Below are positions 1 through 38,084 of a stretch of 38,084 nt of DNA, in pieces. The notes below the pieces were generated by a model. That model was not told where the DNA came from. It did not search any database and worked only from the letters and a program-made list of their open reading frames with translations. The stretch lies in IMG/VR virus record IMGVR_UViG_3300008050_000115, positions 1 to 38,084 of that record; one strand, 5' to 3'. This DNA is from a virus. Position 1 is the stretch's first letter; each line of letters starts with the position of its first letter. The position numbers and the translations under genes were made by a program.

Positions 1-1
1 A

Positions 2-1054
2 ATACAACAGGAAGAAGCCTCACTAAATATTACCGAGGCAGCCAACGCTATTGACGGAGCCATCGAAGGCAGATTACCCGCCGAAGAGGAAGAAGAGACA
101 GTTTCCTCCAGCGTTTTTATTCCGGGGAGAATCGACGTTGACGAACCGGTTATGCCCGAAGAGGAGCCCGAACCTGTTCCTTTTTTATACACCGAGCAAG
201 TTGGTCTATCGTGGTATGCTATCAATGGTCTTGCTCTCTCTCGCGACGGTATGACGGGGATGCTGGGTATGTCTGGCGGAAACTCCTGTGAGTATGATCC
301 GGACGTTGCTTCCCTCGCTGGTGCCGACTTTACAAATCAATCTTGCCCAGATATTCCAGAAGGATACGATTCCGAGGACCGCGTTATGTTCCTTTGTGAT
401 GACGATATCGGCTTCTGGTCCCCGACTTGGGGCGCGCAACACTACATCGTCCCTGGTCTTGTCGCGGCACAGGTTGTTGCTGAAGGCTTCGTGACCCTTG
501 AAAACGCCGAGGTATGCCAGGTTTCACGCCGGGATCACGACGGCGCCGTTGTTTCCGTCGAGGTGCCGACAGCTCTTTGCGACGTTCCCTCGATGATGGA
601 TGTGGATGAAGCTGGTGATATGGTGTACCTCGTCAATGGGGACGTTTATGCCGTGACCGATACATCCTACCGTCTCCTCGCCTCCGACGCGGGCGACATG
701 ATTGCCTTTGACGAGGTACACAAGGTCGCTGTGGTCGCTTGGGAAGGTGAGACGACTCTCCACGCGCTCGACAACTCCGGAACGCTCCTGTGGCGTGCAA
801 AGGCCGGCGGATCCATTTATGACTTGGAATCCCTCGGTGATCGAGGCGCGGTGGTTGCTCTCGTTTATGAAGATCTCTCACTCCCCGGTTCCTTCGTCGC
901 TTTTGATGGAGCACAGGGTGAGGTATGGGGTGACTCCATCGCGTGGGATGGACTGCTTGACTTCTCAATTGCCCGCGATGCAACCAAGATGATTGTTTCG
1001 GCAAACGGGGCTGTTTATACTTACGACGTTATTATCGAGGAAACAGAAGAATGA
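2..1054 (+). CDS. Beta-propeller-like (PQQ/WD-type) phage protein, 5' end outside window
   Basis: The reading frame is open from the first bases of the window with no in-frame stop, so the gene starts upstream; the ATG at 152 is probably internal. The part seen is about 350 residues. It opens with a Glu/Pro-rich acidic linker (EEEEE, then PEEEPEPVPF). It continues with short repeated beta-strand units such as GDMVYLVNGDVYAV, TTLHALDNSGTLLWRAKAGG and GSFVAFDGAQGEVWG, the pattern of quinoprotein/PQQ-like propeller blades. Several cysteines (NSCEYD, QSCPDI, FLCDDD) suggest an extracellular or virion-exposed protein. Its stop overlaps the start of the next gene (ATGA). No catalytic motif is visible. 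A structural or adsorption role is inferred only from its place next to tail genes. Confidence 0.6.
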   Translation: MQQEEASLNITEAANAIDGAIEGRLPAEEEEETVSSSVFIPGRIDVDEPVMPEEEPEPVPFLYTEQVGLSWYAINGLALSRDGMTGMLGMSGGNSCEYDPDVASLAGADFTNQSCPDIPEGYDSEDRVMFLCDDDIGFWSPTWGAQHYIVPGLVAAQVVAEGFVTLENAEVCQVSRRDHDGAVVSVEVPTALCDVPSMMDVDEAGDMVYLVNGDVYAVTDTSYRLLASDAGDMIAFDEVHKVAVVAWEGETTLHALDNSGTLLWRAKAGGSIYDLESLGDRGAVVALVYEDLSLPGSFVAFDGAQGEVWGDSIAWDGLLDFSIARDATKMIVSANGAVYTYDVIIEETEE

Positions 1055-1413
1055 GAGTAACGAAGAAACAGCTTAGAAGAATCGTCAAGGAAGAGAAGCA
1101 GAAGCTTCGGGCGTTGCAGGAGCGTAGACGTAGCCCTTTTGAAAGAATAGAAACCGGTTCTGCTGTCATCGAGTTCGCCCAGGCATATTGCGGCTTAGGA
1201 GGTGCCGTACAAGGTCAAGTGGACGCGATAATCGCTGTTTACTATAACGGGGGTGGACCAGAAAGCGAAGCGTTTCAGGACACCGTTTACGAACAGAACC
1301 CCAGCGCTATCAACCTTGCCCTCCAGAGGTTACCGCGATATGGTAGCGAAGAAACCGAAGAGATCATCGCTACTCTTAAGATCGCACAGTCGTTGTTCGC
1401 AGAGGGCGGTTGA
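1051..1413 (+). CDS. Small protein with basic N-terminal tag (MRVTKKQLRRIVKEE)
   Basis: A 120-residue protein whose ATG overlaps the preceding stop in ATGA, so it is translationally coupled. Residues 1-15 form a basic amphipathic helix that recurs at the start of the proteins at 1421 and 15792 but not in the rest of those proteins. Residues 25-120 are a mixed, mostly helical domain with a Gly-rich turn (YYNGGGPES) and one cysteine pocket (YCGLGG). I do not recognise the domain. No signal peptide or membrane segment is present. The neighbours are virion genes, so a minor virion or scaffold-associated protein is possible, but that is inference from the tag and position. Confidence 0.7.
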   Translation: MRVTKKQLRRIVKEEKQKLRALQERRRSPFERIETGSAVIEFAQAYCGLGGAVQGQVDAIIAVYYNGGGPESEAFQDTVYEQNPSAINLALQRLPRYGSEETEEIIATLKIAQSLFAEGG

Positions 1414-1420
1414 TTTTTCA

Positions 1421-1717
1421 ATGAGAATTACCAAGCGCCAACTCAAAAGAATCATACGCGAGGAACGAGCTCGTCTTTTCGAAGCTGAAGCCGAAGCCGA
1501 GGTTGAGGGCGAAGATGAAGACGCGGCCGCGTCGAAAGCCGAGTTGAAACAGTTACTTCTACAACTATCCAAGAAAACGCAGGAGCTTAAGCTTTCCAAG
1601 AAGGAAGTCATTCTCATTGGGAAGACCCTGAAAGGTTTGATCGCCGCGGCAGACGCAAGGGATATCGCAAGTAAGGCGCAGCCCTTCCTTACGGCGTTGA
1701 GTAAGCTTATCGGATAA
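1421..1717 (+). CDS. Small acidic helical protein with basic N-terminal tag (MRITKRQLKRIIREE)
   Basis: A 98-residue protein. The start at 1421 is chosen over an upstream ATG at 1253 because the longer frame would run through the preceding gene and because the N-terminus then matches the tag of the neighbour at 1051 (M-R-I/V-T-K-x-Q-L-x-R-I-x-x-E-E). The tag is followed by a low-complexity acidic stretch (about residues 22-37, alternating Glu and Ala then Asp/Glu). A Lys/Leu-rich helical region (about 42-98) could form a coiled coil. The function is not recognised. It is the last gene before a clear terminator, so it probably ends a transcription unit. Confidence 0.7.
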   Translation: MRITKRQLKRIIREERARLFEAEAEAEVEGEDEDAAASKAELKQLLLQLSKKTQELKLSKKEVILIGKTLKGLIAAADARDIASKAQPFLTALSKLIG

Positions 1718-1737
1718 CACGTTTTTTAGCTTGACCT

Positions 1738-1763
1738 AAGTCTGCCCCACGCAGGCTTTTTTT
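1738..1763 (+). terminator. Rho-independent terminator
   Basis: An 8-bp stem, AAGTCTGC paired with GCAGGCTT (one G-T wobble), closes a CCCAC loop and runs straight into seven T residues. It lies 20 bases after the stop of the gene at 1421 and just before a promoter-like sequence, so it separates two transcription units. Confidence 0.8.
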
Positions 1764-1773
1764 ATGTGTGATA

Positions 1774-1800
1774 TTTACAAACGGGCCAGGGTGTTATGAT
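1774..1800 (+). promoter_or_regulatory. Possible sigma70-type promoter for the baseplate/tail operon
   Basis: TTTACA (1774-1779, 5 of 6 to the -35 consensus) and TATGAT (1795-1800, 5 of 6 to the -10 consensus) are separated by 15 bases, shorter than the optimal 17. The position directly after a terminator and before a strong ribosome site (AGGAAGAGGTG, 1802-1812) supports it. A phage-specific late promoter is the alternative. Confidence 0.35.
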
Positions 1801-1818
1801 TAGGAAGAGGTGTTATAA

Positions 1819-2658
1819 ATGGCAAAAGACAAAAGGGCGAGTAACGAGGTCTTCGGACAACGTTCCAAAATTCCAACTTCGAACGTGATGAAGGACGATT
1901 TCGGTTTCGAGGTTCCCGTTGAGTTGGTGCCGCTCCCATCAGGTGGCGTCGTGTACCCCGAGGATAGTCCGTTATACGGTAGGGACGCGGTCGAAGTACA
2001 GGCAATGACAGCTCGCGAAGAGGATATCCTAACCTCTAAGGCGCTCATCAAAAAGGGCACTGTGATTACGCACCTAATTAAATCGTGTCTCATAGATAAG
2101 TCCACAGACGTCAGAAACATGATTTCGGGCGATCGTAACGCATTGATGATTGCCTTACGTGTCACCGGTTACGGCCAGGAGTATAAGGTTGACGTCGAAT
2201 GTCCTGCGTGTAGTGAACGAGCAAGCCACGCCTTCGACCTCGCCGAGCTTCCCGTGAAGACGTTGGACATTGAGCCAGTTCAGGTAGGAACGAACGTATT
2301 TAGCTTCAAATTTCCCGTTACCAAGAAAACGGTGGAGTTTCGATTTTTAACGGGGAAGGACGAAGAGGAGATCATGATTCTTACCGCCCGTAAGAAGAAA
2401 TCCGGACTGGGCGATAACCTCGTCACCACTCGCTTGACGTACTCGATTGTGTCGATCGACGGGATTACCGATAGGTCGAAGATCGCCGGTTTCATTCGAA
2501 ATATGCCAGCGCGTGATAGCCTCTCCTTGCGTCGCTACATCGATAAGCACGAGCCGGGCATCGATATGAAGGCCTGGATGACCTGTGATAGCTGCCTGGC
2601 AGATTCGGAGGTAAGGTTACCCCTTGGTGCGGGGTTTTTTTGGCCTGACGCCGAGTGA
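1819..2658 (+). CDS. T4 gp26-like baseplate protein / tail assembly protein with two CxxC knuckles
   Basis: A 279-residue protein preceded by AGAGGTG seven bases before the ATG. The N-terminal part has the signature of the T4 baseplate (gp26) family: a Leu-Pro-Ser-Gly-Gly turn (about residues 39-43), then a region with T-A-R-E-E-D-I-L-T-S (64-73) and K-K-G-T (78-81). Two CxxC pairs, C128/C131 and C256/C259, look like halves of a zinc knuckle. In T4 gp26 helps assemble the baseplate hub. Position supports a tail assembly role: the tape-measure gene follows after two small genes, where lambda-like phages carry their tail chaperones. The 3' end overlaps another frame across a G4T7 run. Confidence 0.7.
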   Translation: MAKDKRASNEVFGQRSKIPTSNVMKDDFGFEVPVELVPLPSGGVVYPEDSPLYGRDAVEVQAMTAREEDILTSKALIKKGTVITHLIKSCLIDKSTDVRNMISGDRNALMIALRVTGYGQEYKVDVECPACSERASHAFDLAELPVKTLDIEPVQVGTNVFSFKFPVTKKTVEFRFLTGKDEEEIMILTARKKKSGLGDNLVTTRLTYSIVSIDGITDRSKIAGFIRNMPARDSLSLRRYIDKHEPGIDMKAWMTCDSCLADSEVRLPLGAGFFWPDAE

Positions 2659-2905
2659 TAAGGAAATATATCTAGAACAGATCTTTTTGCTCATGTACTA
2701 CTTAGGCTTCTCGTATAACGAAGGTTATAGCCTACCTATTTGGCAGCGAATCTGGTTTATCAATCGAATCAACACGGAAATCAAACGAGCTAACGAATCG
2801 AACGCACCAGCGTCGAGGGCCGCTCACGATAACTCTCCCGAGGCCCGGGCGATGATGAACAAGCAACGTGCAAATGTTCCTGCGAGGCTCCGGAGATTTA
2901 CCTGA
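2624..2905 (+). CDS. Small tail/baseplate assembly protein overlapping the gp26-like gene
   Basis: About 93 residues, open from 2615 in the +1 frame relative to the gene before it and overlapping its last 35 bases. Start candidates are TTG 2624 or GTG 2627, both downstream of a good ribosome site, GGAGGT (2607-2612), lying inside the upstream gene. Alternatively the frame is entered by slippage on the T7 run at 2635-2641. The protein has an aromatic helical core (YLEQIFLLMYYLGFSYNEGYSLP) then WQRIWFINRINTEI, resembling small proteins that follow gp26 in T4-like phages, at the position of T4 gp51. The basic tail ends in ARLRRFT. The mode of initiation is unsettled. Confidence 0.6.
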   Translation: MVRGFFGLTPSDKEIYLEQIFLLMYYLGFSYNEGYSLPIWQRIWFINRINTEIKRANESNAPASRAAHDNSPEARAMMNKQRANVPARLRRFT

Positions 2906-3129
2906 TGGATAAGAAGCTCAGAAACGATATCGCGATGTTTCTTTTGGGCGCAGGTTCCATCCCGCAGGGCGTTCCTGGTCACACCCGTGCCGCAGCCATG
3001 GCAACGCACAGATTGAAGACTGCGCTCGATAACCCACAATCGCATCGTGATCTCGCGGACAGGGTGAGGGATAGACAAACCGCCGCCGACGTGTACACAA
3101 CGAAAACTAAAGCGCGGTGGCCATTTTGA
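2905..3129 (+). CDS. Small unknown protein upstream of tape measure
   Basis: A 74-residue basic protein, its ATG sharing one base with the preceding TGA (TGATG), so probably coupled. It begins MDKKLRNDIAMFLLGAGSIPQG and is otherwise rich in Arg, Ala and Asp (DLADRVRDRQTAADVYTTKT). There is no membrane segment or known motif. Its place between the assembly genes and the tape-measure gene suggests a tail assembly role, but this is inference only. Confidence 0.6.
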   Translation: MDKKLRNDIAMFLLGAGSIPQGVPGHTRAAAMATHRLKTALDNPQSHRDLADRVRDRQTAADVYTTKTKARWPF

Positions 3130-3151
3130 GTACCGCGCGAAGGTAATAGTT

Positions 3152-3181
3152 ATGGCTTGGAGTACTACTACACGTGGCTGA
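3152..3181 (+). CDS. Nine-codon leader peptide overlapping the tape-measure start
   Basis: ATG at 3152 has a normal ribosome site (AAGGT, 3140-3144, seven bases upstream) and encodes MAWSTTTRG, ending at TGA 3179-3181, five bases past the GTG used by the tape-measure frame. The GTG itself has no ribosome site of its own. Two readings are possible: a coupling leader whose terminating ribosome restarts at the GTG, or a frameshift (biological or a base error) joining MAWSTTTRG to the tape measure. Confidence 0.35.
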   Translation: MAWSTTTRG

Positions 3182-6100
3182 CGATCTAGGCGCACAACTC
3201 GAATTACAGAATCAGATTAACGCCGCCATTTCCGCGCGCGCCGGTCTGCTACGTAAGCAGTCTGCGTTCCTAGAAGGTCAGGTCTTGATCGCTCGAGAAC
3301 TTTGCAACGCTATGAAGTGCGAAAACCTCGACGGAATGGAAGATCGTCTAGGCGAGATCAGGTCTTCCATGGAGCAGGCGGCCAACGAAGCGGAGCGTCT
3401 TCCAAGTACCTTCAGCGAGAGCACCAAGGCAGCAGGAGGAACAGCGGGCGCCCTCGCCAAGACGACCGTAGCCGCTGGCGCGCTCAGCGGTATGATGAAC
3501 GGCGTCAAAAAATCGTTCCTCGCGGTAAAGGCTGTGGGTGTCGGTATCTTCGACGCGTTCAAGGCCGGTTTCAACGTCGTGTCGGCAGTCACCGGTCTGT
3601 TCGGAAAGTTCACCGGTGCCATCATCGCTGCTTCCTCTGAGGCGGCGCAGCGGGGTCGCATCGTCGCCGAGGCCTACGAAGACCTGAGGGAAACATTCGG
3701 TGACCTTGCAACAGGCGTAGGTAAGGAGGCCGTCGACGCCGTGGGTCAGTTCGACGCCGCGGCAGCCAAAGCCGGCGTCAACGCGGGTCAATTCTTTGGA
3801 CCGTTCGCCGAGGGTCAGGCAGCCAAGATCAAGGCGATCGGCGAAGCTATCTCGAACCTTGGCGATCTCGCAGTCGGACCATTAGCCGGTCAGGTCGCTG
3901 GTGCAGCCTTCGAGATGACCATGCTTCAGAAGGGTGCAGGTCTCAGCGCCGAAGCAATGCAATCCCTCGGTAACAGATCTCTCAATGCCGGTCAAACGTT
4001 GCAAGGTACAATGGAGTCCGCCGCCACGAGTATAGCGACCGTTGCGAAAGCCATGGGTGTTTCCACGAAGAGCCTGGGTAAGAACTTCGACGCCATCGCG
4101 AAAGACGTGGTGAGTTTCGGGCACCTGTCCGTGAAGGAGATGACCACACTATCGGCCGTCATGACGAAGACTGGTATCTCGATGGGGACAGTTCAAAAGA
4201 TCGGCGCGCAGTTTGACGATTTCGAGAAGGGAGCCGAGAGCGTCGCGAAACTGACACAGGCTTTCGGCATGCAACTTGACTCCGTCGCGTTGTTGAACGC
4301 TTCCGACGACGAGCGACTTTCGATGATGAAATCCTCGTTCGCGGCGACCGGTAAGTCGATCGATCAGCTCAGTCGACAGGAGCGTGCGTACCTTGCCAAC
4401 GCGGCCGGTATCGAAGCGAACGATCTGGAACGCGTGTTCGGAGATCAGGCGGCAGGAATCGAGGAAACCAAAACGGCAGCGGAGAAGGCGCAGGACGCCC
4501 AAATATCTTCCGCCGAAGCCATGCAAGAGATGGGGAAGAGTATCAAAAAAGTCTTCGCGCCCATCGAGAAATTCCTGGGTTTCTTCGACGCGTTTATGAA
4601 GGGGTTCAAGAAGGGGTTCCTCGAAGGCAACGAAGGTCTTCAGAAAGTCTACGATGCGCTTTACGACGTTTTTGATATTGGTTACGACCTTGGAAAGTGG
4701 GTTTCGGGTTTCATTGATTCGCTGGGGGGTCTTGATAAGGCATTCGACCTGAAAGGCATCATAAACATGTTCAAGCTCTTCGGCGAAACGATCAAAGACG
4801 TTCTTGACCCAAGTCGCGCGGGTGGTAACGCGCAGAAGTTTATGGATGGTCTCACCGACATGATCGTCAATGGCGTCGAGAAGATTGGGAAGGTTTTCGA
4901 AACCATCGGTGAATTTCTCGGTCGACCAGAGGTTCAGGAAAAAATAAAGTCCGGTGCCATGATGATCTTCGAGTCGATCAAGAAGGTGATCACGAACCCC
5001 GTCGTAACGAAGACGTTGATCGGTGGTGGCATCATGATGCTTGTCGCGACGATAGGACAGATTCTGTTTACAACCATTACGGCGACGCTTCCTGGATTAT
5101 TGTTACAAGGTCTCCAGTTCGTGTTTGGAAAGGGCGTCAAGAAGGGTCTGGGTAAGGTCGTCGGTAAGCTATTTAAGAATCTCGCGCCTAAGTTTATGGG
5201 TGGTCCTATCACGTTGGTGGCAGCTCTCGTCGCAGGGTTCGGTCTAGCCGTGTCGGGCGCGGATGAAAAAGTCGGTGCAGCCCTCGACGAAGAGTTCGGC
5301 GATATGTCGGGGATAACGAAGCTCGCAGCGGGATTCATCAACGCATTGACGTTGGGGCTATTGCCGGACGACATGCTTCTGACGGTATCGAGGTTTTTTG
5401 GTAACCTTCAAAAAAGGGTTCTTGATGGTTTGGAGAGTTTGGGTCTAGGCGGATTCGCGGATTACATAAAAAGCTACTATGGCGGGCTTTTCAAGGTGTT
5501 CGATAGCATAGGCGATCTCCTGAAGAATATCTTCTCCCCAGGTAAAACGAGCGAGACCGCGGCTGCGGGTAGTCAGTTTGTAACGGGTCTTTTCGAGATG
5601 CTCGTGGCACAACTTAAGCTTTTACCGACGGTTCTTTTCGAATATCTACCCAAGGCACTCATTTGGGTGTGGACCGAATCATTTCTTCTGCTTTGGAATT
5701 ACGGGTTACCGGCGTTAATCAACGCGATTTCGTTTCTCGCCGGCTTCTTGTGGACCGCCCTCACAAACCTCGGCGCGTTTGTTTTTGGAGCGTGGAAGGC
5801 CGCGTTAATAGACCCGATGATTCTTTTGTTTACAGATCCTAAACAGCTTTTGGCGAACATCATTGGTGGGCTTACGAATGTCTACAACGCGGTCGTTAAC
5901 AAGGTAACCGGCATGTTCGGGTGGATCGGTAAGAAGATCAAGGATTTCGTTAGCAGAATCAAGAACCCGTTTGCCGCGGCTAACGAAGAGGTGACAACTT
6001 CCGCTAGCACGCCCGATCTTTCGACTGCCACCCAACAGGTCGCCGACGCTGCGCAGTTCGCCGATACCCTACAAGTGGCCGAGGATGCGTTGGGGGCTGA

Positions 6101-6554
6101 GGGCGGTGCATTGGAGACCGTGACTCAACTGGCGACGACCACGGCACAGATTACGGAAGCTGTAGGCCAGATCGATCCCTCGGCTGCACAAGCCCAGATC
6201 GCCAACATGACGACACTGACGGCAGACATCACCGAAGCCCACGCCGCGTTGGGAACGGGTCCCACCGGTGCGTTGGGAGTCGCCAAGGCCCTAGTCGCGA
6301 ACTACAATCTCGTTACGGACGAATTACGAAAACTCGGTGAGGGTGGTGTTGACCTGGACGCGACGATCGACAAGATCGAACGCGGGGTTACGACGAAGCG
6401 CACGGGTATACGGATCGATCGTCAACAGATCCAACTCAACGTAAACCTCCAAGTCAATCTCGAGGCCGAGAAGTTAGCGAAGGCGCTGGCCGATAAGACG
6501 ATCGTCGACGAGCAGTTCGTTTTATCACCCGCTAACCCGGCGCCCGGATCGTAA
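3174..6554 (+). CDS. Tail tape-measure protein
   Basis: 1126 residues from GTG 3174. It is the longest tail gene after the baseplate assembly genes, Ala/Gly-rich and helical in its N-terminal half with glutamine-rich coiled segments (QNQINAAISARAGLLRKQ). It has several hydrophobic stretches typical of tape measures: about residues 115-155, 609-651 (VVTKTLIGGGIMMLVATI onward), 680-697 and 832-876 (WVWTESFLLLWNYGLP onward). The C-terminal 150 residues are again Ala/Thr/Gln-rich coiled coil. Such proteins set tail length, occupy the tube lumen and pass into the cell envelope on ejection. T4 gp29 is the positional counterpart. At roughly 1.5 angstrom per residue the tail would be about 170 nm. 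No peptidase or lysozyme motif was noticed. Confidence 0.85.
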   Translation: MADDLGAQLELQNQINAAISARAGLLRKQSAFLEGQVLIARELCNAMKCENLDGMEDRLGEIRSSMEQAANEAERLPSTFSESTKAAGGTAGALAKTTVAAGALSGMMNGVKKSFLAVKAVGVGIFDAFKAGFNVVSAVTGLFGKFTGAIIAASSEAAQRGRIVAEAYEDLRETFGDLATGVGKEAVDAVGQFDAAAAKAGVNAGQFFGPFAEGQAAKIKAIGEAISNLGDLAVGPLAGQVAGAAFEMTMLQKGAGLSAEAMQSLGNRSLNAGQTLQGTMESAATSIATVAKAMGVSTKSLGKNFDAIAKDVVSFGHLSVKEMTTLSAVMTKTGISMGTVQKIGAQFDDFEKGAESVAKLTQAFGMQLDSVALLNASDDERLSMMKSSFAATGKSIDQLSRQERAYLANAAGIEANDLERVFGDQAAGIEETKTAAEKAQDAQISSAEAMQEMGKSIKKVFAPIEKFLGFFDAFMKGFKKGFLEGNEGLQKVYDALYDVFDIGYDLGKWVSGFIDSLGGLDKAFDLKGIINMFKLFGETIKDVLDPSRAGGNAQKFMDGLTDMIVNGVEKIGKVFETIGEFLGRPEVQEKIKSGAMMIFESIKKVITNPVVTKTLIGGGIMMLVATIGQILFTTITATLPGLLLQGLQFVFGKGVKKGLGKVVGKLFKNLAPKFMGGPITLVAALVAGFGLAVSGADEKVGAALDEEFGDMSGITKLAAGFINALTLGLLPDDMLLTVSRFFGNLQKRVLDGLESLGLGGFADYIKSYYGGLFKVFDSIGDLLKNIFSPGKTSETAAAGSQFVTGLFEMLVAQLKLLPTVLFEYLPKALIWVWTESFLLLWNYGLPALINAISFLAGFLWTALTNLGAFVFGAWKAALIDPMILLFTDPKQLLANIIGGLTNVYNAVVNKVTGMFGWIGKKIKDFVSRIKNPFAAANEEVTTSASTPDLSTATQQVADAAQFADTLQVAEDALGAEGGALETVTQLATTTAQITEAVGQIDPSAAQAQIANMTTLTADITEAHAALGTGPTGALGVAKALVANYNLVTDELRKLGEGGVDLDATIDKIERGVTTKRTGIRIDRQQIQLNVNLQVNLEAEKLAKALADKTIVDEQFVLSPANPAPGS

Positions 6555-6563
6555 GGACTAGTT

Positions 6564-6806
6564 ATGAACATGCAAACCGTTTACGAATATATGATGGAGC
6601 AGGGGTTACTTAACGCCGCGCTGGACGCTTGCGAAAACGACGAGCAACGTGACGCGGCGAAGAAGCACGCTCAGTCCGTATGCGAAAGACTAGATCCATT
6701 CATCAATTCGCTAAGGGAACAATGCAAGACCGAGGAGGATCGAGAGGCGCTATTGAAAGCGGTGATGTCGGCCGGAGGACACAAGAATGCCAACGCCCCC
6801 ACCTAG
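6564..6806 (+). CDS. Small unknown helical protein
   Basis: 80 residues, starting at ATG 6564 or possibly the ATG two codons later, after AAGGA at 6553-6557. It is charged and helical, with MNMQTVYEYMMEQGLL, then ENDEQRDAAKKHAQ and KTEEDREALLKAVMSAGG. No motif is recognised. Its last 20 bases overlap the next gene. Located between tape measure and the large baseplate protein; a small assembly factor is possible. Confidence 0.6.
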   Translation: MNMQTVYEYMMEQGLLNAALDACENDEQRDAAKKHAQSVCERLDPFINSLREQCKTEEDREALLKAVMSAGGHKNANAPT

Positions 6807-9800
6807 GTCACTCATTCTTGACGATACGAACGGCAACGGGGAGTTTGACGAGGGCGATGACCTGAAGGAAGACATCAAGATTACTCTTGGCGCGTACCTT
6901 TCCGAGCTTACGAAAACGCCACCGACACAAAACGCTTACGAGATCGCAGCCGAGCTGGAAGATTCGCCATCGTTTAACCAAGTTACGGACAAAACGGCGC
7001 CCATCGTCACGGGAAAGGGCAGCGGCGAACCGACATACATCGATGACGTTACGGAGGCGGCGAAGGTTTATTTCGAGACCATCGGCGACGGAGACTTTGG
7101 CCATGGCGACGATCCACTACTCGGGCTTATAGACAAGGCTCTCCGCGCTGCGAAGCACGGGGAAGTTCTTGGCTCTATAACTGGCGACGGCGAAAGTGAC
7201 GTCGAACAGAAAGTTTCGGCCATTTTGAAAAACAACCGGTTCAATCCGGGTGGCGATAGCCCCTTCATTCAAAATGGCGAAAGGTCCAAGTCATTCGGTC
7301 GTACACAGAAAGTCATGGGCGAATATGTTACAGATAACGGAGACTCGTCAAAAGTCCAGTCGTACGAGGTCGAAGACTTACAGAAGATCGCGTTTTCCCT
7401 GCTTTTGAAGGCTTCGGGACGACTCCAGGCCGATGACGACCCGACCGAGTTTGACGCCGGTAGCGTCTTGACTACAACAGGTGGCGAGGGTGTACAGTTG
7501 GCGACGGTTCGGGTTGGAAACGAGAAACTCGGCGCGGGCGACCTTGAGGCTCGTAACGCGTATCGCGGTCGCGTGTTGACGAAAAACGATACGGTTGATG
7601 CCGAGCTAAGGGATCCCGAAATACCTGCGAAGGCTGGCTTCTTCGATTTCGATACCCCGGGAGCTTCTTACGGCCAGATGTACAGTCACTTGGAGAACTT
7701 CTCGCCGTTTGGTCCTTACTCTCCTTCGCCCATCGCGTTGCTATTCCCGCAGTTCGTCACCATTGCCGCCTCAACCGCGGCCGTCGGTTTACTGGTCGGT
7801 TTGCTTACGGGAGACCTTGGGTTCCCGAAGAAGGATCTTTTGAATCCTGGCGAGGACGTTCTTCCAATGGGGTCGTCTAGACAATCGGCTACGATGTTCG
7901 GTGCGTTTCAGTCGTTCATGAAAAAGCTCCTCCAGGTCCCAGAAACGACCGCGCCATTTCTTCCGTCTGTGTTCGTGGGACTCTTATGGTTTCAGGTTGG
8001 CGCCCTTTTCGGCGCAGCTGGTCTCATAACGAGCGTCCAACGTGGCGTCGCGCGGGACACTGTAACGTTTATGGACATGTTAGCGAATGACGAGTTATTT
8101 TCGGGTGGTCTTATCTCGAATCTTAACGCCATCGGTATCATAATCGATTCGTTGCTAAATTCCAAGTTTTATCGCTTCACGATTATAATGGCTATATTGG
8201 GCGATAAGATCATTACGGGTTCATGGAAAAAATCCAAGACCTTCAATTATGGTCTCGGAAAGGCTAATCTGGATGAACTACCGAATAACGCGTTGTATAG
8301 AGTCGCGAAGAGTCGAAAGGCGGATGACGAAAAGGGTTTGGTGTGGGCAGCGGGAAACATTCCTAGCACGTACATTTTACCTTCGGCATTTGTTACCGCG
8401 CAACAGGTCGGCACCGTCGCGGGCCTAGGCACTTCGTTAAGCGATTTTTTATCGAACGCTTCGCTTAACATGAAGTTCGTTGATCCGTCGCAGTTCACCG
8501 ATCAAGACGGAAATCCGGGAAAGCGATTGCCTGGTGCCTTGGTCGAAGCTATCGAGAACCAATTGGAAATCGAGTACGTACCGTTTTATTTTCACGATCT
8601 TCGAACGAACGAGATAATCGCCTTCCACGCGTTCTTGCAGAATCTCTCCGACAGTTACTCGGCGAACTGGAACGCCCAAACTGGTATCGGTCGGGTGGAG
8701 CCTGCCTACATTTATGGCGGGACGACCCGTGCAATATCGATGCAGTTTTTGATAGCAGCGACTAGTCCGGACGATTACGACGAGATGTGGTACAAGATCA
8801 ATAAGCTTACGACGTTGGTTTATCCACAGTTTAGTCGAGGCAGGGTTTTGACCGATGGTACGATTAATTTCGTCCAACCGTTTTCCCAGGTACAAACGGC
8901 GTCCCCGTTGGTTAGAATCAGATTGGGCGATTTGTTCAAGTCCAACTACTCGAAGTTCAGTCTCGCCAGACTCTTCGGGTTGGGACAAGCCGAGGACGTA
9001 TTCAAACCAAGCGCGGAAGGTGGATCATCGACGGACGAGGAGGCCAACGCGGAAAAAATTGCAGCCGCCGCGAAGACCGTTTTCGATAGCCGCGACCCCA
9101 GCAACAAAGAGGCGTTGGGTTACATCACAGGTGACCAGGTGGTGATCCTACCCGTTGCGGGTGGTGGATTTAACGTCGCTCCTGTGGTACCAGGGGCGGG
9201 AGCAACGAAGAACAACATGACCATGTTGGGACCGATTAGGGGAACCATCGGAATACCCATTCTCGTCTCGCCGCCCGACGAAGACGACGGCGCCGGGAAT
9301 GCAGCACGTCTTGCAGCCACGACAACCCCGGCCGCGGGTGACGCCGCCACGGCAGAAGGCACAAAAATAAAATCGAGTACGAAATACGCCGTCATTTTGG
9401 ACCAAACGTCCAACGACTTGATTAACGATAAGCTTGAACCCCTTGTGCCTGGTGACTATATTGCGACCGTTCCCATGAAGGCGCTGAAGCTTCAACCGGC
9501 TTGGGCGAATACCTTGATCAACCTCGAGGCTGGTTTGATACCATCTCTTTTTCCCGCGGATCCAGCCCCCGAGGCTGAGTTTTTTGATTCCGCGAATAAC
9601 GCAATCGTTAGAAGCTTCGAGTCGGCTCGCGGTCGAGGTTTGGCTGGCGCGATTACGAGTCTGGATTTCGATTGGAACGAAAAGCCATGGCGAACCGATA
9701 TCCCCGGTAGCAAAGCGCCCCTTTTCTGTGCTGTGACGATCAACTTCAGTCCGGTTCATGATATTACGCCTGGTCTAGATTCCGATGGGTTCAACCGCGC

Positions 9801-9963
9801 GCCTGTGTACAACGTGGGTAAGGTGATGAATGCGATTGGGGGAGATCCTTACGGAATGCCACCGAGCGTTAACGAATCGATACAGGCCGAGATGGATTTA
9901 CAGCAGGGATATGAGGGAACGACGCTACAAACCATGATTGATACCGTCAAGGAAGAATCATGA
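6787..9963 (+). CDS. Large baseplate / tail-tube-cap-type structural protein with EF-hand-like motif
   Basis: 1058 residues, with GGAGG eight bases before the ATG. Residues 12-29 contain D-D-T-N-G-N-G-E-F-D-E-G-D-D, a calcium-loop pattern of the EF-hand/dockerin kind. Hydrophobic helices lie around residues 315-346 and 390-430. Around residues 599-687 is the part most like phage baseplate proteins: a motif with NEIIAFHAFLQNLSDSYSA, then GRVEPAYIYGGTTRAISMQF and MWYKINKLTTLVYPQFSRGR. This resembles the tube-associated baseplate proteins (gp48/gp54 type), and the gene lies where T4 has gene 48, after gene 29. The C-terminal part (about 700-1058) has Ala-rich linkers and beta segments. The exact baseplate position is uncertain. 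Confidence 0.65.
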   Translation: MPTPPPRSLILDDTNGNGEFDEGDDLKEDIKITLGAYLSELTKTPPTQNAYEIAAELEDSPSFNQVTDKTAPIVTGKGSGEPTYIDDVTEAAKVYFETIGDGDFGHGDDPLLGLIDKALRAAKHGEVLGSITGDGESDVEQKVSAILKNNRFNPGGDSPFIQNGERSKSFGRTQKVMGEYVTDNGDSSKVQSYEVEDLQKIAFSLLLKASGRLQADDDPTEFDAGSVLTTTGGEGVQLATVRVGNEKLGAGDLEARNAYRGRVLTKNDTVDAELRDPEIPAKAGFFDFDTPGASYGQMYSHLENFSPFGPYSPSPIALLFPQFVTIAASTAAVGLLVGLLTGDLGFPKKDLLNPGEDVLPMGSSRQSATMFGAFQSFMKKLLQVPETTAPFLPSVFVGLLWFQVGALFGAAGLITSVQRGVARDTVTFMDMLANDELFSGGLISNLNAIGIIIDSLLNSKFYRFTIIMAILGDKIITGSWKKSKTFNYGLGKANLDELPNNALYRVAKSRKADDEKGLVWAAGNIPSTYILPSAFVTAQQVGTVAGLGTSLSDFLSNASLNMKFVDPSQFTDQDGNPGKRLPGALVEAIENQLEIEYVPFYFHDLRTNEIIAFHAFLQNLSDSYSANWNAQTGIGRVEPAYIYGGTTRAISMQFLIAATSPDDYDEMWYKINKLTTLVYPQFSRGRVLTDGTINFVQPFSQVQTASPLVRIRLGDLFKSNYSKFSLARLFGLGQAEDVFKPSAEGGSSTDEEANAEKIAAAAKTVFDSRDPSNKEALGYITGDQVVILPVAGGGFNVAPVVPGAGATKNNMTMLGPIRGTIGIPILVSPPDEDDGAGNAARLAATTTPAAGDAATAEGTKIKSSTKYAVILDQTSNDLINDKLEPLVPGDYIATVPMKALKLQPAWANTLINLEAGLIPSLFPADPAPEAEFFDSANNAIVRSFESARGRGLAGAITSLDFDWNEKPWRTDIPGSKAPLFCAVTINFSPVHDITPGLDSDGFNRAPVYNVGKVMNAIGGDPYGMPPSVNESIQAEMDLQQGYEGTTLQTMIDTVKEES

Positions 9964-10253
9964 TTCGCCGATACCAAAATACAAAAAAGATAAAGGGTGG
10001 TAGAATGCTTGCGACCCCACAAGCCGCCCGGGCACTTATCGCCGCGGTCAAGGCAGGTCGACTACGCTTGAGAGTTCGCGTCGTTAAGGCGGGCGAACGT
10101 CTCGACGTAATCGCTGGAGAAGAACTAGGCGACGCTCGGATGTGGTGGATCATCGCCGCGTGTAGTGGGATTGGTTGGGGTTTGCAGACACCACCAGGCA
10201 CGTCTCTTTCAATACCGGTTAAACTTTCGGAAGTGAAAGCAATCACGGGGTAA
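9960..10253 (+). CDS. LysM-domain baseplate protein (gp53/gpX-like)
   Basis: 97 residues; ATG 9960 overlaps the previous stop as ATGA. An internal ATG at 10004, after GGTGG, would give 82 residues beginning MLATPQAARALI and keeps the whole domain. Residues 38-90 match a LysM fold: RVVKAGERLDVIAGEELGD, then ARMWWIIAACSGIG, then PPGTSLSIP. In T4 gp53 and P2 gpX such domains sit in the baseplate or tail tip and connect tube and wedge or contact peptidoglycan. The neighbours (baseplate protein before, hub after) fit a structural rather than a lytic role, and no catalytic residues are seen. Confidence 0.7.
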   Translation: MIRRYQNTKKIKGGRMLATPQAARALIAAVKAGRLRLRVRVVKAGERLDVIAGEELGDARMWWIIAACSGIGWGLQTPPGTSLSIPVKLSEVKAITG

Positions 10254-10257
10254 CTAG

Positions 10258-13194
10258 ATGTCGGAACCGATCAATCAATACGCTAGACTCGGGAGCCTCG
10301 CATACTTTTTCGGAGGTCACGGTAGCGTGGTGCCCTCGTTTGCGGAGGAGGGAATGGAGGACAAGCGACAGATGGCGGAAGCCCTTAGGGCGCTAAGCGA
10401 CCAAGTTTTACCATTACTTCAAAGGTCGAACTCGGGTGGCGCGTCGTCGACGACGATAATCGCGGCGTTGGAGGAGTTAGCGACAGACGCCGTCGACAAG
10501 GAATCGTTACAACGCGCCATCGGTATTTGCGCGGAGTACGATGGCGATTTCGCGTGCCCCAAGAAGACGAGCGATATGTTGGGTACCGCAGCAGCGCCCT
10601 TCGTTCCCGCAGACGAGAAACCAGTAAAATCCAAACCCGGTCTCGTGGCGTTTCAGATTTTCCCGATCGAATTAGCTTTTTCATCCCGTGATACGGATGT
10701 CCTAGACATTTTCTTTAACGCGATTCCTAACGTCGAATGGTCGCGTTGCGTGCCTTATTTCGACATGCTCGTGATCTCATCGGGTAAACCCTTAGGTGGC
10801 GACGCGACGCCTCTTACGATGAGCCAACACTTATTTTTATCCCCGAACTCGGCGATAGAGACCGACTTGGGAAAGTCCATGGCCAACGCCCTACCTTCGG
10901 AAATAATCGGTGAAGCGTTAGGGAACGATCAGGTGGCCGAGGTCGGTGCGGTCACTGCAGCTGGCATGGAGCTCTTCACGTCGCCGCAAACGCTTGTGAA
11001 CGCGAACGAGGAGTACTTCGATCCCCCCGGAGGGACGGAAGACGATCATTCCGGACACGCGATCCTCGATAAGTTTCGTCCTTTCATGACGCTCAAGAGT
11101 TTTAGCGTTAACGTTCAACCGTCGTACGGGATGAACGCATACAAGACCGCGAAGCTCAAGCTAACATTACACGATCGTAGTCGCCTCGCGCAGATCGCGC
11201 CGATGGTAAAGCCCGACCTATACGGCGGAACGGAATTACGCGTGGAGTACGGTTGGTCCCATCCGGACGCGGTAAATGCACCCGGAACCAATCCCATCGG
11301 AGATTTTATCCACTCACTACGGTGCAAGGAAAAGTATCGAATCATAAACTCGAGTTTCACGTTTACCGAAGACGGACAGGTCGACGTCGATGTGAAACTC
11401 GCCATGAAGGGATCGACGGAACTTTACACGGAGGTCACCACGAACGGGGAGGGGTCTGCAAGCTTGATGCCAGCTTTACAGAAGCTAACTGCGGAGCTCG
11501 CCACATTGACCAAAGAACTCGACGGCGCAGGATCCGTCATCGAGGATGTTAGCGGTCGAACGGCGCTAGCCGCGGGATCGTCGTCTTCCGCGGCGCTTAG
11601 GGTCTCCCAGGACACGCTAAGCGAGATCGCGAAGTTCATAGAGGACAACAAAAAAGTCACCGCGGGTGCCGGATTGAACGCGGTGGCAAAAAAGTTGCAG
11701 GATATATTCGGCACCAACGGCGAGGATGGCATGATCCAGGAGATCTCGAACAACGCTAACACGGCGCTGGCGCGCAAGAAGGTCGTTCTCTCAAACGGCG
11801 TCGATGCCTTCGCAGCCCAATTTCCCTTTACGGCGATAGGGGAAGATGGTCCTAACATCCCGCAACCTTCGGAATCAGGTAAGATGGGGACGGACTACGT
11901 TTCGTTGGGCAAGCTCTTGATGACGTACGTGGGGAAACCACTTCAAATGTCTGGTCAGTTCGACGAAGTTCAATTCGTGTTTTACTCGTTCAATCGACTC
12001 GCAGGTTTTGTTCGACATCACAACATCGCGCAGTTTCCTATCCAAATAAGCGCATTCAACGACGCGTACAAGGTGAAGTCCGGACCGACGCTAAGTATGA
12101 GCCTCAACGCTTTTATCAATTTTGTGAACTCTGAATTTATCATGAACGAGTCAGTATCGAAGGTGTACGGTCTCGATGATATGTACGAACCCGACGAAGA
12201 CGGCAACTTGGTGATAAAGGAGTCCCTCCAGAAAGAACCTAGCGCCCTAACGAGCAAAAGGCAAGACTTACTTACGAAAGCTTATCCCACGGGTCATCCG
12301 GTGGAATTTCGAAAGCCACAGTTACAAGTTGCGTTCGAGTGCGTCCCCGTCTCGGCACCCGATCCGGAGAACACCGAGAATATGCTCACCGACGAGACGC
12401 GCACGATCCTGCGGGTATTCGTGTACGATAAGTCGGCTTCCGCTTTTGACCCACAGAACGCGTTACTCTCGTCTATGTCGCAAAACAACTTTGGCATAGT
12501 CTCGGCGAACGATTCGTCGGGTACGCCGGGCACGACTTACGGTAACCAGGAATATACCGCGCAACACGGCGAGCGCATGGCAAAGGTGATGGAGGGTATC
12601 ACCGAGGCGGGGATCGTATCGCTTAAAGCCAGCGTGACGGTGAGCGGTGAGGTAAACACCGAGATAAAGGATATCGTGATAGTCAATGCCACGGGATCGA
12701 AACTCAAGGAGTACTTGCGTAAAACCGCACCGTCCTGCATCATCGGATCGACCGGTAACCCCGTTGTCGGCGCCAGTCTATCGAGTATGAACGATCCGGC
12801 TTTGGCGTCCATCCGAATGTCGGCGGCCACGACGAGTGGCAAGGGTGGCGTACAAGGCAACGCCGACGAGGGGTTTCCCACGTTCATACAACCTACGTCG
12901 CTTTCGGTCGACATGTTTGGGATGCCCCTGCTCTCCTACGCGTCGAACGTGTTTTTCGATTTCAACACTAACACCAGCGTCGATAACTTTTACGTTTGCA
13001 CCGGTATCGATCACACCTTCGGTCCTGGAGAGTTCAAAACGTCCGCGAAGTTCACCCAAGTGGATGGCTTCGAGAAGTTCAGGTCCGCCGCGACCGACGT
13101 GAAGCGACAGCTTGCTATGGCTGCGCTAAGTTTAGACGACGTGGCCGACGGTGAGACCGATCCGTTGACGGCTGTGACAATCAACCTGGTGTGA
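10258..13194 (+). CDS. Baseplate hub protein (gp27 / gpD-like)
   Basis: 978 residues, start ATG four bases after the previous stop. Around residues 280-385 is the beta-rich hub signature of contractile-tail phages: YKTAKLKLTLHDRSRLA, YGGTELRVEYGWSHP, then KYRIINSSFTFTEDGQVDVDV with MKGSTEL. The C-terminal region near 900-950 (NFYVCTGIDHTFGPGEFKTS) is the final hub element seen in late-control gpD and gp27 families. A central helical, Ala/Ser-rich stretch (about 400-500) separates them. The protein would form the trimeric centre of the baseplate under the tail tube. At 978 residues it is much longer than T4 gp27 (391), so it may also contain spike-linking or wedge-binding parts. Confidence 0.7.
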   Translation: MSEPINQYARLGSLAYFFGGHGSVVPSFAEEGMEDKRQMAEALRALSDQVLPLLQRSNSGGASSTTIIAALEELATDAVDKESLQRAIGICAEYDGDFACPKKTSDMLGTAAAPFVPADEKPVKSKPGLVAFQIFPIELAFSSRDTDVLDIFFNAIPNVEWSRCVPYFDMLVISSGKPLGGDATPLTMSQHLFLSPNSAIETDLGKSMANALPSEIIGEALGNDQVAEVGAVTAAGMELFTSPQTLVNANEEYFDPPGGTEDDHSGHAILDKFRPFMTLKSFSVNVQPSYGMNAYKTAKLKLTLHDRSRLAQIAPMVKPDLYGGTELRVEYGWSHPDAVNAPGTNPIGDFIHSLRCKEKYRIINSSFTFTEDGQVDVDVKLAMKGSTELYTEVTTNGEGSASLMPALQKLTAELATLTKELDGAGSVIEDVSGRTALAAGSSSSAALRVSQDTLSEIAKFIEDNKKVTAGAGLNAVAKKLQDIFGTNGEDGMIQEISNNANTALARKKVVLSNGVDAFAAQFPFTAIGEDGPNIPQPSESGKMGTDYVSLGKLLMTYVGKPLQMSGQFDEVQFVFYSFNRLAGFVRHHNIAQFPIQISAFNDAYKVKSGPTLSMSLNAFINFVNSEFIMNESVSKVYGLDDMYEPDEDGNLVIKESLQKEPSALTSKRQDLLTKAYPTGHPVEFRKPQLQVAFECVPVSAPDPENTENMLTDETRTILRVFVYDKSASAFDPQNALLSSMSQNNFGIVSANDSSGTPGTTYGNQEYTAQHGERMAKVMEGITEAGIVSLKASVTVSGEVNTEIKDIVIVNATGSKLKEYLRKTAPSCIIGSTGNPVVGASLSSMNDPALASIRMSAATTSGKGGVQGNADEGFPTFIQPTSLSVDMFGMPLLSYASNVFFDFNTNTSVDNFYVCTGIDHTFGPGEFKTSAKFTQVDGFEKFRSAATDVKRQLAMAALSLDDVADGETDPLTAVTINLV

Positions 13195-13224
13195 ACAAAC
13201 GACGGCTTAGTTTTAAGATGTTAC

Positions 13225-14436
13225 ATGGAACTTTGCATACTTGGCGTTGCGCTCGGGACGATCGAGCACTTGTTGATTACCGATGAGCATTTCACGTGGG
13301 TTTCTCGACCTCCGACGGGGGTTCTTACACTTGGTGATCCCCGGGTCGATACTACATCTCTCGATTATGTCGCTAAGCTTTTTCGAAGAGCGATACCAAC
13401 GTTCGAGACCGTTCCGCACGCCAAGTTTTATAAAGCCGTCGGCTTGAACTCCCGGGACGTGCATTGGCAAAAAGTACTGCCCGCCCCGAAGTATCGATCG
13501 ATAATTAACGATGTCATAGAAAGCTCTAGAAGCATCGCTGGCGAGTTCGAGGAATCGGGTTACGGATTTACATTAGCGAAAAGGCTAGGTGTGCTTAATA
13601 CACTCCGGAGCGCGCGGATAGATAGGGACGAGCTGGCCCAAAGAATAAGTTCCGAAACCGATGCAACGCAAATCTCCAATCTGAAAACTTTCGCGCCCGA
13701 TCGCGAAGGTTTCGCCCGAACAGTGAAGTACGAGGGGGTCTCAACATCGACGGGGAGAATGAACGTGGCGTCCGGCCCTCGGATTCTCACGTTACGAAAG
13801 GAGCATCGTGGGTTAATCAAGTCATCTTGGGGGGATGAGGGCGAGATCGTTTCGATCGATTACTCCAGCCTTGAGCCCCGGGTTGCTTTGGCGCTCGGTG
13901 GTCACGTGCCCGATGGCGATGTGTACGAGTGGATTGACGAAGAAATCTTCGGGGGAAAGCTTGGTCGACCCCGCGCAAAAATCTTGACGCTCTCGCTCAT
14001 TTATGGAATGTCGTTGCACTCCGCGAGAAGCAAATACGGAGATGTTAAGCATTCCGCCAAAAAACGATTACGATCGATGTTTTCCGTCGACGAAACGACG
14101 GCGAAGCTCTCCGCCCTGGATGAAAACAAAATTCGCAATCACTTCGGTCGACCGATCTTTCCTGACAATAAGAATAAGCTATTCAACGCGTTTGTCCAGA
14201 GCACGGCCGTTGACGTTGCGGTGGTCGGTTTCGGGAAGGTTATCGAGAGACTACGCGAAGCGGGTGGTTGCCAACCGCTGTTTTTGATTCACGACGAAAT
14301 CATTTGTGACGTGCCAGTTTCGGTATCGAACGCCGCGGAGGGGATATTTAGAGATGGCGTAGAGATAAACTTGCAGAACGAATCCGTAAGTTTTCCGGTA
14401 ACTGTGGAGAAGATCAGTGATAAACGTAGCGAATGA
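13225..14436 (+). CDS. Minimal family A DNA polymerase
   Basis: 403 residues with all three polymerase motifs of family A: motif A with DYSSLEPRV (Asp about residue 213), motif B with RPRAKILTLSLIYGMS (about 247-262) and motif C with LFLIHDEIICDVP (about 353-365). There is no room for a 3'-5' exonuclease or a 5' nuclease domain; the 5' nuclease is a separate gene at 18638. Motif A carries SLEP in place of the usual QIEL. The start at ATG 13225 has only a weak ribosome site. Because a full polymerase III alpha subunit lies at 27417, this enzyme may serve gap filling, primer replacement or translesion synthesis rather than bulk replication. Confidence 0.85.
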   Translation: MELCILGVALGTIEHLLITDEHFTWVSRPPTGVLTLGDPRVDTTSLDYVAKLFRRAIPTFETVPHAKFYKAVGLNSRDVHWQKVLPAPKYRSIINDVIESSRSIAGEFEESGYGFTLAKRLGVLNTLRSARIDRDELAQRISSETDATQISNLKTFAPDREGFARTVKYEGVSTSTGRMNVASGPRILTLRKEHRGLIKSSWGDEGEIVSIDYSSLEPRVALALGGHVPDGDVYEWIDEEIFGGKLGRPRAKILTLSLIYGMSLHSARSKYGDVKHSAKKRLRSMFSVDETTAKLSALDENKIRNHFGRPIFPDNKNKLFNAFVQSTAVDVAVVGFGKVIERLREAGGCQPLFLIHDEIICDVPVSVSNAAEGIFRDGVEINLQNESVSFPVTVEKISDKRSE

Positions 14437-14884
14437 TCCGGTATATAACATGCTTTTTGAGAAACGAGCTCGTTCGAAACGCGCGATCGTCGTCGTTTCG
14501 AACGTGAGGGGTAGGATCCCCGAAGGTATGAAGCTCGCCTCGCCCAAAGACGTTTTTAAGAACCTTAAGATCGATAAAGTATTTAAGGGTCCTGTTTTGG
14601 AATCCATCCAGAGCTTGATTAATCTATCGAGAAAAACGACACAGGTGATGAATAAAGCCTATGGCGATTCTCGATTCATCGAAGACAAGGAAGGAAAGAA
14701 GGGTTTGCTGGTATCCGCGAAAGGAATCGATCGTCCAAATGCGACTCGGTATATGAAACTCTTACTTGAAAGCGCGTACGAGGGTGGCATCATTCGAGGG
14801 GGCGAAGACACTCGGGTCGAGAATAGCAGCGGAGGAGTACTCATCTTTCCGTCCAAACGAGGAAAGGTGGCGTGGCGCGTGTAA
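14417..14884 (+). CDS. Unknown protein next to DNA polymerase
   Basis: 155 residues from GTG 14417, preceded by GGAGA six bases upstream and overlapping the polymerase gene by 20 bases. The in-frame ATG 14450 lacks a ribosome site. It starts INVANDPVYNMLFEKRARSK and has basic helical segments (KNLKIDKVFKGPVLESIQSL) and a Gly-rich end (YEGGIIRGGED, then SSGGVLIFPSKRGKVAWRV). No family is recognised. The basic character and coupling to a polymerase gene suggest a nucleic-acid-binding accessory protein, as inference. Confidence 0.6.
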   Translation: MINVANDPVYNMLFEKRARSKRAIVVVSNVRGRIPEGMKLASPKDVFKNLKIDKVFKGPVLESIQSLINLSRKTTQVMNKAYGDSRFIEDKEGKKGLLVSAKGIDRPNATRYMKLLLESAYEGGIIRGGEDTRVENSSGGVLIFPSKRGKVAWRV

Positions 14885-14934
14885 AGTTTCTCGTACATCG
14901 TTACTATTATTGCTAGAAGCGATGGGGTGAAAAC

Positions 14935-15510
14935 GTGGAATTAGAGAAGCTTTGGAAACAGTATAGCGATCTTTTGCGAAGCGCTTTCGATAACGAGCAA
15001 TCCGTGATCCAACTGCTCGAGACTTTGGGCGAAAGAATCGTTATGACACCCACCAGTCGGTACATTCGCGATCCGGGGTGCGAACCTGGTGGCATGATTA
15101 TGATGTCGTTGAAGACGGCCCAGCAGGCGACTAAGCTCATGGATGCATACAGCTTACCTTCCGAGATGAAGAAGTCGATCGTGAAGGTTGCGTTGTTACA
15201 TGATATCGGTAAGGTGGGTGATCTCGAGCACGATTGGCTTATTGAACAGGACAGCGACTGGCACCGTGAGAAGCAAGGCGCTCACTATAAGTTCAACGAA
15301 GCTGAGGGTCAACAACGTATGTCCACATCTCACCGGACGCTCTATCTCCTACAACACTTTGGGGTGAAGCTCACCCGCGACGAGTGGCTGGCAATTCAGC
15401 TGGCTGGTGGTTTTCACTTCGAGGAAAACCGTTGGTACGTTCACGACGAACCTGGGCTGGCGACTATAATTCAACAGGCGAAATACTTTGTTTCGAAGCG
15501 ACGAACCTAG
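14935..15510 (+). CDS. HD-domain phosphohydrolase
   Basis: 191 residues from GTG 14935 (GGGGTG upstream). The HD signature is clear: VKVALLHDIGKVGDLEHDW at about residues 82-100, with H89/D90 as the metal pair, plus downstream histidines (STSHRTLYLLQHFG, GGFHFEENRW) that would complete the site. HD proteins cleave phosphate esters of nucleotides, and in phages often act as deoxynucleotidases or alarmone hydrolases. The substrate cannot be read from sequence. The 50-base gap before it contains a weak 7-bp hairpin (14896-14902 with 14918-14924) and no clear promoter. Confidence 0.75.
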   Translation: MELEKLWKQYSDLLRSAFDNEQSVIQLLETLGERIVMTPTSRYIRDPGCEPGGMIMMSLKTAQQATKLMDAYSLPSEMKKSIVKVALLHDIGKVGDLEHDWLIEQDSDWHREKQGAHYKFNEAEGQQRMSTSHRTLYLLQHFGVKLTRDEWLAIQLAGGFHFEENRWYVHDEPGLATIIQQAKYFVSKRRT

Positions 15511-15522
15511 TTATACAGGCTC

Positions 15523-15795
15523 ATGAATAACTTTGATGATAGGACAATTCGACGCTACATCCGATCGCTTCTCGAAGGCGATCGCATTGAGGTGATCGAC
15601 GAGGACGATGAAGTCGAAGGTGAAGAGAAGGACGAGGTAAGCGCCGGCGGTGTAGCGGGTGTGACCACGCCTTTGGGCACCGGTCCCCGCTATCCCAACC
15701 CAGAACCACCGGGTCGTGTGCCTCCTTACGTCGCCGCGGGTAAGGCTTTCGGCGACGCAAAACTCGCAAAGAAAAAGAAAAGGAAGAAGAAATGA
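15523..15795 (+). CDS. Small bipolar protein: acidic N-half, Lys-rich C-terminus
   Basis: 90 residues. The N-terminus has DDRTIRRYIRSLLE, a weaker version of the basic tag helix seen at 1051, 1421 and 15792. This is followed by an acidic block (about 24-39), a Gly/Pro-rich middle (GGVAGVTTPLGTGPRYP, PEPPGRVPPYV) and a polylysine tail (KKKKRKKK). No enzyme motif is present. The charge pattern fits a DNA- or capsid-associated protein, which is inference. It overlaps the next gene by ATGA. Confidence 0.6.
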   Translation: MNNFDDRTIRRYIRSLLEGDRIEVIDEDDEVEGEEKDEVSAGGVAGVTTPLGTGPRYPNPEPPGRVPPYVAAGKAFGDAKLAKKKKRKKK

Positions 15796-15980
15796 AAATC
15801 ACGAAGAGACAGCTTAACAAGATAATCAAGAGAAACCTGAACGAGATCCATACCGACGAGTGGGAAGCAGAGGTAACACATCACCAGACGGCGCTTGCGG
15901 ATGCCATCGAACTTGCGATGAATAGTTTAGGGGAAACGTGGGTCTTGAATTTTCTAAGATCTTATACTACTAACTACTAG
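15792..15980 (+). CDS. Small protein with basic N-terminal tag (MKITKRQLNKIIKR)
   Basis: 62 residues, start overlapping the previous stop (ATGA). The first 14 residues repeat the tag found in the proteins at 1051 and 1421, although it lies 14 kb away. The rest (EVTHHQTALADAIELAMNSL, ending RSYTTNY) is one helical segment with no known domain. The function is unknown. Its tag suggests that it shares a destination with the other tagged proteins. Confidence 0.65.
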   Translation: MKITKRQLNKIIKRNLNEIHTDEWEAEVTHHQTALADAIELAMNSLGETWVLNFLRSYTTNY

Positions 15981-16000
15981 ATTTTAGTATAGAAACAAAA

Positions 16001-16029
16001 TTGAACATTTACTACATTTGATTTATATT
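16001..16029 (+). promoter_or_regulatory. Sigma70-like promoter for the single-strand-binding protein gene
   Basis: TTGAAC (16001-16006) and TATATT (16024-16029, 5 of 6 to TATAAT) are 17 bases apart, the optimal spacing, in the AT-rich 109-base gap before the gene at 16090. Transcription would begin near 16036, inside the hairpin at 16033-16050. Confidence 0.5.
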
Positions 16030-16032
16030 TGT

Positions 16033-16050
16033 TTGGGTGAAAACGCCCAA
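16033..16050 (+). promoter_or_regulatory. Leader hairpin of the single-strand-binding protein mRNA
   Basis: TTGGGTG and CGCCCAA form a 7-bp stem (one G-T wobble) around an AAAA loop, 29 bases before the ribosome site of the gp32-like gene. With the predicted start near 16035 the mRNA would begin with the GGGTG-AAAA-CGCCC hairpin. That could protect the 5' end or, as in T4 gene 32, serve as an autoregulatory binding site. Confidence 0.5.
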
Positions 16051-16089
16051 GCTACTCACAGATAGCAATTACCAATTTAGGAGGTTAAC

Positions 16090-16905
16090 GTGGCTATTGA
16101 TTTTGATGCAATTAGAAAGAAGCTTAACCAGCTCAACGGAAACAACAGTCGTCGCAATATGATGTGGCGTCCGGAAGAGGGAGAGACGGCGACCGTTCGC
16201 TTGGTTTCTTTTCCCGATAATGACGGGCAACCTTTCAAGGAGCGCTGGTTTTATTATAACATCGGTAACAACCCGGGCCTTTTGACACCGCACCAGTTCG
16301 GTAACCCGGATCCGGTTCAGGAGCTTATCAATAAGCTCCGCGGGGACAACGACACGGATACTCAAAAGGACTCTTACGAGCTCGCGAAGAAGCTGTATCC
16401 TAAGATGCGAAGCTATGCGGCCGTCATTGTTCGTGGCGAAGAAAACAAGGGCATTCGACTTTGGTCGTTCGGTAAGACCGTCTACCAGGATCTATTGAAT
16501 ATCATGCTCGACGAGGATTACGGCGATATCACCGATCCGCTTGAGGGTCGCGATGTGAAGGTTGAGTGCGTAAAGCAACCAGGTCGTAAGTGGGCCATGA
16601 CGTCGGTTCGTCCCCGCCCCAAGAGTACACAGCTTTGCGACGATCCGAAGCAGGCGAAGGAGTGGATCGATAACATTCCCAACCTCGACGACCTGTATAG
16701 TTGCAAGTCGTACGACGAGTTGGAGAAGATTATCAACGATTGGTTGGGCGATGGCGCTCCGACGGAAAGGGCGTTTGACGCTTCGCCGTCTAAGTCGAGC
16801 GCCGCGACCGTTCCCACGACTTCGTCTTCCGACAATAGCGGGACGTCCAGTTCTGCGAAGTATAAGGACTTGGACGACGCGTTTGCCGATCTCGGTACTT
16901 TTTAA
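16090..16905 (+). CDS. gp32-like single-stranded DNA-binding protein
   Basis: 271 residues from GTG 16090 with a very strong ribosome site (AGGAGGT, 16079-16085). The core follows the T4-type gp32 pattern: MMWRPEEGETATVRLVSFPD, then ERWFYYNIG, then KLYPKMRSYAAVIVRGEENKG with LWSFGKTVYQDLL, then YGDITDPLEGRDVKVE. The C-terminus has the usual layout: a Ser/Thr-rich linker (about 230-255) and an acidic tip (YKDLDDAFADLGTF) that recruits partner proteins. It differs from T4 gp32 in lacking the zinc-binding cysteines: the segment after FYYNIG has NPGLLTPHQFGNPDP instead. It would coat single strands for the recombinase, helicase and polymerases encoded nearby. Confidence 0.8.
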   Translation: MAIDFDAIRKKLNQLNGNNSRRNMMWRPEEGETATVRLVSFPDNDGQPFKERWFYYNIGNNPGLLTPHQFGNPDPVQELINKLRGDNDTDTQKDSYELAKKLYPKMRSYAAVIVRGEENKGIRLWSFGKTVYQDLLNIMLDEDYGDITDPLEGRDVKVECVKQPGRKWAMTSVRPRPKSTQLCDDPKQAKEWIDNIPNLDDLYSCKSYDELEKIINDWLGDGAPTERAFDASPSKSSAATVPTTSSSDNSGTSSSAKYKDLDDAFADLGTF

Positions 16906-16921
16906 GAGGCTTGGTTGTTAA

Positions 16922-16947
16922 TCCGCACGGGAGCAATCCCGTGCGGA
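16922..16947 (+). promoter_or_regulatory. GNRA-tetraloop hairpin before the TadE-like gene
   Basis: An 11-bp perfect stem, TCCGCACGGGA paired with TCCCGTGCGGA, closes a GCAA loop. It sits in the 53-base gap between the single-strand-binding gene and the TadE-like gene. No T-run follows, so it is not a standard terminator. Its 3' arm contains the first bases of GGAAGG (16945-16950), the ribosome site of the next gene, so folding could restrict translation of that gene or protect the 3' end of the upstream message. Confidence 0.65.
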
Positions 16948-16958
16948 AGGTTGCGTAT

Positions 16959-17402
16959 ATGAGTAATAGATCTAGGAATAGGAGAGGTTCGCACGCGGTT
17001 GAGTTCGCGTTGCTATTTCCTGTGTTTCTAACTTTGGTGTTTGGTGGGATTGACTATCTATGGTACATTCTCCAGAGATACGAATTAACGGATGCGGTTG
17101 CCTCCGGCTGTAGGACTGGCGCGCTGGTTGGGGACGACCCTTATGCCGACGCTAGCGCGATCGCAGGTCAGAGTATACTCAACAACATTGGTAATAACGT
17201 TGGAGACTGTGGCGTTGGGCTTTGCTCGATTTTTATAGACGAAGCCACGGGTCCGACCGACGACGTTTGGTTGCTTCAGTGTAGCGCCGAGTTGATATAT
17301 GCACCGCTGGTTGGGTTTGTTCCTACGCCTGACCTTTTAACGGCTACGTCGACGCAACCGGTCAAGATACCAGAAGCCGAAGACCTCGACACGTCCTACT
17401 AG
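16959..17402 (+). CDS. TadE-like pseudopilin
   Basis: 147 residues; ATG 16959 has GGAAGG eight bases upstream, whereas the frame opens earlier without a ribosome site. The N-terminus is a short basic leader MSNRSRNRRG, then SHAVEFALLFPVFLTLVFGG, the TadE/TadG signature. Glycine 10 followed by Glu at +5 is the type IV prepilin peptidase site. A transmembrane helix (about 14-38) leads to YELTDAVASGCRTGALVG, also typical of TadE. Four cysteines (51, 84, 89, 108) could form periplasmic disulfides. In bacteria TadE is a minor pseudopilin of the Flp/Tad pilus. It is placed between replication genes, which is unexpected. A role in altering host pili is inference. Confidence 0.7.
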   Translation: MSNRSRNRRGSHAVEFALLFPVFLTLVFGGIDYLWYILQRYELTDAVASGCRTGALVGDDPYADASAIAGQSILNNIGNNVGDCGVGLCSIFIDEATGPTDDVWLLQCSAELIYAPLVGFVPTPDLLTATSTQPVKIPEAEDLDTSY

Positions 17403-17425
17403 CTTTATTCACGTCACCCCGGTGA

Positions 17426-17451
17426 ACAGTACTACGAAGTGCTGTATTTTT
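17426..17451 (+). terminator. Probable rho-independent terminator after the TadE-like gene
   Basis: ACAGTAC and GTGCTGT pair over 7 bp (one G-T wobble) around TACGAA and are followed by ATTTTT. It lies 23 bases after the stop of the TadE-like gene and directly before the recombinase ribosome site. The stem is only moderately stable, so partial readthrough is likely. Confidence 0.45.
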
Positions 17452-17467
17452 GTATGAGGGTATTGAT

Positions 17468-18634
17468 ATGGCAAAAAGTAAAGAAAACGATTTTACTGCT
17501 GAACTGATCCAGCAGCTTAACAAAGATGCCGGTCAACGCGTCGCGTACAATCTGGCGACCGACGATTCACCGACGCATGTTAATAGGTGGATTAGCACCG
17601 GGTCTCGCCAGCTCGATGCGATCATCTCAAATCGTTTAAACGGAGGATTTCCGGAAGGTAGGATCGTTGAGGTGTTCGGTCCACCATCAATTGGAAAATC
17701 CCATCTAGCGATTCAAGTGGCCGTTAGCACGCAACGAATGGGCGGTATCGTCGTTTACATCGATACCGAAAACGCGACGAGCGTTGAGAACCTTTCGCTC
17801 TTAGGCGTCGATATTGAGAAGCGATTCGTCTACGTCGATACGCACTGTACTGAGGAGGTCCTCTCGATTACCGAGGCTACGATTATGAAGGCTCGGGCGA
17901 TGGAAAAGAACGTTCCTATTACTATCATTTGGGACTCCGTAGCTGCATCTTCCCCCAAGGCAGAGCTCATAGGCGACTATGACAAGGAGAGTATCGGTTT
18001 ACAGGCTCGCGCTATTTCCAAAGGTATGCGTAAGATCAACGGGATCATCGCGAATCAAAAGGTTCTATTCTTATGTTTGAATCAGATTCGCATGAAGATT
18101 GGCGTTCTATATGGAGACCCTACAACAACGCCTGGCGGAAAAGCGATCCCGTTTCATTCGTCGGTTCGCATTAAGCTTGGCGCTGGAAAGCCGATCGAAA
18201 ATAAGGACAAGGAGATAATCGGTATTAACGTCTCCGCGAAGACGATCAAGAATAAGGTCGCGCCACCATTCCGGACGGTAAAGTTTCAGATTCACTTTGG
18301 CAAGGGAATTGTCGAACACGAAGAGTTGTTCAACGAGCTCCGTAGGGTGGATCCTGTCATCTGGAATGGAAAGGAAATCGATGTTTCTGGCACAGGTGCG
18401 TGGAAAAAGTTCACCGTCACTGATTGTACGTCCGGGAAGGTGTTGGTCGAGAAGAAGTTTTACAAGACAGATTTTCATGAACTTCTCGACGCCCCGGAGT
18501 ACAAACAGTATTTCGACGCGTTAATCGAAAGTACTTACGTGAGGAGATCGGAGCTCGATATCGATGTCGAATCCTATGAGGAGATTAGGGCACTTTCGAT
18601 GGAGATGGAAGACGAATTTGTAGCCCCGGAATAG
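17468..18634 (+). CDS. uvsX: UvsX/RecA-type recombinase
   Basis: 388 residues from ATG 17468 (GAGGG seven bases upstream); an in-frame TTG at 17450 is less likely. Walker A is GPPSIGKS (71-78), a variant of the RecA GPESSGKT. Walker B is in TIIWDSVAASSPKAEL. The DNA-binding loop region is LNQIRMKIGVLYGDPTTTPGG. These are the RecA core motifs in order, and the length fits phage UvsX (T4: 391). The C-terminus is acidic (MEMEDEFVAPE). It would form filaments on single strands coated by the protein at 16090 and drive recombination-dependent replication and repair. The stop is three bases from the next gene. Confidence 0.9.
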   Translation: MAKSKENDFTAELIQQLNKDAGQRVAYNLATDDSPTHVNRWISTGSRQLDAIISNRLNGGFPEGRIVEVFGPPSIGKSHLAIQVAVSTQRMGGIVVYIDTENATSVENLSLLGVDIEKRFVYVDTHCTEEVLSITEATIMKARAMEKNVPITIIWDSVAASSPKAELIGDYDKESIGLQARAISKGMRKINGIIANQKVLFLCLNQIRMKIGVLYGDPTTTPGGKAIPFHSSVRIKLGAGKPIENKDKEIIGINVSAKTIKNKVAPPFRTVKFQIHFGKGIVEHEELFNELRRVDPVIWNGKEIDVSGTGAWKKFTVTDCTSGKVLVEKKFYKTDFHELLDAPEYKQYFDALIESTYVRRSELDIDVESYEEIRALSMEMEDEFVAPE

Positions 18635-18637
18635 TCG

Positions 18638-19582
18638 ATGGTCATCCTGATCGACGGTCTTAATTTTTTCATGCGACATTACGCTGCGAACCCATCGATG
18701 ACCCAACACGGCGATGCGGCGGGGGGAGTCGTCGGATTCCTTCGCGGCTTGGCCGGTCTCTGTAGGCAGTTTAACCCAAGAGAAGTCCACGTCGTTTGGG
18801 AGGGTGGTGGTAGTCTTCGGCGTCGCGCGATCTACGCGGATTACAAAAAAGGTAAGAAGCCACAGCACTTCAACCGGTACTATGAAGATGATATCCCTGA
18901 TTCGAACCAAAATAGGCTATCGCAGGTGGCTTTTTTGACAAAGTGTTTGCGAAACCTACCGGTATACCAACACTACGTCAAAGACTGCGAAGCCGATGAC
19001 GTTATTGGTTATTGCGCGAGATACGAGTTCGGGAACGACGATATCGTGATTGTCTCAAGTGATAAAGACTTTTATCAACTCATCGATGATCGAGTGAAGG
19101 TCTGGTCGCCAGGCCAGAAACGCCTGATCGATGGTGACGTCGTCGTCGAAAAGATGCACGTTAAGTCGAGTAACGTTGCGTTGACGCGAGCTTTCGTAGG
19201 AGACCCAAGCGATAACATTAACGGGGTGAAAGGGGTAGGCTTTAAAACGCTCGCAAAAAGATTTCCCGCGTTAACGTTTGATGAACGAGTGTCCTTGGAT
19301 TTCGTATTTAAAGAATGCGAGCGACTTAAGAAGACATCGAAAGTACAAGTTTACTCCAGCGTTCTAGAAAACAAAGATCTCGTAAGGCGTAATTTCCGAC
19401 TTATGTGTCTGGATATTTCTAATCTCGCCGCCACGCAAATCCAACAAATCAAAGGAAGCCTAGAGATCAATGAAAAGAAGTACGATAAGCTATCGTTTCT
19501 CAGAAGTCTTCGCAAATTTGGGTTGATAAACTTCGACCCTAACGTGTTATTCTTACAAATGAATCTTCTTAACAAACGGTGA
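18638..19582 (+). CDS. FEN-family 5'-3' exonuclease / RNase H
   Basis: 314 residues, close to T4 Rnh (305). The acidic metal-binding residues appear in order: VILIDGLNFFMR at the start, KDCEADDVIGYCARYEF (about 126-142), VIVSSDKDFYQLIDDRVKVW, and AFVGDPSDNINGVKGVGFKTLAKRF, which is the helix-hairpin-helix that grips DNA. The positively charged arch is WEGGGSLRRRAIYADYKKGKKP. Such enzymes remove RNA primers and flaps. The polymerase at 13225 lacks the usual fused 5' nuclease, so this gene supplies it in trans. It sits between recombinase and helicase with three-base gaps, as one operon. Confidence 0.85.
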   Translation: MVILIDGLNFFMRHYAANPSMTQHGDAAGGVVGFLRGLAGLCRQFNPREVHVVWEGGGSLRRRAIYADYKKGKKPQHFNRYYEDDIPDSNQNRLSQVAFLTKCLRNLPVYQHYVKDCEADDVIGYCARYEFGNDDIVIVSSDKDFYQLIDDRVKVWSPGQKRLIDGDVVVEKMHVKSSNVALTRAFVGDPSDNINGVKGVGFKTLAKRFPALTFDERVSLDFVFKECERLKKTSKVQVYSSVLENKDLVRRNFRLMCLDISNLAATQIQQIKGSLEINEKKYDKLSFLRSLRKFGLINFDPNVLFLQMNLLNKR

Positions 19583-19585
19583 ACG

Positions 19586-20998
19586 ATGCACGACGCGGCG
19601 CTTGATTTTACAGGAAACGCATCCTGTTTCTCACATTACGGAAAGCCCTTTCAGGAAAAGATATTCCAGGCTTTGCTACTAGATCGCGAATGGGCGAACC
19701 AAATGTACGAGGTGATGCTGCCCGATTTTTTCGAACTTACTTATTTGAAATATCTGACCAGGCTTTACTTCCGGTACTATACGCAGTATAAGGCTTTCCC
19801 CACGCTTCCTCTGTTGATTACTATCATCAAGGACGATTTGTCAGAGGGCAACGACGTCATTCTTCGAGACCAGATCGTAGAGTTTTTACATCGCGTTAAA
19901 TCGAATCCTCACCCGGGTGATATCGGATACGTCAAAGATAAGACTCTTGATTTTTGTAAGCGTCAGGCGTTTAAGGACGCGCTTCACAAAGCCGTCGAGT
20001 TGATTCAGACGGAAAAGTTCGATAGTGTTATTGGTCTCATGAAGAATGCCGTGTCTGTGGGTATGCCCCATTCAATTGGGCACGATTTCATGGAGGACAT
20101 CGAGGCTCGATTCGTCGCGACGCATAGGGTGCCATGTCCAACCGGTCTCAAGCGTATCGATGCTCCCGATATCCTGGATGGTGGTCTCGGTCGTGGCGAG
20201 ATCGGTGTCGTTACCGCAAATACGGGCGTTGGAAAATCTCACTACCTGGTCGCGATGGGCGCGCACGCGCTAAGCGTTGGTAAGAACGTGTTGCACTATA
20301 CTTTCGAGCTTACGGAGACGGCTGTCGGTCGAAGGTACGATTCGAATCTAGCCAATATCGATATCAACAAGCTGATACCTTCGAAAAAGGAGGTGTTTGA
20401 TTTTTACGAAAACAACGAGATGGGACGCCTCATCATCAAAGAGTATCCGACAGGATCTGCGTCGGTTATCACGATTCGTAACCATATCGAGAAGCTTTCG
20501 CTTAAGGGGTTTAGACCGAGCTTGATCATTGTCGATTACGCGGACATCATGAAGTCGACGAAGTCTTATGATTCGTTGAGACACGAGCTTAAGCTTATTT
20601 ACGAAGAACTTCGTAACCTCGCGATGGAACTAAACGTTCCCATTTGGACGGCTAGTCAAGCGAATAGGGACTCCGCTAATAGCGATATCGTGGGACTCGA
20701 AAATATGTCGGAAGCGTACGGAAAAGCGATGGTCGCCGACGTCGTGGTGTCGCTTTCTCGTAAAGCGCAGGAGAAAGCCACTGGTCACGGTCGGTTGTTT
20801 ATCGCGAAGAACCGAGCCGGTCGGGATGGGATTTTGTTTCCCATGATCATTAACACAGCACAGTCTCGAATTACATTACTAGATGAATCCGAGTTAACGC
20901 TGAACGAAGCCGTTAGTCAAGACGCGGGCGCTGCTAAGGATTTACTTCGAGCGAAGTGGCACGAGGTAACCAAGCAGCTGAAGGAAACTGGTGATTAG
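19586..20998 (+). CDS. Replicative DNA helicase (gp41 / DnaB-like)
   Basis: 470 residues, T4 gp41 size. The N-terminal helical domain (about 1-165) is followed by the RecA-fold motor: Walker A TANTGVGKSHYLVAMGAHA (about 210-228), the motif following it with LHYTFELTETAVGRRYD, Walker B LIIVDYADIMKS (about 312) and the DNA-loop motif VPIWTASQANRDSAN. The sensor region is ADVVVSLSRKAQEKATG then RLFIAKNRAGRDG, where Arg would be the finger. It would unwind DNA as a hexamer. No primase gene is visible in the window. It abuts the reductase gene with no spacing. Confidence 0.87.
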   Translation: MHDAALDFTGNASCFSHYGKPFQEKIFQALLLDREWANQMYEVMLPDFFELTYLKYLTRLYFRYYTQYKAFPTLPLLITIIKDDLSEGNDVILRDQIVEFLHRVKSNPHPGDIGYVKDKTLDFCKRQAFKDALHKAVELIQTEKFDSVIGLMKNAVSVGMPHSIGHDFMEDIEARFVATHRVPCPTGLKRIDAPDILDGGLGRGEIGVVTANTGVGKSHYLVAMGAHALSVGKNVLHYTFELTETAVGRRYDSNLANIDINKLIPSKKEVFDFYENNEMGRLIIKEYPTGSASVITIRNHIEKLSLKGFRPSLIIVDYADIMKSTKSYDSLRHELKLIYEELRNLAMELNVPIWTASQANRDSANSDIVGLENMSEAYGKAMVADVVVSLSRKAQEKATGHGRLFIAKNRAGRDGILFPMIINTAQSRITLLDESELTLNEAVSQDAGAAKDLLRAKWHEVTKQLKETGD

Positions 20999-23482
20999 AT
21001 GAACCAAAGTATTTCCGTTAACGACGCGTTTAAGGCGAGCGTTGAATATTTTTCTGGAGATGAACTGGCGGGAAACGTGTTTTCCGGAAAGTATGCGCTC
21101 CCCGATGGTAACGGTGGAGTGCTGGAGTTAACGCCTGACGATATGCATCGACGTCTTGCTAAAGAATTTGCAAGGGCTGAATCGAAGTATCCGAACCCGA
21201 TGAGCGTGAAAGAGATCTATCGTCTTTTTTCTTCATGGCTTGTTGTACCCCAGGGCTCACCCCTGAGTGGCGTCGGTAATACGTCGCAGGTCCAAAGTCT
21301 TTCTAACTGTTTCGTCGTGGCGCCACCCGAGGACTCGTATGGCGGTATTCTCTTTACCGATCAGGAGCAAGTTCAGATTATGAAGAGGCGCGGGGGTGTT
21401 GGGTTCGACGTGAGTAGAATCCGACCCAAAGGACAAACAACGGCGAACGCTGCGCGCACGACCGATGGTCTCGCTGTGTTTATGGAAAGATTTTCGAACT
21501 CTTGTCGCGAAGTTGCCCAGGGAGGTCGCCGCGGCGCTTTGATGATTACGATCGATTGTCGACACCCAGAAATCGAGACGTTCATCGATATTAAGCGAGA
21601 TAGAAAAAAAGTTACCGGCGCGAATATATCCGTTCGTTTTAATGACGAGTTTATGGAGTGCGTTAAAAACGACGAAGAGTATGTTTTGAGGTGGCCCGTC
21701 GAGGCGAGCGTGGAAGACGCTATCCTTGTAAAGCCGGTTCGTGCCCTTGAGATTTGGGAAAAGTTCATCGATGCTGCATGGGAATGTGCAGAGCCTGGTG
21801 CTCTATTTTGGGATCGCGTAACCGAGGGTCCCGCGGATTGTTATCGTGATGTTGGCTATCGTACTTCTGCGACGAATCCTTGCGCGGAGATACCGCTAAG
21901 CCCGTATGATAGTTGTCGGCTTATGGTGAACAACCTGATCAAGTACGTGCAAAATCCGTTTACATCGAATGCTATTTTCGATTTCGATGCATTTCATGAA
22001 AATGTGATAAAAGCCCAACGATTAATGGATGATCTTGTCGATCTGGAAATCGAAGCGATTGATAAGATTCTACGAAAGATAGATGGTGATCCCGAAGCTT
22101 CTTACGTAAAACGGATCGAGGTCGACTTATGGAACAAGATTCGTGCCGCGTCGTTGGGCGGTCGCCGTACAGGTTTGGGGCCAACCGCGGTCGGCGACAC
22201 GCTGGCTGCATTGGGTATTAGATACGGGAGCGATGAATCGATCGAGATGACCGACAGGATTTACCGCGCGCATGCTATTGCGTCCTATACATCTTCGATC
22301 ATAATGGCGAAAGAGCGAGGGGCATTTTCTGTGTATGATGCGTCCCTCGAGGAAGGGAACAAGTACCTCGATCGAATTCATGCAGAATTGCCTAATGAGA
22401 TTAATGAGTTACGCGTGAAGTATGGTCGAAGAAACATCGCGCTTTTAACAACCGCACCCGTCGGTTCTGTTTCTTGTTTGACACAAACCACGTCCGGTAT
22501 CGAGCCGGTGTATATGATCGATCATACTCGTAGGAAAAAGATTGTTGAGCACGATGCAGATACTCGGGTTGATTTTGTAGATGATATGGGCGATAAGTGG
22601 CAGGAGTTTACTGTTTATCATCACGGCGTAAAGAGGTGGATGGAGGTTACTGGCAAAACAGAGGTCGACGACACATGTCCGTACTGGGGTTCGACAAGCC
22701 CAGAAATCGACTGGGTACAATCGGTAAAGATCCAAGCCGCGGCGCAACGATGGGTGTGTCATGGTATCTCGAAAACCTGCAACCTTCCGGCGGACGTGAG
22801 TAAGGACTTGGTCGGTGATGTTTACATGGAGGCGTGGGCGTCGGGTTGTAAGGGCTTTACGGTATATCGTGAAGGATCGCGAAGTGGTGTGTTGGTCAAG
22901 AAGGAAGAACCAAAATCGCGTGAACACATTAAGTTTGTGAACCACAGCGCCCCTAAGCGTCCCGTCGTGTTACCTTGCGAGATTCACCATGCCACTATTA
23001 AGGGCGAAAAGTGGACCATCTTGGTAGGGGTGCTCGATGATAAGCCCTATGAGGTGCTGGGTGGCCTTGCAGAGTTTGTTGAGATTCCGTCTAAGTATTC
23101 AACCGGCTCAATTAAGAAGCGTCACAGAAAGACGCGTAACAGCATTTATGACCTAATTTTTGGTGAGAACGGAGACGAGGTGATGATCAAAGACGTCGTC
23201 AGGGTTTTTGACAACCCGAACTACGCTGGGTTCACCCGAATGATATCGTTAGCGCTGCGGCATGGGGCATCGATTCAATATATCGTGGAACAACTGTTAA
23301 AGGATCGTGATGCCGATCTATTTTCTTTTGCGAAGGTAATCAGTCGGGTTCTTAAGCGTTTCATCAAGGACGGTACTGAACCGGGCGGTGGAAAGAAATG
23401 TACTGAGTGTGGCGAAGAATCTCTCACGTACCAAGAGGGTTGTATCACCTGCTTAAGTTGCGGGTACGGTAAGTGCGGTTAA
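20999..23482 (+). CDS. nrdJ: Class II (adenosylcobalamin-dependent) ribonucleotide reductase
   Basis: 827 residues. The catalytic cysteines and glutamate are visible: SLSNCFVV (about residue 100-107), RRGGVGFDVSRIRPKG, NPCAEIPL (about 293-300, thiyl Cys and Glu), TTAPVGSVSCLTQTTSGIEPVY and ISKTCNLPADVSK. After about residue 660 comes a TSCPD-type C-terminal domain, then a zinc-ribbon tail CTECGEESLTYQEGCITCLSC ending GYGKCG, whose last cysteine pair would reload the active site. This is the NrdJ arrangement. It reduces ribonucleotides to deoxyribonucleotides without oxygen or a beta subunit, using B12. It feeds both polymerases and the base-modification genes downstream. No separate thioredoxin gene is seen. 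Confidence 0.9.
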   Translation: MNQSISVNDAFKASVEYFSGDELAGNVFSGKYALPDGNGGVLELTPDDMHRRLAKEFARAESKYPNPMSVKEIYRLFSSWLVVPQGSPLSGVGNTSQVQSLSNCFVVAPPEDSYGGILFTDQEQVQIMKRRGGVGFDVSRIRPKGQTTANAARTTDGLAVFMERFSNSCREVAQGGRRGALMITIDCRHPEIETFIDIKRDRKKVTGANISVRFNDEFMECVKNDEEYVLRWPVEASVEDAILVKPVRALEIWEKFIDAAWECAEPGALFWDRVTEGPADCYRDVGYRTSATNPCAEIPLSPYDSCRLMVNNLIKYVQNPFTSNAIFDFDAFHENVIKAQRLMDDLVDLEIEAIDKILRKIDGDPEASYVKRIEVDLWNKIRAASLGGRRTGLGPTAVGDTLAALGIRYGSDESIEMTDRIYRAHAIASYTSSIIMAKERGAFSVYDASLEEGNKYLDRIHAELPNEINELRVKYGRRNIALLTTAPVGSVSCLTQTTSGIEPVYMIDHTRRKKIVEHDADTRVDFVDDMGDKWQEFTVYHHGVKRWMEVTGKTEVDDTCPYWGSTSPEIDWVQSVKIQAAAQRWVCHGISKTCNLPADVSKDLVGDVYMEAWASGCKGFTVYREGSRSGVLVKKEEPKSREHIKFVNHSAPKRPVVLPCEIHHATIKGEKWTILVGVLDDKPYEVLGGLAEFVEIPSKYSTGSIKKRHRKTRNSIYDLIFGENGDEVMIKDVVRVFDNPNYAGFTRMISLALRHGASIQYIVEQLLKDRDADLFSFAKVISRVLKRFIKDGTEPGGGKKCTECGEESLTYQEGCITCLSCGYGKCG

Positions 23483-23513
23483 GTTATCGTCGCGAGCGAA
23501 ATAGTTATCTGCA

Positions 23514-24413
23514 ATGGCCACGCAACGACAATTAGAGTATAACAAGAAGACGTCCGTCGAACTAGGTTGGAAACCGTCCTGGTTTGACGCGAATGACTTC
23601 GATGATATTCTAGTCAGCAACATTGTCCAGTTTCAGGTCGAGCACCACATCACGGCCGACGGCTTATGCGGTCCTGGTACTTTCCGGCGTGTGTACGCAG
23701 ATCGCATGGTAAAAATGAACGACTTTGATCCGGGCCCATCGACGTACAGCGATCATATCGTTTATAACGGCGAATTTTTTCCCATTAAATGGAAGAAGGT
23801 CGTCCACTGGTTCGATGACGGAGGGTTAATCATTCGCGAAGGTGCTTACTCATCTTACGCGGGGAAGCCAACTCGTCCCATTAAAATGTTTGTCAATCAC
23901 TGGGACGTGTGTTTGGATTCGAAGACGTGCGCCCGAGTGCTTAACAACAGGGGCGTTTCGGTTCATTTTTGTATTGACAACGACGGTACGATCTATCAAC
24001 TGCTCGACATGCAACACGCTGGTTGGCATGCGGGTAATAGTAAAGTTAATCACGCCTCGGTAGGCGTGGAGATCTCAAACGTTTATTATACGAAATATCA
24101 GGATACATACGTTTCCAGAGGGTTTGGTGAAAGACCCATACTTAGTGACGTTAAGGTTCACGGGAGAGAACTTGAGAATTTTCTTGGGTTTTATCCGATT
24201 CAGCTGAAGGCTCTTGCCGCCCTATGGGAAGCGATTCATTCGTGTACAGATACTCCATTCGAGCTGCCGGTGGAGGACCACGCGATCTCACCTGAGGTGG
24301 TAGCAGGTAGATTTTCTGGTTTCCTCAACCATTACCACGTGACGCTCAACAAAATAGATTGTGCGGGTTTGGATAACGAGAAAATATTGGAAGCCGCGAA
24401 GGAGTTGGTTTGA
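23514..24413 (+). CDS. Endolysin: N-acetylmuramoyl-L-alanine amidase
   Basis: 299 residues. Residues 1-65 look like a peptidoglycan-binding region (VSNIVQFQVEHHITADGLCGPGTFRRVY). The amidase_2 / T7 lysozyme fold follows, with zinc ligands in the expected order: VNHWD (about 125), QHAGWHAGNSKVNHASVGVEI (His about 170), and NHYHVTLNKIDCAGLD near the C-terminus, where His and Cys match T7 lysozyme H122 and C130. It cleaves the bond between muramic acid and L-alanine. There is no signal peptide, so export must depend on a holin; a small membrane gene follows at once. Its stop overlaps the TTG start of that gene. Confidence 0.87.
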   Translation: MATQRQLEYNKKTSVELGWKPSWFDANDFDDILVSNIVQFQVEHHITADGLCGPGTFRRVYADRMVKMNDFDPGPSTYSDHIVYNGEFFPIKWKKVVHWFDDGGLIIREGAYSSYAGKPTRPIKMFVNHWDVCLDSKTCARVLNNRGVSVHFCIDNDGTIYQLLDMQHAGWHAGNSKVNHASVGVEISNVYYTKYQDTYVSRGFGERPILSDVKVHGRELENFLGFYPIQLKALAALWEAIHSCTDTPFELPVEDHAISPEVVAGRFSGFLNHYHVTLNKIDCAGLDNEKILEAAKELV

Positions 24414-24796
24414 GAAAGTTCGTCCATAACATAAGGGACGTTCTCGTGTTTTCCGACAGTGAGCTTCTCGAACTGGTGCTTTGTTTGGTGCTTATAATCG
24501 TGAACCCCACGCATTACGCCGAGTTGTGCGTCCCACATGGTTGGTGCGCATTGGGCGTGGTTGCCGCGCTAAGCATTTTGTGGGGTCTTGGGCGCCGAAA
24601 CATAAGAGCCCGGGAAACCGGTTTGTTGTTGGCGCTCGTTAATCTAACGGCGCTGAACTTTATCGAGTTTCGTCACTATCATATTGATGCAGGTCATGTA
24701 TTACAGAACTTCGTAATCGGATACATCTGGTGGAGGGTCGGTCGACAGAGAATGATAAGGGAAATTAGGGGGAGATGTAATCGTGGAACAAAGTGA
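24410..24796 (+). CDS. Putative holin, multi-span membrane protein
   Basis: 128 residues from TTG 24410, overlapping the amidase stop (TTGA), with GGAG five bases upstream. Three or four hydrophobic helices are visible: LLELVLCLVLIIVNPTHYA, GWCALGVVAALSILWGLG, ETGLLLALVNLTALNFIEF and VLQNFVIGYIWWRVG. The C-terminal tail is basic (RQRMIREIRGRCNRGTK). Small size, membrane spans, basic tail and direct coupling to an endolysin fit a holin. No family match is recognised, so the assignment rests on context. Confidence 0.55.
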   Translation: MRKFVHNIRDVLVFSDSELLELVLCLVLIIVNPTHYAELCVPHGWCALGVVAALSILWGLGRRNIRARETGLLLALVNLTALNFIEFRHYHIDAGHVLQNFVIGYIWWRVGRQRMIREIRGRCNRGTK

Positions 24797-25136
24797 TATC
24801 ATAACTCTTTTGATCGCCGTCATTGGAACGTTAGGTGGTGCCTCCGCTTGGCAGTATTATCAGAAAAAGCTGGAGCTCAAAAACGCCGAACAGGAAAAAG
24901 AGCGTGAACAAAAATACATTTATAGAGACGACTTAAGGGAAAGGGTTGCTGTTTTGGAAAGTAAGCTAGAGGGATCTCGAAAAGATCGAGACGACTTGAT
25001 GGAAAAGCTTAGAACTTTATCGGAAGAGACTGCTGCGCTTAGGGTGGAAGTCCAGTATCTCCGAGAAGAAAGGGAAAAGCTACAACGAACTGTTGATAAG
25101 CTAACTGAAAAACTCACGCAAGCAAACGAGAGCTAA
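24783..25136 (+). CDS. Membrane-anchored coiled-coil protein (possible i-spanin)
   Basis: 117 residues from GTG 24783 (GGGGGAG eight bases upstream), overlapping the previous gene by 14 bases. One N-terminal membrane helix, IITLLIAVIGTLGGASAWQYY, is followed by about 90 residues of continuous charged coiled coil with heptads (ERVAVLESKLEGSRKDRDDL, AALRVEVQYLREEREKLQ). This is the layout of Rz-type inner-membrane spanins, which span the periplasm in the last step of Gram-negative lysis. No outer-membrane lipoprotein partner with a lipobox was found nearby, so a holin-regulating protein is an alternative. Confidence 0.55.
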   Translation: MEQSDIITLLIAVIGTLGGASAWQYYQKKLELKNAEQEKEREQKYIYRDDLRERVAVLESKLEGSRKDRDDLMEKLRTLSEETAALRVEVQYLREEREKLQRTVDKLTEKLTQANES

Positions 25137-25561
25137 TGGTAAAGTACTTACAAATCGTGGCTATAGCTATCTTTCTAAACCTAGGCTTGTCGTACGTTCA
25201 AAAACTATTCGTGACAAGCTCGGAAGCGTCCGAGGCGATTGCTACGTTTCTTGAGTCGGCTCCAACGTTTGCCATCATCCTCTTTTATTTATTGACGATT
25301 ATCGTGGTACCGTTTTTCGAAGAAGTCATTTTTCGTGGCTTGTTGTGGAAAGCGATCGCCTATTTTTGGAACGACAAAGCTGCGGCGATTTTGACGGCGA
25401 TTGCTTTTTCCTTCTTACACTCTGCGGACGCGGCGTTTTTTTTACTGCCTTTCGCCGTATATTTGAGTTACTTGAGGTATACTGAAGGGAACATAAAGCC
25501 CGGGGTCGTTGCACACATCTGCTTCAACGGCGTCGGTCTCTTACTCCCAAGGTTATTGTGA
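25136..25561 (+). CDS. CPBP (CAAX/Abi-type) intramembrane metalloprotease
   Basis: 141 residues, starting at TAATG overlap. All three catalytic motifs of the CPBP family are intact: E62-E63-x-x-x-R67 in FEEVIFRGLLW, F91-x-x-x-H95 in FSFLH, and H127-x-x-x-N131 in HICFNGVG. Four to five membrane helices are visible (6-20, 45-60, 83-95, 98-112, 122-138). The family includes Rce1 and bacterial Abi proteins that cleave membrane-bound peptides or confer bacteriocin immunity. It is shorter than most members but complete in motifs. Its position after the lysis genes suggests it acts on a membrane lysis or immunity factor, which is inference. Confidence 0.8.
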   Translation: MVKYLQIVAIAIFLNLGLSYVQKLFVTSSEASEAIATFLESAPTFAIILFYLLTIIVVPFFEEVIFRGLLWKAIAYFWNDKAAAILTAIAFSFLHSADAAFFLLPFAVYLSYLRYTEGNIKPGVVAHICFNGVGLLLPRLL

Positions 25562-25755
25562 AATACGTTGCACCGCTTTCACCATACGGTCTGATTCAAG
25601 AACATTATCCCGGTGACGAATACAGGGTGCTCGTCTGTTGTCAGTTACTCAATCAAACGAGTCGAAAGCGACTGGAGGCGAAACCGGAGGATCGCGCGTT
25701 AAACCACTATCGCAGTTGGCACATGCGAGAGGTGTATCTCAAGAATGCAACATGA
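25558..25755 (+). CDS. Internally deleted MBD4/EndoIII-like DNA glycosylase homologue
   Basis: 65 residues from GTG 25558, overlapping the previous stop (GTGA), with AAGG upstream. Residues 7-37 match the beginning of the MBD4/HhH-GPD fold (SPYGLIQEHYPGDEYRVLV, then LLNQTSRK). Residues 41-60 match its very end (KPEDRALNHYRSWHMREVY; compare HPEDHKLNKYHDW in human MBD4). The roughly 90 residues that normally lie between, holding the helix-hairpin-helix, are absent in frame. D45 aligns with the catalytic Asp of MBD4. The gene remains open and coupled to both neighbours, so it looks maintained rather than decayed. Without the hairpin it should not excise bases normally. Confidence 0.6.
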   Translation: MKYVAPLSPYGLIQEHYPGDEYRVLVCCQLLNQTSRKRLEAKPEDRALNHYRSWHMREVYLKNAT

Positions 25756-26134
25756 ACAGCATGATAGTGCCGAAGCACTTGCAAAAAGATGTTCAAATCG
25801 AACACTGGAAAAGGTTGAGATCGCACATAGCAATAACCCTATGGGCTATCATGATTTTTGTAAATCGTTACCTTGTAAGGTGATTGGTGTAGGCGTTCAC
25901 CACGATACTATCTTTTGGATTTTGGATGGCGATTTTTCGATTTGGCTTAAGCCATCGACGACGAGTAGTTGGAAGGAAAAATCGACGAATTGTACCAGAA
26001 TAAAAATGATGATGAATGATGGTCTAGTGTGTTATGATGATGCGCAAGGTTTTTCGATAGGGATTCTAGAGTTCGTTTATGGTAGCTCGTCTACCATTGA
26101 GAGACTACGATCTTTAAGAGATCAATCGAAATAA
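25745..26134 (+). CDS. Fpg/Nei N-domain-like protein, catalytic residues absent
   Basis: 129 residues, ATG 25745 with GAGAGGTG upstream, overlapping the previous gene by 11 bases. The order of elements is that of the Fpg N-terminal beta-sandwich: AEALAKRCSNRTLEKVEI, SLPCKVIGVGVHHDTIFWIL, DFSIWLKPSTTSSW, RIKMMMNDGLVCYDDAQGFSIGILEFV. The N-terminal Pro-Glu catalytic start is replaced by MQHEQ, the conserved Lys after the first strand pair is missing (VHHDT), and the H2TH and zinc-finger parts are absent. It is therefore unlikely to be an active glycosylase. It could bind damaged or modified DNA or block repair. The similarity is by eye. Confidence 0.5.
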   Translation: MQHEQHDSAEALAKRCSNRTLEKVEIAHSNNPMGYHDFCKSLPCKVIGVGVHHDTIFWILDGDFSIWLKPSTTSSWKEKSTNCTRIKMMMNDGLVCYDDAQGFSIGILEFVYGSSSTIERLRSLRDQSK

Positions 26135-26138
26135 ACGG

Positions 26139-26167
26139 TGAACAAACTTACGTTTCGAAACTACAAT
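26139..26167 (+). promoter_or_regulatory. Possible promoter with an overlapping palindrome
   Basis: TGAACA (26139-26144, 4 of 6) and TACAAT (26162-26167, 5 of 6) are 17 bases apart in the 56-base gap after the Fpg-like gene. The perfect palindrome GTTTCGAAAC (26152-26161) fills the spacer and would be a natural operator. The next gene has a strong ribosome site (AAGGAG). Confidence 0.3.
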
Positions 26168-26190
26168 AGAACTGCTTAAAAGGAGAAAGA

Positions 26191-26421
26191 ATGTCTAATA
26201 ATGACACTATCACGTTGGGTGATCCAACAATCGCAGAAATAGCGCGTCTTTTGCAATTGGCTATTTTGTCAGGGACGGACGTGACGGATCACCTTCGCAC
26301 ACTTAAATTGGTCGTCGAAGATAGCATCGCGTATCCTCACCCGGATTTCGTTGAGCATCTTGAGGCGACCATTAATAGGATGGCGCAAGAGGCGGCGCAG
26401 CTAAGCGTCGAACTTACGTAG
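26191..26421 (+). CDS. Small conserved-type phage protein of unknown function
   Basis: 76 residues with a strong ribosome site (AAAGGAG) upstream. The sequence is helical and acidic: TITLGDPTIAEIARLLQLAI, LSGTDVTDHLRTLKLVVED, then FVEHLEATINRMAQEAAQL. The GDPTIAEIARLLQ...TDVTDHLR pattern reminds me of small proteins common in T4-like marine phages, but no function is known to me. It is the first gene after a possible promoter. Confidence 0.65.
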   Translation: MSNNDTITLGDPTIAEIARLLQLAILSGTDVTDHLRTLKLVVEDSIAYPHPDFVEHLEATINRMAQEAAQLSVELT

Positions 26422-26469
26422 TCTCGCTTTTCCCGTGAGGCTTATCGTAACATACATCGAATGAGATAC

Positions 26470-26498
26470 TCGTGATCTTCGGTTTCGTAAGATCACGA
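26470..26498 (+). promoter_or_regulatory. Ten-base-pair intergenic hairpin
   Basis: TCGTGATCTT and AAGATCACGA form a perfect 10-bp stem around the 9-base loop CGGTTTCGT, in the 96-base gap between the genes at 26191 and 26518. No T-run follows. It could be an mRNA processing or stabilising element or a protein-binding inverted repeat. The ribosome site of the next gene (GAGGG) lies just outside it. Confidence 0.5.
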
Positions 26499-26517
26499 AC
26501 CGATGTGAGGGCCAGAG

Positions 26518-26778
26518 ATGGCTAGTCTTTTTACATCAGGCTCGATTATTCGTTGCGTTAATTCGTGCTCCGTGGTCGAGGTGATTGATAACCAGAGGTT
26601 GTTACCTCACATGGGTCGTGTTCCGTGGGTTGTATTTCTTGAGCCAGGGGAAGTAAGCTTGGTACTCGATATGGCGTTGTGTGAGGCGCTACTACTAATA
26701 GGCAATAAAGTTTTTGCTTTCGATCGTCAAAACCGCCCAATGCAAGATTGTTTCGAGGTGTTAAATGCCACTCAGTGA
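26518..26778 (+). CDS. Small unknown protein
   Basis: 86 residues with GTGAGGG upstream of the ATG. It begins MASLFTSGSIIRCVNSCSVVEV and alternates short beta strands (WVVFLEPGEVSLVLD) with a helix (MALCEALLLIGNKVFAFD). It has four cysteines. It resembles a small beta-barrel, but no family is recognised. Its end overlaps the next gene by 14 bases. Confidence 0.55.
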   Translation: MASLFTSGSIIRCVNSCSVVEVIDNQRLLPHMGRVPWVVFLEPGEVSLVLDMALCEALLLIGNKVFAFDRQNRPMQDCFEVLNATQ

Positions 26779-26995
26779 AGCGCGCGCTAAAATCATTCGG
26801 GAGAATATTGCTACAGCGGGCGCAGAGCTTGAGGGTAAACTCCCTCCATCGCCACATCACGCGACGCGCAATCCTTATGCGCATTTGTATAAGTGTATTA
26901 AAAACAAGATGGGAAAAAGTTATAAAGAATGTAGTGACGACGATTTCGAGCAAATTATCGAGTTGATCGATTACTGTCGACAAAACCCGTTTTAG
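26765..26995 (+). CDS. Small unknown protein with RNPYAHLYKCIK motif
   Basis: 76 residues, ATG 26765 after GAGGTG inside the upstream gene. The middle (ATRNPYAHLYKCIKNKMGKSYKECSDDDFEQ) is a compact, conserved-looking helical segment, then IIELIDYCRQNPF. I do not recognise the family. It directly precedes the NTP pyrophosphatase gene and appears to be in the same operon. Confidence 0.55.
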   Translation: MPLSEARAKIIRENIATAGAELEGKLPPSPHHATRNPYAHLYKCIKNKMGKSYKECSDDDFEQIIELIDYCRQNPF

Positions 26996-27003
26996 GAGAA
27001 AAA

Positions 27004-27420
27004 ATGAACGGACCCGCAGATATGCTTGAGCGTATGTTCAAATTACGTGAACAGTTTATGAACGATCTTAGAGAAAATGACGAGACTTGTTATCCAGAGT
27101 GGCCCGTTGATATACGAAAGCGCGAAAACCAACAGGCGCTTCGAGAAACAACCCTTCGGGGAGTTGAGGAACTTTTCGAAGCCCTCCAGCATCTAAAAAA
27201 CTGGAAGACGCATCGCTCCGATACCAACGAGGATTTTGATAGGGCGGCGTTCCTTGAAGAGATGGTCGACGCCGTCAATTATTTCTTTGCTGTGCTCATC
27301 TTACTTGGAATCGACGAGAAAGAATTATTCGATTCGTATGTGAAAAAACACGAGATTATTATACAACGCCTTGAAAATAAAGCGAAAAAACGAGATAATC
27401 CTAAGTGGGAGGACAATTGA
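27004..27420 (+). CDS. All-alpha NTP pyrophosphatase (dimeric dUTPase/dCTPase type, MazG superfamily)
   Basis: 138 residues with AGGAGA upstream. The metal-binding helices are TTLRGVEELFEALQHLKNW (E-E-x-x-E type, about 42-60) and FLEEMVDAVNYFFAVLILLG (E-E-x-x-D, about 80-100), the signature of dimeric dUTPases and MazG proteins. The family hydrolyses dUTP, dCTP or related triphosphates to the monophosphate. T4 gp56, a dCTPase-dUTPase, belongs to this fold and clears dCTP so that modified cytosine can be used. The thymidylate-synthase-like genes downstream fit that role, but the substrate cannot be read from sequence. Confidence 0.75.
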   Translation: MNGPADMLERMFKLREQFMNDLRENDETCYPEWPVDIRKRENQQALRETTLRGVEELFEALQHLKNWKTHRSDTNEDFDRAAFLEEMVDAVNYFFAVLILLGIDEKELFDSYVKKHEIIIQRLENKAKKRDNPKWEDN

Positions 27421-30400
27421 GTAAGCTAACGCCTAAGCGCTTTACAGGTTTACATGCCCACTCTGGGTTTTCTACGTTTGATGGACTTGGGTACCCGCAA
27501 GAACACATCGACTATATTTTGGAAAACGGTATGAACGCGTGGGCGTTAACGGAACACGGTCACATGAATTCGTTTGGTCACGCCTATTTCCACTCACAAA
27601 AGCTTCGAAAAAAAGGAATAGACTTTAAGTTCATTCCAGGCTGCGAAATGTATGTGCATCCGGACTTGGACGTTTGGCGCCTAGATCACCAGATTTCGGC
27701 CGCGGCGAAAAAAGGTGATAAGGATGCGATTCGTACGCTTCGCGAACAGCGAGAAAAGATTGTTACGCCCCTCACCGCTCTCGTTGACGCAGACGATGAC
27801 ATCGTGGGTATTGAGGTCGACCGTGAAGGATTTACCGTAGAAAACGAGGAAGAGTCGAAGTCGGGTAAGTTTTACGATCCCGTTAAGAGACGACATCACT
27901 TAGTCGTATTGCCACGCACCCCAGAAGGACTGAATAGACTTTTTCATCTGGTATCGAGAGGGTACTCGGAAGGGTTTTATCGCTTTCCTCGCGTGGATTA
28001 TAAGATGCTTAAGGAGGCGTCCGAAGGCGGTCACCTACTTGTTTCTACAGCATGTATCGGTGGTCCCGCTGCGTACGAGGTGTTTAAGCATTTACAGAAC
28101 GTCGAGTTTGATCACCTAAGCGCGAATCTATACGATACCCCGGGCCTGAGTGAAAAGGTTCTTCGCGGGATCGGAAACGTTTACGACCGTTTGACGAATG
28201 CCGTCGGTCGGGACGCGGCGTTTCTAGAACTACAGTTTAACCGACTCCCAGCTCAGCATCTTGTCAATCGAGCACTTCTTGATTTCGCCAAGCAAAATGG
28301 GGTCGAAGATAAACTCATTGTAACGTGTGATAGCCATTATTCCAGACCGGAGCACTGGCGTGAACGGGAGATTTACAAGAACCTGGGGTGGTTGAACTAT
28401 CGTGATATGGATCCAGATAAACTTCCTACTTCGCGTGATGATTTAAAGTGTGAGCTTTACCCGAAGAACGCAAAGCAGATTTGGGAAACTTATCAAGATC
28501 AAAAGCACAATTACGATTTTTATGACGACGCAGTCGTTTGCGACGCCGTCGAAAGAACTTACGATATCGCACACCACATGATTGGTGACATACATCCAGA
28601 CACCAGCATGAAACTTCCGGACTACGTTGTTCCGGAAAACATGACTGAAGACGACGCGTTGCTGGAGGCGTGTAAGCGTGGTCTTGTCGAGCGGGGGCTT
28701 CACAAGGATCCACAATACATCGATCGATTGAAGACCGAGCTAGTGATCATCAAGCAAAAATCTTTTTCGAAGTACTTCTTGACAATGAAGGCGATCATGG
28801 ATATCGCCCGTGATAACATGCTCATCGGTCCCGGTCGAGGTTCCGCAGCGGGTTCCTTGGTCGCATACGTGTTGGGGATCACGAACATCGATCCCATTGA
28901 GTATGGTTTGCTCTTTAGCAGATTCTTAAGCGTCCATCGCCAGGGCGCACCGGACATCGATTCGGATGTCGCCGATAGAGATCATCTCATCGATCTTTTG
29001 AAGCAAGAATTCGGCGGTGAAAACATCGTACCGATCTCGAACTACAACACGTTTAAACTCAAAAGTCTTGTGAAAGACATTTCTCGTTTCTACGGTATCC
29101 CGTTCGATGAGGCAAACCGGGCGTTGGCGCCCGTTGAAAACGACGTTAAGAAAGCTATCTTTACGCGAGGCATGGACAAAAACATGTTTGTCTTGTTGTA
29201 CGAGGATGCTTATAAACATTCGCCAACGTTTAGGGCGTTCATCGACAAGTATCCTGAGGTGGCGGGACCAATCCAGATTCTCTTTAAGCAAAACAAGTCG
29301 CTTGGTAAGCACGCGGGTGGTTGCATCATTTCCGAACGTATAGCCGAGCGTATGCCACTCATTCGCGCGAAAGGCGAGATGCAAACCCCCTGGGTGGAGG
29401 GTATGAACTATAAGCACCTCGAGTCGCTAGGGTGGATTAAGTTTGATTTGCTTGGGCTCGAAACGCTACGGATCATTCAGCGTACTATCGAACTCGTTTT
29501 ACAACGCAAGGAAGGTATCGAGAACCCTACGTTCGAACAAGTGCGCGACTGGTTCGATAAACACATGGATCCCAAAATCATCGACATGAACGATCAACGC
29601 GTTTACAAAAACGTGTACGAAGAAGGTCGTTTCCCAGGAGTCTTTCAGTTGGCGGGTAGAGGCGCGCGTCGGTTGTTCATGAAGGCGCAACCAAAAAATA
29701 TCATCGACATCGCGACGCTTACCTCCGTTTATCGTCCGGGTCCCCTGGCCGCGAAGGTCGATAAGTTGTATATCACGGCGAAGAGTAATCCCGACCAAGT
29801 CGATTATGGTCACCCTCTTATCAAAGAGGTTCTAGAATCGACGTATGGTATGATTATTTTCCAAGAGCAGATCATGCAACTGTGTTCCGTGGTCGCTGGT
29901 TTCCCCGAGGAAGATACCGATCAGGTTCGTCGCGGGTTGCTTAAGCGTAAGGCGTCCGAGAAAGAGGCCAATCTCGAGTCTGCGAGAAAGCTCCAGAAGC
30001 GATTCGTGGGGGGATCGGTGAGTAACGGCGTACCCAGAAAGATCGCGAGTGATCTGTACGAAAAGATTCTTTACTTTGCTGGTTACGGGTTCAACAAGGC
30101 TCACGCTGTTTCGTATGCTGTCGATTCATATTATTGCGCTTGGCTTCTGACTCACTACGAGGAAGAATGGTTGTGTGCCTACCTCGAGGCTTCGTCCAGT
30201 AACCCTAAAAAACGAGCTAAGGCGATTGGCGAGCTTAAGGGTTTGGGTTACGAAGTTGTACCGATTGATGTCAATTACGCGTCGACGTCCTGGACTATCT
30301 TACCCGGTAAGAAGTTTATGCCATCCTTCTTGGCGTGTAAGGCGGTGGGCACCGCGGCTGCACGTGAGATAGTTGCGAGTCGACCGTATACGTGCATTGA

Positions 30401-31031
30401 AGATCTACTGTGGAATGAGGATGGCACGTGGAAACATAAGAAATTCAACAAGGGTGCCATGGCCGCGCTTATCAAGGCGCGGGCGTTTGATTCGTTGGGC
30501 GTCGTTGGTCAGGATTGCGTGTTCGAAAACTACCGACAGTTTTATGACGTTGTAATCGATAACTACGCGGACCTGCGTAAGCGCAAGAAGACCGACCCCG
30601 GGTTTGCGCAACGTGTGTTACGAGAAGCAAGTCTCGAAGCCAAGGACTCTCCGGGGTGGACGCCGGCCGAGATCGCGACGAATTACACCGGTCTTTTCGG
30701 GGCATTTAGCGCGTTAGACATAGTCAAACCCGCGCTAATCGAAAGATTACGCGAAAAAGGAATTATGTCCATTGATGACGTGACGACGGAGAATGACGTT
30801 TACTGGTTCATCGTATGTAAGGCTACACCGAAAAAAACCAAGCGTGGTAGTCCTTACTTGCTACTAGAAGTCATTGGCGAGTCTGGTATGCAAAGACGAA
30901 TGTTTTGTTGGGGGTGGGACGGTCAGACAAACGTGCCTCCATACTCATTCGCTTACTCGGAAGCTAAAACGAATGATTTCGGTACGGCAACGAAGTGGAA
31001 GCGTATGAAGTATCGATCGTTGGGGGCATAG
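27417..31031 (+). CDS. dnaE: DNA polymerase III alpha subunit (family C)
   Basis: 1204 residues from TTG 27417, chosen because GGGAGG lies four to five bases upstream and the start overlaps the preceding stop (TTGA); GTG 27405 would put the ribosome site inside the coding region. The PHP domain comes first (LHAHSGFSTFDGL, ALTEHGHM, IPGCEMYV, VTCDSHY), with metal ligands apparently kept, so it may proofread. The polymerase core has GPGRGSAAGSLVAYVLGI, the catalytic pair in APDIDSDVADRD and the third Asp in KFDLLGLETL. Later segments match DnaE fingers (YRPGPLAAKVDKLY, GFNKAHAVSYAVDSYY) and a C-terminal OB fold. It is probably the main replicase. An extra stretch of about 60 residues lies in the PHP domain. 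Confidence 0.92.
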   Translation: MSKLTPKRFTGLHAHSGFSTFDGLGYPQEHIDYILENGMNAWALTEHGHMNSFGHAYFHSQKLRKKGIDFKFIPGCEMYVHPDLDVWRLDHQISAAAKKGDKDAIRTLREQREKIVTPLTALVDADDDIVGIEVDREGFTVENEEESKSGKFYDPVKRRHHLVVLPRTPEGLNRLFHLVSRGYSEGFYRFPRVDYKMLKEASEGGHLLVSTACIGGPAAYEVFKHLQNVEFDHLSANLYDTPGLSEKVLRGIGNVYDRLTNAVGRDAAFLELQFNRLPAQHLVNRALLDFAKQNGVEDKLIVTCDSHYSRPEHWREREIYKNLGWLNYRDMDPDKLPTSRDDLKCELYPKNAKQIWETYQDQKHNYDFYDDAVVCDAVERTYDIAHHMIGDIHPDTSMKLPDYVVPENMTEDDALLEACKRGLVERGLHKDPQYIDRLKTELVIIKQKSFSKYFLTMKAIMDIARDNMLIGPGRGSAAGSLVAYVLGITNIDPIEYGLLFSRFLSVHRQGAPDIDSDVADRDHLIDLLKQEFGGENIVPISNYNTFKLKSLVKDISRFYGIPFDEANRALAPVENDVKKAIFTRGMDKNMFVLLYEDAYKHSPTFRAFIDKYPEVAGPIQILFKQNKSLGKHAGGCIISERIAERMPLIRAKGEMQTPWVEGMNYKHLESLGWIKFDLLGLETLRIIQRTIELVLQRKEGIENPTFEQVRDWFDKHMDPKIIDMNDQRVYKNVYEEGRFPGVFQLAGRGARRLFMKAQPKNIIDIATLTSVYRPGPLAAKVDKLYITAKSNPDQVDYGHPLIKEVLESTYGMIIFQEQIMQLCSVVAGFPEEDTDQVRRGLLKRKASEKEANLESARKLQKRFVGGSVSNGVPRKIASDLYEKILYFAGYGFNKAHAVSYAVDSYYCAWLLTHYEEEWLCAYLEASSSNPKKRAKAIGELKGLGYEVVPIDVNYASTSWTILPGKKFMPSFLACKAVGTAAAREIVASRPYTCIEDLLWNEDGTWKHKKFNKGAMAALIKARAFDSLGVVGQDCVFENYRQFYDVVIDNYADLRKRKKTDPGFAQRVLREASLEAKDSPGWTPAEIATNYTGLFGAFSALDIVKPALIERLREKGIMSIDDVTTENDVYWFIVCKATPKKTKRGSPYLLLEVIGESGMQRRMFCWGWDGQTNVPPYSFAYSEAKTNDFGTATKWKRMKYRSLGA

Positions 31032-31525
31032 TGTTTTTTCGTGGTGTAATAGTTGAGGGCGCCGAGCAGTCTGGTAAGTCGACGTTGTGTGATCGCATTG
31101 CTAAAGAGACTGGCCTAAAAATCATTCACATGCATAAGCGATACGGTTTCGTTGATGACAAGTTCGACTATTTCGCCAGTTACTTTTATGATATTGATAG
31201 ATCACCGTTAGGTTACGTTTTCGATCGAAGTTACCTATCCGAGATCGCTTACGGCGAATATTTCCAGCGAGGAAACATCACGCCCGAAATAAGGCATAAA
31301 ATCGAAAATAAGTTTAGGGAACTGGGATATTTGTTGGTTTTGTGTCGACGAGACGCCGAATGGTTGGATCGTGATGAGACTGTCACACGTGAACAAAACG
31401 AAGCGATTAAACGCCTATTTGAGCAAGCGTTTGATAAAGCGCATATGTTCAAGGTTAGATTAAACCCTGAAGATGATAGTGAAGTTAGCGCCTTGCTTAG
31501 AAGGTTAGAGGGAACAATTCGATGA
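31031..31525 (+). CDS. P-loop deoxynucleoside monophosphate kinase (thymidylate-kinase-like)
   Basis: 164 residues from GTG 31031, which shares a base with the polymerase stop (TAGTG); an upstream in-frame start would run 36 bases into the polymerase. The P-loop is VEGAEQSGKSTLCDRI (G10 to T18). FDRSYLSEIAYGEYF (64-78) is the D-R-S/Y motif of thymidylate-type kinases, and the lid-like region is RRDAEWLDRDETVTREQ. It would phosphorylate a dNMP to the diphosphate. Given the neighbouring thymidylate-synthase homologues, a modified pyrimidine monophosphate such as hydroxymethyl-dCMP is a likely substrate, by inference. Confidence 0.75.
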   Translation: MFFRGVIVEGAEQSGKSTLCDRIAKETGLKIIHMHKRYGFVDDKFDYFASYFYDIDRSPLGYVFDRSYLSEIAYGEYFQRGNITPEIRHKIENKFRELGYLLVLCRRDAEWLDRDETVTREQNEAIKRLFEQAFDKAHMFKVRLNPEDDSEVSALLRRLEGTIR

Positions 31526-32814
31526 ACAGAAGAATTCTACTTATGACATTTGGTAATGAGAGTTCGATCGAGTTCGTGAAGAGCCTAACCAAAACGAATA
31601 AGCATTCTTTATGGGGGTGTCATTACGATACGATGAATGCAGGTCGCGCATATCTAACAGCGAAGAGGATCCTGCAAGTTCCATCGCCTTTTGACGAGCC
31701 TCATAAATTTTTGGCTCGAGTTGAAGAGATCGTGACAGAAAAAAGTATTACGGACATCGTATACACGAACTGTAAGATGATGAAGTTCGTATACGATAAC
31801 TGGGATGATGTTCCGGAAAGTATACGATGCGTATCGATTTTACCCGATCGACGCTCGCTGGAGGCATGTTTGTTTAAGCACGTGCTCTACAAGAAGTTTC
31901 CTGGAATGTCTCCACTGGTGTTTAGTCGTAACGACGCCGACGCGACAAATGTTCGTTGTTTCGCTAAACCGTTTTACGGAAGCTCCGGACAAGGAACACA
32001 AGAGCTGCTAGGTGCACCATCGCAGGAGTCACCGTTATGGGATACGCACGTCATTACTGAGTATCTACCGGGTCAGGAATTTACCGTGGATTGCGTTTCG
32101 GATCGACACGGACGCCTCAAAGACTACAACGTTCGCATTAGAGAGCGCATCCGCGATGGTATCACGGCATACGGGAAATCTGTCGCGGATGCCAAGGGCA
32201 CGATAGAGTCTCTGGTAAGGAAGCTCGCGGAGGAGCTTAAGCTTTCCCACGTATGGTTCGCGCAGTTTAAGTTCGACGCCGCGGGTATTCCCAAGTTACT
32301 CGAGGTGAACTGTAGGATTAGCGGATCGTTTTGTATCACCAAGGCGGCGCGAAAGGATTACGTCGCCTGGTTTTGGGATGACTGGAACTCGAAATGGACC
32401 ATGATCGAGAAAACAACATCCGATCAAGTTATCGCTAGACATATGGCCGTGAAACCTATCGGTCGTCAAAGCTATGTGTTCGACTTGGACGGAACAATTT
32501 GCACCGAGACTCGGGGGGAATATCACAATGCGCAACCCATACGCGAGGCGGTTGAAGTCGTAAATCGAGTGTATCGCTCGGGAGCCGAGGTGATCGTTCA
32601 TACTGCGCGAGGTATGAAAAGATACAACAATGATGCCGCCATGGTTTACGCCATGCTCTATGATACGACTCGATCACAACTTGCATCATGGGGCGTCGAG
32701 TACGATAAGTTGATAATGGGTAAGCCTTGTGGTACGCCAATCGACGAAGACGGATTGAAAATTAGGGATGTTATTGATATAATGAATTTACAAAATGAGG
32801 TGATACATGACTAA
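31522..32814 (+). CDS. ATP-grasp ligase fused to HAD phosphatase
   Basis: 430 residues; ATGA overlap with the kinase gene. Residues 1-300 are an ATP-grasp enzyme of the CPSase/PylC type: CFAKPFYGSSGQGTQEL (nucleotide-binding loop), VITEYLPGQEFTVDCV, VWFAQFKFDAAGIPKLLEVN and the metal-binding E-x-N in LLEVNCRISGS. From about residue 315 a HAD domain follows with YVFDLDGTICTE (nucleophile Asp), VIVHTARG, LIMGKPCG and a final IDEDGL acidic pair, like capsule-biosynthesis phosphatases. ATP-grasp enzymes join a carboxylate to an amine or thiol through an acyl phosphate. Substrates are unknown. The gene is coupled to the carbamoyltransferase, suggesting a shared product. Confidence 0.75.
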   Translation: MNRRILLMTFGNESSIEFVKSLTKTNKHSLWGCHYDTMNAGRAYLTAKRILQVPSPFDEPHKFLARVEEIVTEKSITDIVYTNCKMMKFVYDNWDDVPESIRCVSILPDRRSLEACLFKHVLYKKFPGMSPLVFSRNDADATNVRCFAKPFYGSSGQGTQELLGAPSQESPLWDTHVITEYLPGQEFTVDCVSDRHGRLKDYNVRIRERIRDGITAYGKSVADAKGTIESLVRKLAEELKLSHVWFAQFKFDAAGIPKLLEVNCRISGSFCITKAARKDYVAWFWDDWNSKWTMIEKTTSDQVIARHMAVKPIGRQSYVFDLDGTICTETRGEYHNAQPIREAVEVVNRVYRSGAEVIVHTARGMKRYNNDAAMVYAMLYDTTRSQLASWGVEYDKLIMGKPCGTPIDEDGLKIRDVIDIMNLQNEVIHD

Positions 32815-34693
32815 TACTGCGCTTTTGATTACTTTGGGTCATCACGCTAGCGTGATCTATTACGACGGGGCGAAGGCAATCGGTTACGAGGAAGAACGTC
32901 TTAATAGGAAGAAGGCGACCTCCGACTACCCGCGTAAGGCGCTTAAGTTAATCGAAGAGCAGTGTGAAATAGCGCCCGGATCTCGCGTACTTGTTTCGCA
33001 TTGGTTCGACGTATTTGGGCCTCAAGCCATCCCGGATGGAAAGTACTTCGATCGTACACACTTTGAAGACTTGGTGGAGCGTTACGACCTACGTCCGGAG
33101 TTCGTTTCCGATCACCGCTCAGAATTCCTTACTGGGTCACGCCGGTCACGGCTTACGAGCGCCGTGACCGGCGTGCCGTCCTTTACTCACCATGATGCTC
33201 ACGCTTGGTCAGCGCTTTCGTTTTTTCGGGATAAGGTTACGACGAAGAACCTTGAGCTCGTCGATACAGACGATACGGTACACGTCGTAGTCGTGGACGG
33301 TTTCGGAAACTGGCAGGAGGTGCTTTCGGTTTACGAGATGTCGGCGTCTGGCATCGCAGCCGGCGGTGACCTTAGGCTCGTTAGACGAGTGTGGGGCTAC
33401 GAACGTTCGATGGGGCTCATGTATCAATTCGCGACGTCGTATTGCGGCATGAAGGAAAACCAGGACGAATATAAGTTTTTGGGTTACGAGAGTCACATTG
33501 GAGAAACCCTCGACGAACAAACTCGCGAAAAGCTGAGAGAAGTCGCAGCCATACAGGAAGCAGAGGTGTTCCAATCATTTTTAGGGAATGACCTAATTAT
33601 GGCGAAGCCCTCGAGTCATAACTCTACTGGCGAGGGAATGATCGATTTGAACGATTTGGCCATGGCGCGTGAGACGTGGCACAAGCGATTCGACGAGGTT
33701 TTGGCATCGCTAAACATCGATCCCGACTCCATCGATTCCCGGGAAAAAAGGGTTATCGTTGGCACGTTCGTTCAGATGATCGTGGAAAACGTGTTAGTAA
33801 AAGTGGTCTCCGGCTTGGGGATTAAGCACCTTCTGGTCGCCGGCGGGGTGTTCTACAACGTTAAGCTCAACAACCGTCTGCTTAAGCAAATCCCAGGATT
33901 ATTTAGCGTGATTCCTCTCGCGGGTGATCAGGGTTGCGGCATCGGTATGTATGAGTATTTCGTCGGTCAGTTTAAGTTCGGCGATCTTAAGTGGGGAACC
34001 CGCGAATCGTTTAGCGGTTGGCGTGATGTCATGTCACAGGAAGATTTCGATATGTGTAAAGACTACATCGAACACTTCGACGATCGTAACGACTTTACAA
34101 CTGCGGTAACAAATTCGTTAGCGAATGGCGAGATCGTTAACATAGTCACGGGCCCAATGGAGTTTGGTCCACGAGCGCTGTGTTCGACGACGACGCTAGC
34201 CAAACCGACGAAGAAGAATGTAGAGAGAATCAACACGTTGAACGATCGTGATACCGTCATGCCAATGGCACCGGTGATGCCTGCCTCCGAGGCCGCGAAC
34301 TATTTCGAGCCGGAGCTTTACGAGAGGGTTGTCGGTTCGGATCGTTACATGATTGTCACGTACGATTACTTGGGTGGATCGGGCGAGATCATGGATTATG
34401 ATGGTGTAACACACGCGTACCCTGTGATGAGTGATTACAGCGGTCGTTTTTCGGGTCGACCGCAGTTCGTCAATAGCGATGATCCGGTGATGTCGGGAAT
34501 CTTTGATAAGGTCGAGGGTCGCAAGATCCTTATCAACACGTCGTTCAACGCGCACGGTCGACCGATTGTTTTTAACGTCGACAGCGTTTTAGACAGCTAC
34601 GTCTTTCAGGTTAGAAAAGCGAAAAATCTGGGGTTACAGCCACCACTTCTTTATCTTTGTGATCATTACTCGGGGGGTGGCGATGACGAATAA
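32807..34693 (+). CDS. O-carbamoyltransferase (NodU/CmcH/TobZ family)
   Basis: 628 residues, GAGGTGAT upstream, overlapping the previous gene by 8 bases. The N-terminal Kae1-like half has ITLGHHASV at the start, THHDAHAWSAL (126-136) with iron/metal histidines, VVVDGFGNW, and AGGVFYNVKLNNRLL then PLAGDQGCGIGMYEY. The C-terminal YrdC-like half has GPMEFGPRALCSTT, INTLNDRDTVMPMAPVM, GRPQFVNSDD and INTSFNAHGRPIVF. All of these are family hallmarks. These enzymes activate carbamoyl phosphate with ATP and move carbamoyl onto a hydroxyl. A phage member is known to carbamoylate 5-hydroxymethylcytosine in DNA. The two thymidylate-synthase-like genes next door support that target here. Confidence 0.85.
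   Translation: MTNTALLITLGHHASVIYYDGAKAIGYEEERLNRKKATSDYPRKALKLIEEQCEIAPGSRVLVSHWFDVFGPQAIPDGKYFDRTHFEDLVERYDLRPEFVSDHRSEFLTGSRRSRLTSAVTGVPSFTHHDAHAWSALSFFRDKVTTKNLELVDTDDTVHVVVVDGFGNWQEVLSVYEMSASGIAAGGDLRLVRRVWGYERSMGLMYQFATSYCGMKENQDEYKFLGYESHIGETLDEQTREKLREVAAIQEAEVFQSFLGNDLIMAKPSSHNSTGEGMIDLNDLAMARETWHKRFDEVLASLNIDPDSIDSREKRVIVGTFVQMIVENVLVKVVSGLGIKHLLVAGGVFYNVKLNNRLLKQIPGLFSVIPLAGDQGCGIGMYEYFVGQFKFGDLKWGTRESFSGWRDVMSQEDFDMCKDYIEHFDDRNDFTTAVTNSLANGEIVNIVTGPMEFGPRALCSTTTLAKPTKKNVERINTLNDRDTVMPMAPVMPASEAANYFEPELYERVVGSDRYMIVTYDYLGGSGEIMDYDGVTHAYPVMSDYSGRFSGRPQFVNSDDPVMSGIFDKVEGRKILINTSFNAHGRPIVFNVDSVLDSYVFQVRKAKNLGLQPPLLYLCDHYSGGGDDE
33138..33175. repeat. Perfect 15-bp inverted repeat inside the carbamoyltransferase gene
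   Basis: CACGCCGGTCACGGC (33138-33152) and GCCGTGACCGGCGTG (33161-33175) are exact reverse complements separated by 8 bases. They encode residues 111-123 (SRRSRLTSAVTGV), a linker just before the conserved histidine motif. The GC-rich stem would be very stable in RNA or single-stranded DNA. Confidence 0.85.
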
Positions 34694-35357
34694 CGGTTTC
34701 GTAGACGCGTACAAACCTCCGTTGGAAGAAAACGATTCGTACCTCGTAAGGCTTTCCAGGTTTCCTGTTTGCGAGGTTAATGCGATAGAAGAGGAGTGTG
34801 GGAGGACGATGGCGGCTTACGTCGCTGTCAAGTCGCGCATGTTTGAAACGCTCAACGTTGATCCTCGAAGCTTGATCGCTTTTGTGGATTCTCGTCCAAG
34901 CTTACGGGGGTTGGGTAATATGCTTGAAGCGTCTGCCAAGCTGGACACAACGAACTACTCTGTCGCGTGTGGCCGGGAAAATGGACTATCCAAGGACGAG
35001 TTACTTACGAATGTCCGCGACGTACTCGAGCGAAGTTCTGGCTGTCGTCGATGCGTTGTGAGATTAGCAAACCCCGGAAAGCGATATCTCGAAAGTGTTG
35101 AAGATAAGACAATCGACGTTGCATGTACGTTAGCGATTCACTTCATGGTAGATCGCGTTGTTGTTTACATGCGGGCGTCCGACGTTGCTAACGAGCTAAT
35201 ACCTGATCTCGTATTGTTGACGAAACACTTTTTGCATCCCGTGTATGGACATCGTTCTGTACCCATTGAGATATATTCGGGTACCGCTCAAAACATATCG
35301 AGTTGGGATAGGATAATGGTATCGTTATCAAATCTAGTCGGGAGTGTATCACAATGA
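34683..35357 (+). CDS. Divergent thymidylate-synthase-like paralogue
   Basis: 224 residues from ATG 34683 (GGGGGGTGG upstream), overlapping the carbamoyltransferase end by 11 bases. The C-terminal half lines up with the thymidylate synthase at 35354: R122-R123 in GCRRCVVRLANP (cf. SRRAFLHIR), C148 in DVACTLAIHF (cf. DVPCTIGLQF), MRASD at 163-167 (cf. MRSSD) and Asp175 eight residues later (cf. Asp190). So the nucleophile Cys and phosphate-binding Arg are kept. The H-x-Y motif and the N-terminal folate/Trp region are not recognisable. It could be a partner subunit of the next gene product, since these enzymes share active sites across a dimer. The similarity was seen by eye. Confidence 0.6.
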   Translation: MTNNGFVDAYKPPLEENDSYLVRLSRFPVCEVNAIEEECGRTMAAYVAVKSRMFETLNVDPRSLIAFVDSRPSLRGLGNMLEASAKLDTTNYSVACGRENGLSKDELLTNVRDVLERSSGCRRCVVRLANPGKRYLESVEDKTIDVACTLAIHFMVDRVVVYMRASDVANELIPDLVLLTKHFLHPVYGHRSVPIEIYSGTAQNISSWDRIMVSLSNLVGSVSQ

Positions 35358-36364
35358 CTAAACCCACTCGTTGTTTCAAGGATTTTACCAGCGCGTACCT
35401 AAGTCTAGTGGAAGAGCTACGCGATGATTATGATCACATCTCCTCGCCTCGTGGGATGAAGGTTAAGGAGAAGTTGGGCGTAAGATTTGAGATAACAAAT
35501 CCGCTACACAGGATTCCTTACGTCCCCGCCCGAAAGTTTAAGATCCAGTACATGATCGCAGAGGCGCTTTGGTACTTTAGCGGAAATAATGAGACGGAGT
35601 GGATAGCGAACTACGCTCCGTTTTGGTACGCCATCAGTGATGATGGTACTACTGCGAACAGCGCGTATGGGGCGAGGATTTTCAAGACCCATCCGAGAAT
35701 CGCACAAGGAAATTTGAACCAGTGGGAATACATAAAAAACGAGTTAGAGAACGATCCGGATTCGCGACGGGCGTTTCTACATATCCGAACGCCCGAAGAC
35801 AGCATCATTGGATTGAAGGATGTCCCCTGTACAATAGGTCTTCAGTTTTTTATTAGGAACGGAGCGCTCGATATGGTTGCAAACATGCGTTCGAGCGATC
35901 TTGTTTTAGGAATTTCGTACGATGTTCCTGCGTTTACATTTCTACAGGAATTGATGGCGATCGAGCTAGGCGTGCCCATAGGAACGTACATCCATGTTTC
36001 AAATTCACTTCACGTGTACGAGAGACATTTCGAAATGTTAGACGAGATTCTTGACAAACGAAATGTAGCCGAAAGTAGCTTGTTGAGTTACACGCGTGGT
36101 CCTATGAGCCCGATGCCTTTGCAGAACAGTACGCGTAGGTTGTATGTGATTGAAGCGCATCTTCGTTCCTGCAAGCATGTTGACCACGTCGACGAGATCC
36201 TGGCCGAGGCGAAGGACCTGGACGACTACTGGTACGATTGGGCACAAATTCTAGCGGCCCATCGCATGGCCATGCTAGGGAACAAAAAGAAAATGAGAAG
36301 TTTGATGTATGGTGTTTCGGAGCAACTTAGACCAATCAAATTACTTTTAGGAGAGAACCGATGA
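35354..36364 (+). CDS. Thymidylate synthase homologue with dCMP-type Asp (putative dCMP hydroxymethylase)
   Basis: 336 residues; ATGA overlap with the paralogue. Family motifs are in order: IAEALWYFSG (Glu70), DSRRAFLHIR (R138, R139), VPCTIGLQF (C159 nucleophile), MRSSDLVLGISYDVP and SNSLHVYERHF (H220, Y222). The spacings from Cys to RSSD (20) and from that Asp to position 190 (8) equal those of E. coli TS (C146, D169, N177). At the pyrimidine-choosing position E. coli has Asn177; here it is Asp190, the change found in dCMP hydroxymethylases such as T4 gp42. The enzyme therefore probably acts on dCMP, transferring a one-carbon unit to C5. Methyl rather than hydroxymethyl transfer cannot be excluded. 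Confidence 0.75.
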   Translation: MTKPTRCFKDFTSAYLSLVEELRDDYDHISSPRGMKVKEKLGVRFEITNPLHRIPYVPARKFKIQYMIAEALWYFSGNNETEWIANYAPFWYAISDDGTTANSAYGARIFKTHPRIAQGNLNQWEYIKNELENDPDSRRAFLHIRTPEDSIIGLKDVPCTIGLQFFIRNGALDMVANMRSSDLVLGISYDVPAFTFLQELMAIELGVPIGTYIHVSNSLHVYERHFEMLDEILDKRNVAESSLLSYTRGPMSPMPLQNSTRRLYVIEAHLRSCKHVDHVDEILAEAKDLDDYWYDWAQILAAHRMAMLGNKKKMRSLMYGVSEQLRPIKLLLGENR

Positions 36365-37368
36365 GAGTTTTGGTTACCGGTGGGTGTGGGTTTATTGGGA
36401 GCGCGCTGGTAAGGAAGCTTCGCGAACAGGATGTGCGAGTCGATGTGGTGGACGACATGTCAGGTGGCGATCTATCGAAACTGACGAACGCTCCACTTCG
36501 GGTTGTACCAGCGGACCTGATTAGTATTTACCAAAATACCGACGAAATTGAAGAGCTTGACGGTAACCACGTTCTGGTTATCGAAGGTGATTTCGCTCAC
36601 CCTCTCGTCTTGAGTAGGATCGCGCAAGGGTTTTACAATTACGTTTTTCATCTCGCCGCCGATCCACGAGTAGAGTATTCCGTCCAGTATCCGGTACGTA
36701 CCACGGAGAATAACGTTACAAAAACTCTCGCGCTTCTTGCCGCATGCGTCGGTAACATTCGTCGGTTCGTGTTTTCTTCGTCGTGTTCCGTATATGGCGA
36801 TCACTATTCTGGTTCCGACCACGCGACAAACGAATTGGCTACACCTGCGCCAGAGTCTCCTTACGCGTTACAAAAATTAACGATCGATCGATTTTTGCCG
36901 ATGTTTCATAAGTTTCATGGACTTGATTCCGTTTCGTTACGTTATTTCAACGTGTACGGTCCTGGTCACGATGGGACGGGCGCATATGCGACTGCAGTCG
37001 CTGCATGGTGTAATGCACTTAAAGCAGGAAAACAGTTACGCTCTGATGGTGACGGGTCACAAAGCCGCGACATGGTTTATGTTGATGACATCGCCACCGC
37101 CAACATCTTGGCAGCGTTGCACGGAGAGGACTTGAAGGGCGCATCCCTTAACATTTGTACGGGCCATTCGGTAACTAATGATGAAATTTTACGAATGATC
37201 TGGAAGGCCACTGGACCCTACGAGAGGGTGAATGCGCCATGGCGTCCGGGTGATGTTATGCATACTCTCGGCGATCCAGCTTTGGCGATGAAAACACTTG
37301 GATTTCGATCTCAAATATCGTTTGCCGCGGGACTCGAGTCGACGATGAAGTGGTGGGGCTTGCTATGA
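36361..37368 (+). CDS. NAD-dependent sugar epimerase/dehydratase (extended SDR)
   Basis: 335 residues, ATGA overlap. The Rossmann motif is TGGCGFIGSALVRKL (G7, G10, G13). HLAADPRVEYSV and FSSSCSVYGDH (Ser/Thr of the triad) come next, the catalytic pair is Y168/K172 in ESPYALQKL, and LRYFNVYGPGHDGTG is the substrate loop. This is the UDP-glucose 4-epimerase/dTDP-glucose dehydratase type. Active residues are complete. It implies the phage alters a nucleotide sugar. The position next to base-modification genes suggests either a sugar-related DNA decoration or a change in surface polysaccharide; sequence does not decide. Confidence 0.8.
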   Translation: MRVLVTGGCGFIGSALVRKLREQDVRVDVVDDMSGGDLSKLTNAPLRVVPADLISIYQNTDEIEELDGNHVLVIEGDFAHPLVLSRIAQGFYNYVFHLAADPRVEYSVQYPVRTTENNVTKTLALLAACVGNIRRFVFSSSCSVYGDHYSGSDHATNELATPAPESPYALQKLTIDRFLPMFHKFHGLDSVSLRYFNVYGPGHDGTGAYATAVAAWCNALKAGKQLRSDGDGSQSRDMVYVDDIATANILAALHGEDLKGASLNICTGHSVTNDEILRMIWKATGPYERVNAPWRPGDVMHTLGDPALAMKTLGFRSQISFAAGLESTMKWWGLL

Positions 37369-37826
37369 AAAGTATATGGGTGACAAGTTCGAAGAACGTT
37401 TCGAAGCCATGGGGCGAGGAGCGCCAATGGAGCACCGGTGGAACCGGTAGGATATCGGGCAAGATTCTTCGTCTTAACAAAGATTGTCGTAACAGTCTAA
37501 AATACAATAAGATCAAAGATGAGACGTTGTTTTTATTGTCCGGTAAACTTTTACTAACATATTCGAACGAGCACCCTCAGGAACACTATGAGTTTCATTC
37601 GATGCAAGTTTTACCTGGGGACACGATTAATATCCAGTCTGGGTGTCCCTATCGTATAAAGGCGCTAGAAGATAGTACGATAGTGGAAATTGCCTATCGA
37701 ACTTACAGCGACGGTGTCGTGCGGTTTCACGATGATTATGGGCGTCACAGTACCGTCGAAGAACATGAGGCTTATCAAAATGCCGAAAAAGCAGAGAAAA
37801 GTATAGCGTTAATCGAGGATATTTAA
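37365..37826 (+). CDS. Cupin-fold sugar isomerase-like protein lacking metal histidines
   Basis: 153 residues from ATG 37365 (ATGA overlap with the epimerase stop). KPWGEE (14-19), GKILRLNKDCRNSLKYN (32-48), DETLFLLSGKLLL (52-64), LPGDTINIQSGCPYRI (83-98) and the end HDDYGRHST follow the pattern of mannose-6-phosphate isomerase/mannose-1-phosphate guanylyltransferase C-domains. In that family the first histidine lies where N48 is, and the second where Y97 is; only E53 remains. It may therefore bind a sugar nucleotide without metal catalysis, or act as an epimerase accessory. It completes the operon run from 31031. Confidence 0.65.
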   Translation: MKSIWVTSSKNVSKPWGEERQWSTGGTGRISGKILRLNKDCRNSLKYNKIKDETLFLLSGKLLLTYSNEHPQEHYEFHSMQVLPGDTINIQSGCPYRIKALEDSTIVEIAYRTYSDGVVRFHDDYGRHSTVEEHEAYQNAEKAEKSIALIEDI

Positions 37827-37851
37827 TTAGCCTAAAGTGTATAGGGTTATC

Positions 37852-38084
37852 ATGTCTGTAGTCAAACCAGGATCAGTTGATTGTGTAATTTATCATGCGG
37901 ATTGTAATGATGGGTTCGGCGCGGCGTATGCCGCGTGGAAGCTCTTGGGAAGCCGCGCGGAGTATCATGCGTGTAAACACGGCACAACACCGCCCGATGT
38001 GAATGGGAAAGTTGTTGTAATTCTTGACTTCTCTTTTAATAACGCGACCACCAAACGAATGATCGAGGACGCCGAAGCTCTCAT
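37852..38084 (+). CDS. DHH-family phosphoesterase, 3' end outside window
   Basis: Open from ATG 37852 to the last base (77 complete codons). The start reads MSVVKPGSVDCVIYHADCNDG, then FGAAYAAWKLLGSRAEY, then VNGKVVVILDFSFNNATTKR. The H-x-D-C-x-D-G motif and the following Asp (ILDFSF) are the first two metal-binding motifs of DHH phosphoesterases, a family including nanoRNase and RecJ-like enzymes. The gene is cut by the window edge, so the DHHA1 part cannot be seen. The 25-base gap before it contains no clear promoter. Confidence 0.7.
   Translation, partial: MSVVKPGSVDCVIYHADCNDGFGAAYAAWKLLGSRAEYHACKHGTTPPDVNGKVVVILDFSFNNATTKRMIEDAEAL

Follow-up and report, generated by a model that had tools for sequence, protein, structure and literature searches.

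The closest described counterpart of the tags reported here is the capsid-targeting sequence (CTS) of phage T4, an N-terminal propeptide of 10-20 residues that is carried by the unrelated proteins IPI, IPII, IPIII and Alt, ends in L/I-x-E and is cut by gp21 (PMC9026906, PMC3012670). T4 gp21 cleaves after L/I-x-E; in IPIII, a CTS of just the 10 N-terminal residues suffices for packaging (PMC9026906), and IPII and IPIII both begin with MKTYQEFIAE followed by A. CTS-like starts on varied internal proteins have been reviewed for T4 relatives (PMC9026906). A further comparison is offered by the giant phages phiKZ, 201phi2-1 and SPN3US, whose prohead-protease propeptides are likewise N-terminal and cut after Glu, some of them at multiple sites, but follow the motif A/S/G-x-E, mostly exceed 100 residues and occur on few proteins (PMC5694885, PMC10052503). 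Short propeptides are known in SPN3US, and its gp53 and gp54 have an identical 15-residue N-terminus (PMC5694885). Proteins injected by phages are the first to meet host defences, and so far their identification has depended on laborious proteomics and has been confined to a few model phages.

The stretch analyzed here (the window) comprises 38,084 nucleotides of IMG/VR record IMGVR_UViG_3300008050_000115. Like the T4 CTS, the tags found in it and in related records are short N-terminal sequences on unrelated proteins, end in L/I-x-E, occur in phages with gp21 and gp23 homologues and mark genes that are not clustered with the head genes. Unlike the T4 CTS, they are unrelated to MKTYQEFIAEA, form at least four exchangeable families, frequently show a tandem second site and, for type A, reach up to 31 genes per genome in whole-record scans, against a handful in T4. 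As to descent from the T4 CTS, by inspection the tags share with the IPII/IPIII propeptide just the L/I-x-E ending and the M-K start; tag D also loosely resembles the T4 CTS in having an aromatic residue before [L/I]-x-E.

Tagged genes in the window and its sister contig

Four tagged genes were recognized, all on the plus strand. The first (1051..1413, 120 aa; ORF start MRVTKKQLRRIVKEE) joins a type-A tag, MRVTKKQLRRIVKE (1051..1092), to an unknown cargo; its candidate sites are V-K-E14 and then L-Q-E24, the L/I-x-E motif thus being met solely at the second site. A homologue that is 52% identical (L127:1474-1827) carries the same tag type with sites I-K-E14 and L-L-E22. The second gene (1421..1717, 98 aa; ORF start MRITKRQLKRIIREE) begins at an internal ATG of the 1253-1717 frame, whose longest ORF would use a GTG at 1253, and its type-A tag, MRITKRQLKRIIRE (1421..1462), offers the candidate sites I-R-E14 and L-F-E21, the latter followed by A. 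The third (15523..15795, 90 aa; ORF start MNNFDDRTIRRYIRSLLEG) bears a type-C tag, MNNFDDRTIRRYIRSLLE (15523..15576), with the candidate site L-L-E18 followed by G, and its end is overlapped by the fourth (15792..15980, 62 aa), which starts with the type-A variant MKITKRQLNKIIKRNLNE (15792..15845) and has the candidate site L-N-E18.

The original prediction, that the proteins at 1051, 1421 and 15792 have a common N-terminal tag, held: the consensus, MKITKRQLRRIIKE, is common to all three, and it occurs beyond chance, as the tag A DNA pattern gave 301 matches in 33 records (chosen for carrying the tag) and its reversed control none. The claim that the protein at 15523 bears a weaker form of the same tag failed, since its N-terminus, RTIRRYIRSLLEG, fits the distinct tag C family (MxLLREYIRxLLxE, or R[RE]YIRxLLxE in shorter form). 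The remaining claim, that the rest of each protein differs, was confirmed for the three type-A proteins, whose bodies show no mutual resemblance; none of the four cargo bodies has a convincing match in Pfam or PHROGs.

Directly downstream of the first two tagged genes lies a T4-type baseplate protein gene (PF12322; 1819..2658, plus strand), and five relatives (L014, L023, L031, L041, L065) have a cluster of tag-A genes in the same position, directly upstream of the PF12322 gene and co-oriented with it. The second pair (15523, 15792) sits in the replication module. Scatter among early genes had been named in advance as a result that would speak against a packaging role; the position of two of the four tagged genes is not counted as such a refutation, because the internal-protein genes of T4 adjoin denV, e and tRNA genes. 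Between the gene at 16090-16905 and a RecA-like gene, this phage sequence also encodes a TadE-like protein (16911-17402; PF07811, E 1.9e-11), a domain of the pilus-assembly type.

A 70 kb contig (G093) matches the window with 99.97% identity over 14.4 kb and with 99.93% over the window's last 2.7 kb, and is a contig of the same virus (about 99.9% identity). The search for further tagged proteins proposed with the original prediction was run, and the first 20 kb of this contig add a run of six consecutive tag-C genes as well as tag-A genes, of which there are at least ten; the DNA pattern for tag A alone gives 12 matches in it. The head module is absent both from the window, which is a fragment record, and from G093, which also lacks the protease, so that the protease of this virus is inferred from its relatives.

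Distribution of tag A

IMG/VR was scanned with a DNA pattern for residues 1-12 of tag A, which returned at least 118 stretches; together with a few matches in bacterial MAGs these yielded 420 distinct tagged N-termini. The tag stands at the protein start and heads at least 389 IMG/VR proteins, which represent 268 unrelated body clusters. Its E14 is 97% conserved, though both the pattern and the regex stopped at residue 12. A single tag A match was obtained in 28 randomly drawn records. Among relatives the distribution is patchy (2 of 20 records, many of them fragments). The statistics given here and below treat related sequences as independent.

Several searches gave little or nothing. A T4-type late promoter, TATAAATA, was found upstream of none of 387 tagged genes, which leaves late expression without support. 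When tag A was compared with cultured phages by tblastn, essentially nothing was recovered, although with queries this short and basic, masking or sub-threshold scores may hide matches. The lone weak match, LR756508, does contain tag-like genes. A PDB profile search with the tagged set returned no match.

Some tag-bearing contigs are filed in bacterial MAGs (L120-L127: NHDW01000006, PBIO01000025, DJKT01000043/44, DUCW01000074). NHDW01000006 and another contig of the PBIO bin also carry S77 and gp23, so that these appear to be phage contigs that were mis-binned, or that belong to a phage of the binned host.

Further tag families, exchange and selection on the peptide

Comparison of homologues of tagged bodies revealed that other N-termini replace tag A. 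Tag C and tag D (MKxLFENWRKxLxE) were then looked for with patterns that left out the Glu, which was nonetheless present in 49 of 58 cases for C (84%) and 118 of 136 for D (87%). Tag B (RMQxLAGIITE), whose search pattern included its Glu, gave 135 hits, nearly all near the start and mostly followed by G or S. Thirteen cargo clusters bear more than one tag type; one cargo, for instance, is found with A, C and D, and another with B and D. That unrelated tags, all ending alike, are exchanged on the same cargo is the strongest indication that they have a common destination, although the destination itself is an inference.

The cargo of type-C and type-D tags includes protein kinases, NUDIX hydrolases, DnaQ-like exonucleases, HD and HAD phosphatases and an amidase, while that of type A is mostly orphan, with few recognizable domains (HNH nuclease, M78 peptidase). 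In a diverged relative (G040; L285, L294, L297) about ten copies of tagged genes start with MTHLLRSLIRETLLLEE or similar; they fall into two families, of which one is of unknown type and one combines a YHGT motif with a leucine-rich-repeat end that varies in length. An ADP-ribosyltransferase reading of the YHGT family was considered and is unsupported, the model being poor (pLDDT under 45); the leucine-rich-repeat end alone is secure. As a separate observation, large ORFs (about 1000 aa) that lie upstream of the tail tube gene (L209, L220, L237, L251, L253, L259) carry MATF[AS]DF[IV]AEF near their start; this recalls the ending of the T4 CTS, although the likeness may be due to chance.

The tags could in principle be leftovers of duplication or recombination of gene 5' ends, i.e., a mobile 5' cassette with no targeting role, and their occurrence in tandem clusters is what would be expected of duplicating genes. 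In homologous pairs, identity is 77% in the tag, 20% in the next 13 residues (the linker) and 48% in the bodies. Where different bodies carry identical tags, an average of 4.7 of the 14 codons differ. Since the tag is conserved while the linker has diverged and the codons differ, selection acts on the peptide. A cassette is at odds with synonymous codons that diverged while the peptide was kept, with an unconserved linker, and with four unrelated tag sequences that have the same ending and are exchanged on cargo; this explanation is therefore regarded as very unlikely.

Candidate cleavage motif, capsid junction and prohead protease

The motif [L/I]-x-E ends every tag family (A, B, C and D), tag A ending in I-[KR]-E. 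Of 268 tag A representatives, 150 contain a second [L/I]-x-E at residues 16-27 (35 in shuffles, maximum 54), whereas further in, beyond residue 27-28 or so, the motif is at background (9-13% per 12-residue window). Unlike the capsid junctions, which continue with A, S or Q, tag A is followed by E after E14 in 68% of cases, and it is mainly there that the second site occurs (66% with E, against 26% with A or S; Fisher 3e-7), an association that persists within loci (permutation p=0.002). The second site is Glu-specific (73 of 99, 8-fold), with D, K and R depleted, and this specificity is not explained by an amphipathic helix.

In the same phages, 22 of 22 capsid propeptides have L-[RK]-E as their last residues, with A, S or Q coming next; the junction was placed by comparison with LTE/A of T4 and not by measurement. 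In the diverged relative G040 the tag MRITESRLRSLVRSEILRE, which ends in ILRE, is followed by A, and the capsid junction reads ILKE, again followed by A. With the window left out, PF03420 (S77, the gp21 family) was found in 25 of 32 tagged records, all at least 72 kb long, and gp23 in 24 of 25 tagged records searched; S77 was also found in 6 of 12 searched tag B records, including all five above 100 kb. Among 9 random records of 70 kb or more, 2 have S77. As the tagged phages are related and share S77 by descent, this co-occurrence is consistent with the proposed role but is not independent evidence for it. Two features of these head genes are noted in passing: the S77 match of G040 (C1:88475-89962) is split in two within one open frame of 573 residues, as if by an insertion (intein-like or another domain), and two tagged phage genomes carry two near-identical gp23 major capsid genes in tandem (L183:9111-12966, L186:9270-13151).

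One alternative is that the tag targets some other phage or host structure, such as the membrane, the replication compartment, a chaperonin or the tail, with [L/I]-x-E being part of an amphipathic helix and not a cleavage site. Tag A does have a basic, helix-like character, with a mean charge of +4.9 for residues 1-13, and in the window some tagged genes adjoin tail or replication genes. Against this stand the Glu-specific second site, which appears mainly where E follows the first and stops at about residue 27, and the presence of the same motif at the end of the sequence-unrelated tags B, C and D and of the capsid propeptide; the alternative is considered unlikely. Another alternative is that tagged proteins belong to the scaffold or core of the prohead, where they are digested and then expelled, the cargo being consumed in assembly and not delivered. 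It draws some support from the degenerate tag-like N-termini of two genes between the protease and the scaffold, near the position of T4 gp67/gp68, which are counted in favour of the propeptide reading as well. The background level of [L/I]-x-E past residue 28 is nevertheless unlike that of a scaffold cut many times, and the kinases, NUDIX hydrolases and exonucleases headed by types C and D are implausible as scaffold, which leaves this reading with very little credence.

A cultured relative

Flavobacterium phage immuto (NC_055915, L319-L321), a cultured relative, was found solely through its capsid and baseplate proteins and not by tblastn with tag A. Several of its genes begin with MKKSQLRxIIKEA, MENFDLKKFLVEN or MKKQILSEQFKRMQxLAGIITE, i.e., three repeated tag types with L/I-x-E, and a prohead protease and gp23 are annotated in the same genome. 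The tagged genes of immuto are mostly annotated as hypothetical, and the tags were unreported in the papers searched. More generally, the tag peptides are absent from the literature searched, most subscription journals having been outside the search. The mechanism is of a known kind, but within that literature neither the tag families and their interchange nor the tandem second site and the scale appear to have a precedent.

Discussion

Taken together, the tags are likely T4-style capsid-targeting propeptides, unrelated in sequence to those of T4 and used on a far larger scale. This reading is inferred from sequence alone, packaging and cleavage being without experiment and virion proteomics lacking. 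What the analysis establishes is the tags, their start-only position, the diversity of their cargo, tag exchange, the [L/I]-x-E ends, a matching capsid junction and a protease gene in most tagged records. The analogy to T4 capsid targeting drawn in the original prediction is accordingly supported on every point that can be tested in sequence, and packaging and cleavage themselves remain inferred.

In the proposed mechanism, late in infection an N-terminal helix of 12-20 residues would dock the tagged protein onto the prohead core, formed by the portal and a gp22-like scaffold. The prohead protease (gp21 family, S77) would then cut after the tag-final [L/I]-x-E, freeing the mature protein inside the head, and DNA would be packaged around the freed cargo, which would enter the cell with the DNA at infection. 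The sequence-unrelated families A, B, C and D would do the same job and be swapped between cargos. Docking, cutting, packaging and delivery, including those of the window's own cargos, are all inferred.

It is intriguing to consider a bolder reading, toward which the balance of evidence leans only slightly: that an effector-delivery system operates in large T4-like phages, most of them uncultured. Through several interchangeable tags, each virion would take up some 20-40 different proteins, among them kinases, NUDIX hydrolases, nucleases and many orphans. If this holds, the tag would by itself predict what a phage injects, much as signal peptides predict secretomes.

The carriers of these tags are large, mostly marine, T4-like phages that place them on dozens of otherwise unrelated proteins. 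Should the tags serve in packaging, the proteins that many uncultured phages inject could be listed from sequence. Hundreds of orphan families would be on such a list, and host enzymes or defence systems may be among their targets. The tags could also be used as a set of packaging handles for phage engineering.
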